The notes under the pieces were generated by a model, which saw only the letters and a list, made by a program, of their open reading frames with translations, was not told the origin of the DNA and did not search any database. Source: Streptomyces sp. NBC_00448 (GTDB lineage: Bacteria > Actinomycetota > Actinomycetes > Streptomycetales > Streptomycetaceae). From it: a stretch of 64,000 bases of DNA. This document shows, piece after piece, positions 1 through 64,000 of the stretch; within the stretch, counting starts at the first letter, position 1; every line of letters begins with the position of its first letter. Where the stretch lies: assembly GCF_036014115.1 (NCBI RefSeq), contig NZ_CP107913.1:1736001-1800000 (forward strand), read 5' to 3'. A program made the translations under genes and the position numbers.

Positions 1-672
1 GTCCTGCACCGCCGGAACATCGAAGCCCTCGACCGCATCATCGAACTCGCCCTGGAGTGGGGAGCCGACCGGGTGGAGCTGGCCAACGCCCAGTTCTACG
101 GCTGGGCGCAGCTCAACCGCCGCACACTGCTGCCCACCGTGGCGCAGTTGCGCCGGGCAGCCGCTCAGGTCGACGCCTGGCGTAACCGGCTCGGGTCCCG
201 GCTCGAACTGGTGTGGGTGGTGCCGGACTACCTCGACGGCACGCCCAAACCGTGCATGGGCGGCTGGGGCGCGGTCTCGATGACGGTCGCCCCGGACGGA
301 ACGGTCCTGCCCTGCCCCGCGGCCGCGTCCATCACCACGCTGACGTTCGACAACGTCCGGGAGCTGGCCCTGGCGGACATCTGGAACCGCTCGCCCGCGT
401 TCACCGCCTACCGCGGCACGGACTGGCTGCCGTCGCCGTGCCGGAGCTGTCCACGCAAGGAGGAGGACTTCGGCGGATGCCGCTGCCAGGCCTTCGCACT
501 GACCGCGGATGCCGGGCGGACCGATCCGGCCTGCTCCCTCTCCCCCGACCACGGCCTTCTCCGCGAGGTGCTCCACGACACCGGCGACGAGGCGCCGGTG
601 CCACGCTCCTACCGCAACGTCCCTGCTCCGGTCGTCGCCACCGGCTCCGCGGAGGGAGCGGACGTCAGGTAG
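1..672 (+). CDS. pqqE: PqqE, PQQ biosynthesis radical SAM protein (3' part)
   Basis: This is the C-terminal part of PqqE, the radical SAM/SPASM enzyme that cross-links Glu and Tyr of the PqqA peptide in pyrroloquinoline quinone synthesis. The frame is open from base 1, so the gene starts outside the window. The stretch RVELANAQFYGW is a PqqE signature. The cysteine-rich SPASM region that holds auxiliary Fe-S clusters follows (CMGGWG, VLPCPAA, then CRSCPRKEEDFGGCRCQ). The radical SAM CxxxCxxC motif would lie upstream, with pqqABCD expected there. The last 64 bases overlap the 3' end of the convergent TetR gene. PQQ genes are uncommon in Streptomyces-type genomes. Confidence 0.88.
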   Translation, partial: VLHRRNIEALDRIIELALEWGADRVELANAQFYGWAQLNRRTLLPTVAQLRRAAAQVDAWRNRLGSRLELVWVVPDYLDGTPKPCMGGWGAVSMTVAPDGTVLPCPAAASITTLTFDNVRELALADIWNRSPAFTAYRGTDWLPSPCRSCPRKEEDFGGCRCQAFALTADAGRTDPACSLSPDHGLLREVLHDTGDEAPVPRSYRNVPAPVVATGSAEGADVR

Positions 673-1307
673 GCGACGACCATGTCCCCGAGCAGAGTGC
701 TGTGGTGCTCCCGCAGCGCCGGCGCCGCGAGGTCCCGGCCGAACAGGGCGGCGAAGGTGTGCCGGTTGGCGACGCGGAAGAAGCAGAAGCTGCTGATCAT
801 CGCGTGCACGTCCACCGCGTCCGCGTCCTTGCGGAACACGCCGGACGCGCAACCGGCCTCCAGGATGCGTTCCACCACCGTCAGAGCCGGCGAGTTGGAC
901 GCGGCGAACTCCGGGACGGCCTGCATGTGGGCAGCCTCGTAGATGTTCTCCAGCGCCACCAGACGGACGAAGTCCTCGTTGTCCTCGTGGTGCTGCATCG
1001 TGAGCGCGGCGAGCCGGCGAATCGCGGCCTCGGGATCGAGGTGCTCGATGTCGAGGTTGCTCTCGGCCATGCGGATCTGCTCGTACGCGGTCTCCAGGAC
1101 CTTCACGAACAGCGCTTCTTTGCTGCCGAAGTAGTAGTAGATCATCCGCTTGGTGGTGCGGGTCTGCGCGGCGATCTCGTCCACACGGGCCCCGTGGAAG
1201 CCGAGTCTGGCGAACTCCCGGCGAGCCACTCGCAGAATCTCCGCCTGGGTGCCTGCCGGGTCTCGGGTACGTCGCGGCCGGGGGCTGTCAGCATCGACGG
1301 CAGGCAT
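609..1307 (-). CDS. TetR family transcriptional regulator
   Basis: A 232-residue TetR-type repressor. The helix-turn-helix is at about residues 42-61 and ends in the family hallmark YYYFGSKEALF. The C-terminal part is the helical ligand and dimer domain, rich in aromatic residues. The ATG has a GGAG nine bases upstream. It is convergent with pqqE, overlapping it by 64 bases, and lies just downstream of the quiC-like gene on the same strand. It may therefore control that gene or the PQQ cluster. The ligand is unknown; an aromatic or hydroaromatic acid is only an inference from the neighbours. Confidence 0.85.
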   Translation of the reverse strand: MPAVDADSPRPRRTRDPAGTQAEILRVARREFARLGFHGARVDEIAAQTRTTKRMIYYYFGSKEALFVKVLETAYEQIRMAESNLDIEHLDPEAAIRRLAALTMQHHEDNEDFVRLVALENIYEAAHMQAVPEFAASNSPALTVVERILEAGCASGVFRKDADAVDVHAMISSFCFFRVANRHTFAALFGRDLAAPALREHHSTLLGDMVVAYLTSAPSAEPVATTGAGTLR

Positions 1308-1379
1308 GCGGCTCCAAAACTCGATCGGGGGAATACCCGCGGAAAGCGCGGCCAGTTTAGACGGCGGCAGCGCCGGCGT

Positions 1380-3203
1380 TCAGCCGGTGTGCTGGACAGC
1401 CAGGCGCACCGGCGCGTTGACGGCGCCGAAACCCCGGTAGTCGGACACCCGCTCCAGCAACTCGATACAGACCCGGCCGACCGAAGCCGTATAGCAGTGC
1501 AGCAGTTCTCCTCCCTCGTCACGGTCGTACAGCAGCCGCAGGTCGCGCAGTTCGCCCAGCACCGCCTCGTCCAGGTCGAACCGTGCGGCGAGATCGGCGT
1601 AGTAGTTCTCGGGAATCCGCAGGAAGACGACACCACGGGCCCTGGCATCACGGACTGCCGCCCGCACGTCCCGACAGGCCAGGGCGACGTGCTGGTCGGC
1701 CGCGACGTGCTGGTCAGGTGCGGGGGCGACGTTGAGCGCGATACGGACGCCTTGCTGCTCCCGCCGGCCGGCGCTGGTCATGGCGCGGCTGCGGAAGAGA
1801 CCGTGCGGGTCGGCCAGGTCGAACTGCGGGTGGACGGCCAGCCCCAGGACGGCACGGTGGAACAGGACGGCTTCGTCGAAGCGGTGCCATGGCTGGGTCA
1901 GCGCCAGATGGTCGATACCGATGATCTGCGGGGGCGATTCCCCGGCCGCGGCTGAGGCGTCCGTGCTCGGGGCGCTGTGGCGCGGCGGCGGGAAGTCCGC
2001 GATCCAGCTCCCGAGGTCGGAGCGGTCGGTGGTGCACAGGAAGATCTGGGTACCGTCAGGGGCTTCCACGCAGGGGACCTCGCTTTCGCCGGGTGCCTGC
2101 CGGCGCAATGCCGCGGGGACCTTGAGGGCCTCGGCACGAGCGGCAAGGGACTGCGGCTGTGGCGTCTCCAGCCCGATTGCGGCCACGGCGGCGCCGTCCC
2201 GGCGCCGGTACCCGGCGGTGTTCAGCAAGATCCGGGCCCGGCCCCGTTCCCACAAGTCCACCGGCTTGTCCCGGTGCCGGCCGGCGCGGGTGAACCCGAG
2301 CCCCCTCATCAGACCGACCAACGGCTCGGGGTCCGCCGCCGCGAGTTCGGCGAAGCAGACCTCGTGCGGCGGCGCGGCCGCGGGCAGGGTCCCGGGACGA
2401 ACCTGGTCCTCCAGGGCCAGCAGCGAACGCATGGCGTCGACGGCCGTACTGGTGGTGTCGGCCTGCCGGAAGACGTCGTTGAAGACCTCCAGGGACCACG
2501 GTCCGCGGTAGCCGGCTTCGAGGACCCGTGTCATGAACCCGGTCAGGTCGAAGTCGCCCTGTCCGGGGAAGGATCGCCAGTGGCGGCTCCACTGCAGCAT
2601 GTCCACGCCGATGTGGGGCGCGTCGGCGAGTTGGAGGAAGAACATCTTCTCGCCCGGAACCGAGGCGAGCAGCGCCGGGTCGGTGCCGCGAGCCAGGATG
2701 TGGAAGCTGTCCAGACACAGGCCCAAAGCGGGATGGTCGCAGCTTTTGACGATTCGCCAGGCGTGATCGACGGTGTTCACGTGGTGGCCCCAGGCCAGGG
2801 CCTCGTAAGCCAGACGGACACCGGCCTGCTGCGCACGGTCGGCCATCCGGACCAGCTGTTCGGCGATCAGCGAATCGTCGGCGATGCTGTCCCGGCCGAC
2901 GTTGGAGCACACCAGCAGCAGATCCGTGCCGAGTTGCCGCATGACCGCCAACTTCGCGTCCAGGCGGTGCAGCACGCGCTCGAACACCGGCGGGGTGAGC
3001 CCTTCGGCATCCCGGAACGGCTGATAGAGATCGATCCCCAGACCGAGGTCGGCGCAGCGTTCCCGAACCTGCGCCGGGCCCAACGGCGTGGAGACCAGGT
3101 CCGGTTCGAAGAGCTCCACAGCGTCGAACCCCGCCGCGGCGGCTGCCGCCAGCTTCGCCGGGAGCGTCCCGCTCAGGCATACAGTCGCTAGGGTTCGGCG
3201 CAT
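1380..3203 (-). CDS. quiC: 3-dehydroshikimate dehydratase, QuiC type (TIM barrel + HPPD-like fusion)
   Basis: A 607-residue two-domain protein. Residues 1-265 are a sugar-phosphate isomerase-like TIM barrel with the expected metal ligands E134, D165 (in DSFHIL), Q191 and E239. Residues 280-607 are a 4-hydroxyphenylpyruvate dioxygenase-like vicinal oxygen chelate module that keeps a 2-His-1-Glu triad (H432, H505, E581). Fusions of this layout convert 3-dehydroshikimate to protocatechuate in quinate/shikimate catabolism. The start MRRTLATV follows a GGAGTGGGA site and matches the family N-terminus, so a longer frame upstream was not used. In the family the HPPD half often lacks known dioxygenase activity; here its ligands are intact. 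Confidence 0.82.
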   Translation of the reverse strand: MRRTLATVCLSGTLPAKLAAAAAAGFDAVELFEPDLVSTPLGPAQVRERCADLGLGIDLYQPFRDAEGLTPPVFERVLHRLDAKLAVMRQLGTDLLLVCSNVGRDSIADDSLIAEQLVRMADRAQQAGVRLAYEALAWGHHVNTVDHAWRIVKSCDHPALGLCLDSFHILARGTDPALLASVPGEKMFFLQLADAPHIGVDMLQWSRHWRSFPGQGDFDLTGFMTRVLEAGYRGPWSLEVFNDVFRQADTTSTAVDAMRSLLALEDQVRPGTLPAAAPPHEVCFAELAAADPEPLVGLMRGLGFTRAGRHRDKPVDLWERGRARILLNTAGYRRRDGAAVAAIGLETPQPQSLAARAEALKVPAALRRQAPGESEVPCVEAPDGTQIFLCTTDRSDLGSWIADFPPPRHSAPSTDASAAAGESPPQIIGIDHLALTQPWHRFDEAVLFHRAVLGLAVHPQFDLADPHGLFRSRAMTSAGRREQQGVRIALNVAPAPDQHVAADQHVALACRDVRAAVRDARARGVVFLRIPENYYADLAARFDLDEAVLGELRDLRLLYDRDEGGELLHCYTASVGRVCIELLERVSDYRGFGAVNAPVRLAVQHTG

Positions 3204-3607
3204 CGTCCCACTCCGATCGCACGAATGAACTATCTGGTTAATACATACTGCGTCGGTGAGCCTGCGGGCAACCGTCGCACCAGGAACCGTCGCAGTGAGC
3301 GCGACGGTGCCGCCGACCATCGCCGGCTTGTACGTCGCGACGTACTCCCCCGGTTGCCGCGCGAACAGCGATCCCGGTGCCTCGACGAGCATTCGACACG
3401 CTCGACCCGCCTGTGCCAACACCGGGTCGGCGAGACCAGCGGCGGTAGTCTCGCTCTTCGCCCCTGCCGCTCCGGGCAGGTCCGGGAGACGGTCCAGCGC
3501 GCCGCCGACGCCGTGACGAGGGGGACGAAGGAGGAGCCGGCGGCGACCGTCGAGGCCGCCGTCGTGCGGGGGTGCCGGCCGCGAGACGCCTGTTGGAGCG
3601 TGATCAC

Positions 3608-3772
3608 ATGACCGCCCCCACCCGCGACCCGTACCCGACGTACGCGGCCATGCGCTCCGCGTACCCGGTCCAGGCCGTGCCCGCCGGCTCGGACGGGGAA
3701 GCCGGTTCGGACCGGGAGGCCGGTTCGGACGGGAAGCGGTCGACCGGTTGGAGTGGCGCCGCACCCGCCTGA
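3608..3772 (+). pseudogene. Possible cytochrome P450 N-terminal remnant
   Basis: The frame from the ATG encodes about 54 residues. The first 24, including RDPYPTYAAMRSAYPVQAV, resemble the N-terminal substrate-entry segment of actinobacterial P450s (DPYPxYxxLRxxxPV). The homology then breaks into three repeats of AGSDGE/AGSDRE/AGSDGK and a stop. No heme-binding cysteine loop or I-helix is present nearby. A short peptide gene or chance resemblance is possible. Confidence 0.35.
3683..3736. repeat. 18-base tandem repeat, three copies
   Basis: Three consecutive 18-base units (3683-3700, 3701-3718, 3719-3736) of the form GCCGGTTCGGACSGGRAG. They differ at a few positions and sit inside the P450-like remnant. 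Slippage at this repeat may have ended the original reading frame. Confidence 0.8.
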
Positions 3773-3899
3773 TGCGCGGACTGGTGTCCCTCCCCGTCCG
3801 GACCGGCTGACACGGTGAGGCGATGACGCGGTGAGGCAGTGAGGCAGTGAGGCGTCAAGTCACCGAGGCGTTGAGGCAGGCGCTGGAGTGCCGCGCTCG

Positions 3900-4538
3900 C
3901 TACCGCCTGCGGATGAGGCCGAGTTCGGTCGCGGTGGCGACGGCGGCGGTGCGGGAGTCGACGTCGAGCTTGGCGTAGATGTGCGCCAGGTGGGACTTGA
4001 CGGTTCCTTCCGTGAGGTGGAGCCGGTCGCCGACGGCCCCGTTGGACAGGCCCTTGGCGACCAGGGCCAGGACTTCGGTCTCGCGCCGGGTCAGAGTGGC
4101 ACCGGGGGTGCGCAGCCGGTGCATCAGGCGGTCCGCGACGGTGGCCGCCAGGGTGGTACGGCCCGCGGCGGCCGTGCGTACGGCGGCGGCCAGCTCCTCG
4201 GGCGGGGCGTCCTTGAGCAGGTAGCCGGTCGCGCCGGCCTCGATGGCGGGCAGAGTGTCGGCGTCGGTGTCGTAGGTGGTGACGACCAGCACGCGGGGCG
4301 CGCCGGGGCGGGCGGTGATGGCGGCGGTGGCCTCGGCGCCGTTCATCCCCTTGCCGAACTGGAGGTCCATGAGGACGACGTCGATGTCTCCTCGGACGGC
4401 GCGGGTGACGGCCTCCTCGGCGGTGGCGGCTTCGGCCACCACGACGAGGCCGGGTTCGGTCTCCAGCACGGCGCGGAGCCCCGCCCGTACGACGGGGTGG
4501 TCGTCGGCCAGGAGCAGGCGGATGGGGCGGTCGGTCAC
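3900..4538 (-). CDS. LuxR-type (NarL) response regulator
   Basis: A 212-residue regulator with a receiver domain at residues 5-120 (acidic pair DD at 12-13, phospho-acceptor D58 in VVLMDLQ, conserved K in YLLKD) and a C-terminal LuxR helix-turn-helix (LTRRETEVLALVAKGLSN). The GTG start overlaps the TGA of the upstream histidine kinase gene in the sequence GTGA, so the two are translationally coupled. The pair is divergent from the ABC exporter genes at 6008-7785 and probably controls them, as in actinobacterial antibiotic-sensing and efflux modules. The inducing signal is unknown. Confidence 0.9.
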   Translation of the reverse strand: MTDRPIRLLLADDHPVVRAGLRAVLETEPGLVVVAEAATAEEAVTRAVRGDIDVVLMDLQFGKGMNGAEATAAITARPGAPRVLVVTTYDTDADTLPAIEAGATGYLLKDAPPEELAAAVRTAAAGRTTLAATVADRLMHRLRTPGATLTRRETEVLALVAKGLSNGAVGDRLHLTEGTVKSHLAHIYAKLDVDSRTAAVATATELGLIRRR

Positions 4539-5761
4539 GAGCGGGCCTCGGCTGCGGGTGCGAGCGGAAGGCGGGCGGCCACGGAAGCGCCGTGGCCGGG
4601 AGCGGACTCGACGGCGAGGGCGCCGCCGAGGGCGTGCACGCGGGCCCGCATCGCCGCCAGCCCGAACCCTCCGGCCTCCGGGTCCTGGACGGGCAGCCGC
4701 CCGGGGTCGAAACCGTGCCCGTCGTCGACGACGTCCACGGCGATGCGGTCGTCCAGGTAGCTGAGGGTGACCTCGGCGGTGGTGGCCGCGGCGTGGCGGA
4801 CGGTGTTGGCGAGGGCGGACTGGGCGATGCGCAGCAGGGCGACCTCGTGCGCGGTCGGCAGCGTCACGGGGTCGCCGACGAGCTGGAAGCGCGCGGTGAG
4901 CTGGTGCCGGGTGCTGGTGGCGGTGCACAGGCGTTCCAGGGCGCAGGCGAGGGTGGTGCCCTCCAGAGCGGGCGGGGCGAGGGCGACGACGAAACGCCGC
5001 GCCTCGGCGAGGTTGTCCACGGCGGCGTTCCGTGCCTGGTCGACGTAGCGCGCGGCGGTGTCCGGCCGGTGCGGCAGGGCCCGTTCCGCGGCGCGCAGCA
5101 GCAACTGGATGCTGGACAGGCCCTGGGCGAGGGTGTCGTGGATCTCGCGGGCCAGGCGCTCGCGTTCGGCCAGCACACCGGCGGCGTGCTGCGCGGCGGC
5201 CAGGTCGGCACGGGTGGCGGTGAGCTCTTCGACCAGGCGCCTGCGGTGTTCGCTCTCGCGGTACAGGGCCTGGTAGCCCCAGACCACTGCCACCGCCACG
5301 GCGGCGCCGAGGGCCGGTCCGATCGCCATGGCCGCGCTGAAGGAGCCCTGGTGTGCGGAGAAGCCGGCGATGGCCAGTACCGCGGTGGCCGCGACCGCGG
5401 CGAGTCCGGCGCGGCGGGGCAGCAGGTGGAGCTGGAGGAAGTACAGCGGGAACGCCAGCCACACCCCGTCGGAGGACAGGGCCAGCAGCACCAGCCAGAC
5501 GGCGCCCATCGCGGCCAGCCACAGTGCGGCGGCCCGGCGCGAGCTGTGCACCCGGGGCAGCACGGGTCCGGCCGCGTACGTCACGGCGCACGCCGCGGCC
5601 GCCGCGATGACCGCTCCGGCGTGCGGGCGGTGGTCGATCACGGCCTGGCCGGCGGCCAGGGCGAGCAGGGCGACGACCAGCAGATGCAGGCACCAGGCCA
5701 GGGCGCGGGTGGTCGGGGTCAAGGCGGGGGCGGTGACGTTCGCGGGGGCGGTGATGTTCAC
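4535..5761 (-). CDS. Sensor histidine kinase, NarL-partner type (HisKA_3)
   Basis: A 408-residue membrane kinase. About five or six hydrophobic segments span residues 20-165. A short coiled linker follows, then a HisKA_3 dimerisation domain with the phospho-acceptor H208 in LAREIHDTLAQG. The C-terminal ATPase domain shows an N-box near VRHAAAT, VDVVDDGHGFDP and GGFGLAAMRAR. There is no large extracellular sensor domain, so sensing is probably within the membrane (intramembrane-sensing class). It is cotranscribed with the response regulator downstream, with a 4-base overlap. Confidence 0.88.
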   Translation of the reverse strand: MNITAPANVTAPALTPTTRALAWCLHLLVVALLALAAGQAVIDHRPHAGAVIAAAAACAVTYAAGPVLPRVHSSRRAAALWLAAMGAVWLVLLALSSDGVWLAFPLYFLQLHLLPRRAGLAAVAATAVLAIAGFSAHQGSFSAAMAIGPALGAAVAVAVVWGYQALYRESEHRRRLVEELTATRADLAAAQHAAGVLAERERLAREIHDTLAQGLSSIQLLLRAAERALPHRPDTAARYVDQARNAAVDNLAEARRFVVALAPPALEGTTLACALERLCTATSTRHQLTARFQLVGDPVTLPTAHEVALLRIAQSALANTVRHAAATTAEVTLSYLDDRIAVDVVDDGHGFDPGRLPVQDPEAGGFGLAAMRARVHALGGALAVESAPGHGASVAARLPLAPAAEARS

Positions 5762-6007
5762 AGTCCCTCCAGGCTAAGCAGACGCGGCCGCTCCCGGCCT
5801 CCGTCGAAAGTTACAGACCGGGTGCGGCCTTTCGGTGCGCCAAGTGCTGCCCTGGGCCAGATGCCCGGGTGCGGTCCTGACGGCGACGGTGGAGGCGCAC
5901 ACCGCGTCCACCCCGCCGGCGGCGGCACACCGCGTCCACCCGCCCGGCGAACGTGACGCACCTCGCTTCCACCGCCGCGGCACCCCATGAAAAGGCAGGC
6001 CCCAGCC
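5762..6007. promoter_or_regulatory. Divergent control region with a 17-base direct repeat
   Basis: This region separates the kinase/regulator pair from the ABC exporter genes. A perfect 17-base direct repeat, GCACACCGCGTCCACCC, is at 5897-5913 and 5925-5941, 28 bases from start to start. The two copies lie about 70-110 bases before the exporter start. They could be tandem sites for the adjacent LuxR-type regulator; this is inferred from position and spacing only. No clear -35/-10 pair could be fixed. Confidence 0.45.
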
Positions 6008-7096
6008 GTGTTCGTCGCCTGGAGAGACCTCAGGTTCGCCAAGGGGCGCTTTGCCCTGATGGGGGCCGTCATCGTGCTGATCACCCTGCTGGTCGGGCTG
6101 CTGTCGGGGCTGACCGCCGGGCTGGGCCGGCAGAACATCTCCGCGATCACCGGCCTGCCCGCGGACCGGATCGCCTTCGGCGTGCCGGCCACGGGCGAAG
6201 CGCTGTCGTACGCCGACTCCACCGTCACGGAGGAGCAGTGGCGGCGGTGGGCCGGGACGCCCGGCGTGAGCAGCGCGGAACCGCTGGGCATCACCACCAC
6301 CAGGGCGACCGCGGGCGACCGGAGCACCGGGGTGTCGGCCTTCGGGGTACGGCCGCGCTCCCCGCTGGCCCCCGACAGCGACGAGATCGACGACCACGCG
6401 GTGGTCCTGTCCACGGCCGCCGCCGACCACCTCGGCGTCTCCACGGGCGACAGCATCGCCCTCGCCGGCCGGCAGGTCACCGTCGCGGCGGTGCGCGGGA
6501 ACGCCTCCTTCAGCCACGTCCCCGTCCTGTGGACCAGCCTCGACACCTGGCGGAAGGCCGCACCCCCAACGGGCAGGGCCGGCGGGCCGACCGCCACGGT
6601 CATCGCGTTGACGACCTCTCCCGGTGTCGACGTGAAGGCGGCCGACGCGGCCGCGGGCACGAGGACGGTCGGCAAGGACGACTCGCTGTCCGCGATCGGC
6701 TCCTACACCTCCGAGAACGGCTCCCTGCAGCTGATGCGCGGCTTCCTGTTCGCGATCTCCGCGCTGGTCATCGGCGCCTTCTTCACCGTGTGGACCATCC
6801 AGCGCAGCGGAGACGTCGCGGTCCTCAAGGCGCTGGGCGCGTCCACCGCCGGCCTGCTCGGGGACGCCCTCGGACAGGCCCTGGTCCTGCTGGTCGGCGG
6901 CACCCTGGCAGGCACCGGTATCGCCGCCGGCGTCGGCGCCCTCGTGGCCGGCTCGGCCGTGCCCTTCCTCCTCGAACCCGCCACCGTCCTGGTCCCGGCC
7001 GCCGTGATGATCGCGCTCGGCGCGCTCGGCGCCGCCCTGTCCGTCCGGCGCATCACCTCCGTCGACCCGCTGACCGCCCTGGGGAGCGCCCGATGA
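6008..7096 (+). CDS. FtsX-like ABC transporter permease
   Basis: A MacB/FtsX-type permease. The N-terminal membrane helix (about residues 13-35) is followed by a roughly 200-residue extracytoplasmic domain and three more helices in the C-terminal third, ending in the usual cytoplasmic segment SVRRITSVDPLTALGSAR. A GTG at 6008 is preferred, giving 362 residues: homologues typically begin (M/V)F-AWRDLRFAKGRF and an AAGGCAGG site precedes it. The ATG at 5987 has no visible ribosome binding site. The gene overlaps the ATPase gene by 4 bases (ATGA). Such pairs export or clear lipids, peptides or antibiotics; the substrate is unknown. Confidence 0.85.
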   Translation: MFVAWRDLRFAKGRFALMGAVIVLITLLVGLLSGLTAGLGRQNISAITGLPADRIAFGVPATGEALSYADSTVTEEQWRRWAGTPGVSSAEPLGITTTRATAGDRSTGVSAFGVRPRSPLAPDSDEIDDHAVVLSTAAADHLGVSTGDSIALAGRQVTVAAVRGNASFSHVPVLWTSLDTWRKAAPPTGRAGGPTATVIALTTSPGVDVKAADAAAGTRTVGKDDSLSAIGSYTSENGSLQLMRGFLFAISALVIGAFFTVWTIQRSGDVAVLKALGASTAGLLGDALGQALVLLVGGTLAGTGIAAGVGALVAGSAVPFLLEPATVLVPAAVMIALGALGAALSVRRITSVDPLTALGSAR

Positions 7097-7785
7097 GCCT
7101 CGACGTCACCGGCGTCACCCTCACCTACCCCGACGGAGGGTCACGCCTGACCGCCCTCGACCAGGTCACCCTTCAGGTCCCCAAGGGCACGCTGACCGCC
7201 GTCATCGGCCCCTCCGGCAGCGGGAAGTCCAGCCTCCTCGCGGTGGCCGCGACCCTCGTCACCCCCGACGCCGGCACCGTCACGATCGACGGCACGCCCA
7301 CCGAGGCCCTGACCCGCGGCGAACTCGCCGGCCTGCGCCGCCGCAGGATCGGCATCGTCTTCCAGCAGCCCAACCTCCTGCCCGCCCTCACCGCCGCCGA
7401 ACAGCTCCAGGTCATGGCGCGGATCGACGGCCGCCGGCCCCGTACGGCCAGGAACCGGGCCATGGACCTGCTCGATGCCGTCGGTCTGGCCGACCAGGCC
7501 GCACGCCGCCCCCACCAGCTCTCCGGCGGCCAGCGCCAGCGCGTCAACATCGCCCGCGCCCTGATGAACGACCCCACCGTGCTCCTGGTCGACGAACCCA
7601 CCAGCGCCCTCGACCAGGAACGCGGCGCCGCCGTCATCGACCTGATCGCCCGCCTCACCCGCCACCGGTCCACCGCGACCGTCCTGGTCACCCACGACCA
7701 CGCCCACCTGACCGCGGCCGACCGGATCGCCGAAATCCACGACGGCCGCCTCCGCCCCCCGGCCACGCCCGATCAACCAAGGTGA
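7093..7785 (+). CDS. ABC transporter ATP-binding protein (MacB/LolD-like)
   Basis: A 230-residue nucleotide-binding subunit with all motifs intact: Walker [11 protein letters not shown]-loop FQQPNLLP, signature LSGGQRQRVNIARAL, Walker B VLLVDEPTSALD and H-loop VTHD. Its length and spacing fit the LolD/MacB/FtsE class that pairs with FtsX-like permeases. The ATG lies inside the permease stop (ATGA), so the two are made in equal amounts. It is probably induced through the divergent two-component system at 3900-5761. Confidence 0.92.
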   Translation: MSLDVTGVTLTYPDGGSRLTALDQVTLQVPKGTLTAVIGPSGSGKSSLLAVAATLVTPDAGTVTIDGTPTEALTRGELAGLRRRRIGIVFQQPNLLPALTAAEQLQVMARIDGRRPRTARNRAMDLLDAVGLADQAARRPHQLSGGQRQRVNIARALMNDPTVLLVDEPTSALDQERGAAVIDLIARLTRHRSTATVLVTHDHAHLTAADRIAEIHDGRLRPPATPDQPR

Positions 7786-7984
7786 ACCGCCGCGCCCGGT
7801 CTCACGGTTGGGTGGGGGTGGCGTCGGTGAGACCGGTTTGGGCGCGGGCCAGGAGGTCGGCCAGTTTCCGGGCCGCCGTTCCGGGATCGTCCGCGTCGGC
7901 CACCGCCTTCCTGGTGCGCGTTCGGCTTGTGCGCCGCTGCCGGGTACGGCGACGGCGGGGTGGGGCGCCGGAGCTGGGGAGGGC

Positions 7985-10408
7985 TCAGGGAGGAGGTGGT
8001 GGCGGCGTTGGCGGCGCTGCTGGTGGGGGCGGGAGGGCGGTGGCTCTTGCCACGCGTTCGGCGGCCAGGTGGGTGCGGACGATCGCCACGCGGATCATCG
8101 GGCCGCCGGTGCCGGTCTTGATCACGTAGAAGACGAAGATGTTGGTCGCCGCGGCGCCCAGCGCGTAGACGTAGGTGTCCTCCAGGACGTGCGTGTAGAG
8201 GAGGACACCGATGGTCAGGACGGCCGTGGCGTAGAAGAGCGAGGTGGGCGCCCACTGGGTGAAGGAGGACAGCCCCGTGATTTTGCTGTCGTCGGTGGGG
8301 ACGGTACTGAGTTTGAGGCGCCGGGAGCGGGCAATCACTGTACGGGCGAAGAAAAGCGTCGTGTAGTTCGTCAGGCAGAGCGACAACTGGCCGATCGCCG
8401 AGTTGATCGGCCACCATCGCGGTTCGACCAGCGTGCACGCCAGCACGAGTCCGCACGGCAGCAAGGCCATCATGCGCATCACCGCCTCGGTGGCCAGGGC
8501 CAGCCAGCTCATCGCGCCGGCCCGGCGACCGACCACCAGGGGCGTCAGGCCCGAGGAGATGATCTCGTAGTACTTCGGCGCCGCCAGCGCGTAGGAGAAG
8601 CCGACGATCCGTGCCGGGAGGTTCGCCCGCCAGTCGGGGACGTGGTAGTCGCCGCGCCGCCACGCGTCGACGACGGGCAGCCCAGTGGGGTCGTGGGTGA
8701 GGTGCTGCACCAGCTCGACGGTACGGTTCCCCCAGCCGAGGTTCAGGTCCCGCAACAGCCAGGTGATGACGACCGTGTTGGTGACCGCCCACACCACGGC
8801 GGCGACGAAGGACCAGGCCAGCAGCCAGTTGGAGAACAGGCCGCGGTTGGCGGCGGGACGCGCGCTCTGCTGCCTGCGCATGCGCCACAGCCGCCACTCC
8901 CGGCCCGGGTCCCCGGCCAGCGGGCGGAGCAGTTCGCGTGACATCCGCCAACCCGACTCGACCCGCAGCGTGTCGGCTCCTCGCTCTGCTGCTTGCGCCA
9001 TCTCGAACTCGGCCAGGAAGCTGTTCTTGAGTTCGGTGAACGAGAACGTCGTCCCCGGGCCCGCGGGGAAGATGAGTAATCGGCGGGCGGGATCGGCGTC
9101 GATCAGATCCTCGACGAAGCGCGCCAGCAGCATCGCCCGCATGTAGAAGATGTCCGGTACCACGCCGTCGGTGCTCGTCCGGCCGCAGCCGATCAGGACG
9201 AGCAGTTGGCCGACCGAGTACAGGTCGGCCCGCCCGATCTCGCTGTCACCCGCCCTGACCTCCGGCGCGATGTACGAGGAGTCCGCGCCCGTCGTCCCGG
9301 TGACGGTGTGCGTGTAGAGATAGTTGCGCCCGAGATCGATGAGTTTGAAGGTGTCGTCCGTGTCGGACACGATGATGTTGGACGGCGACAGGTCCGCGTG
9401 CACGCCCGTGAACCGGTCGGGCAACGGGTCGGCCCGCGCGACACTCTGCAGTTCCTCCATCGCCTCGAACAGGCGTAGGCCGCGCGCCTTGAGCCGGTCC
9501 AGCCGCAGCGACCGTAACTCCTCACCGTCCGCCGCCTCTTGCGCCTGCTCCTCCCTGACAGTCTCCGCGAGGGTCTTCCCCGCGACGAAGTCCATCAGTA
9601 TCCAGCTGTCGAAGCTGGCCCAGACGTGCACCAGGTGCCGGGCGCCGGCGGCCGAGGTTCCGTACCGCTGGGCGTACTCGCGGGTGGCATGCGCGATGGT
9701 CTGGAACTTGGTGAAGGGGTAGATGATCAGCTTGAGGGCGAACGGGGAGCGGTTCCCGTGCACGGCCCGGGAGGTCACGCCGCGCAGGATCAGCGAGGTG
9801 CTGCCGTGCCGGTGGAAGCTCAGCGGCTCGTGCTCCACGGCGCCCCACTCCTGCTCCGCCGGCCCGGCCGCCGCGGAGCGGCGCCCCCCGGTCGGGGGGT
9901 CCGGCCGGTAGACCTCCGCAATGGCCCTTGCCACGGCGGGCTCGGTGACCAGGGCACCGCAGGTGTCCGCGCAGTCGTGGGTCAGCGCGCGGCCCTGCTG
10001 GGCGGGCACCGTGGAGGCATGCGGCACGGAGCGCTGCGCCTCTGACTCGGCGAGGCTGAGCAGGGTGACCAGCAGCAGGCCGGTGAAGCCGAAGAGCCCG
10101 GCCAATCTCGCCCGGCATTCGTCGCTCTGTGCACGGTAGCCGCGGCACCAGTCCGACAGGGCGGTGATGAGGGCCGCCCTCCCGGCGAGCCCGAAGCGGT
10201 CGTCGAACGAACGCTCGTCCAGCGGGATCTCCTGGAGCAGGCGGCGCCAGGAGCGGAGCCGCCGGTTCCGGTCCCTGGACGTCTCCGGCCGGCCGGTGTC
10301 GGTCAGGCCCAGCAGTGCGACCGGGCCCGCGGTCTGCGCGTCGCTATACGCCGTCACGTCCCTGATTGCCAGGATCAGTTGGTCCAGCGTCACGCTCTGA
10401 GTGGTCAT
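7985..10408 (-). CDS. Membrane-anchored Ser/Thr protein kinase-like protein
   Basis: An 807-residue protein that matches no architecture I know. A cytoplasmic N-terminus leads to a hydrophobic segment at about 102-120. A eukaryotic-type kinase domain spans about 200-450, then five predicted membrane helices (about 525-552, 632-661, 668-692, 719-740, 745-763) and a polyproline tail. The kinase keeps the catalytic lysine (K226 in FALKLIIY), the loop HADLSPSN (D339, N344), a DLG in place of DFG (D358) and APE (381-383), but has no typical glycine-rich loop. The first 65 bases lie inside the 3' end of the patatin gene upstream, so the two form an operon. The target and signal are unknown. Confidence 0.75.
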   Translation of the reverse strand: MTTQSVTLDQLILAIRDVTAYSDAQTAGPVALLGLTDTGRPETSRDRNRRLRSWRRLLQEIPLDERSFDDRFGLAGRAALITALSDWCRGYRAQSDECRARLAGLFGFTGLLLVTLLSLAESEAQRSVPHASTVPAQQGRALTHDCADTCGALVTEPAVARAIAEVYRPDPPTGGRRSAAAGPAEQEWGAVEHEPLSFHRHGSTSLILRGVTSRAVHGNRSPFALKLIIYPFTKFQTIAHATREYAQRYGTSAAGARHLVHVWASFDSWILMDFVAGKTLAETVREEQAQEAADGEELRSLRLDRLKARGLRLFEAMEELQSVARADPLPDRFTGVHADLSPSNIIVSDTDDTFKLIDLGRNYLYTHTVTGTTGADSSYIAPEVRAGDSEIGRADLYSVGQLLVLIGCGRTSTDGVVPDIFYMRAMLLARFVEDLIDADPARRLLIFPAGPGTTFSFTELKNSFLAEFEMAQAAERGADTLRVESGWRMSRELLRPLAGDPGREWRLWRMRRQQSARPAANRGLFSNWLLAWSFVAAVVWAVTNTVVITWLLRDLNLGWGNRTVELVQHLTHDPTGLPVVDAWRRGDYHVPDWRANLPARIVGFSYALAAPKYYEIISSGLTPLVVGRRAGAMSWLALATEAVMRMMALLPCGLVLACTLVEPRWWPINSAIGQLSLCLTNYTTLFFARTVIARSRRLKLSTVPTDDSKITGLSSFTQWAPTSLFYATAVLTIGVLLYTHVLEDTYVYALGAAATNIFVFYVIKTGTGGPMIRVAIVRTHLAAERVARATALPPPPAAPPTPPPPPP

Positions 10409-11456
10409 CAGTGGAGTCCACTATCGTCAATCTGGGCATGGCCCGGACGCTTCCCTGGCGGATGAGTTCGACCGGCCGCCCCTCCGTCGCGCAGAACGCC
10501 ACTTCGTAGGCGGTCCGCGCATTCTCCAGCAGGAGGTGCTTGTCCAGTTCGTGGCGCTTCAGTTCGGTCATCCACGGCAGCGGCGCCAGATCGAGCACAT
10601 GGGGCGCGTCCTGCGTAGGAGCGGTGCGCACGCGGTGGAGCCAGTCCTGGTCCCGGTGCTTTTGGCGGATCGCGGTCAGATAGCCCCGGCCCAGACCCCG
10701 CCTGATGCGTTCGAGGTACAGGTAGGTGTAGCGGTGCAGGAGCGAGAAGCCGCTGCTCGCCGGGCGCATCGGCCGCGTACTGAGGGAGAGGACGTGGGTG
10801 CAGCCGTCCTTGACCGCCAGCCGGAACGGAAGCGCGGTGAGAACTCCGCCGTCCAGCGTGCGGCGCCCGTCGGCCATCTGAACCGTGCCGGGAAGGGCGA
10901 TGGGCAGCCACGCGGAGGCGCGCAGCGCGGCTTTGAGCTCCGCGCGGGTGGAGAAGTCCCGCAGGGGTACGGTCTTGAGGGCATCGACATCCGTGACCGG
11001 GACGACCAGGGGGATGTCCGAACGGAGCACCGCCTCGTAGTCCAGCGGCTTCAGCTGCTCCATCACGTGGTCGAAGGCGTAGTCCAGGCCCAGGATCGGC
11101 AGCCGCCGGAAGACCCGGGCGAAGTCCACGAAGTGCTTGGTCGTCAGATCGTCGTAGTAGATGGACAGCGGGTACCAGGTCTCGCCGGCGAGGAAGTACG
11201 CGGCGTTGATCCCGCCCGAGGAGCAGCCGTAGACCGTGTCGAAGGCGTTCTTGAAGCCGTAGTCCTCGAGTTGGGTGAGCATGGCTGCCGAGATGACGCC
11301 ACGCATGCCGCCGCCCTCGATGGCGAGCGCCACCTTCGCACCGTCGCTCCGGTGCCCGGGCAGGCTGCCCTCGGCTCGGCGGGCCCGTAAGACCTCGAGG
11401 ACAGGGTGGGCAGGGTCCCAGTAGCCGCTCTCGCTCCCTACGTCACCGCTTCGCAT
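10344..11456 (-). CDS. Patatin-like phospholipase
   Basis: A 370-residue patatin-family acyl hydrolase with an intact Ser-Asp dyad: oxyanion loop GGGMRG (48-53), nucleophile elbow GCSSG (S79) and DGG (D202). It is expected to cleave acyl chains from membrane or storage lipids. There is no signal peptide, so it acts in the cytoplasm or at the inner membrane face. The ATG at 11456 follows a GGGGG site and was chosen over longer starts because the upstream residues look non-coding. The 3' end overlaps the kinase gene by 65 bases. The C-terminal 40 residues, most of which fall in the overlap, are hydrophilic. Confidence 0.87.
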   Translation of the reverse strand: MRSGDVGSESGYWDPAHPVLEVLRARRAEGSLPGHRSDGAKVALAIEGGGMRGVISAAMLTQLEDYGFKNAFDTVYGCSSGGINAAYFLAGETWYPLSIYYDDLTTKHFVDFARVFRRLPILGLDYAFDHVMEQLKPLDYEAVLRSDIPLVVPVTDVDALKTVPLRDFSTRAELKAALRASAWLPIALPGTVQMADGRRTLDGGVLTALPFRLAVKDGCTHVLSLSTRPMRPASSGFSLLHRYTYLYLERIRRGLGRGYLTAIRQKHRDQDWLHRVRTAPTQDAPHVLDLAPLPWMTELKRHELDKHLLLENARTAYEVAFCATEGRPVELIRQGSVRAMPRLTIVDSTDDHSERDAGPTDPGNQGRDGV

Positions 11457-11914
11457 GATCCCCCATCGGGTCGGGTTGCCGCAGCAGGCACCGCACCGCA
11501 TCGTGCTTTGCCTGTTGCTGCACTGTGCCAGACGCGGTCTTTCGCTGTCCCGGTTCCCCCGAATCTGCGGTGTGGGGGCAGGGCCTCGGTGGCTACGGTG
11601 TCGGCGAGGTTGTAGTCGCAGAGGTTGACGGTCCAGTTGGCCGCGGTGACGAGGTAGGCGGGGCCGCCTTTCCAGGCGGTGGCGTTGCGGAGGGCGTCGT
11701 TGCGTGCGGTGGTGCCGTAGAGAGCGAGGGTGGCGCAGTGGGGGGCGTGGTCGACTTTGCTGCCGGTGGTGCAGGTGAGGTCGCCCATGCCGTCGGTCTT
11801 CTGGTTCGTGCAGCCGACGGACTCGTCGAGGTTGTGGGCAAGGGCCTTGATGGGACAATGGTGGTGAGCCGGTGGGGGGATCGGCCGCGCACCTCACGCA
11901 AGGAGAGGTCCGAG
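11457..11914. other. Divergent region with a fragment of a secreted protein
   Basis: About 460 bases separate the patatin gene from the PAS-GAF-PP2C gene, which point away from each other. The middle holds a minus-strand coding remnant (about 11590-11850). The rest should contain both promoters. The plus-strand gene has a strong AAGGAGAGG site at 11899-11907. No clear promoter consensus stands out. Confidence 0.5.
11590..11850 (-). pseudogene. Fragment of a small secreted/lipoprotein gene
   Basis: The minus frame reads like a real protein for about 85 residues: paired cysteines, an aromatic core and normal composition, for example HNLDESVGCTNQKTDG, VDHAPHCATLALYG and NWTVNLCDYNLADT. This resembles the C-terminal domain of small actinobacterial lipoproteins. 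There is no signal peptide or plausible start, and the frame then runs on through low-complexity residues, so it is best read as the remnant of a lost gene. The family is not identified with certainty. Confidence 0.4.
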
Positions 11915-14215
11915 ATGCCCGACAGCGGTTCCTTCAGCTTCGATGCCCGGGGGCGGGTGACGGCCGTACGCAGCTCCGCGCAGATCCCGCCGACCGCCCT
12001 GGCCGGCGCCGTCGGCGAGTCCGCCCTGCACGTGCTGCGGGACCTGCTGGAAGCGAGCGAGACGGACGGCACGCCGGTCGTCCAGTTCGACGCCTGGCGG
12101 AGCGACGAGGGCACCGTGCTGTCCGCGGTCGGATCGGCGGCGAGCCCGGGAACGGCCCGGGTGCAGAGCGCCTACATGCCGTCGGCGTTCGAGAACGCCG
12201 TCGCGGGCCTGGAGTTGTACGACATCGGGCAGACGGTCGTGCGCAGCAACGCGGCCTGCCTGGCCGTGCGCGGCCTGCCGGCCGACGACGTCGTCGGTCA
12301 CCGTGTGGAAGAGCTCGACTCCACGCTGCCGCTGAGCCCGCTGGTCGCCCGGGCCATGTCGCAGGAGCGGGCCGCCGGCGCGAGCCCGGTCGTCGTCCAG
12401 GACGTCCGGAAGGGGCCGGAGGTCTACTCCGTGCTGGCTCTTCCGCTGCGCGAGGGCACGGATGTCGTCGGGGCGGCGACGATCATGCACAACGTGACGG
12501 AGAGCGTCCGGTCCCGGGACGCGGAGCGACTGCTCGTCACGATGCACAAGAAGCTGGGCACGGAACTGGGCGTGATGCAGACCGCGCAGGAGCTGGCGTC
12601 GGCGGCCACCGAGGAGTTCGCCGACGTCGTCTCCGTCGACCTGGCGGAGGCCCTCTTCCACGGCGAGGAGGCCCCGCTGCCGCCGCTGAGCGCCACTTCC
12701 CCGCTGCGCCGGGCCGCGTTCGTCTCCGTCACGGAGTTCACCAGCCTGTACGCGGTCGGTGAGCCGAGCCGCTTCGCGTTCCCCACCCCGTACAGCCAGG
12801 CGCTGGCGGACACGAAGCCGCGGCTGGTGGACCCGCGCAGCAGCCCGTCGGACTGGCACATGCACGACGCCGCCCGCGCGGGAATCCTGCGTTCGGCGGG
12901 TGTGCACTCGATGATCCTGGCGCCCCTGGTGCAGCGGGGCCGCGTGCTGGGGCTGGCCTGCTTCTACCGGGCCGGGCGGGACACCACGCCGTTCGATCGG
13001 CACGACCTGGCGCTGGCCGAGCAGATCACCGCCCGGGCGGCCGTCCACATGGAGAACGCGCGCCGCTACACCCGCGAGCTCAACGCGGCGACGACCTTGC
13101 AGCGCAGGCTGCTGCCGCAGCGCCTGCCCGAGGTGCCCGCCGTCCGCACGGCGTACTTCTGGAACCCGAGCAGCCACCAGACCCACTGGTTCGACGTGAT
13201 CCCGCTGTCCGGCGCCCGGGTGGGCCTGGCCATGGGCCAGATCCCGCAGCACGGCCTGCGCGCCTCGGTGGACATCGGGCGGTTCCGGACCGCGTTCGCC
13301 ACGCTCGCCCGGATGGACCTGACCCCCGACGAACTGCTGGCGCACCTGGACGACGTGGCCCACACGATCCAGCAGGAGGACGCGGCGTCGCCCGAGGCGC
13401 GAGCGGACAACGGCAGCGCCGCCGGCCCCGCCGCGGGGGAAACCCGCTGCCTGTACGCGATCTACGACCCGATCGCGGGTGGCCTCGCGCTCGCCTCCGC
13501 GGACTGGCCCGCACCGCTGGTGACCACCGCGGACGGCGTCACCACCCCGATCGAGGTGCCGCTGGGCCCCGCGCTTGGCCACCACTCCAGCTACGAGACG
13601 GCCCGCACCACACTCGCGCCGGACACGCTGCTGACCTTCTACTCGGCCTCGATGCTGCACCCGCCCGGCGACGACGACGCCCTCGCGCTGCTCCGGCGCG
13701 CGGCCGGCAGGTCGGCCGGCGACGCCCAAGTGGCCTGCGACAACATCGTCTACGCCCTCATGGGCGACCGGGTCGGCGGCGCCCGCGACGGCGGTGCGGT
13801 GCTGACCGCGGAGGTCAGACGGCTCGCCCCGGACGACCACGTGTCGTGGACGTCGCCCCGGGAGCGCGCCGCCGTCGCCGACTGCCGGGCCCGCGCCCGC
13901 GAGCAGTTGGAGGCATGGCGGCTGGAGGACCAGGTCTTCGCCACCGAGATGGTGGTCAGCGAACTCGTGACCAACGTGCTCCAGCACGCGGGCGGGAAAC
14001 CGCGGGTCCGCCTCATCCGGGACGAACACCTCACCGTGGAGGTCTCGGACGACTCCACCACCTCCCCCCACCTGCGGCACGCGCGGGCGCAGGACGAGGG
14101 CGGCAGGGGCCTGCTGATCGCCGCCACCCTGGCCAGCCGCTGGGGCACCCGCTACGGGGAGGAGGGGAAGACGATCTGGGTCGAACAGGACCTCCCCGAG
14201 GAAGAGCCCCACTGA
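11915..14215 (+). CDS. PAS-GAF-PP2C(SpoIIE)-HATPase protein with degenerate phosphatase
   Basis: A 766-residue multidomain sensor of the Streptomyces RsbU/RsbW-fusion type. A PAS-like region lies at about 90-200 and a GAF domain at about 210-385. A SpoIIE/PP2C fold at about 395-640 and an anti-sigma-type ATPase at 645-758 follow (N-box ELVTN at 683-687, SDDSTTSP, GGRGLL). The ATPase looks intact. The phosphatase does not: the usual GGDWYD is QTHWFD (422-427, first Asp replaced by His424), GDVxGHG is GQIPQHG (Gln442), and YTDG is YSAS (Ala578). Metal binding is therefore probably lost. The start follows an AAGGAGAGG site. Confidence 0.85.
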   Translation: MPDSGSFSFDARGRVTAVRSSAQIPPTALAGAVGESALHVLRDLLEASETDGTPVVQFDAWRSDEGTVLSAVGSAASPGTARVQSAYMPSAFENAVAGLELYDIGQTVVRSNAACLAVRGLPADDVVGHRVEELDSTLPLSPLVARAMSQERAAGASPVVVQDVRKGPEVYSVLALPLREGTDVVGAATIMHNVTESVRSRDAERLLVTMHKKLGTELGVMQTAQELASAATEEFADVVSVDLAEALFHGEEAPLPPLSATSPLRRAAFVSVTEFTSLYAVGEPSRFAFPTPYSQALADTKPRLVDPRSSPSDWHMHDAARAGILRSAGVHSMILAPLVQRGRVLGLACFYRAGRDTTPFDRHDLALAEQITARAAVHMENARRYTRELNAATTLQRRLLPQRLPEVPAVRTAYFWNPSSHQTHWFDVIPLSGARVGLAMGQIPQHGLRASVDIGRFRTAFATLARMDLTPDELLAHLDDVAHTIQQEDAASPEARADNGSAAGPAAGETRCLYAIYDPIAGGLALASADWPAPLVTTADGVTTPIEVPLGPALGHHSSYETARTTLAPDTLLTFYSASMLHPPGDDDALALLRRAAGRSAGDAQVACDNIVYALMGDRVGGARDGGAVLTAEVRRLAPDDHVSWTSPRERAAVADCRARAREQLEAWRLEDQVFATEMVVSELVTNVLQHAGGKPRVRLIRDEHLTVEVSDDSTTSPHLRHARAQDEGGRGLLIAATLASRWGTRYGEEGKTIWVEQDLPEEEPH

Positions 14216-14239
14216 GCCCCGACCGGCGCTCAGGGCCCG

Positions 14240-14623
14240 CTACTTGGTGAAGGACTCGGGGCCGAAGCGGCCGACCGCCACGAACAGGATCAGGGCGAGG
14301 TAGACCACGTTCACCAGGACGTGCACGAACTCCCGGCGGCGGGACTCCACGACCGCCGCGCCGATCATGATCAGGCCCAGGCCGACCGCGGCGCTCGGCG
14401 CCAGGATCTGCGCGATGCCGAGCCAGCCGGGCAGCACCAGGCCGGCGGCGCCCAGGACCTCGACGGCGCCGAGGGCCTTGACGAACCCGGCGTCGAAGTC
14501 CAGGGCCCATCCCCCGCCGGGGGCCTTGGCCAGCTTCTCCCGGGGGATGAACAGCTTGTTGGCGCCGGCGACCAGGAAGGCCGCGGCCAGCAGCCCGGCG
14601 ACGATCCACAGAGCGGTGTTCAC
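14240..14623 (-). CDS. DoxX family membrane protein
   Basis: A 127-residue protein with four hydrophobic helices (about 4-22, 48-66, 70-90, 100-118) and the DoxX/DoxD-like pattern FLVAGANKLF near the N-terminus. Such proteins are linked to quinone and thiol redox homeostasis in the membrane, but their chemistry is poorly defined. The GTG start has GGAGAG at good spacing. It is convergent with the PP2C-like gene (24-base gap) and lies downstream of the aldo/keto reductase on the same strand, too far away to assume one operon. Confidence 0.82.
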   Translation of the reverse strand: MNTALWIVAGLLAAAFLVAGANKLFIPREKLAKAPGGGWALDFDAGFVKALGAVEVLGAAGLVLPGWLGIAQILAPSAAVGLGLIMIGAAVVESRRREFVHVLVNVVYLALILFVAVGRFGPESFTK

Positions 14624-14891
14624 GTGATCTCTCCTCGACGTGTCCTCAGGCGGGTGCTGAGCGGGTGGGCGGTAGCGGGCCGGGGACGGTCGGACGTCCC
14701 CGGCCCGCCGCGTTCCGCCTCCTTGGACGAGGAGGGCAGCCGAGAGGTAACAACCTGGTGCACCGCGCGGTGGTCCGCGCCGCTGCGTCGCACCGACGCG
14801 CCAGGCATCGGGTCGCACGGGCCCGGCGGCATCGGGTCGCACGGACGGGCCCGGCGACGGATGCCGCCGGGCCCGTGGGGCGAGAGGTCGG

Positions 14892-15866
14892 TCAGCGCTC
14901 CAGCAGGCGCATCTGGGCCTCGTTGTGGGTGTCCCCCGCGGCCGGGGGCAGGCTGCTGAGCCGCGCGAGCTGCTCCTCGTCGAGGCGCACCTCGTCAGCG
15001 CCGATGTTCTCCTCCACCCGGGCCACGCGACGGGTGCCGGGGATGGGGGCGATGTCGTCGCCCTGGGCCAGCAGCCAGGCGAGCGCGACCTGGGCCGGGG
15101 TGGCGCCGATCTCGGTGGCGACGGCGGCGACCGCGTCGGCCAGCCGGAGGTTGTGCTGGAAGTTCTCCTCCGTGAACCGGGGGTTGTCGGCGCGGAAGTC
15201 CGCCGGGTCGATCTGGTGGGTGGAGCGGATGGTACCGGTCAGGAAACCGCGGCCGAGCGGCGAGAACGGTACGAAGCCGATGTTCAGCTCGCGCAGCACC
15301 GGCAGCACGTGGGCCTCGGGGTCACGGGTGAACAGCGAGTACTCCGACTGGAGCGCGGTGACCGGGTGGACGGCGTGGGCGCGGCGGATCGTGTCGGGTC
15401 CGGCCTCGGACAGGCCGATGGCGCGGATCTTGCCCTCGGTGACCAGCTCGGCGAGCGTCCCGACCGTCTCCTCGATCGGCGTGCCCGGGTCGACACGGTG
15501 CTGGTAGTACAGATCGATGTAGTCGGTGTCCAGCCGCTTCAGGGAGCCCTCGACCGCGGTGCGGATGCTCGCCGGGCTGCTGTCGGTGCCGTCCTGGCGG
15601 CCGGTGTGCGAGATCAGCCCGAACTTCGTCGCCAGCACCACCTCGTCCCGGTGGCCCTTCAGCGCCCGCCCGACGAGTTCCTCGTTGACGTAGGGGCCGT
15701 AGACCTCCGCGGTGTCGATGAACGTCAGGCCCAGTTCCAGGGCCCGGTGGATGGTACGGATCGACCCGGCGTCGTCGGTCCCCGCGCCGACGTAGCCGTG
15801 GGACATGCCCATCGCGCCCAGGCCGATGCGGGAGACGTCCAGGTCACGCAGCTTGATGTGCTTCAT
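14892..15866 (-). CDS. Aldo/keto reductase
   Basis: A 324-residue NAD(P)H-dependent carbonyl reductase of the AKR superfamily (YajO/AKR13-like). The catalytic tetrad is complete: D51 and Y56 in [11 protein letters not shown]81 in VLATKFG, and H123 in LYYQHRVDP. The C-terminal cofactor-binding segment PIPGTRR is also present. The substrate is unknown. The start follows AGGAGAA. It is divergent from the MmyB-type regulator at 16168, a common Streptomyces arrangement in which the regulator controls the oxidoreductase. Confidence 0.9.
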
Positions 15867-16167
15867 CGCTTCTCGATTCTCCTGATGATCTCGGTGGTAC
15901 GAACGGTCGGTGGCGGGCGGGGAATTCCGGGGTGGCGGAGGCCGCCCGGCACGGATCGCGGGGTCGTCCCGCACGGAGGGCGGAACCCGCCGCGCACGGA
16001 CGACGGGGCCGGCCGCGGTCCCGTACGGATATCGCTCCACACCTACGAGCGTGCACCCGCGCGGGCGCTTCCGGCAGGGCGGGATCTGCCGGGGAACGGC
16101 CAGCAGGGGTGTGACAGGGCCCCCCACCTCGGGCGTGTCGGGCTGACGGCGGCGGGAGACTGGAGCC
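15867..16167. promoter_or_regulatory. Divergent promoter region, aldo/keto reductase and XRE regulator
   Basis: About 300 bases between two divergent genes. It should hold both promoters and the operator of the regulator. I see a GGGAGA ribosome binding site close to the regulator start but no convincing palindrome or -35/-10 pair. Confidence 0.4.
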
Positions 16168-17133
16168 ATGGCACCCGAGCAGCACGGCGGCGGCCACAGC
16201 GGCGGCGAGCAGTTGGGCCGCTTCCTGCGCGCCCGCCGTACCCAGACCAGCCCGCAGGCCGTCGGCCTGACCCCGGGGCCCGGCATCCGCCGCACCCCCG
16301 GCCTGCGCCGCGAGGAGCTGGCCACGCTCGCCGGCGTCAGCATCGACTACTACACCCGCCTGGAACGCGGCAAGGAGACCCGCCCGAGTCCCGCGGTGGT
16401 CGACGCCCTCGCCCGCGCCCTGCAACTGGACGACGCGGAGCACCAGCACCTGCGCGAACTCGCGGTGCGCGCCGCCCGCTACGCGCCGCAGCCCGTCCCG
16501 GCCCCGACCCGCGCGGTGCGCTCCCCGGTGAAGCTGCTGCTGGAGACGGTACGTCCGAACCCCGCGTACGTCCTGAGCCGCAGCATGGACCTGCTCGCCC
16601 ACAACCCCGGTGGGCTCGCCCTCTACTGCGGCATGGACGACTGGCCCGCCACCCAGCGCAACCTCGCCCGCTACCTCTTCCTCCACCCGACCGCGCGCGA
16701 GCTCTTCCCCGACTGGGGCAACCAGGTCCGCGGCTGCGTGGCCCGGCTGCGCGCGCTGGCCGGCACCGACCCCGACGCGCCCGACCTCGCCCAGCTCGTC
16801 GGCGAACTCCTGCTGAAGAGCCCGGACTTCGCGGGTCTGTGGGAGCGCTACGAGGTCACCGGCCGCAAGCACCTCACCAAGACCTTTCTGCACCCCCAGG
16901 TCGGGGAGATCACGCTCGCCTTCCAGGGCATGGCGCTCGAAGGCACCCCCGGGCACCGGATGGGCGTCTACTCCGCCGGCCCCGGCACCCCCGACCACGA
17001 CGCGATGCAGCTGCTCGACATGACGGCGTCCCAGGCGTCCGCCGAACACGAGCCGCACCCCGGGCACGAACCGCACCCCGGGCACGAACCGCACCTCGGG
17101 CACGAGCCTCACCCCGGCCACCAGCCCGGCTGA
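16168..17133 (+). CDS. XRE/MmyB-type transcriptional regulator with His-rich repeat tail
   Basis: A 321-residue regulator. Residues 15-85 form an XRE helix-turn-helix ([22 protein letters not shown]). Residues 110-285 are the MmyB-like ligand-binding domain, with family landmarks such as [23 protein letters not shown] and [27 protein letters not shown]. The tail after residue about 293 is unusual: four copies of a six-residue unit close to HEPHPG, from an 18-base DNA repeat (17047-17118). It may bind metal or be a slippage product. The gene is divergent from the aldo/keto reductase, its likely target. Confidence 0.88.
17047..17118. repeat. 18-base tandem repeat, four copies, coding
   Basis: Four tandem 18-base units (17047, 17065, 17083, 17101) encoding HEPHPG-type hexapeptides at the regulator C-terminus. 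The units differ at only a few bases, which suggests recent expansion. Confidence 0.85.
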
Positions 17134-17136
17134 CCG

Positions 17137-17172
17137 GGTGGCGGCCGGGGTGGCGGCCGGGGTGGCGGCCGG
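17137..17172. repeat. 12-base tandem repeat, three perfect copies
   Basis: GGTGGCGGCCGG is repeated three times without change in the 63-base gap between the convergent regulator and GH43 genes. Together with the coding repeat just upstream it marks a slippage-prone 130-base stretch. No stable terminator hairpin was seen here. Confidence 0.85.
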
Positions 17173-17196
17173 AGCGGTGGTGGCGCCGTCAGGTGC

Positions 17197-18726
17197 TCAG
17201 CCGAGCGCCCAGATCTGGTTGTAGCCGCCGTTGCCCACCCACTGGACGACCGGGTCGCCCGCCGTGGTGGACTGGTTGGCGACATCGGCGACCCAGCCGG
17301 TCGCCAGGTTCACCAGCACGAACCAGGAGTCGGTGGGCGAGGTGTACGTCCCCGCGGCTTCCACCGCCCAGCGCTGGTTGCTGCCGCCGTCACACGTCCG
17401 CTGGTCGAGCTGCGTGCCCTGGTCGGCCGAACTGCCCGGCACCTCAAGGCACTTGCCGCTGGCCGCACTCGCCAGGGTGTAGACGTTGCCGTCCACCCTG
17501 GACATCGTCCACTGCTGGTTGGCGCCGCCGTCGGCGCCCCACTGGATCACGGCGGCGCCGTCCGCGGTGGAGCCGCCGCTGACGTCCATCAGCAGCGAAC
17601 TGTTGGCGTTGGCCAGGGTCATGGTGCCGTCGGCGGGGTTGGAGGAGCCGTTGGACCAGGTGCCGGCCGCGGAGTCCAGCGTCCAGGAGTTCTGCCAGCC
17701 GACCGACAGGGTGCTGCCGCTGATCGTCATGGGCAGCCAGACCAGCGCGGAGGACCCCAGATCGGAGGTGTTCCAGCGGTCGCCGGCGTAGATGTACGTC
17801 GTCCCGGACGAGCCCTGGACGGGGATGATGTTCGCGGTCTGGCTGTCGTAGGTGCTGGTGCCGGCCGCGGCGAAGGGGCGCCAGCCGGACCAGGGGCCGG
17901 CGAGCGAGGTGGCGGTGGCGTAGTCGTTGTCGTTGGTGCTCCAGCCGCTCAGGTGCGAGCCGAGCAGGAAGTACCGGCCGCCGACCTTGGCCATCGCGGG
18001 GGCTTCGTAGTCGGGCAGGACGGCGACCGCGGACGTCACGGAGAGGTAGTCGGCCGACAGCTTGTCGATCCGCAGGCCGTTGGAGCGGTCCTCGCTGAGC
18101 AGGTAGGCGGTGCCGTCGGTGTCCTGGAAGATGTTCAGGTCACGGCTCTCGAAGCCGAGCGGCCGGAAGCTGCCGCGGTACGTGTACGGCCCGCAGGGCG
18201 TGCTGCTGGTGGCCACGCCCACCTTGGCGTCGCCGTAGGAGGAGGAGTCGATGTGCAGGTACATCACGTAGGTGTGGGTCGAGGCGTTGTAGATCACCTT
18301 GGGGCGCTCGACCACCCGGTTCGGGCCCAGGTCGCCGTCGGCCTGCCGGGTCAGCGCCTGGCCCTTCTTCGTCCAGTGCGCCAGGTCGGTGCTGCTGTAG
18401 CAGGGGATGTCCTGGAAGGACGCGTCGCCGGAGTTCTCGCCGGTCTTGTCCTCGCCGAAGCCGTACCAGGTCGAGCCGGACTTGACGATGCCCAGTCCGT
18501 GCAGTTGCAGCACCCCGCCGGCGCTGTCCTGCCACGTCTGGCCGGGGTTGAACTGCGCGGTCGCCGCCGCGTGGGCGGCGGTCGAGGGCAGCGCGAAGGC
18601 CAGCACCGCGGCCAGCCAGGTGACGAGGGCGGCGGTGAAGGTCGCGGCGCGGCCTCTGCGCGGCCCGCCGGTTCGGGCATGTCGGGTTCCGGCACGTCCG
18701 GTTCGGGCATGTCGCAAGGGGAGCAT
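17197..18726 (-). CDS. Secreted GH43-type glycosidase with ricin-type (CBM13) module
   Basis: A 509-residue extracellular enzyme. A signal peptide with a long Arg-rich n-region ends near ALPSTAAHAA. A five-bladed beta-propeller of the GH43 type follows (about 55-345), resembling the exo-beta-1,3-galactanase branch: WYGFGEDKTGE, YSSTDLAHWTKKGQAL, VVERPKVIYN, RDLNIFQDTDGTAYLL, YEAPAMAKVGGRYFLLGS. A ricin-type beta-trefoil with GGANQQW and GGSNQRW repeats forms the C-terminal 140 residues. Substrate class is inferred as galactan or arabinogalactan. It is 130 bases downstream of the GH95-like gene on the same strand and probably cotranscribed with it. Confidence 0.83.
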   Translation of the reverse strand: MLPLRHARTGRAGTRHARTGGPRRGRAATFTAALVTWLAAVLAFALPSTAAHAAATAQFNPGQTWQDSAGGVLQLHGLGIVKSGSTWYGFGEDKTGENSGDASFQDIPCYSSTDLAHWTKKGQALTRQADGDLGPNRVVERPKVIYNASTHTYVMYLHIDSSSYGDAKVGVATSSTPCGPYTYRGSFRPLGFESRDLNIFQDTDGTAYLLSEDRSNGLRIDKLSADYLSVTSAVAVLPDYEAPAMAKVGGRYFLLGSHLSGWSTNDNDYATATSLAGPWSGWRPFAAAGTSTYDSQTANIIPVQGSSGTTYIYAGDRWNTSDLGSSALVWLPMTISGSTLSVGWQNSWTLDSAAGTWSNGSSNPADGTMTLANANSSLLMDVSGGSTADGAAVIQWGADGGANQQWTMSRVDGNVYTLASAASGKCLEVPGSSADQGTQLDQRTCDGGSNQRWAVEAAGTYTSPTDSWFVLVNLATGWVADVANQSTTAGDPVVQWVGNGGYNQIWALG

Positions 18727-18856
18727 GAGGGGTCCTCGGGAAGGGTCGGCGGTCCGGGGGGACCGCGGGTGGGTGAGGGGATTCGTTCGCTGGCAGAACG
18801 TCAGGGATGGCCGCCCGGCCCGGCCCGCACGGGCGGCGCCGCCGCCGGAACACGGC

Positions 18857-21691
18857 TCAGCCGGTGGCCCATTGCTGGTTGCCACCTCCGTTGCAGGTCC
18901 ACAGCTCCGCGGGCGTGCCGTTCGCGGTGCCGGCGTTGGTGACGTCCAGGCACAGGCCCGAGGCGGTGTTGCGGATCGTGCCGTCCGGGCCGAGCGTCCA
19001 CTGCTGGTCGGCGGCGCCCGCGGTGCAGGTCCACAGGACGACCGCGGTGCCCGGCGCGGTGCCGCCGTCGGAGGCGTCGAGGCACATGCCCTGCACGGTG
19101 AGGGTGCCGTGGCGCTCGCGGGTCCAGGTCTGGTTGACGCTTCCGTCGCAGTCCCAGATGTCGACCTTGGTGCCGGGGGCGGTGACGGCACCCGGATCAT
19201 CGAGGCAGCGGCCCGAGGCGGCGCCGACGACAGGGCCGCCGGGAAGCAGGCCGATGGTGACCGGGCCGAGGGTGCGCGCCTGGGTGGCGGGGGTCCCGGT
19301 GACCGCGGCGACGGGCCTGGCGCCGACCGGGTCGGCGACCTGCTGGACCAGGTAGGAGGAGCCGGCGACGGCCGGAACGGAGATCTGCGCGTTTCCGGTC
19401 GAGGCGACGACGACGGTCTTCTCGTCCGTGCCGTCGACCACCTGGATCTGGTGTCCTGGCCAGGGGTTGCGGACCTTGATGGCTCCGGTGGAGCCGGCGT
19501 TGATCCCCACCGTGGTGACGACGCCGCCATGGGCCTGGACGGAGACCTTGCTGCCGCCCTGGATGAAGACGGTGCCGTCGGCGTCCCAACCGGGCGGCAG
19601 CGCGGGCGCGATGCGCACCAGGCCGTCGTAGTCCTGGACCAGCGCCTCGTCCAGCGTCGCCGCCACCACGCCCTGCTGTTCGGCGTACGGCTCGTTCCCG
19701 ACGAAGGTCGCGAGCCCCGAGGGCAGCTTCTGGTATGCCTCGGTGATGCCGGTGAGGGTGCTCGCGACCTCGCTGCCCAGGCCGAGCCGGGCGGCCTGGA
19801 GCGGATCGTTGGACCAGTCGTTCGTCAGCTTGTCGGGCCGGTCGGCGTAGGTGCGCTTGGCGAGGTCGGTGAGCGGGCTCGCGTCACCGATCAGGCCGTA
19901 GGGCCAGACCGGTTCCAGGCCGACGTTCTCCGAGTTGTGCGCGCTCGCGGCCGGGTCGTAGGAGGGGGCGATGACATCCGCGCCGGCGGCGTCGTCGGCG
20001 GGGGTGAGCAGTTGGGTCCGGGTGGCGGCGTCGGTGCGGGCGTAGGGGCGGATCTCGGGGATGGCGGCGTCGAGTCGGGTGACGAGGTCGGCGTCCTGGC
20101 CGAGCAGCCGGGCGGCCTGCACCGTCGCGGGGAACAGCGCCTGCATCGCGGCGATGTCGGTGGTCGGGTCGTGGACGTCCCACTGCGTCTCGTGGGCGTT
20201 GGACGGATAGGTGTGCAGGTCACCGTCGGAGCCCGTGGTCGCGTACGCCAGCAGGAAGCGGGCCGCCTGCGCCATCAGCGGGTAGTTCGCGGTGAGGAAC
20301 GACCGGTCGCCGGTCATCCGGTACTGCTGCCACACCCACAGCCCGACCTCGGCACCGGTGCTGATCGTCCGGGCGTTGTAGTACGGGCCCGAGCCGGCGT
20401 CGCAGTTCAGGCCCGGCGAGGACAGCCAGGTCTCGTACTCGTAGCCCTGCCCGTTGAACCGCATCGTCTCCGGCACGCACGCGCCGGCACGGCCGCCCAT
20501 GTGCGCCGTGGTCCAGGTCTGGATGGCGGGGAGGTTGTCCCGGTAGAGGCGGAAGTAGGGGTCGTTGAGCGCGAACGCCCCGGCGGACAGGTTCGCCTGG
20601 ACCTGCATCCGCAGGTTCCACTGCCAGTACGCGCTCGGGTCCCACTGGTGGGAGTCCTGGTACGGGGAGAACAGGTCCGCGACGCCTGCCTGCGAGCCGG
20701 GATAGGTGTCCCGGCTCTCGGCGGCGGCGTCGTACAGGTCCAGGGTGCGCAGGTTCTCCATGTAGTCCGCGCTGCCGTCCGCCGAGGAGAACTCGGTCAG
20801 GCCCACTCCGTTCCAGAAGGTGTGCCACCACGACAGGTGTCCGGCGCTGAGGGTGGCGGCGCCGGCGGTCGCATCGCCGCCCAGGAGTGCCGAGGCGGTG
20901 GCCTGGGCGTCGCCGCCGGCCCAGTGCGGCGCGGCGGCGATCACCCGGAACGAGCCGTCCGGGTGCGGTGTGAAGGAGACCTGGACCGTCCGGTCGTCGA
21001 CGACGCTCGCGCTCACGCCCTGGCCGCCGGCCGTGATGCCGCCGAGCGAGCCGAAGGTGGCGCCGCCCGACCCGGGCCGGCCGGTGTCCTTCCAGGTCTC
21101 GGCGAGCGTGCCGATCCCACCGCCCGCCTGCGCCTGGGGGGAACGCCCCGACCACAGGCCCAGCCGCGCGGTCTGGGTGACCGCGGGATCGGCGCCGGTC
21201 ACCTCGACGACGAGTTCGTCCTTGTCCGCGCGGGTGTAGATGGTGGCGGTCATGCCGCCGCCGGACTCGACCAGGGTGCCGTCGTACAGGTCGAGGTGGG
21301 CGGAGAAGTCGGCGGCGTCGGTCAGCCGGGACAGGCCCGGGACGGTCACCCGGCCCGGGGACTTGCGGTCGGGGAGGGTGTCGGAGCGGTTGAGCTGCGC
21401 GGTGAAGCCGCCCGCCGCCCAGACCGCCGCGCCCATCGTGCCGTTGCCGAGCGGCATCGCCTGCGCGGGGGTGGTGTTGGGACGCCCGAGGACCACATCG
21501 GACCGGCGCACCACGTCGGGCGTGTCCACCGTGAATCGCCCGGCCTGCCAGGCGGTGGTACCGGAGGCGGCGCTACCGGAGGCGGCGTGGGCGGTGAACC
21601 GGCCTGGGGCGATCCCGGCGGGTCCGAAGGCGCCCAGCAGGGCCAGGACGAGGCCGAACGCGGTGCCGAGAACGATCGTGCGAGGGGTCAT
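18857..21691 (-). CDS. Secreted GH95-like (DUF5703-type) glycosidase with ricin-type module
   Basis: A 944-residue secreted protein. A signal peptide (residues 1 to about 36, ending FTAHAA) precedes an N-terminal beta-sandwich with the GH95-like motif AMPLGNGTMGAAVW. A long helical barrel region follows (WHTFWNGVGL, QDSHQWDPSAYWQWNLRMQVQAN, HETQWDVHDPTTDIAAM, HNSENVGLEPVWPYG). Then come a C-terminal beta domain and a ricin-type trefoil (last 140 residues, GSVNQTW, AADQQW, GGGNQQW). GH95 enzymes are alpha-L-fucosidases or alpha-L-galactosidases; activity here is not proven. The start follows GGAGAG, and a longer frame upstream is not needed. Confidence 0.75.
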   Translation of the reverse strand: MTPRTIVLGTAFGLVLALLGAFGPAGIAPGRFTAHAASGSAASGTTAWQAGRFTVDTPDVVRRSDVVLGRPNTTPAQAMPLGNGTMGAAVWAAGGFTAQLNRSDTLPDRKSPGRVTVPGLSRLTDAADFSAHLDLYDGTLVESGGGMTATIYTRADKDELVVEVTGADPAVTQTARLGLWSGRSPQAQAGGGIGTLAETWKDTGRPGSGGATFGSLGGITAGGQGVSASVVDDRTVQVSFTPHPDGSFRVIAAAPHWAGGDAQATASALLGGDATAGAATLSAGHLSWWHTFWNGVGLTEFSSADGSADYMENLRTLDLYDAAAESRDTYPGSQAGVADLFSPYQDSHQWDPSAYWQWNLRMQVQANLSAGAFALNDPYFRLYRDNLPAIQTWTTAHMGGRAGACVPETMRFNGQGYEYETWLSSPGLNCDAGSGPYYNARTISTGAEVGLWVWQQYRMTGDRSFLTANYPLMAQAARFLLAYATTGSDGDLHTYPSNAHETQWDVHDPTTDIAAMQALFPATVQAARLLGQDADLVTRLDAAIPEIRPYARTDAATRTQLLTPADDAAGADVIAPSYDPAASAHNSENVGLEPVWPYGLIGDASPLTDLAKRTYADRPDKLTNDWSNDPLQAARLGLGSEVASTLTGITEAYQKLPSGLATFVGNEPYAEQQGVVAATLDEALVQDYDGLVRIAPALPPGWDADGTVFIQGGSKVSVQAHGGVVTTVGINAGSTGAIKVRNPWPGHQIQVVDGTDEKTVVVASTGNAQISVPAVAGSSYLVQQVADPVGARPVAAVTGTPATQARTLGPVTIGLLPGGPVVGAASGRCLDDPGAVTAPGTKVDIWDCDGSVNQTWTRERHGTLTVQGMCLDASDGGTAPGTAVVLWTCTAGAADQQWTLGPDGTIRNTASGLCLDVTNAGTANGTPAELWTCNGGGNQQWATG

Positions 21692-21787
21692 GACATGGCT
21701 CTCCAATGCCGGGTCCTGGTGGTGCCGCCTGCGACGGAAGCGCTCGGCGCGGAGCACCTGGCGAAGCGCGGGACGTCCGAGGCGCAC

Positions 21788-21838
21788 AAGACGAACGAGG
21801 GGCACGCGGGCAGGCGAGGGCGGCACCCCGTTCGTCTT
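21788..21838. repeat. Inverted repeat in the GH95-like gene leader
   Basis: AAGACGAACG at 21788-21797 is mirrored exactly at 21829-21838, with GGGG/CCC pairing continuing inward around a single unpaired base. The arms sit about 97-150 bases before the start codon of the GH95-like gene, so the transcript can fold here. It could be a regulatory hairpin or a protein-binding site. Confidence 0.6.
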
Positions 21839-21946
21839 CAAACAAGATCGATCACAACAAGCCGTGACCGAACACGGGCTGTGAGTGCGCCATTGGTAGC
21901 GCCGAGACGTCGTAGCAGTCAAGGGTTGTCGCAGAGTGCGGGCGAA

Positions 21947-21958
21947 GTTTGCGTAAAC
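21947..21958. promoter_or_regulatory. LacI-family-type operator
   Basis: GTTTGCGTAAAC is a near-perfect palindrome of the form GTTTnCGnAAAC with a central CG, the hallmark of LacI-family sugar regulators. It abuts TTGACG (21961-21966), so a bound repressor would block polymerase at the GH35 promoter. No LacI-type gene lies within the window. Confidence 0.5.
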
Positions 21959-22070
21959 ACTTGACGCGCGTCCGCCGACGCAGTTCCCTGAGCCCGCCAC
22001 GTTCGATTGTGAGTGTTTTCGGTTGACTGCGTTGGTTCTCCGGTCAACCTTCCGACCCGCGGGAGTAGAG

Positions 22071-24848
22071 ATGGACCAGCCGGCAACGCCAGGAAGCGGC
22101 GGGCTGAGCCGCCGCGGCGCGATCAGACTGCTGGGCGGCGGTGCCGCGGCGGTCATGAGCGCCCAGATCGCCGGGGCCCTGCTGTGGCCGTCCCGGGCGG
22201 TGGCGGCGACGGGCACCGTGGGCGCGCCGGTGACGCTGACGAACGTCGGCAGCGGCTGCCTGCTCGACGTCTACGGCGGATCGACGGCGGACGGCGCGCA
22301 GGTCATCCAGTGGACGGCCAGTGGCGCGGCCAACCAGCAGTGGACCCTGCTCGACCAGGGCGACGGATGGACCGCCCTCAGCCCCATGCACTCGGGCACG
22401 AGGCTCGATGTCAGCGGCGGATCGACGGACGACGGCGCGCAGGTCATCCAGTGGCACCCCACCGGAGGCCCCAACCAGGAATGGCGGCTGGACGACGCGG
22501 GCCAGGGGCGGTTCAAGATCGTCAGCAGGCCCAGCGGAAAACTGCTGACCGTCACGGGCGACGCCACCGCCCCCGGGGCCACGGTCGAGATCCGCTCCGA
22601 CGCCGGCGACCCCGGCCAGTGGTGGACCGTCGCCACGGCCCCGTACCGGCTCGACGCCACGACCACCGAAGCGCGCACCGACGACCCGCTGGCCGGCGCC
22701 GGCGGTGTCGCCGCCGGTGTCAGCTACGGCGTGACGCGCAACGGCTGGTCCAGGAACGCGGCCGCCTGGTATCCCGTCAGCGGCGAACTCCACTACGTCC
22801 GCTGCTCCGACCAGCGCTGGGAACGCGAGCTGGGCAAGCTGCGTGCCGCCGGCCTCGGCATCGTGTCGACCTACGTGTTCTGGAACCACCACGAGCAGCC
22901 GGAAGGAACCTGGGACTGGACCGGGCGCAGGAACCTGCGCGCCTTCCTCACCGCCGCCCAGCGCCAGGGCCTGCTGGTCTGGCTGCGCGTCGGCCCCTAC
23001 ATCAACGCCGAGACCACCAACGGCGGCATCCCCGACTTCGCCCTGCCCGGTGCGCGCAGCAACGACCCCGGCTACCTGGCCAAGGTGGACGCGTACTTCG
23101 CCCAGCTCGCCGCGCAGGCCGACGGACTGTTCGCGAAGGACGGCGGCCCGATCGTCGGCATCCAGCTGGAGAACGAGTACGCCTCCGGCGACCCCGCCCA
23201 CATCACCACGCTGCGCACGATGTGCGCCGACCACGGCATGGTGGTCCCCTACTACTCGGTCACCGCCAACTCGGTGTTCGCGCCGGACACCGCGATCCCG
23301 CTGCAGGGTTCGTACTGCTACCGCGGCTGGGAGACCGGCGCCGGCACCGAGGCGGTCTCCGGCTTCGTCTACGGCACCGACGAGTGGACCGCCGACACCG
23401 ACCTCGGCGGCGCCACCTACGACACGCTCGCCTACCCGCGCGGCTTCTGCGAGTTGGGCACCGGCAGCCCGATGCGCGGCACCGACCGCTTCCTGGTCGA
23501 GCCCGACCACGTCGTGGGACAGGCGTACGACAGCGTCGGCCGCGGGGCCAACTACCTCGGCTACTACATGTTCCACGGCGGCACCCAGGTCGCGGGCCTG
23601 TCCGGGACCTGGCCGCTCACCTACGACTTCCAGGCACCGCTGGGCGAGTTCGGGCGGACCAGGGACTCCTACCGCCGCTACCGGCGACTGCACACGTTCG
23701 TCACCACCTGCGCCACCGAACTGGTCCGCACCAGGATCAGCCGGGACCCCGGACAGCTCCTCGACCCCACGCAGACCCGGCGGCTGCGCTACATCGGCCG
23801 GTTCGACACCGACGGCCGCGGCTTCGTGTTCGTCAACAACACCCAGCGCAACGTCACCATGCCCAGCCGAAGCGACGTCCAGCTCCAGATCCACACCGCG
23901 GGCGGCACCGTCTCCCTCCCCGCCGCGCCGCTGACCATGCCACCGGACCGCAGCACCTTCTTCCCCGTCATGACCGACCTCGGCGGTGTCGACCTGCGCT
24001 GGGCCACCGTCGAACCCCTGGCCAAGCTCGCCGGCGACGACCTCCCCACCTGGGTCTACTGGGCCCCCGACTGGACCGACCGCGCCCTCGCCTTCGACCG
24101 GTCCGTCGCCCTCACCGACGAGTGGGGCACCACGACCCGGCAGATCACCGGCACCGAACTCGTCGTCACCGTCCCGGCCGGCCGGCGCACCTCGCTGCTG
24201 GTGCACGCGTCCGCGACCGCCGCTCCCTGCGCCCGGATCGTCGTGCTGACCGAGGCCGAGTCGCTCGACGCGACCGTCGCGCCGCTGAACGGCCGCGACC
24301 GGCTGATCATCACCACCGCGGGCCAGGTGACCGGCGTGCAGCCGACCGTACGCTTCGCCGCTGCCGCGGATGCGACGATCAGTGCCGACGTCCTCCCGGC
24401 CGGCGGGCTGGCGCCGGCCGCCGGCTGGGAGAGCGCCGGCGGCCAGGCCACGCCGTTCGCCCGCTTCACCTACCGGCTCGCCGCGGCGCCGCCCGCGCCG
24501 CGGATCACCGCCACGGGCACCGGCCGGTGGCGGATCAGCGCCGACCCCTCGACGTTCGCCGGCCTGGCGGAAGCCCGCCTGGAACTCGACTACCGGGGCG
24601 GCGACGCCACCCTCCTGTCCGGAGGGACGGCGATCGCCGACGACCTCTACCACGGTGAGACGTGGTCCCTCGACCTGATGGACCTCGACGACACCGCCCT
24701 CGCCGACCTCACGCTCCAGGTCACCGCCTGGGACGGCACGATCGAGGGGGTCACCCCGCCCGCGGGCTCGACGCCCGCCCTTGCCGGCTCCACCTGGACG
24801 CCGCTGCGCGAAGCCGGGTGGAGTGCGGCTGCGGACCACGCCGGATGA
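22071..24848 (+). CDS. Secreted GH35 beta-galactosidase with N-terminal ricin-type module
   Basis: A 925-residue Tat-exported enzyme. The signal (RR at 14-15 in LSRRGAIRLLGGG) is followed by a ricin-type trefoil at about 45-200 (AANQQW, GPNQEW). A GH35 TIM barrel then follows with VSGELHYVRC, the acid/base E369 in QLENEY and the candidate nucleophile E461 in GFCELGTGSP. C-terminal beta domains complete the protein. It should release terminal beta-galactose outside the cell. The lectin module is N-terminal here but C-terminal in the two neighbouring glycosidases, and short segments are almost identical (GGSTADGA..VIQW), which suggests module shuffling. Confidence 0.87.
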   Translation: MDQPATPGSGGLSRRGAIRLLGGGAAAVMSAQIAGALLWPSRAVAATGTVGAPVTLTNVGSGCLLDVYGGSTADGAQVIQWTASGAANQQWTLLDQGDGWTALSPMHSGTRLDVSGGSTDDGAQVIQWHPTGGPNQEWRLDDAGQGRFKIVSRPSGKLLTVTGDATAPGATVEIRSDAGDPGQWWTVATAPYRLDATTTEARTDDPLAGAGGVAAGVSYGVTRNGWSRNAAAWYPVSGELHYVRCSDQRWERELGKLRAAGLGIVSTYVFWNHHEQPEGTWDWTGRRNLRAFLTAAQRQGLLVWLRVGPYINAETTNGGIPDFALPGARSNDPGYLAKVDAYFAQLAAQADGLFAKDGGPIVGIQLENEYASGDPAHITTLRTMCADHGMVVPYYSVTANSVFAPDTAIPLQGSYCYRGWETGAGTEAVSGFVYGTDEWTADTDLGGATYDTLAYPRGFCELGTGSPMRGTDRFLVEPDHVVGQAYDSVGRGANYLGYYMFHGGTQVAGLSGTWPLTYDFQAPLGEFGRTRDSYRRYRRLHTFVTTCATELVRTRISRDPGQLLDPTQTRRLRYIGRFDTDGRGFVFVNNTQRNVTMPSRSDVQLQIHTAGGTVSLPAAPLTMPPDRSTFFPVMTDLGGVDLRWATVEPLAKLAGDDLPTWVYWAPDWTDRALAFDRSVALTDEWGTTTRQITGTELVVTVPAGRRTSLLVHASATAAPCARIVVLTEAESLDATVAPLNGRDRLIITTAGQVTGVQPTVRFAAAADATISADVLPAGGLAPAAGWESAGGQATPFARFTYRLAAAPPAPRITATGTGRWRISADPSTFAGLAEARLELDYRGGDATLLSGGTAIADDLYHGETWSLDLMDLDDTALADLTLQVTAWDGTIEGVTPPAGSTPALAGSTWTPLREAGWSAAADHAG

Positions 24849-24861
24849 CGTCCGGATGACA

Positions 24862-24925
24862 TCGAGGGCGCGTTGCGGGTGGCCCGTCCGGGCACGCTTC
24901 GGGTCGCTCCTCGGGGCGCCCTCGA
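24862..24925. terminator. Bidirectional terminator candidate
   Basis: TCGAGGGCGC at 24862-24871 and its exact reverse complement at 24916-24925 enclose a GC-rich loop that can fold further. It lies between the convergent GH35 and RibD-like genes. There is no U-tract, as is usual in this group. Confidence 0.5.
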
Positions 24926-24956
24926 CGCGTGCCCCGACGGGCGCCTCTCCACGGGC

Positions 24957-25601
24957 CTACTTGTGCCAGAAGAGATGGTGCGTCACCCCGCTCGGGCTGG
25001 GGACGACGTCCAGGTGGAAGCGGTCGAGGAGTTCGTCGGGCGACTCCCAGAGGCGCAGCCCGGTCCCGAACTTCACCGGCGAGACGGCGACGTGCAGGGT
25101 GTCGACGAGGTCGGCGTCGAGGAACTCCCGGATGGTGGTGACCCCGCCGCCGAGCCGGACGTCCCTGTCCCCCGCCGCCTCGCGGGCCCGCGCGAGGACC
25201 GTGGCCGGGTCGGCGTCGACGAAGTGGAACGTGGTGTCGGAGAGGGTGAACGAGGGACGCTCGTGGTGGGTCATGACGAACACCGGGGTGTGGAACGGGG
25301 GTTCGTCGCCCCACCAGCCCTGCCACTCGTGGTCCTGCCAGGGCCCGCGCTGGGGCCCGAACTTGTTACGGCCCATGATCTCGGCGCCGATGTTGTGGCT
25401 GAAGTCCCGGGTGAGGTAGTCGTCCAGCCCGCGGCTGCCCCCGGAGTCGGTGCGCATCGGCCAGCTCGCCGTGGCGCCGGCCCAGGAGAACATCTTCCCG
25501 GGATCGACATGGCCGAACGGCCGCTCCAGGGTCTGGTCCTCCCCGGCGGCGACCCCGTCGGCGGAGACGGTGAAGTTCTGCACGCGAAGCAACTGGGCCA
25601 T
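24957..25601 (-). CDS. RibD C-terminal/dihydrofolate reductase-like protein
   Basis: A 214-residue member of the RibD_C/DHFR-like reductase group. NADPH-binding landmarks include MGRNKFG, TPVFVMTH, VRLGGGVTTIREFL and a C-terminal VTHHLFWHK. Such single-domain proteins are common in Actinobacteria; few have known substrates and they are not assumed to make riboflavin. The ATG at 25601 has an AGGAGG-like site just before it. It is a single-gene unit between two carbohydrate genes and is probably unrelated to them. Confidence 0.83.
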   Translation of the reverse strand: MAQLLRVQNFTVSADGVAAGEDQTLERPFGHVDPGKMFSWAGATASWPMRTDSGGSRGLDDYLTRDFSHNIGAEIMGRNKFGPQRGPWQDHEWQGWWGDEPPFHTPVFVMTHHERPSFTLSDTTFHFVDADPATVLARAREAAGDRDVRLGGGVTTIREFLDADLVDTLHVAVSPVKFGTGLRLWESPDELLDRFHLDVVPSPSGVTHHLFWHK

Positions 25602-25771
25602 GGGTTTCCTCCTGCTTTGGTGGGTGTCTCGGTGATGAGACTCCTCCGGCCGGGAAAACTCATCGCCCTATCCGTGACCGATCGGGGCACGCCGTCACGT
25701 ACCGGCCGCGCACCTCAAAGCCCAGCCGTGGTGAGCGGGCCTCTTCGCCGCGTCAGTAAAGTGCGGCGCCG

Positions 25772-26875
25772 TCAGTAGAGGGCGGCGAAGAGGTCCTTGA
25801 CGTTGCCGGTCAGGGTGGGGGCGTTGGCGGCGCCGTTGGACTGGGTGCCGGCGAGCGCGACGGGGGTGGTGCCGGTGCAGGTGATCGTGAGGTTGGAGAA
25901 GGTGTTGCCGGACAGCAGCCAGCGGGTGCCGGCGAGGTCGGTGGCGGAGACGTCGGTGTACCAGAGGGTGTTGCCGGTGAAGGTGGGCGGCAGCACGCCG
26001 CTGACGACGACGCCGCTGCCGGGGTCCTGGCTGGTGCCGCCGATCGGGAAGGCGGTGCCGGCGTTCCACAGTTCCCCGGCACCGCCGTTGGAGTGGTTGA
26101 AGGTGTTGCCGGTCAGGCTGCCGTGCGCCCAGTTGTCGGAGGTCAGGGCGCCGTAGGGGCTGGTCCGGGCGAAGGAGTAGTAGGCGCCGTGGCAGCCGAC
26201 GACGCTGTTGCCGTGGATGGTCCAGTTGCCGGAGGAGTTCCAGATGGCCAGCCGGCAGTAGGCAAAGCTGTTCGCGGTCAGCTGGGAGTACTCGCTGCGG
26301 TCGGCCGCGGACACGCCGAAGTAGCAGTTGAGGAAGGCGTTGCCGGTGAGCTTGACCCGGTAGGCGAAGTAGTCGTCGGCGCTGGACCCGTCGACGGTGA
26401 CGCCGGCGCCGCGCCAGTTGGTGAAGTCGCAGTCGCTGATGCGTATGTCGGTGCTGCGGGTCAGCGCGACGGCGACGTGGTGGAAGGACGGCGCGGTGTC
26501 GAGGGGGTTGCCGGCGCGGCCGAGGAAGCGCACGCCGGTGACGGTGATCGTGCTCCTGCCGGTGGCGGTGAGCGCGCCGGTGGTGTCGTCGGCGACCGTG
26601 ACCGTGGCGCCGTTGCCCTGGATGTGGCAACCGTCGGGGAGTGCGACGGCGGCGGCGAGGGTGTAGGTCGCGCCGGGCAGGAGCTGGATCTGCGGGGTCG
26701 CGGCGAGGACCGCCGCCCAGTCGTCGCCGGGTTGCAGCACGGGGAGCGCCCCGGTCGGCGTGGCGGCCGGGGCGGAGGTGGCGGCCAGCGTGGTGGTCAG
26801 TGCCGCGCCCGCGGCCAGGCCGAGCCCGGTCAGGGCCCGGCGGCGGGACGGGGCGCTTGCGTCGGAACGGCTCAT
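25772..26875 (-). CDS. Tat-exported right-handed beta-helix protein
   Basis: A 367-residue secreted protein. The signal carries RRR (residues 11-13) and a typical Tat hydrophobic core, ending near ATSAPAATP. The rest is a parallel beta-helix with stacked short turns and many Asn and Thr (GCHIQGNGATVTV, DIRISDCDFTNW, YRVKLTGNAFLNC, NWTIHGNSVVGC), as in pectate lyase-like or polysaccharide lyase proteins. No catalytic residue set can be assigned by eye. It may bind or cleave plant polysaccharide along with the upstream glycosidases. Confidence 0.72.
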   Translation of the reverse strand: MSRSDASAPSRRRALTGLGLAAGAALTTTLAATSAPAATPTGALPVLQPGDDWAAVLAATPQIQLLPGATYTLAAAVALPDGCHIQGNGATVTVADDTTGALTATGRSTITVTGVRFLGRAGNPLDTAPSFHHVAVALTRSTDIRISDCDFTNWRGAGVTVDGSSADDYFAYRVKLTGNAFLNCYFGVSAADRSEYSQLTANSFAYCRLAIWNSSGNWTIHGNSVVGCHGAYYSFARTSPYGALTSDNWAHGSLTGNTFNHSNGGAGELWNAGTAFPIGGTSQDPGSGVVVSGVLPPTFTGNTLWYTDVSATDLAGTRWLLSGNTFSNLTITCTGTTPVALAGTQSNGAANAPTLTGNVKDLFAALY

Positions 26876-27221
26876 GGGGGGCTCCCTCGGGACGGCGCGC
26901 CGGGCGAAAGGCGGGGCGGGGCCGGCGGCATCGGGGACACCCTTTGGCCCACCGGATAGGACAACCGACATCTGATGTCTTATGTGTACCGGTGACCCTA
27001 GGGGCGCCCGTGTCAGACCGTCAACCCCCTGCGGCAACCCGCGACATGCGGGTCCCCAGCCGCCCAAGTCACCGGCCGCGCACGGATGTTCCGCCGTCCC
27101 GCTCGCCCCTCGGACGCGCGACCGCCCCGCTCGGGCGAACCCGGCGGGGCGGACGGTGACGCGTGGCGGCTCCCGCCGCTTCACGTGCGGGGATACGCCT
27201 GCTCGGCCTGCGGAAGCGGCG
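26876..27221. promoter_or_regulatory. Upstream region of the beta-helix gene with palindrome
   Basis: About 346 bases between two minus-strand genes. A 13-base palindrome, GACATCTGATGTC, is at 26967-26979, roughly 92 bases before the beta-helix start; its surroundings are less GC-rich than the neighbourhood. This is a likely promoter/operator zone. The stretch from 27000 to 27221 shows nothing I can name. Confidence 0.45.
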
Positions 27222-28496
27222 CTACTCGCGGATCGCCTCCGGCGCGACACCGGTGGTCTCCTCCTGGGCGACGTGCGCGGAGTCCGCGGACGCCTGCCGC
27301 GTCGCCGCGGAGTTCGCCGGAGTGCCGCAGAACACCGGGTCCAGGGCGGCCCGTTCGGCGGCGAAGACCGTCGAGTTGTTGGACGCGTTCGCCGAGATGG
27401 TGACCTGCCGCGCACCGTCGACCGTGGTGTAGGAGTAGGTCTGGTAGCCCTGCACGATGCCGTCGTGGCCGTACACCTGGGTGCCGCAGGACAGGGTGTA
27501 CTCGCGCATGCCGAGGCCGTACGACGAGGTCCCGGCGGTGTTCTCCGGGTGCATGGTCTCCATCTGCGCGAGCTGCGTCGCGGGCAGCAGGGTGCCGCCG
27601 GTCAGCGCCCGCCAGTACTTGTTGAGGTCCGCGGTGTCGGAGATGGCGGCGCCGGCGGTCCCGATCCACGACGCGGTCTGCTCGGTCGCGTCGAAGAGCG
27701 GCTTGGAGCGGTCGTCCTGGGTGAGGTAGCCGGTGGCGTGCGGGCCGCCGAGGCCCGTTGCGGGCACGACGTACCGCGTGTCGGTCATACCGGCCGGCCG
27801 CAGCACGCGCTGCTGGAGGTTCTCGGCGAAGGGCTTGCCGGTGACGTGCTCGATCAGCAGGCCGAGCACCACGAAGTTCGTGTTGGAGTACTGGTACTGG
27901 GTGCCGGGGGTGAACTGCAGCCCGTGGGTGAGCGCGTCCGCGACCTGGTCGGCCGGGTCGAAGGTCTCGTCGCGGAACTGCTGGAAGCCGGTGACGGTGT
28001 CGCCCACGAGAATGCCCGGCAGGTCGTTGGTGTAGTCGTACAACCCGCTGGTGTGGTCGAGCAGTTCGCGCACCGTGATCGGCGAGTCGGCCGGCAGCAC
28101 CCCGCTGGGCAGGTATCCGGCGGCGGGGGCGTCGAGGTCGACCTGGTGCGCGGCAACGAGTTGCAGGGTGAGCACGGCGTCGAAGTTCTTGGTGATGCTG
28201 CCGATACGGAACTCCCCCGCGGGGTCGACCGGCGTCTGGGCGGCGAGGTCGCCGGTCCCGGCACTGGCCGTGCCGCCGGCTCCCCCGCGGTCGCTCACGA
28301 GCGCGAACGCGCCGGGCGCGCCGGCGGTGACGACGTTCTGCAACGCCTGTTGCAGGCCCGTGTAGTCGGGCGCGGGCAGGGCGGTCGCCGGGGCGGCGCC
28401 CGCCGAGCCCGACGCGAACACGGTCGAGGCGAGGGCAACCGCGGCGGCCGCCACGACGAGGGAGCGGCGCTTGGCACCGGTGGATCGAGAAGGCAC
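27222..28496 (-). CDS. Secreted serine hydrolase (class C beta-lactamase/DD-peptidase fold)
   Basis: A 424-residue exported protein of the beta-lactamase-related serine hydrolase family. The signal peptide spans residues 1 to about 35 (AAAAVALASTVFASGSAGAA). The active-site motifs are SITK (S100, K103), YSN (203-205) and an HDG in place of KTG near GHDGIVQGYQTY. The family includes D-alanyl-D-alanine carboxypeptidases, D-aminopeptidases and esterases; the exact substrate is unclear. The GTG start at 28496 follows GGAGTC and directly precedes a good signal peptide, so the longer frame was rejected. Confidence 0.87.
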   Translation of the reverse strand: MPSRSTGAKRRSLVVAAAAVALASTVFASGSAGAAPATALPAPDYTGLQQALQNVVTAGAPGAFALVSDRGGAGGTASAGTGDLAAQTPVDPAGEFRIGSITKNFDAVLTLQLVAAHQVDLDAPAAGYLPSGVLPADSPITVRELLDHTSGLYDYTNDLPGILVGDTVTGFQQFRDETFDPADQVADALTHGLQFTPGTQYQYSNTNFVVLGLLIEHVTGKPFAENLQQRVLRPAGMTDTRYVVPATGLGGPHATGYLTQDDRSKPLFDATEQTASWIGTAGAAISDTADLNKYWRALTGGTLLPATQLAQMETMHPENTAGTSSYGLGMREYTLSCGTQVYGHDGIVQGYQTYSYTTVDGARQVTISANASNNSTVFAAERAALDPVFCGTPANSAATRQASADSAHVAQEETTGVAPEAIRE

Positions 28497-28730
28497 GACG
28501 GGACTCCGCTTGCGTTGTCGGTACGGGTGTGTCGGCTGTGGCGAGTGAGGATGATCTTCACTCTGCCAGACGACACACGGGTAGCCGTGGTTGCAACGAG
28601 CCGCAGATCCGCCGCGGGCGGGACCTTCCAACGAACGGCAGACCCGCCGCGGGCCGGGGAGTTTCCTGTCCCTGCCCTGTTCCTTGTACCGGTCCCTACC
28701 CGGTCCCTGTTCCGCTCCCCGGCCTGTGCC

Positions 28731-30329
28731 CTACGCCTCGCTGAGGAGCGGGTCGTAGGCGGTGGAGCGGGCCCGGCCCGCCATGAAGGAGAGGAAATCC
28801 TGCACGAACGCGCTTCGGGAGTACCGGACTTCACCGTCCGTCATGGTGCGGCGGAATCCGGTACGGAACAGCGCCCGGTACTCCTCCGCGTCGATGACCT
28901 GGTTGCCGTCCGCGTCGGTGACGTCGAAGAGCACCTCGGCGACACGGATCAGCGCGGGCCCGGCGAGGGACGGCACCGCGGCGGCGTACTCCTCCGCGCT
29001 GATCCGGCCGTCGCCGTCGATGTCGAGGTCGGACTGGAGTTCCTTCCACCAGGCGGCGAAGGCGTTGTAGAGCCGGGTCTCCTCCGGCTCGTCCAGATCG
29101 AGCCGGGAGGACAACTCCCGTGCCATCGCGGCGAGATCGGGCCAGTCCAGATAGCCGTCGCCGGTCTGGTCCAGCACCTCGGTGAAGAACTCGGCGGCGC
29201 TCCTGGTCCCGGCCTCCCCCCGTACGGGACCGCGCTCCCGGTCCCGGTCCTGCTCGCTTCCCCGTGCGGGACCGAGGTCCTCGTCGTGCTCGTGGCCGCG
29301 CGGCCCGGGCAGCGGCACGACCAGCCGGAACAGCGCTCCGGCCCGCTTCACCTGGTCGCGCAGCGCGTTGAGCGTCGCCGCCTGGGGGTCGTCGCTGTCC
29401 GGGGTGAGGTAGAGGAGGTTGGTGACGCTCTCGGTCCGCACCCAGCCCTCGGGCAGGAAACGGGCCAGGCCGGCCGCCATGTACGCACCCTGCATCAGCG
29501 TCTGGGCGCCCGGCGTCTCGGGCAGCCCGGCCCGGCGGCGGAACGGCTCCGGCAGGGACGCCACGGTGATCGTGCCGATCACCGGTCCGGCGAGCGCGCG
29601 GCCCGCGGCCCACACGGTGGGCAGCGCGTCCAGCAGGGGCGGCGCCGGAAGGTGGTCGAAGAGCTTGTAGAGGATGACGCGCACCGCGTCCGTGCTCTCC
29701 AGCTCCTCCTCGACCACGCGGTCGTAGTACCGCCAGAACTCCGGCAGGGTGGGCGGCAGATGACCGCCCGTGTCACCCAACGCGGCCAGGTACGCGAGGA
29801 ATTCGGCGTACAGCCGCGCCATCGTGGCCTGGTCGAGCGGCTGTCCGCTCAGCCGGCACATGGTGACCGAGCTCTCGAAGAGCGTGGCGACCACCCAGGC
29901 GCGGACCTCGGGGTCCATGGCGTCGTAGGCGCGGTTCTGGGCGTCGGTGCCGGACAGCCTGGCGTGCAGGCGGTTGAGGCGCGCGGCCTCCCGCTGCCGG
30001 ATGTGCTCGTCGGGGCCGAACATCCGCTGCAGGCTGACGAGGGTGTTGCGCAGCCGCCGCCACGGATGGGCGACGAACGTCGAGTTGTCGATCAGGGCGG
30101 CACCCACCTGCGGGTGGGCTGCCTCCAGCACGGTGGCCCTGACCACGGCCAGCGCCCAGCGCGGGTCGTCGAAGAACCGGTGGAACTGCGAGTCGGGGCC
30201 GAACAGGGACTCGTCCGCAGGGACTTCGGGTCGGGGCGCCGAAGGGGCGCCGCCCGGACCGGTGTTCGTCGGGCCGCCGCTCCTGGGGCCGGTGCGCCTC
30301 GCGCCGCTGCTGCTGCCAACGTCCGTCAC
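28731..30329 (-). CDS. MpaB/DUF2236-family oxygenase with C-terminal EF hands
   Basis: A 532-residue fusion. Residues 40-345 are an MpaB/DUF2236-type heme-oxygenase-like domain (related to latex-clearing proteins), with AHPQVGAALIDNSTF and RLRNTL. A charged linker (345-375) leads to three EF-hand loops: D387-D398, D436-E447 and D472-E483, the last two canonical for calcium. Family members usually carry a His in WVHATL, a likely heme ligand; here it is WVVATL (V147), so heme binding may differ. The GTG start overlaps the stop of the upstream prenyltransferase gene (GTGA). The N-terminal 40 residues are disordered. Confidence 0.78.
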   Translation of the reverse strand: MTDVGSSSGARRTGPRSGGPTNTGPGGAPSAPRPEVPADESLFGPDSQFHRFFDDPRWALAVVRATVLEAAHPQVGAALIDNSTFVAHPWRRLRNTLVSLQRMFGPDEHIRQREAARLNRLHARLSGTDAQNRAYDAMDPEVRAWVVATLFESSVTMCRLSGQPLDQATMARLYAEFLAYLAALGDTGGHLPPTLPEFWRYYDRVVEEELESTDAVRVILYKLFDHLPAPPLLDALPTVWAAGRALAGPVIGTITVASLPEPFRRRAGLPETPGAQTLMQGAYMAAGLARFLPEGWVRTESVTNLLYLTPDSDDPQAATLNALRDQVKRAGALFRLVVPLPGPRGHEHDEDLGPARGSEQDRDRERGPVRGEAGTRSAAEFFTEVLDQTGDGYLDWPDLAAMARELSSRLDLDEPEETRLYNAFAAWWKELQSDLDIDGDGRISAEEYAAAVPSLAGPALIRVAEVLFDVTDADGNQVIDAEEYRALFRTGFRRTMTDGEVRYSRSAFVQDFLSFMAGRARSTAYDPLLSEA

Positions 30330-31228
30330 AGGTGGGTCTCTCCGTTCGGGTGCGGGGTCACGCCGCCGAAGCGGCGATCGCGGTGCTGGTAGGCGCGTAC
30401 GCACTCCAGGAAGTGCGGCGCGCGGAAGTCGGGCCAGAGCACCGGCGGGAAGATCCACTCGGCGTAGGCGACCTGCCAGAGCATGAAGTTGGAGATGCGC
30501 TGCTCGCCGGACGTACGGATCACGAGGTCCACGTCCGGGGTGTCGGGGAACGGCAGATGGGCGGCGAAGTGCCGCTCGTCGACGTCCTCGGCCGGGGTCG
30601 CGCTGCGGATGAGGGAGCGCGCCGCCTCGACGATGTCCCGGCGGCCGCCGTGGTCGAACGCCACGGTCAGCGTCATGCCCCGGTTCGGCGCGGTCAGCGT
30701 CATCAGGTCGGCGAAGTCGCGGGCCAGTGGCGCCGGAATCCTCGGGTCCGTGACGCCCAGGAACCGGCAGCGGATGCCGCGCGCGTGCAGGAGCGCGGCG
30801 TGCTTGCGCACGACCCGGCGCACCAGCCGCATGAGGAAGTCGACCTCGCTGCTCGGGCGGCGCCAGTTCTCCGTGGAGAACGCGTACAGGCTCAGCCACT
30901 TCACCCCGGCCGACCGCGCCGCCTCGATGACCTCGATCACCGGCGTCTCGGCCGCCCGGTGGCCCGACGTCCTTGGCAGGGACCGCTGTTCGGCCCATCG
31001 GCCGTTGCCGTCCATCACGCAGGCGACGTGCCGCGGTACGGCCCTCGGCCGCCCCGCGCCGGGGGGACGGGGAGAGTCGGGCGGGCGGGACGGATGCGGA
31101 CGGGCCTGCGCCGGGAGCGCGGAGGCGGCCGGGTCCGCCGGCGGCGCGGCGACCGGGGCTGAGGCTGAGTCCGGGGCCGGAACTGGGGCCGGAATCGGGG
31201 CCGCACCGTCTCGTTCGTCGACCGTCAC
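30326..31228 (-). CDS. cis-Prenyltransferase (UppS-like isoprenyl transferase)
   Basis: A 300-residue Z-type polyprenyl diphosphate synthase. After a disordered Ala/Pro-rich extension of about 65 residues come the conserved regions: MDGNGRWAEQR with catalytic D73, GHRAAE, SLYAFSTENW, VAFDHGGRRDI and IRTSGEQRISNFMLWQ. It condenses isopentenyl diphosphate onto an allylic primer in cis. The usual housekeeping UppS of Streptomyces lies elsewhere near core genes and lacks this extension, so this is probably a paralogue. A GTG at 31228 with a G-rich ribosome binding site was preferred. It is translationally coupled to the MpaB-type gene. Confidence 0.85.
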   Translation of the reverse strand: MTVDERDGAAPIPAPVPAPDSASAPVAAPPADPAASALPAQARPHPSRPPDSPRPPGAGRPRAVPRHVACVMDGNGRWAEQRSLPRTSGHRAAETPVIEVIEAARSAGVKWLSLYAFSTENWRRPSSEVDFLMRLVRRVVRKHAALLHARGIRCRFLGVTDPRIPAPLARDFADLMTLTAPNRGMTLTVAFDHGGRRDIVEAARSLIRSATPAEDVDERHFAAHLPFPDTPDVDLVIRTSGEQRISNFMLWQVAYAEWIFPPVLWPDFRAPHFLECVRAYQHRDRRFGGVTPHPNGETHL

Positions 31229-31402
31229 ATGTGCCCCCCGCTGTCCGCGCACACTCCCCCCGCCGCGGACCGGCCCGGCAGGGCCCGACCGCGATCGGTT
31301 CGGCACTCAGCAGAGTGCCCACCCCGGGGCCCGGGCACAGGAAGATCGGCGGGGATTCACCCATAGCACGCCAGCCCGATTATTCGGCGCCCGCTCCGCC
31401 GC

Positions 31403-31792
31403 TCAGCGAGTGCCCGCCGCGCCGCTCAGCCGCTTGAGGGCGTCTGCGGACGGGCTGCCCGGGGCCGTCTGGTGGACGATGACCACCTGCCCCTCGGCGC
31501 CCGCGACCGTGAGCGCCTGCCGCCGTACCGCCAACTCCCCGGCCACCGGATGCGCGAACCGTTTGAGCTCGTCGCGCGACGGGCGGACCTCGTGCCGCGC
31601 CCACAGCCGCCGGAAGTCGGCGTCCGCCGTCAACTCGTCGACGAGCCGGGCGGTTTCGGGGTCGCGCGGGTCGCCCTCCGCGCGCAGTGCGGCGGCGGTC
31701 TGCGCGGCGACCTCCGGCCACTTCGGGAACAGCCGGCGGATCTCGCGGGCGAGGCACACGTCGCGGACCAGGTTGCGCCCGGGCTCGTACAT
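31403..31792 (-). pseudogene. XRE/MmyB regulator remnant (ligand domain only)
   Basis: About 130 codons matching the C-terminal MmyB ligand-binding half of XRE regulators: MYEPGRNLVRDVCLAREIRRL, LWARHEVRP, KRFAHPVAGELAV, GQVVIVHQTAPGSPSADAL. The helix-turn-helix half and promoter are absent. Beyond 31792 the homology stops and the sequence continues into the opposite-strand SDR remnant. The intact regulator at 16168 shows what is missing. The frame itself stays open to 31864 but the extra residues are not MmyB-like. Confidence 0.75.
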
Positions 31793-31804
31793 CGGGGCGA
31801 GCGC

Positions 31805-31948
31805 CGACGTCACCCTCGAACTCGTCGACACCGGCGAACCGCCGCTCCGGCTCTTCCTCGGCACCTGCCCCTATCCCGTCGTCGAAGCGGCCTACCGGCA
31901 GCGGCTCGACACCTGGAACGCCTCGCGCCCGCCGGCCGCCAAGGCGTG
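31805..31948 (+). pseudogene. Short-chain dehydrogenase remnant (C-terminal end only)
   Basis: About 46 codons resembling the C-terminus of SDR-family oxidoreductases: DTGEPPLRLFLGTC, then a helix AAYRQRLDTWNASRPPAA, followed by the stop at 31946-31948. The Rossmann domain, catalytic Tyr-Lys and start are gone. It directly abuts the XRE remnant on the opposite strand. Confidence 0.65.
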
Positions 31949-32052
31949 ACCGGCACGGCGTGACCGATACGGCTGTGACGTGGCTGCGTGCACTCCCCCG
32001 GTCCCGGGCGCGCGGGCGGCGCGGTCTTGCGTGACTACCGACCGTATGCGCC

Positions 32053-32058
32053 TAATGT
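32053..32058 (+). promoter_or_regulatory. -10 element of a probable leaderless transcript
   Basis: TAATGT ends seven bases before the GTG of the HAD phosphatase gene, so transcription would begin at or next to the start codon. A TTGCGT at 32027-32032 is a possible -35, although its 20-base spacing is long. No ribosome binding site is visible. Confidence 0.45.
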
Positions 32059-32064
32059 GGCAAC

Positions 32065-32706
32065 GTGATCAAAGCCGTCGCCCTCGACATCGGCGAAACC
32101 CTCGTGTCCGACAGCCGTTTCTGGGCCGGGTGGGCCGACTGGCTCGGCGTGCCCCGGCACACCGTCTCCGCGCTGGTGGGAGCGGTGGTGTCACGCGGCG
32201 ACGACAACGCGGACGCCATAAGGCTGTTGCGACCCGGCCTGGACATGGACGCCGCCTACGCGGCCCGCGAAGCCGCCGGGCGGGGCGAACACCTCGACGA
32301 GACGGACCTCTACCCGGACGTACGGCCCTCGCTCGCCGCGCTGCGGCAGGCCGGCGTCCGGGTGGTGGTGGCGGGCAACCAGACCGCCAGGGCAGGGCAG
32401 TTGCTCCGCGACCTCGACCTGCCGGCGGACGGCGTCGCGACGTCGGGCGAGTGGGGCGTGGCCAAGCCCGACCCGGCGTTCTTCGTCCGCCTGCTGGAGA
32501 CCACCCGCACACCGGCCGCCGAGACCCTCTACGTCGGCGACCACCCGGCCAACGACATCCACCCGGCCAAGGAAGCGGGCCTGCGCACCGCGCACTTGAG
32601 GCGCGGCCCGTGGGGGCACCTGTGGGCGGACGACCCGCGGGTGGTCGCGGCGGCGGACTTCCGGGTCGACTCGCTGACCGAACTCGCCGGCCTGCTCCAG
32701 GACTGA
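32065..32706 (+). CDS. HAD-superfamily hydrolase
   Basis: A 213-residue haloacid dehalogenase-like phosphatase. Motif I is atypical: LDIGETLV, where Gly replaces the usual second Asp of DxD and Glu follows (DIGET, as in several actinobacterial HADs). The C1-type helical cap spans about 25-95. Motif II is VVVAGNQT, motif III lysine lies in VAKPDP and motif IV is YVGDHPANDI. Loss of the acid/base Asp would lower classic phosphatase activity. The substrate is unknown. The GTG start seems to be read from a leaderless transcript. Confidence 0.83.
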   Translation: MIKAVALDIGETLVSDSRFWAGWADWLGVPRHTVSALVGAVVSRGDDNADAIRLLRPGLDMDAAYAAREAAGRGEHLDETDLYPDVRPSLAALRQAGVRVVVAGNQTARAGQLLRDLDLPADGVATSGEWGVAKPDPAFFVRLLETTRTPAAETLYVGDHPANDIHPAKEAGLRTAHLRRGPWGHLWADDPRVVAAADFRVDSLTELAGLLQD

Positions 32707-32752
32707 GCCGCCTTCCCGCTCATCCCCGGCCGGCTCCCTTTCCCTTCACCGG

Positions 32753-33721
32753 TCAGCTCCTCTCGTACGCGTCCACGACCTCGTCCGTGGGTCCGTCCAT
32801 GAGGAGTTCGCCCTTCTCGATCCACAGCACCCGGTCGCAGGTGTCACGGATGGACTTGTTGTTGTGCGACACGAGGAAGACGGTGCCGGCCTCCTCGCGC
32901 AGTTCCCGGATGCGTTCCTCCGAGCGCTTCTGGAACGCGCGGTCGCCGGTGGCCAGTGCCTCGTCGATCATCAGCACGTCGTGGTTCTTGGCGGCGGCGA
33001 TCGAGAAGCGCAGCCTGGCCGCCATGCCGGAGGAGTACGTGCGCATCGGCAGCGTGATGAAGTCGCCCTTGTCGTTGATGCCGGAGAAGTCGACGATCTG
33101 CTGGTAGCGGGCCTGGACCTCCTCCTGGGTCATGCCCATCGCCAGACCGCCGAGGACCACGTTGGTACCCCCGGTCAGGTCGTTCATCAGCGCGGCGTTC
33201 ACCCCCAGCAGCGACGGCTGGCCCTCGGTGTAGACCCGGCCGCGCTCGGCCGGCAGCAGTCCGGCGATCGCCTTGAGCAGCGTGGACTTGCCGGAGCCGT
33301 TCGACCCGATGATGCCGATGGCCTCGCCCCGATACGCGGTGAACGACACGCCGCGCACCGCGTGCACCAAGTGGATGTTGGGCGAGCCGCGCCGCAGCAC
33401 CATACGGGCCAGCGCCGTGGCCGCGTTGCTGTGGCCCGATCCCGCGGTGTGGATGCGGTACACCACGTGCAAATCGTCCACCACGACCGTCGGAACGAGC
33501 GGAAGCACCGGCCCCCCGCGTTCCCTCCCGCCCTCGGCCGACCCGTCGGCCTCCGCCTCCGCCCCCTCCTCAGCCGCCAACCGCGTCGGCGCGGCCTCAT
33601 CCATCTCCGCCCGCGCCTCTTCGGACTCCGCCCGCTCCAACTCCTCCATCCGCTCGATCCGCGCCATCCGCTCCACCTCACCCGCATCCCCGCCCCCACG
33701 CCCAGCGCCCTCATCCGCCAC
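32753..33721 (-). CDS. ABC transporter ATPase, TagH/polysaccharide-export type
   Basis: A 322-residue ATPase of the TagH/RfbE class that powers export of wall teichoic acid or other polysaccharides. An acidic, low-complexity N-terminus (1-90, rich in Glu, Ala, Arg) precedes the nucleotide-binding domain: Walker A GSNGSGKST, signature-like YSSGMAARLRFSIA, Walker B VLMIDEALATGD and H-loop VSHN. The matching permease (TagG type) is not beside it: upstream is repeat-rich non-coding DNA, downstream a convergent HAD gene. The GTG at 33721 follows GGAGGAG, which sets the start. The partner is presumably encoded elsewhere. Confidence 0.85.
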   Translation of the reverse strand: MADEGAGRGGGDAGEVERMARIERMEELERAESEEARAEMDEAAPTRLAAEEGAEAEADGSAEGGRERGGPVLPLVPTVVVDDLHVVYRIHTAGSGHSNAATALARMVLRRGSPNIHLVHAVRGVSFTAYRGEAIGIIGSNGSGKSTLLKAIAGLLPAERGRVYTEGQPSLLGVNAALMNDLTGGTNVVLGGLAMGMTQEEVQARYQQIVDFSGINDKGDFITLPMRTYSSGMAARLRFSIAAAKNHDVLMIDEALATGDRAFQKRSEERIRELREEAGTVFLVSHNNKSIRDTCDRVLWIEKGELLMDGPTDEVVDAYERS

Positions 33722-33937
33722 GTTTCCACTCCTCCGTGAGCCACCATTCACCACCTTCGCGCATTTCGCCCTCTTACGTACCCCCCACAACGCCCGACTC
33801 CACCCAGCTGCCACACCCACCCACCCGGACCCACCTCCGAAGACCAATACCTCGCGCCCCGAAATACGTACGCCCCACCCGCACCCGACAACGACGAGCA
33901 ACCACCACAGCCGGCCCCGGAATGGCCGCACCAACCC

Positions 33938-34075
33938 AGGGGCGCGTGGGGGCACTCCCCCTGGCTCCGCCGGGGGCACCCCCACCCAGGCGAAGCTTTG
34001 GGGGAGAACGCCGCGAACAACCACCCACCGGCCGGTGGTCCCGGGACGGACAGGACGGGGGCACCCGGGGGGTGG
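33938..34075 (+). repeat. Intergenic GC-rich repeat, copy A
   Basis: It shares blocks, in order, with the copies at 38148-38251 (inverted) and 38369-38480 (direct): GGGGCGCGTGGGGG, CACCCAGGCGAAGCT, ACCCACCGGCNGGTGGTC and ACAGGACGGGGGCACCCGG. Copies A and B keep an internal CCCCTGGCTNCGCCGGGG hairpin that copy C lacks. It is non-coding and similar to scattered Streptomyces intergenic repeats. Confidence 0.8.
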
Positions 34076-34137
34076 GGTTAGCTGTAGTACGAAAGCGGGA
34101 TGCTGACTTCATGTTGCCGCGCCCCCGCAATCCGTAG

Positions 34138-34151
34138 CGTCGAACTCGACG
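34138..34151. promoter_or_regulatory. Palindrome before the ABC exporter/two-component operon
   Basis: CGTCGAACTCGACG has perfect 6-base arms around AC, 30 bases before the first gene of the operon. It is a candidate operator for the LuxR-type regulator at the operon's end or for another repressor. Confidence 0.4.
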
Positions 34152-34181
34152 GGAAAACGGATTCGAGGAGAGGTCGGAACA

Positions 34182-35069
34182 ATGCGCGGCAACGGGGTCG
34201 GGTCGAAAACCGCCAGCTCGCAGGGCACAGGAGGAACCACCCGGGAGGCACTGCGCCTCTCATCGGTGACGAAGGTGTACGAAGGCGCGGGTCACCCCGT
34301 CACCGCTCTGGACGGCGTCTCGCTCACCCTGGCAAGCGGCACCTTCACCTCGGTGATGGGCCCCTCGGGCTCCGGCAAGAGCACCCTGCTCCAGTGCGCG
34401 GCCGGACTGGACCGGCCGACCGAGGGCCGGGTCCTGGTGGCCGGCGACGAACTGCCCGGCGGCGGCGAGGCGGAACTGACCAGGTTCCGCAGGTCCCGGA
34501 TAGGCTTCGTGTTCCAGCACTACAACCTGATCCCGTACCTGACGGTGGCGCAGAACGTGATGCTGCCGCAGCGGCTGGCGGGTCGACGGGCGCGCCGCGG
34601 CGAAGTGGCTGCGGTCCTTGCGCGGCTGAGCATCGCCGACCTCGCCGACCGGCAGCCCGCCGAACTGTCCGGCGGCCAGCAGCAGCGCGTCGCGATCGCC
34701 CGGGCCCTGGTCAGCCGCCCGGCGGTGCTCTTCGCCGACGAGCCCACCGGCGCCCTGGACACCGCGAGCGGGCGGCAGGTGCTGGCGCTGCTGCGGGAGA
34801 GCGTCCAGCAGTTCGGGCAGACCGTGGTCATGGTCACCCACGACCCGGTCGCCGCGTCGTACGCGGACCGGGTGCTCTTCCTCGCCGACGGCGCGCTGGT
34901 GGACGAACTGCCGAACCCGGACGCGGACGAGGTGGCCCGGCGGATGGCGCACCTGGACGCGCGGGCCGCGACGGCCGCCGCCGGCCGGACCACCGGCACC
35001 CCTCCCCACTCCGCTGCCGCGACCGTGGGGACCCGCGTGACCGGCCTCGCCCCGAAGGCGGTGGCGTGA
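34182..35069 (+). CDS. ABC transporter ATP-binding protein (MacB/BceA-like)
   Basis: A 295-residue nucleotide-binding subunit: Walker [11 protein letters not shown]-loop [10 protein letters not shown], signature [15 protein letters not shown], Walker [14 protein letters not shown] and H-loop VTHD. It belongs to the MacB/LolD/BceA class. It has an extra N-terminal 25 residues and a 60-residue Ala/Thr-rich tail compared with the usual 230. It is the first gene of a four-gene operon (ATPase, permease, kinase, regulator) with overlapping ends. Its stop overlaps the permease ATG by one base (TGATG). Confidence 0.92.
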
Positions 35070-36427
35070 TGGCGACCGGACTGGCGCGTGCCTCCGTCCG
35101 ACACCGGCGCAGCGGCTTCCTGGCGGGCTTCCTCTCCGTCTTCCTCGGCGCGGCGATCCTTATGGCGTTCGCCTCGATGCTCGACACCGCGGGCGGCCCG
35201 GGCGTGCACGGCACCGACCGGACCACACTGACGATCATGGCGATGGTGGTCGGCGGCTGGGGCGCGATCGTGGTGGCCTCCGCCGTCGGCACCACCCTGG
35301 CGGTCGCCTCCCGGCAGCGCGCCGCCGAACTGGCGCTGCTGCGCAGCCTGGGCGCCACGCCCGGACAGGCGGTGCGGCTGGTGGTGGGCGAGGTGGCACT
35401 GGTCGGCGCGGCCGGCGCGCTGCTCGCGATCCCGTTCGGATACGGCGGCGGATACGGACTGCTGCGCATACTCCAGGACACCGACCAGGTGCACCACGGC
35501 ATCGGCTACCGCTTCGGCACGGCCGCGCTCGCGGTCGGTGCCGGCGGCTGCCTGCTGGCGGCGCTGGCCGCGGCCTGGATCACCGCGCGCCGCACGGCCC
35601 GCCGCCGGGTGCGGGACGCCCAGCTCGACGCCGCCGGCGGCGGGCACCGCACCAGCCGGTTCCGCCTGGTCGCCGGAGTGGTGCTGGTCCTGGCCGGTGC
35701 GAACTGCGCGGTGCTGACCGCGACCGTGCTCGACGGCAAGCAGCTCCAGAGCCAGTCCGTCGCGGGCGAGGGCGCGATCCTCTCCTCGATCGGCTTCGCG
35801 CTGCTGGCACCGGTGATCCTGCGCGCGGCGGTCGCCGTGCTCGGGCCACTGCTGGAAACCCTGGGCGCCGGCGGCCAGCTCGGCGTGCTGGGGGTGCGCC
35901 GGCGGCTCCAGCGGGCAGCGACCCCGATGATGCCGATCGTGGTGTGCACGGCGATCTCCGTCGGCACCCTCTACATGCAGGCGATCTGGAATTCCGCGCA
36001 CCCGGTGATGAACGCCGACGACAAGAGCACCGCGACCCTCAACTACGTGGTGGTCGGCATGCTCGCGGTGTTCGCCGCCGTGATGCTGGTGAACCTGATC
36101 GTGGCCGACACCAGCGCGCGGCACCGAGAGTTCGCACAGCTGCGGCTGACCGGAGCGACACCGCAGCAGATCCTCCGGCTGGTCGGTGCGGAGACCGTAC
36201 TGACGCTGGTCACCGGGGTGCTGTTCGGCTCGCTCGCCGCGCTGCTGTCGATCGTGCCCTACAGTCTGGCCGTGACCGACAAGGCAGTGCCCGACACCTC
36301 ACCGGGGATCTACGTCGCCGTGGTGGCCGGTGTCGCCGTTCTGACGCTCGCCGCCGGGCTGGGGTCGGCCCGCCGTACCACCCGCGTCCCGGCCACCGCC
36401 GTGCTGCGGGGAGCGGTGGCGTCGTGA
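35069..36427 (+). CDS. FtsX-like ABC transporter permease
   Basis: A 452-residue permease with two FtsX-like cores: helices at about 18-38, 50-75, 105-130 and 150-170, a cytoplasmic link, then helices at about 195-215, 225-250, 315-340, 365-395 and 410-430. It ends in the cytoplasmic ARRTTRVPATAVLRG. Short repeated motifs (LLRSLGATPGQAVRLV and LRLTGATPQQILRLV) show the duplicated coupling helices. The substrate is unknown; antimicrobial peptide or lipid efflux is typical. Overlaps: TGATG with the ATPase, GTGA with the kinase. Confidence 0.88.
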   Translation: MATGLARASVRHRRSGFLAGFLSVFLGAAILMAFASMLDTAGGPGVHGTDRTTLTIMAMVVGGWGAIVVASAVGTTLAVASRQRAAELALLRSLGATPGQAVRLVVGEVALVGAAGALLAIPFGYGGGYGLLRILQDTDQVHHGIGYRFGTAALAVGAGGCLLAALAAAWITARRTARRRVRDAQLDAAGGGHRTSRFRLVAGVVLVLAGANCAVLTATVLDGKQLQSQSVAGEGAILSSIGFALLAPVILRAAVAVLGPLLETLGAGGQLGVLGVRRRLQRAATPMMPIVVCTAISVGTLYMQAIWNSAHPVMNADDKSTATLNYVVVGMLAVFAAVMLVNLIVADTSARHREFAQLRLTGATPQQILRLVGAETVLTLVTGVLFGSLAALLSIVPYSLAVTDKAVPDTSPGIYVAVVAGVAVLTLAAGLGSARRTTRVPATAVLRGAVAS

Positions 36428-37509
36428 CCACCGACCCCGGTGCGCTCCGGGCGGGCGAGCGGCGGCGCCGGCCCGGCTGGGGTGCGCTGCTGTGGTGGCA
36501 GGCGGCGGCCTCCGTGCCCCTCGGACTCGCCCCCACCATCGTGTGGATGGCGGGCCCGTCGCACTACTTCTGGCCGCGCTGGGTGTGGTTCGGCCTGGGG
36601 CTGAACCTCGTGACGCAGTGCGCGCTGCGGTGGGCGCTGGACCGGCCACCGGGCCGCAGCCGGGCGTTCACGGTGCAGGCCGCACTGAGCGCCGTGTACA
36701 TCGCGCTCGACGTCACCGTGTGGGCGCTGTCCGGCCGCGGATTCTTCTGGCCGGTGTTCACCATCCCGGTGGTGACGCTGGCACTGCTCGCGCACGCCTG
36801 GTGGTTGCCGCTGGCCCGGGAGCGGGAGCGGGAACTGACCGAGCGGGTCGCCGCGCTGCGCCGTACCCGCAGCGGCGTGCTGGACGTGCAGGCGGCCGAA
36901 CTCAAGCGGATCGAGCGGGACCTGCACGACGGGGCGCAGGCCCGGATGGTGTCGCTGGCGATGAACCTGGGGTTGGCCGGCGAGTTGCTGTCGCGCGACC
37001 CGGACGCCGTGGCCGAACTCCTCGTCGAGGCCCGCGGCACCACCCTGACCGCGCTGGAGGAATTGCGCACCGTCATGGAGGGCATCCAGCCCCCGGTCCT
37101 CGCCGACCGGGGCCTGGTCGGCGCGGTCGAGGCGGTCGCGCTCGACCTGGCACTGCCGGTGGAGGTCACCGCCGACGTACCCGGGCGACTCGAAGCGCCG
37201 GTCGAGTCGGCGGTCTACTTCGCGATCAACGAATGCCTGGCCAACGTCGTCAAGCACAGCCGGGCCGCCGGCGCGTGGGTCCAACTCGACCACCGCGCCG
37301 ATACCCTGTCGGTCGTCGTCGGTGACGACGGGGTCGGCGGCGCCGCACCCGGCGCCGGCACGGGGCTGAGCGGGGTGGCCCGCCGGCTGGAAGTCTTCGA
37401 CGGCACCGTCACAGTGGACAGCCCGCCCGGTGGCCCGACCCGGGTGGCGATGGAGGTACCTTGCGCGTTGTCATCGCCGAAGACCTCGCCCTCCTCCGGG
37501 ACGGCCTGA
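36424..37509 (+). CDS. Sensor histidine kinase (HisKA_3 type)
   Basis: A 361-residue kinase with about four membrane helices in residues 20-130 and almost no external loops. The dimerisation helix has H168 in RIERDLHDGAQARM, the class typical for LuxR-type regulators. An ATPase domain follows (NECLANVVKHS, VVGDDGVGGA, GTGLSGVARRLE). It lies in the operon of the ABC exporter and probably senses exporter flux or the same drug, as in Bce-like modules. The 3' end overlaps the regulator gene by 49 bases. Confidence 0.88.
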   Translation: MTTDPGALRAGERRRRPGWGALLWWQAAASVPLGLAPTIVWMAGPSHYFWPRWVWFGLGLNLVTQCALRWALDRPPGRSRAFTVQAALSAVYIALDVTVWALSGRGFFWPVFTIPVVTLALLAHAWWLPLARERERELTERVAALRRTRSGVLDVQAAELKRIERDLHDGAQARMVSLAMNLGLAGELLSRDPDAVAELLVEARGTTLTALEELRTVMEGIQPPVLADRGLVGAVEAVALDLALPVEVTADVPGRLEAPVESAVYFAINECLANVVKHSRAAGAWVQLDHRADTLSVVVGDDGVGGAAPGAGTGLSGVARRLEVFDGTVTVDSPPGGPTRVAMEVPCALSSPKTSPSSGTA

Positions 37510-38117
37510 CCCGGCTGCTGGGCGCCCACGGCTTCGAGATCGCCGGAGCCGTAGGCGATCCCGAGGCACTGGCGGAGGTCCTGGCCCGCGAGAAGGTCGA
37601 CGTCGCGATCGTCGATGTCCGGATGCCGCCGAGCTTCACCAACGAGGGGCTGGTCGCGGCGCTGGAGGCGCGTGAACGGCGCCCCGGCCTGCCGGTGGTC
37701 GTGCTGAGCCAGTACGTCGAGCAGCTCTACGCCCGCGAGTTGCTGCAGTCCGGCGAGGGCGCCATCGGCTACCTCCTCAAGGACCGGGTGGGCAACGTCC
37801 CGGACTTCGTGCAGACCGTACGACAAGTGGCCGGCGGAGCGACGGTGCTCGACCCCAAGGTGGTGGCCGCGATGGTCACCCGCCTCGGCGGCCACGAACC
37901 CCTCACCCGGCTCACCCCCCGTGAACGCGAGGTGCTTTCCCTGATGGCGCAGGGCCGTTCCAACGCCGGGATCGGCTCCGCCCTCGTCATCACCGAGAAC
38001 GCCGTCAGCAAGCACATCAACAACATCTTCACGAAGCTGGATCTACCGACAGCCCCCGACGACAACCGCCGAGTCCTGGCAGTCCTCCAATACCTCCGCG
38101 ACCCAGGGCGCCCCTGA
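37461..38117 (+). CDS. LuxR-type (NarL) response regulator
   Basis: A 218-residue regulator: receiver domain (E7-D8, phospho-site D52 in VAIVDVRMP, K in YLLKDRVG) and LuxR helix-turn-helix (LTPREREVLSLMAQGRSN). Translation begins at TTG 37461, just after GGAGG, 49 bases inside the kinase gene; no ATG or GTG gives a complete receiver domain. The last gene of the operon, it is followed by repeat-rich DNA. Likely target: its own operon. Confidence 0.88.
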   Translation: MRVVIAEDLALLRDGLTRLLGAHGFEIAGAVGDPEALAEVLAREKVDVAIVDVRMPPSFTNEGLVAALEARERRPGLPVVVLSQYVEQLYARELLQSGEGAIGYLLKDRVGNVPDFVQTVRQVAGGATVLDPKVVAAMVTRLGGHEPLTRLTPREREVLSLMAQGRSNAGIGSALVITENAVSKHINNIFTKLDLPTAPDDNRRVLAVLQYLRDPGRP

Positions 38118-38147
38118 CCCCCCGAGTTCCCCCGCTCCGCCGGCCCC

Positions 38148-38251
38148 GAGACCACCTGCCGGTGGTGGGCTGCTTGCTCCGTTCTCCCCCGGAGCCCCGC
38201 CTGGGTGAGGTTCCCCGGCGAAGCCAGGGGAAGTAGCCCCGCGCGCCCCGG
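38148..38251 (-). repeat. Intergenic GC-rich repeat, copy B (inverted)
   Basis: This is the reverse complement of the pattern in copy A, including the internal hairpin with CTGGCTTCGCCGGGG-type arms. It diverges by roughly one base in six from copy A by eye. Confidence 0.7.
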
Positions 38252-38368
38252 AGTTATGTGGCTCCCCCCGAAAGGAGGGTCACCTACCAAGGGGCGCGGG
38301 CAACTGTGCGCTCAGCAGACCACCGCCCGAGGCCGGGAACGCACCGCGCCCCAACGGCGCACAGCCGA

Positions 38369-38480
38369 AGGGGCGCGTGGGGGTACCACCCAGGCGAAGC
38401 TCGGGGGGAGGACGGAGCGAGCAACCCCCCACCGGCGGGTGGTCCCGGGACCCCACAGGACGGGGGCACCCGGGAGGGTC
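38369..38480 (+). repeat. Intergenic GC-rich repeat, copy C
   Basis: Same orientation as copy A and closer to it in the right half (GGTGGTCCCGGGAC, ACAGGACGGGGGCACCCGG). It lacks the internal hairpin segment. Its end touches the pheT stop codon. Confidence 0.8.
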
Positions 38481-38483
38481 CCG

Positions 38484-41023
38484 CTAGCTCCGCAGCACCG
38501 CATCGGTGCGCTCTGCCGCGCGGGCGACCGCCGCATCGCGCGCGGCGGACGCCTCCTCCGCGGTGAGCGTCCGATCGTGCGCACGGAAGCGCAGCGCATA
38601 CGCCAGGGACTTGCGCCCCTCCCCGATCTGCGACCCGGTGAAGACGTCGAAGAGCCGTAGGGACTCGAGGAGTTCACCGGCACCCTCACGGAGCGCCGTC
38701 TCGACCTCTGCGGCGGGCACGTCGGCCGCGACGACGAGCGCGACGTCCTGCGTCGCGACGGGGAACGTGGACACCCGCGGCCCCGCCGGGCGGTGCCCGG
38801 CCCCGGCGAACTCGATCAGGTCGAGGTCGACCTCCATCGCCGAGGTGCGCTCGGGCACGCCGAGCGCCTTGGTAACGCGCGGGTGGAGTTCACCGCCGTG
38901 CCCGATGAGCAGCTCCGTGCCGTCGGGGGCGACGGAGTAGAGGGCGGCGCACCGGCCGGGGTGGTAGGGCGCGTGGCGGTCCTGACGCAGGATCAGCTCG
39001 ACCCCGGCCTCGCGGGCGACCGTACGGGCCGCCTCGATCGCGTCGGCCCAGCCGGCCGGGTGCCCCGGGCCCCACCAGCCGGCGGGCTCGCGGGCGCCGG
39101 CCAGCACGACGGCGACGTGCCGCGGCTGGTCCGGCAGCGCGGCCTCCAGCGCGGCGATCTCCTCCGCGGTGGGCCGGCGGTCGACCGGCAGCCGCGGCGG
39201 GCTGCCGGCGCCGTCCTTGGGGTGGAAGACCAGGCCGGTCTCGAAGAGCGCGAGGTCGTGGGTGCCGCGCCCGTCGTTGCGGCGCAGCGCCCCGAGCAGC
39301 CCGGGCAGCAGGGTGGTGCGCAGCGCCGGCTCGTTGTCGTACAGCGGGTTGGCGAGGCGGACGGTGCGGCGGCGCGGGTCGTCCGCGTCGAGACCGAGCG
39401 CGTCGAAGACCTCGGCGCCGAGGAAGGGGTAGGTCGGCGCTTCCACGTACCCGATGCCGGCCAGCGCGCGGCCGATCCGGCGGCGCAGCAGCTGGGAGTC
39501 GGTCAGGCCGCGCTGCGAGGGCACCTTGGGCAGGGTGGAGGGCAGGTTCTCGTAGCCCTCCAGCCGGATGACCTCTTCCGCGAGGTCGTTGGGGAAGGCG
39601 AGGTCGGGCCGCCAGCTCGGCACGCTGACGACCAGGTCGTCCGAGCCGGTGACGTGGCAGCCGACCTGCTGGAGGCGGCGCACCACGGTCTCGCGGCCGT
39701 ACGCGGTGCCGGCCACCCGGTCCGGGTGGTCGGCGGGCATCGCGACGGTGCGCGGCTCGGAGGGCACCGCGACGTCGGTGACGCCGGGCTCCGCGGCGCC
39801 GCCGGCGAGCAGCACCAGCAGGTCCACCGCGCGCTGCGCGGCGGCGGCGGTGGCCTGCGGGTCGGTGCCGCGCTCGAAGCGGCGGGCCGCCTCGGAGCTC
39901 AGCTTGTGCCGGCGGGCGGTGCGGGCGATCGACACCGGGTCGAAGTGCGCGGCCTCGATGACGATCTCGCTGGTGCCGGAGTCGACCCCGGAGTCGGCGA
40001 TCTCGGTGTGCGCGCCGCCCATCACGCCGGCCAGGCCGATCGGCCCGGTCGCGTCGGTGATCACCAGGTCCTCGGCGTCCAGCACCCGCTCGACGCCGTC
40101 GAGGGTGGTCAGCTTCTCGCCGGCCTCGGCGCGGCGCACCCCGATCGGGCCGGTCAGCCGGGTCCGGTCGTAGGCGTGCAGCGGCTGCCCGACCTCGAAC
40201 ATCACGTAGTTGGTGATGTCCACGGCGAGCGAGATCGGCCGCATGCCGACCTTCTGCAGCCGGCGCTGGAGCCAGATCGGCGAGCGGGCCTCGTGGTTGA
40301 CGCCGGTGACGGTGCGGGCGGTGAAGCGGTCGCAGCCGGCCGGGTCGGAGACCTGCACCGGGTAGCCGCCCTCCTTGGGGCCGGGCACGTCGATCAGCGC
40401 GGGGTCACTCAGCGGCAGCCCGAACGCGGTCGCGACCTCGCGGGCCACGCCGCGCAGCGACAGGCAGTAGCTGCGGTCGGGGGTGACCGCGATGTCCAGG
40501 ACGTCGTCGACGAGTTCGAGCAGGCCGATCGCGTCGGTGCCGACCTCGTGCTCGGGCGGGAGGACCACGATGCCGTCGTGGTCGTCGCCCATGCCGAGCT
40601 CGCGGGCCGAGCAGATCATGCCGTGCGAGGTCTTGCCGTACGTCTTGCGGGCGGAGATCCGGAAGTCGCCGGGCAGCACCCCGCCGGGCAGGATCACCAC
40701 GACCTTGTCGCCGACCGCGAAGTTCCGCGCGCCGCAGACGATCTCCTGCGGCTCGCCGGACCCTCCCCCAGAGCCGTCGGCCTGGGAGGCGCCCCCAGCC
40801 TTGCCGACGTCCACGGTGCAGAACCGGATCGGCTTCTTGAAGCCCTCCAGCTCCTCGATGGTCAGCACCTGGCCGACGATCAGCGGCCCTTGCAGCCCGG
40901 CGCCCACGTGCTCGACGGCCTCGACCTCAAGACCGGCGGAGATGAGCTTGGCCTGGACGTCGCGGCCGGTGGTGCCGGCCGGCAGGTCGACGTACTCCCG
41001 CAGCCAAGAAAGCGGGACCCGCA

Positions 41024-41024
<1 letters not shown>
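38484..41024 (-). CDS. pheT: Phenylalanyl-tRNA synthetase beta subunit
   Basis: An 846-residue PheT, full length for Actinobacteria. The start [15 protein letters not shown] is the family N-terminus. An EMAP/tRNA-binding domain (about 40-160), B3/B4 editing domain (about 210-410), B5 domain (about 415-500), catalytic-like core and C-terminal anticodon-binding domain (last 95 residues) are in the usual order. With PheS it charges tRNA-Phe as an alpha2-beta2 enzyme. Its ATG shares one base with the pheS stop (TGATG). Expression follows pheS. Confidence 0.97.
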
Positions 41025-42268
<1,244 letters not shown>

Positions 42269-42338
42269 CTACCGGCGGTGGCGCCCGTCGGGACGGCTTC
42301 TCCGCGGTCCGCCCGGGCCGGTGGACTCACCGGTGCGG

Positions 42339-43532
42339 CTAGGACAGATACGCGGGGGCCCCGACGGGCAGGATAAATCGGAACTCGGCGCCGCCGCCGG
42401 GCGCGCGCCCGACGCGGATGGTGCCGCCGTGCGCCTCGACGATGCCCTTGACGATGTACAGCCCCAGGCCGGTGCCGCCGCGCTTGCTCCCCCGCCAGAA
42501 GCGGGTGAAGACGCGGCCCATCGACTCCTCGGGGATGCCGGGGCCTTCGTCGCTCACGGTGACTGCCGTGCCCTCCGTCGTACGGTCGTCGCCGCCGATG
42601 CCGGCGGCGCGGGTCACCTCGATGGTGACAGTCCCGTCACCGTGCCGCACCGCGTTTTCCAGCAGGTTGCCCAGGATCTGGTCGATCTTGTCCGGGTCGG
42701 CCCACAGCGCCGGCAGCGGCCCGGGCACCCGCACCGCGAACCGCTCGGCGCTCTGCCCGGCCGCGACATGCGCCTCGACGTGGTGCCGGACGGCCGCGGC
42801 GATGTCCACCGGCTGGCGGCGCAGCTCCAGCCGGCCGGAGTCGATCCGGGAGATGTCGAGGAGTTCGGCGATCAACCGGGTGACCCGGTTGGCGTCGGCG
42901 TCCACGGTCTCCAGCATCAGCTTCTTCTGGTCCTCGGTGAACCGCTCCCACTTCGCCAGCAGCGTGGCGGTGAAGCCCTTGACCGAGGTCAGCGGGGAGC
43001 GCAGTTCGTGGGCGACGGTCGCGATCAGCTCGGCGTGCGAGCGCTCGGTACGGCGCCGCGCCTCGGTGCCGCGCAGCGTGACCACCAGCCGCCGCACCGG
43101 CCCGCGCGGCCGCTGCCGGACGTACCGCGCCGAGACCAGCACCTCGCGCCCGCCGGGCAGCAGCAGGTTCCGCTCGGGCTGCGCGACACGGATGGCGAGT
43201 CCCCCGTACGGGTCGGTGAGCTGCCACCAGCGGCGCCCGTCCAGGTCCTCCAGCGGCAGCGCCTGCTCCATCGGGCGGCCGAGCACGTCGGCGGGACGCA
43301 GCGCGGTGATCCGGGCGGCCGCGGCGTTGAAGCAGATCACCCGGCCGTGTTCGTCGGCGACCACCAGGCCGTCGGGCAGGTCGTCGGGGTCGATGCCCAG
43401 CTGGTACGGGTCGGTGGCCGATCCGGCCGCCGGTACCGCGGGCGGCTCCTGACCGGGCGCGGGTGCGGAGGCGGCCCATCCCGCCGGCACACCGCGCATG
43501 CCGTTCTGCGGCATTACGTCCAACCCCGCCAC
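42339..43532 (-). CDS. PAS-domain sensor histidine kinase
   Basis: A roughly 397-residue soluble kinase, with a PAS domain at about 45-140 (LPDGLVVADEHGRVICFNAAAARITAL). A HisKA domain has the phospho-His in IATVAHELRSPLTSVKGF, and the HATPase domain shows ILGNLLENAVRHG, VSDEGPGIPEE and GGTGLGLYIVKGIVEAHGG. No membrane helix and no adjacent response regulator, so it is an orphan. The gene is conserved next to pheS in Streptomyces-type genomes. Start uncertain: GTG 43532 after GAGAGGGG, or ATG 43514. Confidence 0.88.
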   Translation of the reverse strand: MAGLDVMPQNGMRGVPAGWAASAPAPGQEPPAVPAAGSATDPYQLGIDPDDLPDGLVVADEHGRVICFNAAAARITALRPADVLGRPMEQALPLEDLDGRRWWQLTDPYGGLAIRVAQPERNLLLPGGREVLVSARYVRQRPRGPVRRLVVTLRGTEARRRTERSHAELIATVAHELRSPLTSVKGFTATLLAKWERFTEDQKKLMLETVDADANRVTRLIAELLDISRIDSGRLELRRQPVDIAAAVRHHVEAHVAAGQSAERFAVRVPGPLPALWADPDKIDQILGNLLENAVRHGDGTVTIEVTRAAGIGGDDRTTEGTAVTVSDEGPGIPEESMGRVFTRFWRGSKRGGTGLGLYIVKGIVEAHGGTIRVGRAPGGGAEFRFILPVGAPAYLS

Positions 43533-43564
43533 CCCCCTCTCAGGGCCCCCGGGCGGCCACCCTA

Positions 43565-44428
43565 CTAGCTTGAAGTGACGCTGCGGCACCCCGCGGGCGA
43601 GCGCTGCGCCCGGGCGGAGGCGTACAGGCACACCGCGGCGGCCGTCGCGAGGTTCAGGCTCTCGGCCCGGCCGTGGATCGGCACCCGCACCACCGCGTCG
43701 GTGAGCGCCCTGGTCTCCTCGGGAAGTCCCCACGCCTCGTTGCCGAACACCCAGGCGGTCGGGCCGAGCATCTGGCCCTCGTCGAGTTCCGCGTCCAGGT
43801 CGTGCTCCCCCGCGCCGTCGGCGGCCAGCACCCGGACGCCCTGGGCCCGCAGCCCCGCGACGGCGGTCTCCACCGGCACGCCCACCGCGACCGGCAGGTG
43901 GAAGAGGCTGCCGGCGGAGGCCCGTACCGCCTTGGGGTTGTACAGGTCCACGGAGGCGTCGGTGAGCACCACGGCGTCCGCGCCTGCCGCGTCGGCGCAG
44001 CGCAGCACCGTGCCGGCGTTGCCGGGGTCGCGGACGTGCGCCAGGACCGCGACCAGCCGCGGCCGCGCGGCCAGCACCTGCTCGAACGGCGTGTCCAGGA
44101 ACCGGCAGACCCCGATCAGCCCCTGCGGGGTGACGGTGTCCGACATCTCCGCGATCACCTGCGGTGTGGCTCGCAGCAGGGACGCCCCTGCCGCGCGGGC
44201 AGCCGCGATCAGTTCGGCGTGCCGCTCCTCCGCCTCCGGCGTGACGTACAACTCGACGAGTGTCCGCCCTTCCGGGCCACCCTGGTGTGCGACGGCTTCG
44301 CGTACCGCCTGCGGGCCCTCCGCCAGGAACCGGCGCTCCTTCGCCCGGAACGACCGCTTGGCCAGCTTCCGCGCGGCGGTCACCCGCGCCGAGCGCAACG
44401 AGGTCAGATCCGCGGGTGGGCTGGTCAC
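43565..44428 (-). CDS. SpoU/TrmH-family RNA 2'-O-methyltransferase
   Basis: A 287-residue SPOUT methyltransferase (RlmB/TsnR-like). It has an N-terminal L30e-like substrate-binding part (about 20-110), then the knotted SAM fold with HVRDPGNAGTVLRCADAAGAD (motif 1), WVFGNEAWGLPEE (motif 2) and VRVPIHGRAESLNLATAAAVCLY (motif 3). It probably methylates a ribose in 23S rRNA; the exact base is not deducible. It belongs to the conserved order rplT - methyltransferase - kinase - pheS. The GTG start is used. Confidence 0.92.
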   Translation of the reverse strand: MTSPPADLTSLRSARVTAARKLAKRSFRAKERRFLAEGPQAVREAVAHQGGPEGRTLVELYVTPEAEERHAELIAAARAAGASLLRATPQVIAEMSDTVTPQGLIGVCRFLDTPFEQVLAARPRLVAVLAHVRDPGNAGTVLRCADAAGADAVVLTDASVDLYNPKAVRASAGSLFHLPVAVGVPVETAVAGLRAQGVRVLAADGAGEHDLDAELDEGQMLGPTAWVFGNEAWGLPEETRALTDAVVRVPIHGRAESLNLATAAAVCLYASARAQRSPAGCRSVTSS

Positions 44429-44551
44429 GGGCTTGGCCTTCTCTTCGTCGTGCGGTCGTCGTGCGGTCGTCGTGCGGGGGTTCGGCCTGCGCCGTGGAGG
44501 CCCGCGTTCGCTGCCGGATGCCGACCGGTGAGTGGTCCCTCAACCGACAGA

Positions 44552-44584
44552 ACGGGGCACCCCAGAGGAACCGGGGCACCCCGT
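44552..44584 (-). terminator. Terminator of the infC-rpmI-rplT operon
   Basis: ACGGGG-(2)-CCCC and GGGG-(2)-CCCCGT pair across a 9-base loop (about ten base pairs with an internal mismatch), 36 bases after the rplT stop. It lies before the methyltransferase gene. Confidence 0.6.
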
Positions 44585-44619
44585 AAAGCACCGTTAAACC
44601 GGCTGAGCCCAGCGCAGCG

Positions 44620-45003
44620 TCACGCGGCCTTCGGCGCGTTGACGTCGGAGGGCAGCGCCTTCTGGGCGACCTCGACGAGCGCGGCGAACGCGGGCGCGTC
44701 GGTGACGGCCAGCTCCGCGAGGATCTTGCGGTCCACCTCGACGTTGGCGGCCTTCAGACCCTGGATGAAGCGGTTGTAGGTGATGCCGTTCGCACGGGCC
44801 GCGGCGTTGATCCGCTGAATCCAGAGCTGGCGGAAGTCGCCCTTGCGCTTCTTGCGGTCGTTGTAGTTGTAGACCAGGGAGTGGGTGACCTGCTCCTTGG
44901 CCTTGCGGTACAGGCGCGAACGCTGACCGCGGTAGCCGCTGGCCTGCTCAAGAATCGCCCGGCGCTTCTTCTGGGCGTTGACTGCCCGCTTGACGCGTGC
45001 CAC
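44620..45003 (-). CDS. rplT: Ribosomal protein L20
   Basis: A 127-residue L20. The basic N-terminus [17 protein letters not shown] and the core [27 protein letters not shown] are unmistakable. L20 binds 23S rRNA early in assembly of the large subunit and in other bacteria represses its own operon. GTG start with AAGGAG upstream. Last gene of infC-rpmI-rplT. The 98-base gap to rpmI holds GC-rich stems. Confidence 0.98.
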
Positions 45004-45101
45004 TTGATAACTCCTTCTAGGGGACCGCGGTACTGGTCACGCGGTCCGAAAGCGATGGGGGTCCCGGATCGGACCGCGCGCCCCGCTCGGGGGCGCGCTG
45101 G

Positions 45102-45296
45102 TCACTTGCCGAGAAGCTTCTTGATCTTCTTGGCGTCGGCCGGGGCCACCTCGACGGTGCCGCTCAGGGCGCGCGTCTTGCTGGACGGCTTGTGCTCCAG
45201 GTAGTGGCGAACGCCGGCGCGCTCACGGACCACCTTGCCGGAACCGGTGATCTTGAAGCGCTTGCTCGCACCACTGTGGGTCTTGTTCTTCGGCAT
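45102..45296 (-). CDS. rpmI: Ribosomal protein L35
   Basis: A 64-residue L35 with the family pattern [20 protein letters not shown] and a C-terminal KIKKLLGK. A small basic protein of the large ribosomal subunit. ATG with GGAG about eleven bases upstream. Middle gene of the operon, between infC and rplT. Confidence 0.98.
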
Positions 45297-45382
45297 GGCG
45301 CCGTGGTCTCCTCGTCGCTGGCCCTCCCGGGCGCCCGGTCAAGGGCGTACGGGGAGCGTCAGTCCTGCTATTACCACCCGAA

Positions 45383-45405
45383 GCCGCCCGCTTTCTGCGG
45401 GCGGT
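45383..45405 (-). terminator. Hairpin between infC and rpmI
   Basis: A nine-pair stem (GCCGCCCGC against GCGGGCGGT) with a 5-base loop, 30 bases after the infC stop and within the operon. There is no U-run, so it may be a partial terminator or an RNA processing and stability element that sets the infC to ribosomal protein ratio. Confidence 0.5.
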
Positions 45406-45434
45406 GCTTGCGGGGTACTACTCGAGCCGCGGTG

Positions 45435-46085
45435 TCAGCCGGCGTCGGCCGGAGCCTCGACCTGCTCCTCCGCCTCGGCGATCTCGCCGTCGTCACCGTC
45501 GTGGCCGGCGTCGCCCTGGCGCTCCGCCTTGCGGGCTGCCTGGGCCTCGCGGGCCTCGGCCATGGCCTCGGTCTTCTTCTTGTGCGGACCGAGGACCATG
45601 ATCATGTTGCGGCCGTCCTGCTTCGGGTTCGACTCGATGAACCCGAGGTCCTGGACGTCCTCCGCGAGCCGCTGGAGCAGGCGGTAGCCCAGCTCCGGGC
45701 GGGACTGCTCACGGCCACGGAACATGATCGTGATCTTGACCTTGTCGCCCTGCTTGAGGAACCGGACGACGTGACCCTTCTTGGTGTCATAGTCGTGCGG
45801 GTCGATCTTCGGCCGGAGCTTCATCTCCTTGATGACCGTGTGCGCCTGGTTCTTGCGCGCCTCACGGGCCTTCATGGCCGACTCGTACTTGAACTTCCCG
45901 TAGTCCATGAGCTTGCACACGGGCGGACGGGCGTTCGCCGCGACCTCGACCAGGTCGAGGTCATACTCCTGCGCAAGCTCCAGTGCCTTGGCAAGCGGCA
46001 CGATGCCTACCTGCTCGCCACTGGGACCGACAAGTCGCACCTCGGGAACGCGAATCCGGTCGTTGATGCGGGGCTCGGCGCTGAT
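45435..46085 (-). CDS. infC: Translation initiation factor IF-3
   Basis: A 216-residue IF-3: N-domain from about residue 16 ([14 protein letters not shown]), linker [10 protein letters not shown] and C-domain ([31 protein letters not shown]). An acidic extension of about 40 residues ends the protein. No ATG or GTG lies at the expected start. The reading frame [16 protein letters not shown] begins at an ATC (46083-46085) four bases after GAGGAGG, fitting the rare start codon by which IF-3 limits its own synthesis. The next in-frame GTG (46040) would remove conserved N-terminal residues. Confidence 0.95.
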
Positions 46086-46451
46086 GGGGCCTCCTCGGTT
46101 GCACGACGCGACTGACTGGCCGACAGCCGCGCTTTGGGTCGTCTTCTGCTACTACCCTGTGCGTCGTGCCCGAACGTCAAAAACGCCCCGTACGGCACAC
46201 AGGCGGGCTCCTCACAACCGGGAGCACCGCCGCGTTATTCCGCGGGGCGCATCGGACGGCGGGAGCCGGGCGCGCGACACGCCGACCGAAGCCGTCTGAC
46301 CGGGGACCCGTCGGCCGACGGGCCGAACAGGTGGGAGATCGGAGCCTCCACTTGGTGGCCGGACACGATGATGTCCGACCGGTCGTTAACCAAGCATAGC
46401 AGCGCGGACCCCAAGGCAGTAATCGGCCGGACGGGGCATATCGTGGCCGCC
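46086..46451. promoter_or_regulatory. infC leader and divergent promoter region
   Basis: 366 bases between infC and the divergent DUF1844 gene. On the minus strand, TTGACG (46175-46180) is followed 20 bases on by TAGTAG (46149-46154), a possible though loosely spaced infC promoter that would give a leader of about 55-60 bases. TATCGT (46439-46444) lies seven bases before the DUF1844 ATG, fitting leaderless transcription. No riboswitch or L20-type leader was recognised. Confidence 0.4.
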
Positions 46452-46832
46452 ATGAGCGACGCACCGGCCCCCACTCACGCCTCGGCCCCCGCCGCGGCAC
46501 CCGACTTCGACGACCTGACCCGCGACATCGCGGACGTCCCGGCGGTGGAGGTGATCACCACGGTAGCGGTCCATCTGATGAGCGCCGCCGCGGTGAACCT
46601 GGGGCTGGCCGAGGAGGGCGAGCAGCACAAGGACCTCGACGAGGCCCGCAAGCTCATCCAGGCGCTCGCCGGGCTGGTCAGCGCCAGCGCCACCGAGATC
46701 AGCTCCTTCCACGCCGCCCCGCTGCGGGACGGGCTGAAGTCGCTCCAGCTCGCCTTCCGCGAGGCGTCGGTGGTGCCCGACGAGCCCGGCCAGGGCCCGG
46801 GCGAGAAGTTCACCGGACCGGTCTACGGCTGA
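46452..46832 (+). CDS. DUF1844 domain protein
   Basis: A 126-residue soluble protein. The core DIADVPAVEVITTVAVHLMSAAAVNLGLAEE is the DUF1844 signature, followed by a helix DLDEARKLIQALAGLV. The function is unknown, but the gene is conserved beside infC in Actinobacteria and is probably cytoplasmic. An alternative GTG start lies nine bases upstream; ATG is preferred. No clear ribosome binding site. Confidence 0.88.
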   Translation: MSDAPAPTHASAPAAAPDFDDLTRDIADVPAVEVITTVAVHLMSAAAVNLGLAEEGEQHKDLDEARKLIQALAGLVSASATEISSFHAAPLRDGLKSLQLAFREASVVPDEPGQGPGEKFTGPVYG

Positions 46833-46843
46833 CCGCCGCGCTT

Positions 46844-47647
46844 CTACGCCGCCCCGCCCTCCTGGGTGCGGGCGGCGTTCTCCGCCTCGACGGCGGCGGC
46901 GCGGGCGGCCTTGGCGGCGGCCATCGCCGGGTGGGTGGTCTGGTGCACGAGCGCGGCGATCGCGGCGCCGACCAGCGGGGCGACCAGGAAGAGCCACACC
47001 TGGGTGAGCGCGGGGCTGCCGGCGAACAGCGCCGGGGCGAGGCTGCGGGCAGGGTTGACGCCGGTACCGGTCAGCGGGATGCCGACCAGGTGGATCACCG
47101 CCAGCGCGAGACCGATCGGCAGGCCGTCGAAGCCGACCACGGCGATCTTGTGCGTCACCGCGAGCACCACGAAGACCAGCAGGAAGGTCAGGATCACCTC
47201 GGCGACGAAGGCGCCGAAGATGTTGATGCCGACCGCCGAGCGGGTGCCGTAGCCGTTGGTGCCGAACGCGCCGTACCGCCTGAAGCCGGGCACCTGCTCG
47301 GCGACCAGCAGCAGGAGTGCGGCGCCCACGATCGCGCCGACGAACTGGGCGACCCAGTACTCCACCGCCCGGCGCAGTTCGATCCGCCCGGCCAGCAGCA
47401 TGCCGAGCGTGACCGCCGGGTTGACATGGCTGCCGGAGATGGGTCCGATCGCGTAGGCGATGGCCAGCAGCACGAAACCGAAGGCCAGCGCGATGCCGAG
47501 GGTGCCGATGTACGAGCCGGACAGCACCGCGGCGCCGACCGCGAAGAAGACGAGCGCGAGCGTGCCCACGAATTCACAGATGACAGCGCGGGTGTCGGTG
47601 GGGCGGTAGTTCATCACGTCCGCGGCGGTGAAGGTTGGCCGATCCAT
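46844..47647 (-). CDS. aqpZ: Aquaporin (MIP family, AqpZ-like)
   Basis: A 267-residue channel with six membrane helices and both NPA boxes (SHVNPAVTLG and GVNPARSLAP). Short half-helices and a His in helix 5 (AVIHLVGIPLTG) point to a water-selective aquaporin rather than a glycerol facilitator. The C-terminal 40 residues are an Ala/Glu-rich cytoplasmic tail. GAGGAGG precedes the ATG. It is convergent with the DUF1844 gene (11-base gap). The symbol is by similarity only. Confidence 0.87.
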   Translation of the reverse strand: MDRPTFTAADVMNYRPTDTRAVICEFVGTLALVFFAVGAAVLSGSYIGTLGIALAFGFVLLAIAYAIGPISGSHVNPAVTLGMLLAGRIELRRAVEYWVAQFVGAIVGAALLLLVAEQVPGFRRYGAFGTNGYGTRSAVGINIFGAFVAEVILTFLLVFVVLAVTHKIAVVGFDGLPIGLALAVIHLVGIPLTGTGVNPARSLAPALFAGSPALTQVWLFLVAPLVGAAIAALVHQTTHPAMAAAKAARAAAVEAENAARTQEGGAA

Positions 47648-47893
47648 CGCGCCTCCTCGAAATGATCAAACCTGCCTCTGCATTGTCGGCACAACGGGTG
47701 AATCGCACATCTCGGGGCATATGCGGCGCCCGTCCGGTGTGGGGAACGGACGGGTGAGCGGCGCGGGGCCCCAGCTCGGGGCCGGTTGGCGGCTGACCGA
47801 CGCCGGGCCTCGGCGCGGGGGCGGTGGGCGCGGGGCTGCGGACGGGCCCGGCTGGAACGCGGGCGCGGCGGAGCGGCGGCGCCCGGCAGGCGA

Positions 47894-48631
47894 TCAGCGG
47901 GTGAAGAGCGGCTCTCCCGGGAGGCTCGCCGTCGGCGGGAGGAGGGCCAGGTCCAGGCCCTGGACCAGTGCGGCACGCAGCGTCTCGTCGCCGGCCAGCG
48001 CCCCGGCCAGCCGGTTCGCGGCCGCCGTCACGTCGGCGCCCTCGGCGAGCACCAGGGTCAAGGTGCCGTCGGTGCCCGGGCCGCCGGGGGTGAGGTGGGC
48101 GCGGGCGATGCCCGGCTCGGCGGCGACGGCGGCTCGCAGCGCGGACCGCACCTCGGGGTCGGTCAGCGGGTCGGTACGGGCCGGTCCGGCCGCGGCGGCG
48201 CGCAGCGCGGCACCGGTCAGTTCGTACGTCACCGGTCCGGCCAGGTCGATCAGCAGCGTGTCCGCCTGCTCGTGGGCGAGCGCCTGGAGGGCCTGGTGCA
48301 GCGGCACCGCCACCGGGCGGGCGTCCGCGCGCCAACTCGCCAGCGACCGGGTCGAGGTGAAGGCGGGCAGCGCGCGCCGCCCGTCCGGCGCCTGGATGGT
48401 CGGCACCGCCATGTCGCTGCTCTTCTCCCGGGTCAGCCCGTCGGGTCCGGTCTCCGCCTCGCCGAGCACCGCCACGACCGGGACGAGCAGCCGTGCCCCG
48501 TGCAGCGCCGCCACCACGTCCGCGTCCGAGGCCCGCCCCGCCGCGTAGGCCGCGAGTGCTTCGGCCAGCGCCACGTCCGCCGACCCGTCGTCCTCCGCGA
48601 ACCCGGAGTCCGGAATATTCTTCAACGCCAC
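47894..48631 (-). CDS. SseB-family protein
   Basis: A 245-residue protein with an SseB N-terminal domain: ARLLVPVVAVLGE, PAFTSTRSLASW, and the helix PLHQALQALAHEQADTLLIDLAGP. An Ala-rich C-terminal half may be a second SseB-like domain. Such proteins occur near type VII secretion and ribosome genes in Streptomyces, but the role is unknown. It is upstream of nothing in its own direction except the aquaporin, 247 bases away. Confidence 0.8.
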   Translation of the reverse strand: MALKNIPDSGFAEDDGSADVALAEALAAYAAGRASDADVVAALHGARLLVPVVAVLGEAETGPDGLTREKSSDMAVPTIQAPDGRRALPAFTSTRSLASWRADARPVAVPLHQALQALAHEQADTLLIDLAGPVTYELTGAALRAAAAGPARTDPLTDPEVRSALRAAVAAEPGIARAHLTPGGPGTDGTLTLVLAEGADVTAAANRLAGALAGDETLRAALVQGLDLALLPPTASLPGEPLFTR

Positions 48632-48777
48632 GAAGGCACCCTATCCGCCGTGCCCGGCGCACCCCGGCGCGGTACCGCCGGCGCCGCCACACCACAGCCC
48701 GGACCGCCCACCGAACAGCCCGGGCCGCCCACCGACGCCCCGCGCCTTCCGCCGTGCCGCGCGGTGCGAACCCGCTC

Positions 48778-50043
48778 TCAGGCCCGCCGGCGGACCCGGA
48801 AGTAGAGCAGGCCCGCCACGGCGATGAGTGCGGCGCCGACCGCGGCGAAGGCGGTGGCCGCGCCGTTGGCGAGGAGCTGGGACGAGGAGGCGGCCGCGGG
48901 CGGGGCGGTCGGGCCGGGCGCGAAGTACGCGTGCGGGTAGGCCGCGGGCGTGGGCAGCACCGGGGCCGGCCTGAGCTTCTTCGCCGCGGCGAGCGCGGCC
49001 GCGGGGTCGATCAGCCCGGTGCCGACCTCGTCGTTCCGCCCGCCCGGGGGCTTGTCCAGCGTGGTGTCCTCCAGCACCTGCTTGACCTGTGCCGGGCTGA
49101 GCTTCGGGTTCGCGGAGCGGATCAGCGCGGCGGCCCCCGAGGCGTACGCGGAGGCCGCGCTGGTGCCCCATCCGTTGTAGTAGGTCCGGTCGGGGTCGGC
49201 GATGACGACCTCGACGCCGGGCGCGGAGACGGACGCGTACCAGCGGTGGGTGGAGAAGGAGGCGTGCTCGCCGTGCCGGTCGACCGCCGCCACGGCGATC
49301 ACCCCGGGATAGGCGGCGGGGTAGGAGGAGCGGTCGGCGGCGTCGCCGCCGTTGCCCGCGGACGCGACGACCACGACGCCCTTGCTCAGCGCGTAGCGGA
49401 TCGCGTCGTCCTCGGCGGCGACCGGCGCCGCGGTGGCGCTGTCGTCGCCGAGCGAGAGGTTGATGACGTCGGCGCCGTGGTCGACGGCCCAGCGGATGCC
49501 GGCGGGCAGGGCGTCGCCGCGGTCGGTCCTGGCCTTCTGCCGCTGCGGGTCCTTGTCCTCCAGGATCACCCGGACCGGCAGGATGCGGGCCTGCGGGGCG
49601 ATGCCGAGCACGCCGTCGCCGTGCCCCGGGCCGTGGCCGTGTCCGGCGATGATCGCCGCCATCCCGGTGCCGTGCTTGGCCCACGCCTTGTCACCGGGTT
49701 TCGCGCCGAACCCGACCTCGTCCTTGCCCTTGAGCACCTGGCCGGTGAGGTCGGGGTGGGTCGGGTCGACCCCGGTGTCCAGCACCGCCACGGTGACGCC
49801 GGCGCCCTTGGTGGTCCGCCACGCGGCTTGCGCGTGCAGCGCGGACAGCGCCCAGTCGGAGGCGCGTGCGTTGTCGGCGGCGGCGGGAGCGGCGGCGAGC
49901 GCGACCGTCGCACCGGCCGCCACCAGCGCGGCGAGGGCGCGGACGGCGGCGCTGGTGGCGCGTGCGCGGCGACGAGCGGGCGTGGCGGAGGGCGCGGTGG
50001 CGGCCGGAGTCGCTGCGCTGCGCGCGCGCTGGGCGGGGGTCAT
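48778..50043 (-). CDS. mycP: Mycosin-like subtilisin protease
   Basis: A 421-residue S8 protease of the type VII secretion-associated mycosin class. The signal peptide ends near AAPAAADNA (about residue 58). The catalytic triad is D89 (AVLDTGVD), H124 (KHGTGMAA) and S295 (GTSAASAYASG), with oxyanion N231. A Pro-rich linker and a single C-terminal membrane helix (LANGAATAFAAVGAALIAVAGLLYF) anchor it outside. Its ATG overlaps the stop of the upstream proline-rich membrane protein (ATGA). No ESX ATPase, WXG100 or EccB/D/E genes are in the window. Confidence 0.9.
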   Translation of the reverse strand: MTPAQRARSAATPAATAPSATPARRRARATSAAVRALAALVAAGATVALAAAPAAADNARASDWALSALHAQAAWRTTKGAGVTVAVLDTGVDPTHPDLTGQVLKGKDEVGFGAKPGDKAWAKHGTGMAAIIAGHGHGPGHGDGVLGIAPQARILPVRVILEDKDPQRQKARTDRGDALPAGIRWAVDHGADVINLSLGDDSATAAPVAAEDDAIRYALSKGVVVVASAGNGGDAADRSSYPAAYPGVIAVAAVDRHGEHASFSTHRWYASVSAPGVEVVIADPDRTYYNGWGTSAASAYASGAAALIRSANPKLSPAQVKQVLEDTTLDKPPGGRNDEVGTGLIDPAAALAAAKKLRPAPVLPTPAAYPHAYFAPGPTAPPAAASSSQLLANGAATAFAAVGAALIAVAGLLYFRVRRRA

Positions 50044-51347
50044 CCGTGGTGCTCCGAGCCGGTGGTCGGCGGGTGGCGCAGCGCGGCGACGGCCGTCTGC
50101 AGGTGGTCGTCGACGGCGGAGGCGAGCCCGGTGGCGTCGAAGCCGAGCCCGGCCTGCGCGGGCGCGGTGGTGGCGCCTTGCGCGTCGGCCTTGTCCGCGG
50201 GCTGTGGCTGGGGGACGGTGCGGCCGTCGGCGAAACCGCTGACGGCGTAGACCACGAACGGCAGGTCGGCGGAGACCTGGACGTCCCAACTCCCGCGCTG
50301 GCGGTCCCCGAAGCGGGCGGCGGGGGTGCCCGGGAACGCGACGGGCTTCGGCAGCAGGTCGATCCGCTCGCCGAGGTGCTGGTCGGTCCACCGCTTGGCG
50401 AGCGCGTTCATCGCCGGGGCCTGGCCGGAGCCGACGAGCAGGCCGACCGTGGTGACGGTGGTCGAGGTGCTGTCGACGTACGTGGCGCGCAGCAGGCGTG
50501 CGCAGCCGGCCGGCGCCAGCACCTGCTGGAGCAGCGGGTCGAAGGCTCCCGTGCACCTCGCGGGCGCGGCCACGCCGATCCGGGTCCAGGAGCGGTCGGC
50601 GCCGCCGGGCCCGCCGTTCTTGCCGTCGACGGATGGCGGGAACAGCTTGTCCACCGGGGTGTTGCGCCACACGTCGCGGGCCTGCGCGAACGCCTGCGGG
50701 CTGCCGTCCGCGACCGGCGCGGGCGGGTGCGGGGTGTGCGTGATCACGGCGCCCGCGACGGCCCCGCCGACCAGGCCGAGCCCGACCACCAGGCACGCGG
50801 CGGCGAGCACCCGCCGGCTGCGGGTGGAGGCGGCCCTGGCGGATGACGCGGGGACGGCCGGGTGCGTGTACGGAGGCGCGGGCGGCGCCGGCGGCGGCAC
50901 GGACGCGGCCGCGGCAGGCGGCTCAACGGGCGCCGGGGGAACGGCCCGTGCGGGCGGCGGGGATGCCGGCGGCGGCGGTATGAGGGGGGCCGCCGCGGTC
51001 GCCGGGCGGCGGGACGGCGGCGCCGGGGGCGTCGTGGGAGAGGTGCGCGGGGTCGCCGTGGCCGGTGGTCCGGCCGGCGGGGGCGGAAACGCCGAGGGCG
51101 GGACCGCGGACGGCGGCGCCGGGTGCGGCTGCTCCGCCGGCAGCGGTTGCGCGGCGGGCCGGGGCGGCGCGGAAGGCGGCGGGGGCACGGGAGTTGAGCG
51201 CTCCCGTTCCGGTGGGCCGGGTGGGTCGGATGGGCCGGGTGGGCCGAGTGGTGGCGGGGGCGGCCCGGCCGGCGATCGGCCGGCGGTGGGATGGAGGGTG
51301 GGGAAGGAAGCAGGCGGGGTGCTTCCGTTGTCCACTCCGGTGCTCAC
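50040..51347 (-). CDS. Proline-rich single-pass membrane protein, mycosin partner
   Basis: A 435-residue protein. The first 180 residues are disordered and extremely Pro/Ala-rich. One membrane helix follows (about 187-207, VLAAACLVVGLGLVGGAVAGAVI), then a roughly 225-residue extracytoplasmic domain with two cysteines (CTGAFDPLLQQVLAPAGC) and conserved-looking LLRATYVDSTSTTVTTVGLLV. It is translationally coupled to the mycosin gene, so it is probably a chaperone, inhibitor or scaffold for that protease; this is inference. No known family was recognised. GTG 51347 with GGGAG upstream was chosen over GTG 51389. Confidence 0.72.
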   Translation of the reverse strand: MSTGVDNGSTPPASFPTLHPTAGRSPAGPPPPPLGPPGPSDPPGPPERERSTPVPPPPSAPPRPAAQPLPAEQPHPAPPSAVPPSAFPPPPAGPPATATPRTSPTTPPAPPSRRPATAAAPLIPPPPASPPPARAVPPAPVEPPAAAASVPPPAPPAPPYTHPAVPASSARAASTRSRRVLAAACLVVGLGLVGGAVAGAVITHTPHPPAPVADGSPQAFAQARDVWRNTPVDKLFPPSVDGKNGGPGGADRSWTRIGVAAPARCTGAFDPLLQQVLAPAGCARLLRATYVDSTSTTVTTVGLLVGSGQAPAMNALAKRWTDQHLGERIDLLPKPVAFPGTPAARFGDRQRGSWDVQVSADLPFVVYAVSGFADGRTVPQPQPADKADAQGATTAPAQAGLGFDATGLASAVDDHLQTAVAALRHPPTTGSEHHG

Positions 51348-51439
51348 CCGGCGCTCCCTCGTGACCGTTCCCGTCGATGTGCGCGTCACTCTACGGGGTT
51401 GCTGCGGGGTGCGGTTGCCACTGGGCGGAGCCGAGGGGT

Positions 51440-51453
51440 CTACCGCTCGGTAG
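51440..51453. promoter_or_regulatory. Palindrome upstream of the PLP enzyme gene
   Basis: CTACCGCTCGGTAG has perfect 6-base arms and lies 22 bases before the ATG at 51476. The shape fits TetR-family operators (ACCG-nn-CGGT). It overlaps the probable -10 region (TAGGTG), so binding would repress. Confidence 0.4.
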
Positions 51454-51475
51454 GTGTGTCTGGCAGGCTGCGTCC

Positions 51476-52681
51476 ATGGCCCACCGCACTGCCGACCGGG
51501 TCCGGTACGACCGGGCCACCGCGCACCTCGACGCGCCGCTGGCGATCGTCGATCTCGATGCCTTCGACGCGAACGCCGCGGACCTGGTCCGGCGGGCGGG
51601 CGGGAAGCCGATCAGGATCGCGTCGAAGTCGGTGCGCTGCCGCGCGTTGCTCGAACGCGCCCTGGCCCGTGAGGGTTTCGAGGGCATCATGTCCTTCACC
51701 CTCGCCGAGTCGCTGTGGCTGGCCCGCACCGGTTTCACCGACGTGCTGCTGGCCTACCCGTCCGCCGACCGGGACGGCTTCGCCGAGCTGACCGCCGACC
51801 CGAAGCTGGCCCGTACGGTCACGGTGATGGTCGACGACCTCGCGCAGCTCGACCTGATCGACGCGGCGCGCGGCGCGGGCGGCACCGAGACGGTCCGCGT
51901 TTGTCTCGAACTCGACACCAGTCTGCGGAAGTTGGGCGGCCGGTTGCGTATCGGCGCGCTGCGCTCGCCGTTGCACTCGCCGGAGCGCATAGCCGACACG
52001 GCCCGCGCGATCGGCGCCCGGCCGGGGTTCCGGGTGGTCGGCATCATGGCCTACGAAGGGCACATCGCGGGGGTCGGTGACACGCTGAAGGGCCGCCCCG
52101 CACGGTCGTTGGCGATCCGGCTGATGCAGTCCGCGGCACGCCGGGAGCTGGCGGCGCGGCGCGCGGAGGCGGTACGGGCGGTCCGCGCGGTCGTGCCCGA
52201 CCTGGAGTTCGTCAACGGCGGCGGCACCGGCAGCGTGCAGTCCACCGCGGCGGAGAACGCGGTCACCGAGATCGCGGCCGGCTCCGGCCTCTACGTGCCG
52301 CGGCTGTTCGACAACTACACGTCCTTCCGGGGCCGCCCGGCCGCGCTGTTCGGCCTGCCCGTGGTGCGCCGCCCCGGCGTCGGCGTGGTCACGGTGCTCG
52401 GCGGCGGCTACCCGGCCTCGGGCGCGGCGGGCGCCGACCGGCTGCCGGTGCCGTACCTGCCGGAGGGGCTGCGCTACGACGCGCAGGAGGGGCCGGGCGA
52501 GGTGCAGACCCCGCTGCTCGGCTCGGCCGCCGACGACCTGCTGATCGGCGACAAGGTGTGGTTCCGGCACGCGAAGGCGGGCGAACTGTGCGAGCGCTTC
52601 GACCGGTTGCGGCTGATCGAGGGCGACCGGGTGGTGGCAGAGGTGCCGACGTACCGGGGCGAGGGGAAAACGTTCCTGTGA
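51476..52681 (+). CDS. PLP fold-type III amino acid deaminase/aldolase-like protein
   Basis: A 401-residue protein of the alanine racemase N-terminal fold. The PLP lysine is K51 in RIASKSVRC. The barrel shows VCLELDTSLRKLGGRL, VVGIMAYEGHIAGVG and FVNGGGTGSVQST, and the C-terminal D-Ser dehydratase-like beta domain carries a likely metal-site pair near VWFRHAKAGELCERF. It resembles the D-threonine aldolase/amino-acid deaminase group; the exact reaction is not certain. A single-gene unit with a terminator after it. Confidence 0.82.
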   Translation: MAHRTADRVRYDRATAHLDAPLAIVDLDAFDANAADLVRRAGGKPIRIASKSVRCRALLERALAREGFEGIMSFTLAESLWLARTGFTDVLLAYPSADRDGFAELTADPKLARTVTVMVDDLAQLDLIDAARGAGGTETVRVCLELDTSLRKLGGRLRIGALRSPLHSPERIADTARAIGARPGFRVVGIMAYEGHIAGVGDTLKGRPARSLAIRLMQSAARRELAARRAEAVRAVRAVVPDLEFVNGGGTGSVQSTAAENAVTEIAAGSGLYVPRLFDNYTSFRGRPAALFGLPVVRRPGVGVVTVLGGGYPASGAAGADRLPVPYLPEGLRYDAQEGPGEVQTPLLGSAADDLLIGDKVWFRHAKAGELCERFDRLRLIEGDRVVAEVPTYRGEGKTFL

Positions 52682-52688
52682 GCGGCGC

Positions 52689-52723
52689 GGTGGCGACCCC
52701 CGAACGGTCGGGGAGCCGCCACC
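52689..52723 (+). terminator. Terminator after the PLP enzyme gene
   Basis: GGTGGCG-A-CCCC pairs with GGGG-AG-CGCCACC around an 8-10 base loop, starting eight bases after the stop codon. It also lies downstream of the convergent DUF2510 gene. Confidence 0.65.
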
Positions 52724-52773
52724 TCGTTGCCGGATCGGCGGCGGCCGGGGCTGTCAGGCGCCCGGGCCGCCGG

Positions 52774-53769
52774 TCAGACGCCGGTGCCGCCGGTGCTCCC
52801 GCCGGAGCCGGCGCTGCTGTCGGCCTTGATGCCCTGGGTGATCTGGTCGATGACGTCCTGACCGGGCGCCTTGGCGGTGATGTCGAAGCCGAAGCGGACG
52901 ATGACGATCTGGCTGCTGTGGCTCGGTGAAGGGAACGCGAGCGACTCGACGTAGCCGCCGGTGCCCGACTTGGTGCTGATCTTCCAGCGGACCAGGTAGC
53001 CCTGCTGTCCGGCGACGGTGACCGCCTTGGACTGGAGCTGCTGGTGCGAGGTCGTCGCGCCGTAGGTGTCGGAGTTGTAGGACGAGGACGCGTTGCCCGC
53101 GATGTCCTGCTTGGCGGCGGCCTCGGCCGTGGTCGCGGTGATCTTCAGCGACTTCGCGGGTTCCGAGTAGGCGCCGCCGAGCGAGCAGGACTGCTGGCCG
53201 GTGGTGTCGTTGGGGCAGTCGTAGCTGCCGGTGGAGACGCTTGCGCTGCCGTCCTGGGAGGTGCCGCCGGTCCAGCCGTCGAGGACGGGCAGGCTGATGC
53301 CGTCGAGGAGGTCCACGGCCGGGCCGCCGTCGGAGGGGGCGCCGGGGTCCGTCGGGTCGTCCGGGTTCTGCGACTGCGGGTCCTGCGGTCCGCCGGTGTG
53401 CTGCGGCAGGGTGGCGCTCGGCGTCGGGCTGTTCTTCTTGTCGGCGCTGTCACTGCCGTTGTTGCCCACCGCGACGACCGCGGCGACGATGCCGCCGATG
53501 ACGACGAGCGCGACCACGATGGCGATCGCCACGGTGCGCGGCCGCCGGTTGCCGCCGCCCGGCGAGCCTATGACGTCGCCCGAGGGGTACGGCGCGTACG
53601 AGGGCTGGCCGCCGTAGGGCTGCTGCCCGTTCGCGGGGGCACCGGTCGGCACGGGCGCCGTCCTGGTGTACTCCGTCCACGTGGTCCCGTCCCACCAGCG
53701 TTCCATGGCCGGGCCGTTGCCTGTGTGCCCGGGCTCTGGGTACCAGCCGGGCGGGGTCGTCGTCGTCAC
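52774..53769 (-). CDS. DUF2510 membrane protein
   Basis: A 331-residue protein. The N-terminal DUF2510 motif (PPGWYPEPG, then RWWDGTTWTEY) is followed by a Gly/Pro/Tyr-rich linker, one membrane helix (about 80-102, VAIAIVVALVVIGGIVAAVVAVG) and a Ser/Thr/Pro-rich spacer. An outer domain of about 190 residues (VDLLDGISLPVLDGWTGG ... GQQGYLVRWKISTKSGTGGYVESLAFPSP) ends it. DUF2510 proteins are actinobacterial and of unknown function. A single-gene unit. Confidence 0.85.
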   Translation of the reverse strand: MTTTTPPGWYPEPGHTGNGPAMERWWDGTTWTEYTRTAPVPTGAPANGQQPYGGQPSYAPYPSGDVIGSPGGGNRRPRTVAIAIVVALVVIGGIVAAVVAVGNNGSDSADKKNSPTPSATLPQHTGGPQDPQSQNPDDPTDPGAPSDGGPAVDLLDGISLPVLDGWTGGTSQDGSASVSTGSYDCPNDTTGQQSCSLGGAYSEPAKSLKITATTAEAAAKQDIAGNASSSYNSDTYGATTSHQQLQSKAVTVAGQQGYLVRWKISTKSGTGGYVESLAFPSPSHSSQIVIVRFGFDITAKAPGQDVIDQITQGIKADSSAGSGGSTGGTGV

Positions 53770-53826
53770 GGCGTCACCTTATGGCCCCAGCATGAGAATC
53801 CTGTAAGGACGGGGGTCACATCCCGG

Positions 53827-54780
53827 TCACGCCCCGGGTCCGGTGCCGCCGGGGTCGCGCGTGCGCCGCGGGCGCCTGCCGCCGGCCGGCGGCGCGGGGT
53901 ACGCCCGGGCGCCGCGCAGCGCCGCCCCGAGGACCGCGGGCGCCTCCACGAGCGAGGGTCCGTACCAGGTCAGGTGCCGTCCGCTGACCAGCGCGGCGGG
54001 CAGCCCCGGGAACGACTCGGGGCCGTCGTCCGCGGTGAAGCGGTAAGGCTCGTCGGGCAGCACGACGAGGTCGGTGGCGGGCAGGTCGGCCGGGTCGAAG
54101 CGCGGGTAGCGCTCGTCGTGGCCGGCGAGGACGTGGTCGATGCCGAGGCGGGCGAGCAGGTCGCCGGCGAAGGTGTCGCGGCCGAGCGCCATCCAGGGGC
54201 GCCGCCAGATCGGGACGACCGCGCGCAGCCGCCGCCCTGCCGCCGGAGCGGGCCCGCCGGGGCGTACGTGCTGCGGCCCGTCGGCGGGTACGCCGGCCGG
54301 TACGTCGCGGGACGCGGGCGCGCGTACGTTGTCGTGCCCGTCCGGCCGCGGGCCGTCCTGCTCGTCCGTCCGCACGGGCGGCAGGTCGCGCCACGCGGAC
54401 TCGGCGGCGTCCAGCCAGCCGGGCCGGCGCAGGCCGCAGCCGTCGACCAGCACCCGGTGGAGCTCGGCGAACGCCTGCGGCAGCGAGCGGACCTCGGTGA
54501 CCAGCACCCGCAGCCCGGCCGCCCGCAGGTCGGCCAGGTCCGGCGCGCGGTTCTCCTCCTCGTTGGCGATCACCAGGTCGGGGGCGAGGGCGGCGACGGC
54601 GGCCGTGTCGGGGTTCTTGGTGCCGCCGATCCGCACCACGTCCAGGTCGGCCGGGTGGGTGCACCAGTCGGTGGCGCCGACGAGCAGACCGGGCGCGGTC
54701 GCGGCGACCGCCTCGGTCAGCGACGGCACCAGGGACACCACCCGCCGTACCGCCGGCCGGACGGGCTCCTGTTCGGTCAT
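53827..54780 (-). CDS. BtuF-like periplasmic-binding fold protein
   Basis: A 317-residue helical-backbone metal receptor (cobalamin/siderophore-binding fold): RRVVSLVPSLTEAVAA, VGATDWCTHPADL, VRIGGTKNPD, LAPDLVIANEEENR, then WRRPWMALGRDTFAGDLLARLG. There is no signal peptide or lipobox and no ABC transporter gene beside it, so it may act in the cytoplasm, for example in corrinoid handling. A 60-residue insertion in the middle (about 140-195) is rich in Asp, Gly and Pro. Confidence 0.8.
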   Translation of the reverse strand: MTEQEPVRPAVRRVVSLVPSLTEAVAATAPGLLVGATDWCTHPADLDVVRIGGTKNPDTAAVAALAPDLVIANEEENRAPDLADLRAAGLRVLVTEVRSLPQAFAELHRVLVDGCGLRRPGWLDAAESAWRDLPPVRTDEQDGPRPDGHDNVRAPASRDVPAGVPADGPQHVRPGGPAPAAGRRLRAVVPIWRRPWMALGRDTFAGDLLARLGIDHVLAGHDERYPRFDPADLPATDLVVLPDEPYRFTADDGPESFPGLPAALVSGRHLTWYGPSLVEAPAVLGAALRGARAYPAPPAGGRRPRRTRDPGGTGPGA

Positions 54781-54828
54781 CACCCCACGGTACGGCGGCC
54801 TGTCGGTGGGGCGTGCGATGCTGGCCGC

Positions 54829-55770
54829 GTGACGAACGAGAAGCCAGGCGGCGGCGACCGCACCGGCGGGGAGCTGCTGCTGCTCGACACCGCCAGCCTC
54901 TACTTCCGCGCGTACTTCGGGGTGCCGGAGTCGGTGCGGGCGCCCGACGGCACCCCGGTCAACGCGGTGCGCGGCCTGATCGACTTCATCGCGCGGCTCG
55001 TCACCGACCACTCCCCCACCGCGCTGGTGGCGTGCATGGACGCGGACTGGCGGCCCCAGTGGCGGGTCGACCTCATCCCCTCCTACAAGGCGCACCGCGT
55101 CGCCGACCCCGAGGCGGGCAGCGAGGAGGTGCCCGACACGCTCTCCCCGCAGGTCCCGGTGATCGAGGCGGTGCTTGACGCGGTCGGCATCGCCCGGGTC
55201 GGCGTGCCGGACTACGAGGCGGACGACGTGATCGGCACCCTCGCCACCGCCTCCACCGGGCCCGTGGCCATCGTCACCGGCGACCGCGACCTCTTCCAGC
55301 TCGTCGACGACGACCGCGGGGTGCGCGTGCTCTACCCGCGCAAGGGCGTCGGCGACTGCGACGTGATCGACGCGGAGGCCATCGCGACCCGCTACGGGGT
55401 CCGGGCGGACCAGTACGCCGACTTCGCCGCGCTGCGCGGTGACCCGAGCGACGGACTGCCGGGGGTCAAGGGCATCGGCGAGAAGACCGCGGCCGAACTG
55501 GTCACCCTCTACGGCGACCTGGCCGGTGTCCGCTCCGCCGCCGACGAGCCGTTCTCCAAGCTCACTCCGGCCCGCCGCCGGAACATCCTCGCGGCCTCCG
55601 GGTATCTCGACGTGGCCCCCAAGGTGGTGCGCGTCGCCACCGACGTTCCGCTTCCCGCGTTCGACGCCACGCTTCCGTCCCGGCCCGCGGACCCGGCCGC
55701 CCTCGCGGCCCTCACCGAGCGCTGGGGACTGGCCAACCCGCTCTCCCGCCTGCTCGCGGCACTGGGCTGA
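54829..55770 (+). CDS. 5'-3' exonuclease (Pol I N-domain/FEN-like)
   Basis: A 313-residue stand-alone version of the DNA polymerase I 5'-nuclease domain. Metal-binding carboxylates appear in LLLLDTASLYFRAYF, the PDYEADDVIGTLA motif, VTGDRDLFQLV and the DPSDGLPGVKGIGEKTAAELV helix-hairpin-helix. It trims 5' flaps or RNA primers. The GTG at 54829 is the first start giving the complete first motif. It is divergent from the BtuF-like gene by only 48 bases. A short weak hairpin (55830-55845) follows. Confidence 0.92.
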   Translation: MTNEKPGGGDRTGGELLLLDTASLYFRAYFGVPESVRAPDGTPVNAVRGLIDFIARLVTDHSPTALVACMDADWRPQWRVDLIPSYKAHRVADPEAGSEEVPDTLSPQVPVIEAVLDAVGIARVGVPDYEADDVIGTLATASTGPVAIVTGDRDLFQLVDDDRGVRVLYPRKGVGDCDVIDAEAIATRYGVRADQYADFAALRGDPSDGLPGVKGIGEKTAAELVTLYGDLAGVRSAADEPFSKLTPARRRNILAASGYLDVAPKVVRVATDVPLPAFDATLPSRPADPAALAALTERWGLANPLSRLLAALG

Positions 55771-55866
55771 GCCGCGGCCCCACCCGGAAGCGGCACGACC
55801 TGAGCCCTCGGGTCCACCGCCCCGGCGCTCGCCCTTCGAGGGGCGCAGAGGCGCGCGCCCTGGCGC

Positions 55867-56439
55867 TCAGGCCAACTCGCGGAGGACCTGGGTGAGCCAC
55901 GGGCGGTAGGCCGCCTGGTCCGTGCGGAAGGCGCGGCTGACCACGACATGGCCCGCGGACACCCGCCAGCCGGCCGATCCCGCGACCGGCAACACGGTGA
56001 TCGTCAGCTCGAACGGGCGGGCCCTGCGGCCGATCTCCGCCTCCACCGCGGCCACGAGGCCGTTCTCGCTGCCGGGTGTCCTGAGCGGCGAGGCTTCGTG
56101 GTGCCGGTCGGCGCTCCACCGCGCGGCGTCGTCATGGCACGCGTCCACCAGCGCGCCGAGTTCCGCGCCCTTGAACCCGCGGTCCGGCCGGAAGAAACCT
56201 CGCCCGGGTCCGTCCTGCCTCGCCAACTCCTGGTCCCACCACCGGGCCCACTGCACCGACGCCGCCGGAACGGCGAGCGGAGCGAGGTCCGCCCGGATCG
56301 CGACGGCGGGCACCACGGCTGGCACCTCGACCGCCACGACCGGCTGCAGACCGGCGGCATCACGGAGGTACAACCCCATCAGGAGACCGACAGGCGTGTC
56401 GATTCTTATCAGCCAGCTCGACGATCCCACGTACTGCAT
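55867..56439 (-). CDS. Hypothetical protein
   Basis: A 190-residue protein that I do not recognise. The start MQYVGSSSWLIRIDTPVGLLMGLYL suggests a beta-rich N-terminus without signal peptide. Two tryptophan-rich stretches follow (QWARWWDQELARQ) and the C-terminal third (FELTITVLPVAGSAGWRVSAGHVVVS, then YRPWLTQVLREL) looks like a compact domain. Codon use is normal. GGGAG lies about ten bases upstream of ATG 56439. Probably a lineage-specific cytoplasmic protein. Confidence 0.68.
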   Translation of the reverse strand: MQYVGSSSWLIRIDTPVGLLMGLYLRDAAGLQPVVAVEVPAVVPAVAIRADLAPLAVPAASVQWARWWDQELARQDGPGRGFFRPDRGFKGAELGALVDACHDDAARWSADRHHEASPLRTPGSENGLVAAVEAEIGRRARPFELTITVLPVAGSAGWRVSAGHVVVSRAFRTDQAAYRPWLTQVLRELA

Positions 56440-56595
56440 GGCGCCATGCTCCCGCCGACCGCGATCCGCGTCACCAGGAACCCCGAAGTCCGTATTACCC
56501 GTGGCCCGTTCGGCCCCGCCACGCGGTGTGCGCGGCGGGGCCAAGCGATGTGACACGGCGTCACTTCTGTTTCTCAGAGGTCGCGTTGGCGACCG

Positions 56596-58524
56596 TCAGG
56601 ACGCTTTCCCGCGCGCCCGGTTGACGGCGGCGAGCACCGAGCGGACCGAGGCGGTGAGCACCGAGGTGTCCTGCCCCGCGCCCCACCAGGTGTCCTCGCC
56701 CGACCTGATCCGGACGTACGCGACCGCCGCGCTGTCGGGGCCGGGGCCGGTGGCGTGTTCGGCGTAGTGCTCGATGTGCACGGGGACGCCCGCGGTCGCC
56801 AGCGCGTCGGTGAGCGCGGACAGCGGCCCGTTGCCGGCGCCCGTGACCGTACGGCCGCGGTCCGGGTCCGCCGGGTCAGCCCCGGTGGCGTCGTGCAGGG
56901 TGCCGGTGAACTCGTGCCGGCCCGGGGCGACTTCGGCGGCGTGCCAGCCGGTCAGGGTGAGCGGGCCGCGGTCGGCGGGCATGAGGTAGGCCGCCTGGAA
57001 GAGGTCCCACAGGGCCTTCGCGGTGACCTCCTCACCGCTGTCGTCGGCGGCGGCCTGCACGATCCGGGAGAAGTCGGCGCGCAGGGCCGGCGGCAGGTCC
57101 AGGCCGTACCGGTCCTTGAGCAGGTAGGCGATACCGCCCTTGCCGGACTGGCTGTTGACGCGGATCACCGCTTCGTAGTCGCGGCCGAGGTCGGCGGGGT
57201 CGATCGGCAGGTAGGGCACGTCCCAGGGCGCCTGGGCCGGCGGCAGGCCCAACTCGGCGGCGCGGCGGGCGTGGTGCTCGAAGCCCTTCTTGATGGCGTC
57301 CTGGTGGGTGCCGGAGAAGGCGGTGTGCACCAGGTCCCCGACGTAGGGGTGGCGGCCGGGCACCGGCAGGCGGTTGCAGTACTCGACGGTGGCGCGGATC
57401 GCGTCGATGTCGGAGAAGTCCAGCATGGGGTCGACGCCTTGGGTGTGCAGGTTCAGCGCGAGGGTGACCAGGTCCACGTTGCCGGTGCGCTCGCCGTTGC
57501 CGAACAGGCAGCCCTCGACGCGCTGCGCCCCGGCGAGCAGGGCGAGTTCGGCGCAGGCCACGCCGGTGCCGCGGTCGTTGTGCGGGTGCACCGACAGGAT
57601 CACCGCGTCCCTGCGGTCGAGGTGGCGGTGCATGTACTCGATCTGGTCGGCGTAGATGTTGGGTGTGGCGATCTCCACGGTGGCCGGGAGGTTGTGGATC
57701 ACCGGGCGGTCCGGGGCGGCGTCCCACAGCGCGGTCAGGCCGTTGCAGACCTCCAGGACGTAGTCGGGCTCGGTGAGGTTGAAGACCTCGGGCGAGAACT
57801 GGAAGCGCACGCCGGGCCGCCCGTCCCCGAGCCGGGCCATCAAGGTGGCCGACTCCTCGATGAGCGCGCGCAGTTCGGCCCGCTCCCGGCCGATGACGAC
57901 CTCGCGCCAGACCGGCGCGGTCGCGGTGTACAGGTGCACCACCGCGCGCGGCAGGCCGGCGATCGAGGCGAAGGTCCGCTCGATCAGGTCGGCCCGGGCC
58001 GCGGTGAACACGACCACGGTCACGTCGTCGGGTACGGCGCCTGAGGTGGCGAGGTGGCGGACGAAGTCGAAGTCGGCGCGGCTCGCCGAGGGGTAGCCGA
58101 CCTCGATCTCCTTGAAGCCCATCGCGACCTGGACGTCGAACATCCGGCGCTTGCGGGCCGGGTCCATCGGCTCGGCGAGCGCCTGGTTGCCGTCCCGCAG
58201 GTCCACCGGGACCCACAGCGGCGCGTGCTCGATCCGCTGGGAGGGCCAGTACCGTCCGCCGGTGGTCCGCACCTCGACGCGCTCCCGCGCGGGGCGGTAG
58301 CGGTGGTACGGCATCGCGCTGCCGCGCTGCGGGTTCCACCAGGGGGCGCCGGCGGGAACCGGGCCGGCCGGGGTGCGCAGCGCGGGCACCGCGGCGTCGC
58401 CGGGGGCGCTGCCGGTGGAGGCGTCGGGCCGGGCGGCGGGTACGGCGCCGGCCGGTCGCTGGGCGGGGCGCGAGTCGCCCGGGCAGGCGCCGCCGGCCGG
58501 GTGGTGTGCGGGGTGCGTGGTCAT
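56596..58524 (-). CDS. leuA: 2-Isopropylmalate synthase
   Basis: A 642-residue LeuA, which condenses 2-oxoisovalerate with acetyl-CoA as the first step of leucine synthesis. A low-complexity N-terminal extension of about 70 residues precedes MPYHRYRP. The TIM barrel has [29 protein letters not shown] and [19 protein letters not shown]; the helical subdomain and the C-terminal allosteric domain (ending [15 protein letters not shown]) are complete. It is preceded by a leucine leader peptide and hairpin, so it is controlled by attenuation. It differs clearly in places from the usual Streptomyces LeuA and could be the sole copy or a paralogue. Confidence 0.93.
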
Positions 58525-58575
58525 GGTGGGGCCGATCCGTTCGTGGTCGCCGGTTGGTCGACCGGCAGCACCAAA

Positions 58576-58588
58576 CCCCGCGGCGGGG
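58576..58588 (-). terminator. Attenuator terminator stem of leuA
   Basis: CCCCGC-CGCGGGG hairpin followed by TTT on the minus strand, flanked by complementary GGCACC and GGTGC segments that lengthen the stem. It lies 12 bases after the leader peptide stop. Confidence 0.55.
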
Positions 58589-58599
58589 TGCCGGTCTCC

Positions 58600-58644
58600 T
58601 CAGGCCCCGCCGCGGCGGCCGAGAAGAAGGCTCCGCTGCGTCAT
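58600..58644 (-). CDS. leuA leader peptide
   Basis: A 14-residue frame, MTQRSLLLGRRGGA, with three adjacent leucine codons (CTT CTT CTC), the first two rare in a 73% GC genome. It begins directly after a -10 element, so it is probably read from a leaderless transcript, and ends just before the terminator stem. Position and codon choice fit an attenuation leader. Confidence 0.75.
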   Translation of the reverse strand: MTQRSLLLGRRGGA

Positions 58645-58651
58645 GGCGGAC

Positions 58652-58681
58652 ACCTTAGCCACATCTCAGGTCCTCAGACAA
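58652..58681 (-). promoter_or_regulatory. leuA promoter
   Basis: On the minus strand, TTGTCT (58676-58681) and TAAGGT (58652-58657) are separated by 18 bases. The -10 ends seven bases before the leader peptide ATG. Confidence 0.6.
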
Positions 58682-58747
58682 GCTGAGAGGTCATCCCAGC
58701 CGATAGAGTCGGGGCCCCGAGGGGTGGACGGAGAGGTGGAGACGGCA

Positions 58748-59569
58748 ATGGCGCTCGGTTCGCTACGGCCCAGCCCGCTGGTCGAGCAGGCGGCGGAGCG
58801 GCTGCGGGAGCAGATCACCGGCGGGCAGTGGCCGGTCGGCACGAAGCTGCCGGGTGAGACCACGCTCGCCACCCTGCTGGGGGTGGGCCGCTCCACCGTG
58901 CGCGAGGCGCTGCGGGCGCTGGCGGGCGCGGGGATGGTGCGGACCCGGCAGGGCGCGGGGGTCTTCGTCATCGCCGACCGCCCGGTCCAGGACTGGCCGG
59001 CCCGGCTGCGGCGCGCCGCCCTGGCCGACGTCTACGAGGTGCGCGCGATGCTGGAGGTCCAGGCCGCGCGGCTGGCGGCGGTCCGGCGCAGACCGGAGGA
59101 CGTGGCGGCGCTGCGGACGGCCCTCACGGTGCGGACCGCGGCGGCCGACGACGTCTACGGCGCGGACGGCACGGACCGTACGGACGAGGGCGGGGACGGG
59201 GACGGCAGCGGAAACGGAGGCGGCGGAAACGGAAACCGCGGCCGGGCGGCCGGTGGGCCGGGCGCCGCCTTCATCGACGCGGACATCGCGCTGCACACCG
59301 CCGTGGTCGCCGCCGCGTACAACCCCGTGCTCACCGACCTGTTCGCCGAGTTCGCGCCCGTGCTGCGGGAGAACATGCTGGCGCTTCTCGACCTGATGGA
59401 CGTGCGCACCCACGACGAGGAGCACGGAGAGGCCGCGCACGCGGCACTGGTGGAGGCGATCGCCGCGGGCGAACCCGATCTCGCGGCGCGCGTGCTGCGT
59501 GACGAACTCTCCACCACCCAGGCCCACCTGAGGGATCGTCACCCGCACGGCGAGGACGACCCGTCGTGA
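58748..59569 (+). CDS. GntR/FadR-type transcriptional regulator
   Basis: A 273-residue regulator. The winged helix (about 8-70: VEQAAERLREQITGGQWPVGTKLPGETTLATLLGVGRSTVREALRAL is the region) is followed by an FCD helical ligand domain (DVYEVRAMLEVQAARLAA; FIDADIALHTAVVAAAYN; EHGEAAHAALVEAI). An inserted low-complexity segment rich in Gly, Asp and Asn lies at about 140-175, between helices of the ligand domain. It is divergent from leuA with a gap of about 100 bases and could sense a branched-chain or related acid. Its 3' end overlaps the AlkB-like gene (GTGA). Confidence 0.85.
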   Translation: MALGSLRPSPLVEQAAERLREQITGGQWPVGTKLPGETTLATLLGVGRSTVREALRALAGAGMVRTRQGAGVFVIADRPVQDWPARLRRAALADVYEVRAMLEVQAARLAAVRRRPEDVAALRTALTVRTAAADDVYGADGTDRTDEGGDGDGSGNGGGGNGNRGRAAGGPGAAFIDADIALHTAVVAAAYNPVLTDLFAEFAPVLRENMLALLDLMDVRTHDEEHGEAAHAALVEAIAAGEPDLAARVLRDELSTTQAHLRDRHPHGEDDPS

Positions 59570-60225
59570 CCGCGTTGCTGCCACGACCGCGCAGCAGCCC
59601 GGCACCCGGCGCGGTCCACGTGCCCGGCTGGCTCGGCCCGGACCGTCAGCGCGAACTGGTCGCCGCCTGCCGGGAATGGGCGAGCGGGCCGGTACAGATG
59701 CGGCACACCCGCCTGCCGCGCGGCGGGGTGATGTCCGTACAGACCGTCTGTGTCGGCTGGCACTGGCACCCTTATGCCTACTCCCGCACCGCGCCCGACG
59801 TGAACGGTGCCCAGGTGGCCGCATTCCCCTCCTGGCTTGCGGAGTTGGGACGTGCGGCGGTGGTCGACGCCTACCAGGACCCGGCGGCGGGCACCGGGTA
59901 CGCACCCGACACGGCGCTGGTCAACTTCTACGACGGCGCCGCCACGATGGGGATGCACCAGGACAAGGACGAGCGCTCCGACGCCCCCGTGGTCTCCCTG
60001 AGCATCGGCGACACCTGCGTCTTCCGCTTCGGCAACACCCGCACCCGCACGAAGCCCTACACCGACGTCGAGTTGGAGTCCGGGGACCTCTTCGTCTTCG
60101 GCGGCGCCTCGCGCTACGCCCACCACGGTGTCCCCAAGGTCCGCCCCCGTACCGGAGATCCGGCAACGGGCCTCGCCTCAGGGCGATTGAACCTGACGCT
60201 GCGGGTCACCGGTCTCCCCGGATGA
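59566..60225 (+). CDS. AlkB-like 2-oxoglutarate/Fe(II) dioxygenase
   Basis: A 219-residue AlkB homologue that removes alkyl groups from DNA or RNA bases using 2-oxoglutarate and iron. Iron ligands: H131 and D133 (MGMHQDKD) and H187 (RYAHHGV); 2-oxoglutarate arginines R207 and R213 (GRLNLTLR). NFYDGAATMG is a family hallmark. The GTG overlaps the regulator stop (GTGA), so translation is coupled to the GntR-type gene, an odd pairing for a repair enzyme. A strong terminator follows. Confidence 0.9.
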   Translation: MTALLPRPRSSPAPGAVHVPGWLGPDRQRELVAACREWASGPVQMRHTRLPRGGVMSVQTVCVGWHWHPYAYSRTAPDVNGAQVAAFPSWLAELGRAAVVDAYQDPAAGTGYAPDTALVNFYDGAATMGMHQDKDERSDAPVVSLSIGDTCVFRFGNTRTRTKPYTDVELESGDLFVFGGASRYAHHGVPKVRPRTGDPATGLASGRLNLTLRVTGLPG

Positions 60226-60252
60226 CTCAGCGGCCCCGGAGGAACGGCGCGA

Positions 60253-60289
60253 GCCCCCGTCGCCCACCAGCAAGGCGGGCGACGGGGGC
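60253..60289. terminator. Strong bidirectional terminator
   Basis: A 16-base stem (GCCCCCGTCGCCCACC against GGCGGGCGACGGGGGC, with one G-U-type pair) and a 5-base loop. It lies between the convergent AlkB-like and S53 protease genes. Confidence 0.85.
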
Positions 60290-60316
60290 CGCGGGGAGCC
60301 GCAAGTCCTTCAGCGG

Positions 60317-63300
60317 CTAGTCCTTCAGCAGCGCGAAGTTCGTCGTCGTGGTGGCCCCCTTGATGATCTTCACCGTGGCCACGGTCGGCTGGTAGCCGTC
60401 CTTCGCCACGATGAGCTGGAGCGGGTTGTTACGCGTGTCGAGCCAGAGCGCGTAACTCCCGTCGGTGGCCGTCTTCAGGGTGTAGTGCGTGGCCCAGGTG
60501 TCGATCTGGACCGTCGCGCCGGCGAGCGGCGCGCCCCCGGAGGCTGAGACGACGCCGGTGATCTTCCCCCAGGTGGCCGGGGGCTTGACGGTGAACGAGA
60601 CGCCGAGCGGGGCGACCCGGTACGGCGTGTCACTGGCGAGGTTCAACGACGCGGTGTAGGTGCCGGGTTGGGTGATCTCGGGCACCGACGCGTCGAGCGT
60701 GACCGTGAAGCTCGCGCTCTTGCCGGGCTGCACGGTCACCGTGTCCGTGCTCTCCGACAGCCACGTGACGTCGGTGGAGCCGACCTGGTCGTAGCCGGGC
60801 AGCACCTCGGCGCTGCCGTCCGGCGTGCTGCCGACCAGACCGCCGACGGCGTAGAAGCCGGCCGAGCCGCCACCCCGGTAGAGCGAGGAGTTCGCGTTGG
60901 GCAGCGCACTCCAGGAGTTGGCGGTCGGGTCGTACGCCCAGGTCTGGTTGGTCAGCGCGGCGGCGTTGTTGACGGCGCCGCCCTCGACCAGCAGCAGGCC
61001 GTTCGCGGCGGTGTACGCGGAGCCCCACGCGTCGGTGGGCTGGTCGGCGATCGGCGACCAGGAGTCCGCGGCGGGGTCGTAGACGTAGCCGTGGGTGATG
61101 CTGCCGGCGTCGGTGGTGCCGCCCGCGCAGTAGAGCTTGCCCGCGACCGCGCCGCAGGACTCCCACGCCACCGACTCCGGGTAGGCCGCGGCCGTCGACC
61201 AGGAGTCGCTGGCCGGGTCGTACACGGTCACGTCGGTGGTGCCGCAGGCGGTGGCGGTGCAGCCACCGACCGAGTACAGCTTGCCGTCGAGTACGGCCGT
61301 GCCCGAACCGGCGTACGGCTTGGGCGAGTTCGCACCCGTCGACCAGGTGTTGCCGGCGATGTCGTAGATCTCCAGCTTGGCGTCGGGCGAGCCGTCGGGG
61401 CCCCAGCCACCGGCGGCGTAGAGCTTGCCGTCGATGATCCCGTGCGCGGGCGACTCGCGGGTGTCGGCGGCCGAGGCCAGCTTCGTCCACGCGCCGCTGT
61501 CCGCGCTGTACGCGTACAGGTCGCTGGTGTCGGTGGCGCCCGTGAAGCCGAACGCCGAGTAGACGGTGCCCTGCCAGGTGTCGACCGTGTTGTCACCGGT
61601 CGCGACCGGCAGGTCGGGGACGGTCTGCCAGGCGTCACCGGCCGCGCCCTGCGCCGCGGTCGCGGCCTGGGGCGTGGCACCGGCCTTGCCCGAACCCGCC
61701 TTGCCCGCACCGGGCTTGGCTGCGGCGCTGCCGTGCTTGGCGAGGGCCAGCGGCGAGTAGTCGCCCTTGACGAGGTTGAGCGGCGCGCCCTTGGCCTGCA
61801 CCGTGACCCCGCCGGGGTTCTCGCCCACCGTGACGGTGGCCGGAGCGGTGCCGGTGTTCTTCACGGTGACCTTCTGCGTGGCGCTCTTGCCCCAGGCGAC
61901 GGTCTTGTCGATCGAGGCCGGCGTCACGCTCAACTGCCCGGCCTTGAGGGTGAGATCGGTGTCCACGGCGCCGTTGGACGGCACGTTGGAGGTGGCGGTG
62001 GCGGAGGTGTAGTGCGAGGCCGCCGCCGTCAGCGGGTGCTTGCCGGTCTTGTGCGAGAAGAGCCAGTAGAAGCCGTCGCCCACGTTGGGGTCGTCCGGCG
62101 TGGCCACGGTGGTGGTGTGGTCGGCGGGGGCGTCACCGCTGGTGACGGTGGCACCGTTGACGCCGGCACCCGTGTTGGCGTCGGTGACGTTGCCGACCAC
62201 GATGCCGCCGGCCACCGGGTCGTAACTGCGCTGGCCGACGAAGACGTTGTCCAGCTCCCACCAGTAGGCCCAGTCGCCGGTGTAGTGGAAGCGCACCTTG
62301 ACGTCGCTCTTGCCCGCGTAGTCGGTCAGCGGCACCTCGACATGGCCGTTCACGGCCGTGGTGGTCTTGTGCCACACGGTGGACCAGGTGCCGCCGCCGT
62401 CGGTGGAGACGTCGACGTCGGCGACGGAGCCGGTGTACGACTTGTAGTCGGTGTCGAAGCTCAGCAGCGGGCCGCTGGCGGAACTGAGGTCGAAGGACGG
62501 CGACACGAGCGAGGTGTCCTGGCTCGCCCCCTGCCCGATGTGGTCGCTGTCGACGATGGCGAAGCCGCCGTCACCGCCGGTGAGGTTGCCGCGGGAGCCC
62601 GGGTCGTCGAAGGTCCAACCGCCGTTGCTGCCGTCGGCGTTGGAGACGGTCCAGCCGTCCGGCGGGCCGGTGGTGGAGGTGAACGGCTCGGTCGGTCCGC
62701 TCAGCGAGACCGAGTAGCCGGGCGCGTCGGTGGAGGCCGGGTCGACCGGCACCGTGACGTTGGCGGTCTGGTCGGCGGTGCCCACGGTGACCGTCTTGTC
62801 CACGGCCTGGTAGCCGGGGTAGTCCGCGGTCACGTGCAGCGTGTACGAGCTGCCCTGGGGCAGCTTCAGGGAGAAGTCGCCGGTGGTCGGGTCGGTGAAG
62901 ACCGGACCGCCGGGCACGCCGGCCGCGGTGATCTTCGCGTACAGCGGCCAGCCGTGGCCGGAGCCGTCGGTGACCTTGCCGGAGACGGTCTGCTGCGGCA
63001 CCGAGTCCAGCGCGAACGACTCGGTGACGGTGGCCCCGTCGTCGAGCTGCACGCCGGTGGCCGAGCCGTCCGCGTAGCCGTACGCGGAGGCGGTCAGGTC
63101 GTAGGCGCCCGGCGGGATGTCCAGCTTGTAGCTGCCGTCGGCGCCCGAAGTGGCGCTGTGGTCACCGGCCTTGACGATCGCGCCGGAGATCGGGTCGCCG
63201 GTGGCGTGGTCGGTGACCTTGCCGCTGATCACGCCGTGCGGGCCGCTGCGGAACGCGGCCAGGCCGTTGGGCGTGCCGAGCCCGGTCGGGCCGTCGTAGC

Positions 63301-64000
63301 CGGGACCGGCGGTGCACAGGGCAGCCGGGGTGCAGCTGCCGTTGTTGCCGGTGGTCACGTCGTTGAGCGCGCCGGCCTGGGCGTAGGGGTACGCGTTCGG
63401 GTACGTGCCGTCGCCGGGGGTGCCGGCCGACGCGTAGACGCCCGCGATGAGCGGGGACGACGCGCTGGTGCCGCCGTACACCGACCAGCCGCCGCCACCG
63501 TAGGTCTGGTAGACCGAGACGCCGGTCTCGGGGTCGGCGACCGCGGAGACGTCGGCGACCGTGCGGTTGTCGCAGGCGGTGTCGGTCTGGAAGGCCGGCT
63601 TGGGCTCGTAGAGCGAGCAGCCGGAACCGGGGCCGCCGTAGGCGTTGTTCCACACCGACTCGGACCAACCGCGGCTGGTGCCGGTGTCCTTGGTGAGTGC
63701 GGTGCCGCCGACGGAGGTGACGTACTGCGAGGCGGCCGGGTAGCTCACCCCGTAGTCGCCGTCACCGGAGGAGGCCACGACCGCCACGCCCGGGTGGTTG
63801 TAGTACGGGTCCATCGAGGTCGCCTCGGAGGGGTCCTCGCCGCTGCCGGGGGTGGAGTCGTAGCCGGTGCCGTAGGAGTTGGAGACGTACTTCGCGCCGA
63901 GCGCGACCGCCTCGTCCACCGCGGCGCCGAGGTCCTCGAAGTTCGCCGTGTCCGCCTCGACCAGCAGGATGTGGGCGTTCGGTGCGGCCGCGGAGACCAT
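60317..64000 (-). CDS. Secreted S53 (sedolisin-like) protease with kelch and carboxypeptidase-regulatory domains (N-terminus missing)
   Basis: A fragment of at least 1227 residues, cut by the window end inside the catalytic domain. It includes the oxyanion D80 in ASSGDGDYG and nucleophile S179 in YGGTSASSPLIAG. The catalytic Glu/Asp helix lies just before the cut. Then come carboxypeptidase-regulatory-like beta domains (about 255-420), a MAM/jelly-roll-like domain (about 445-590), another beta domain, an Ala/Gly/Lys linker (about 750-785), kelch repeats (about 790-1060), and Ig-like and regulatory domains to the end. It is exported and probably digests extracellular proteins. The final codon is followed by the terminator at 60253. 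Confidence 0.87.
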   Translation of the reverse strand: MVSAAAPNAHILLVEADTANFEDLGAAVDEAVALGAKYVSNSYGTGYDSTPGSGEDPSEATSMDPYYNHPGVAVVASSGDGDYGVSYPAASQYVTSVGGTALTKDTGTSRGWSESVWNNAYGGPGSGCSLYEPKPAFQTDTACDNRTVADVSAVADPETGVSVYQTYGGGGWSVYGGTSASSPLIAGVYASAGTPGDGTYPNAYPYAQAGALNDVTTGNNGSCTPAALCTAGPGYDGPTGLGTPNGLAAFRSGPHGVISGKVTDHATGDPISGAIVKAGDHSATSGADGSYKLDIPPGAYDLTASAYGYADGSATGVQLDDGATVTESFALDSVPQQTVSGKVTDGSGHGWPLYAKITAAGVPGGPVFTDPTTGDFSLKLPQGSSYTLHVTADYPGYQAVDKTVTVGTADQTANVTVPVDPASTDAPGYSVSLSGPTEPFTSTTGPPDGWTVSNADGSNGGWTFDDPGSRGNLTGGDGGFAIVDSDHIGQGASQDTSLVSPSFDLSSASGPLLSFDTDYKSYTGSVADVDVSTDGGGTWSTVWHKTTTAVNGHVEVPLTDYAGKSDVKVRFHYTGDWAYWWELDNVFVGQRSYDPVAGGIVVGNVTDANTGAGVNGATVTSGDAPADHTTTVATPDDPNVGDGFYWLFSHKTGKHPLTAAASHYTSATATSNVPSNGAVDTDLTLKAGQLSVTPASIDKTVAWGKSATQKVTVKNTGTAPATVTVGENPGGVTVQAKGAPLNLVKGDYSPLALAKHGSAAAKPGAGKAGSGKAGATPQAATAAQGAAGDAWQTVPDLPVATGDNTVDTWQGTVYSAFGFTGATDTSDLYAYSADSGAWTKLASAADTRESPAHGIIDGKLYAAGGWGPDGSPDAKLEIYDIAGNTWSTGANSPKPYAGSGTAVLDGKLYSVGGCTATACGTTDVTVYDPASDSWSTAAAYPESVAWESCGAVAGKLYCAGGTTDAGSITHGYVYDPAADSWSPIADQPTDAWGSAYTAANGLLLVEGGAVNNAAALTNQTWAYDPTANSWSALPNANSSLYRGGGSAGFYAVGGLVGSTPDGSAEVLPGYDQVGSTDVTWLSESTDTVTVQPGKSASFTVTLDASVPEITQPGTYTASLNLASDTPYRVAPLGVSFTVKPPATWGKITGVVSASGGAPLAGATVQIDTWATHYTLKTATDGSYALWLDTRNNPLQLIVAKDGYQPTVATVKIIKGATTTTNFALLKD

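Follow-up and report, generated by a model that had tools for sequence, protein, structure and literature searches.

In the actinomycete Streptomyces sp. NBC_00448, a cis-prenyltransferase gene (PT) and a gene for an EF-hand oxygenase of the MpaB/Lcp class (OX) are arranged as an overlapping pair. On balance, we consider this pair to be a self-contained, calcium-responsive two-gene operon which would make an isoprenoid, oxidise or cut it, and move as a unit. Both genes lie on the reverse strand of a 64,000-nucleotide stretch of contig NZ_CP107913.1 (positions 1,736,001 to 1,800,000), hereafter the window, and the coordinates below refer to this stretch. According to the proposed mechanism, the divergent cis-prenyltransferase PT would first synthesise a Z-type prenyl diphosphate, from which a host phosphatase might release the prenyl alcohol as an intermediate. 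The cytosolic and probably haem-b-dependent OX would then oxidise PT's prenyl chain or alcohol to an oxo-isoprenoid, most likely by cleaving a C=C bond of the chain, as reported or proposed for Lcp, MpaB and Nro1. The EF-hand domain, which resembles calerythrin and S. coelicolor 3aka, would tune the OX step by calcium, and translational coupling would hold the two enzymes in step. For the OX step, the argument comes from family membership and gene linkage.

Gene organisation and domain content

PT, the first gene of the pair (30326..31228, reverse strand), encodes 300 amino acids, with a GTG start at 31228, a stop ending at 30326 and the core beginning at codon 65. OX, the second gene (28731..30329, reverse strand), encodes 532 amino acids, with a GTG start at 30329 and a stop ending at 28731. 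The stop of PT and the start of OX share the four nucleotides GTGA (30326..30329, reverse strand), suggesting translational coupling. PT covers all 219 positions of the Pfam profile PF01255 (E=1.4e-73). OX matches PF09995, MPAB_Lcp_cat, from aa 51 to 283 (29481..30179, reverse strand) with an E-value of 7.1e-48 and a score of 164 bits (cut-off 23), and it also matches EF-hand families in Pfam between aa 385 and 490. The reading frames and Pfam matches agree with the original prediction for this DNA, which had placed the two genes at these coordinates, noted the GTGA overlap and assigned them to the Z-type prenyltransferases and the MpaB/DUF2236 class. The strain's own genome (one contig, 9.65 Mb) has four cis-prenyltransferases and three MPAB_Lcp_cat genes.

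A long N-terminal extension of PT had been predicted as well. In the window the frame of the extension is open: codons 1, 71 and 72 are in-frame starts, and two more lie upstream of codon 1, by 8 and 26 codons. As a family trait the extension was rejected, since 61 of 86 loci have a possible start just one codon ahead of the conserved core. The PT copies on four annotated plasmids are 229–239 aa long.

Conservation and co-occurrence of the pair

A search with OX in 394 genomes of the family gave some match at E<=1e-20 in 211 of them. Orthologues with an identity of about 63% or more and extending into the EF-hands were retrieved from 82 of the 394 genomes, with the copy of G039 being split over two contigs. 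Genome G050 has an OX orthologue at 46–47% identity, G256 has a remnant only and G365 a remnant plus a full copy. All OX-orthologous places, 85 in total (loci L018–L101 and L211), were read. PT lies directly upstream of OX on the same strand in 83 of these 85 places, and 80 of these 83 offer a start codon at which the two genes would overlap by exactly the four nucleotides NTGA. The three adjacent places with another spacing are L022, L093 (near a contig end) and L100. Both places without PT are OX remnants, comprising aa 203–532 in L101 and aa 43–150 followed by aa 498–532 in L211. PT also adjoins OX in 10/10 named loci (L008–L017), at least five of which duplicate contigs already represented in the 85 places. 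The adjacency and the 4-nt overlap are beyond chance. The pair predicted from a single strain therefore recurs across the family, and the 83/85 adjacency across the 394 genomes rejects a one-strain coincidence.

Next, the PF01255 and OX searches were compared by position in 25 genomes of the genus (the strain's own and 24 others). Both genes are present in 15 genomes and neither in 10. The ten genomes without an OX orthologue gave no PT match of 654 nt length. Four extra prenyltransferases, from three of these ten (G021, G051 and G124) and from G091, were read directly, and all four fall outside the pair type; this reading left out the extra ones in G006 and G047, and the comparison for PT without OX covers the 25 genus genomes and the plasmids.

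In another family of the same order (f77), an EF-hand oxygenase occurs in 3 of the 14 genomes, namely G785, G790 and G791. In G785 and G790, PT (66–67% identity) adjoins OX (44–47% identity). Three cis-prenyltransferases each were counted in G785 and G791, and two each in G790 and the other 11 genomes. A wide spread in the phylum was rejected, as full-length orthologues were found in 3 of 396 genomes of a spread phylum sample, all three belonging to the family of the window. Since this sample held none of the f77 carriers, rare carriers may exist elsewhere.

Mobility and genomic neighbourhood

Seven plasmid records match PT at 80–90% identity (50 further records fall below 60%), and the same seven match OX at 60–80% identity. 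In four annotated plasmids that were read, both linear and circular, the neighbours of the pair differ, and the two genes are annotated as 'uppS' and 'oxygenase MpaB family protein'. The neighbourhood was then counted in 58 loci with long flanks, with loci under 11 kb dropped and at least one genome counted twice (L017 = L096). After setting aside shadow frames inside the pair, the most frequent further neighbour is shared by just 6 of the 58 loci, and a larger conserved cluster was therefore rejected. No phosphatase or tailoring enzyme was found to recur beside the pair in these 58 loci. The neighbour that recurs in 6 loci is a beta-lactamase-like hydrolase, which also adjoins the pair in the window.

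In 14 of the 15 genus carriers (all but G135), the distances of PT and OX correlate with r=0.80, whereas their correlations with another synthase, taken to be the housekeeping one, are r=0.12 and 0.05; the genome pairs are non-independent, linked genes are expected to correlate and the reference synthase varies little. This contrast suggests that PT and OX move as a unit. Third codon positions have changed more than the first two in 15/15 comparisons, as under purifying selection. The pair looks like a self-contained movable two-gene unit among the Streptomycetaceae, which also occurs in f77, another family of the order.

A conserved DNA element is located upstream of the pair (31341..31378, reverse strand; ...GTGCTATGGGTGAAT...) and is a possible promoter or operator. 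Its motif, around GTGCYAxGGGTGA, precedes the PT core by 60–500 nt. Of 86 loci, 72 yielded a seed site and 14 gave none. With a matrix built without the window, 31341–31378 is the top site in the 64 kb, scoring 30.9 versus 7.5 for the next. In a half-split cross-validation, in which a matrix from one half of the loci was applied to those of at least 8 kb in the other, the best match had the expected position and strand for 52 out of 56 (4 missed), an agreement which is inflated by close relatives. No match of the element to a known regulator was made.

The oxygenase OX

The Lcp class is defined, in the accessible parts of two reports, by Arg164, Thr168 and His198 of LcpK30 (PMC6311187, PMC5522427). 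Oxidised Lcps are reported to have a Soret maximum at 407–412 nm (PMC6311187). The proposed equivalents in OX, set by motif order and spacing rather than structure, are Arg92 (30054..30056), Thr96 (30042..30044) and the proposed proximal haem ligand His122 (29964..29966), all on the reverse strand and each conserved in 36/36 orthologues. In a wider alignment of 30 rows (the window, 19 of 98 pair-type rows and 10 of 12 wider rows), Arg92 and His122 are invariant and Thr96 is kept in at least 90% of the rows, the rest having Ser. Four loci with long or doubtful frames (L012, L014, L025 and L029) were left out of alignment A2, and one locus selection omitted L018 and four duplicates (L020, L022, L023 and L027). 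Judged from its sequence, OX is probably dependent on haem b.

At the position of the Lcp distal ligand Lys167, OX has Asn95, which is Asn in 36/36 orthologues. A simple hydropathy scan showed no signal-like hydrophobic stretch in PT or OX, with a maximum 19-residue hydropathy of 0.94 over the first 60 windows. Based on the replaced lysine and the lack of a secretion-signal-like stretch, membership of OX in Lcp was rejected. Since neither protein has such a stretch, the substrate is probably internal. A profile search gave no solved relative of the OX catalytic domain and, together with Asn95, this means that Lcp chemistry is not safely transferable to OX.

As predicted, three EF hands are fused to the oxygenase, and the ligand positions are kept in all three loops. 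Loop 1 (aa 387–398; 29136..29171, reverse strand) has Asp at position 12, whereas loop 2 (aa 436–447; 28989..29024, reverse strand) and loop 3 (aa 472–483; 28881..28916, reverse strand) are canonical. The ligands at positions 1, 3, 5, 9 and 12 are kept in 36 orthologues, with position 9 of loop 1 varying in 7 of them, and a fourth loop near aa 497–508 is degenerate. The AlphaFold model of OX is poor (mean pLDDT 60.0). The 50 Foldseek matches listed for this model are all EF-hand proteins, S. coelicolor 3aka being the first, with no oxygenase among them, and the C-terminal region of OX is taken to be the part matched to 3aka-type proteins. The EF-hands predict that OX would respond to calcium.

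The Asn at the Lys167 position and the lack of a solved relative by profile search leave some room for a shared isoprenoid pathway in which OX acts as a hydroxylase, epoxidase or desaturase instead of a C=C cleaver. This is unlikely, though to be taken seriously, because the characterised enzymes Lcp, MpaB and Nro1 are reported or proposed to be C=C cleavers in the accessible parts of the sources (PMC6311187, PMC12724181). Cleavage of a C=C bond is kept as the most likely chemistry of OX in the preferred make-and-cut pathway.

EF-hand oxygenases outside the pair clade

A tree was made of 15 pair oxygenases, 27 of the 28 other EF-hand oxygenases (L178 being too short) and 7 oxygenases without EF-hands. 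The 42 EF-hand rows group together in one clade, separate from the oxygenases that lack EF-hands (support 100/99), and the pair clade is supported by 100/100. No cis-prenyltransferase is present nearby in 26 of the 28 EF-hand oxygenase loci outside the pair clade, suggesting that the oxygenase need not act on a locally made chain. For these 26 loci, the majority of those outside the pair clade, no tie to isoprenoid synthesis was seen.

The other two loci, which belong to different branches, contain both a cis-prenyltransferase and a squalene/phytoene synthase (SQS/PSY; PF00494, E=3.1e-23 and 3e-25). In L104, the order is PT, SQS/PSY, OX on one strand, while in L198 SQS/PSY is divergent from PT-OX. 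In G791, a contig begins with the OX gene right after a stretch resembling an SQS/PSY C-terminus (47% over 66 aa) and a cis-prenyltransferase ends another contig; the order is likely PT, SQS/PSY, OX as in L104, split over contigs. The linkage of cis-prenyltransferase and EF-hand oxygenase may be one ancient link with losses or the result of repeated gains, both of which fit the tree. Under either history, the SQS/PSY and cis-prenyltransferase neighbours tie several members of the EF-hand oxygenases to isoprenoid synthesis, and the two SQS/PSY-linked relatives would favour an isoprenoid substrate for OX.

The prenyltransferase PT

Residues D26, H43, N74, R77, R194, R200, S202 and E213 of E. coli UppS are catalytic, and they correspond to D73, H90, N121, R124, R238, R244, S246 and E257 of PT. 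Two residues shared by the 34 other cis-prenyltransferases of the comparison, the last Gly of GHxxG and the Tyr in Asn-Tyr-Gly, are replaced in PT. The glycine (E. coli Gly46) is replaced by Ala93 (30950..30952, reverse strand), with Ala in 88/91 sequences of the PT clade versus Gly in 34/34 other cis-prenyltransferases. Phe191-Asp192-His193 (30650..30658, reverse strand) is found in place of E. coli Ala143-Asn144-Tyr145. Within the clade, Phe is conserved in 91/91, Asp in 87/91 and His in 91/91, whereas the other cis-prenyltransferases have Tyr at the last position in 34/34. For this comparison, matches under 180 letters or with stops were dropped, and 102 and 36 rows were reduced to 91 and 34 distinct sequences, respectively. 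The two f77 pairs have kept the His, but their GHxxG glycine is present. The PT clade has a support of 98/99, in a tree where the E. coli row was flagged as a long branch.

Because the profile and the catalytic residues fit, PT can be considered a variant cis-prenyltransferase subfamily. From its family and intact residues it follows that PT would make a Z-prenyl diphosphate. Its best solved relatives are named as trans,polycis-polyprenyl and decaprenyl diphosphate synthases, and its AlphaFold model is poor (mean pLDDT 67.7). Position 143 of the E. coli enzyme is presumably a product-tunnel position, and the Phe found there in PT might, as a guess, lead to a shorter product.

The resemblance of PT to polyprenyl synthases would also suit a module for lipid-carrier turnover or conflict, in which OX degrades polyprenyl carrier lipids (its own or those of a competitor) and PT resupplies or protects them. 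The patchy and plasmid-borne two-gene layout would fit such a module, as would the three other cis-prenyltransferases kept in the strain's own genome. Nevertheless, PT precedes OX in 83/83 intact places, the Phe at the presumed tunnel position fits a shorter product better, and the two relatives outside the pair clade adjoin SQS/PSY, a biosynthetic family. A carrier-lipid role is therefore improbable, and synthesis followed by oxidation or cutting is preferred.

Interpretation of the pair

Neighbouring bacterial genes often overlap by 4 nt, and the PT/OX overlap alone therefore says nothing on a shared substrate. The linkage might be regulatory only, with two enzymes of different substrates sharing a promoter, which would agree with the conserved upstream element and with the 26/28 other EF-hand oxygenase loci without a cis-prenyltransferase neighbour. 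Its probability is low, because PT and OX are retained one-to-one while nothing else is retained, and because two further branches within the EF-hand clade also show linkage to a cis-prenyltransferase. A non-catalytic OX, serving as calcium-sensing regulator or scaffold for PT, would explain the conserved EF loops but can practically be dismissed, given that Arg92, Thr96 and His122 are invariant in 36/36 orthologues and that, in 5/5 comparisons, the first and second codon positions have changed least in the catalytic domain of OX.

The original prediction held that one gene could make a cis-polyprenyl chain and the other cut or oxidise it under calcium control. This interpretation is supported in part. 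One isoprenoid pathway is favoured by the joint presence and absence of the genes, their overlap, their parallel divergence and the SQS/PSY-linked relatives, and the class triad is present, whereas the long N-terminal extension did not hold as a family feature. A more far-reaching version is put forward tentatively, as something we find conceivable and rather doubt: a cis-prenyltransferase subfamily might feed a calcium-gated haem oxygenase which cuts the nascent Z-chain into short oxo-isoprenoids of a so far undescribed family (signals, volatiles or antibiotics), forming a new class of minimal mobile pathway, with a related three-gene form that would first join the chains head to head via squalene/phytoene synthase.

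The PT-OX unit looks undescribed, as no description of a pair of cis-prenyltransferase and EF-hand MpaB oxygenase was found in the literature searched, which consisted of titles and abstract openings, with most subscription journals outside. The DUF2236 literature is mostly rubber-related, as seen by title or abstract opening. Bacterial haem oxygenases that cleave C=C bonds are reportedly the subject of work by Purwani in 2024. If the preferred reading is correct, roughly one in five of the sampled family genomes (83/394) would hold a two-gene isoprenoid pathway and the MpaB/DUF2236 class would gain a native bacterial biosynthetic substrate. It would also imply that calcium controls an enzyme of bacterial specialised metabolism, and offer a two-gene tool for oxidised or shortened Z-isoprenoids. 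The pairing, the mobility and the SQS/PSY relatives make the pathway idea directly testable.

Comparison with known systems

PT has PF01255 and the catalytic residues in common with the undecaprenyl and decaprenyl diphosphate synthases (E. coli UppS/IspU; PDB 6ime, 2vg2 and 7cpm). It differs from these UppS-type synthases by its separate clade, by GHxxA and by Phe-Asp-His instead of Ala-Asn-Tyr. Moreover, PT is accessory, partly plasmid-borne and coupled to OX.

According to the accessible parts of the LcpK30 reports, OX shares with this enzyme the Pfam family (DUF2236/PF09995), the triad and an isoprenoid-directed class (PMC5522427, PMC6311187). In contrast to LcpK30, OX has Asn95 instead of Lys167, lacks a signal-like stretch, is fused to EF-hands and is encoded together with its own cis-prenyltransferase. 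Fungal MpaB and Gordonia Nro1 carry the same Pfam family name as OX, and oxidative C=C cleavage is reported or proposed for them in the accessible part of the source (PMC12724181). There, Nro1 is described as a membrane-bound protein of 323 aa, which is too short for an EF-hand domain of the OX type and, unlike for OX, no coupled cis-prenyltransferase is mentioned in that part (PMC12724181). Finally, the S. coelicolor EF-hand protein (PDB 3aka/3akb), calerythrin and sarcoplasmic calcium-binding proteins rank near the top when the OX model is searched with Foldseek; unlike in these proteins, the EF-hand domain of OX is fused to an oxygenase.

A conserved DNA element lies 5' of the cis-prenyltransferase–oxygenase pair (window 31341-31378, minus strand), and in most carriers examined it is kept, accompanying the pair from carrier to carrier. 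Also adjoining the pair, at window 31403-31960, an MmyB-like regulator fragment on the minus strand, which covers positions 45-168 of the 168-position Pfam profile MLTR_LBD, and a short plus-strand remnant with no Pfam match are placed back to back; this region looks like a deletion scar. The pair is further adjoined by a beta-lactamase-family serine hydrolase (window 27222-28496, minus strand), a family which is the commonest other neighbour of the pair, being found at 6 of 58 loci.

Truncated oxygenase genes without the prenyltransferase occur in two genomes of the window's family, at L101 (G256:C1, 1438040-1438984) and L211 (G365:C13, locus positions 6767-7159). These remnants are copies of the unit in decay.

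A second type of EF-hand MpaB-class oxygenase, with four EF loops in most cases, was identified at loci L102, L103, L105-L107, L142, L178, L180-L197 and L199, 14 of which belong to a single genus (g14) of the window's family. In the locus surroundings examined, no nearby cis-prenyltransferase was present. At two other loci, L104 (6520-9687) and L198 (3530-6989), an EF-hand oxygenase, a cis-prenyltransferase and a squalene/phytoene synthase are encoded side by side, with the three genes of L104 forming a compact row on a single strand.
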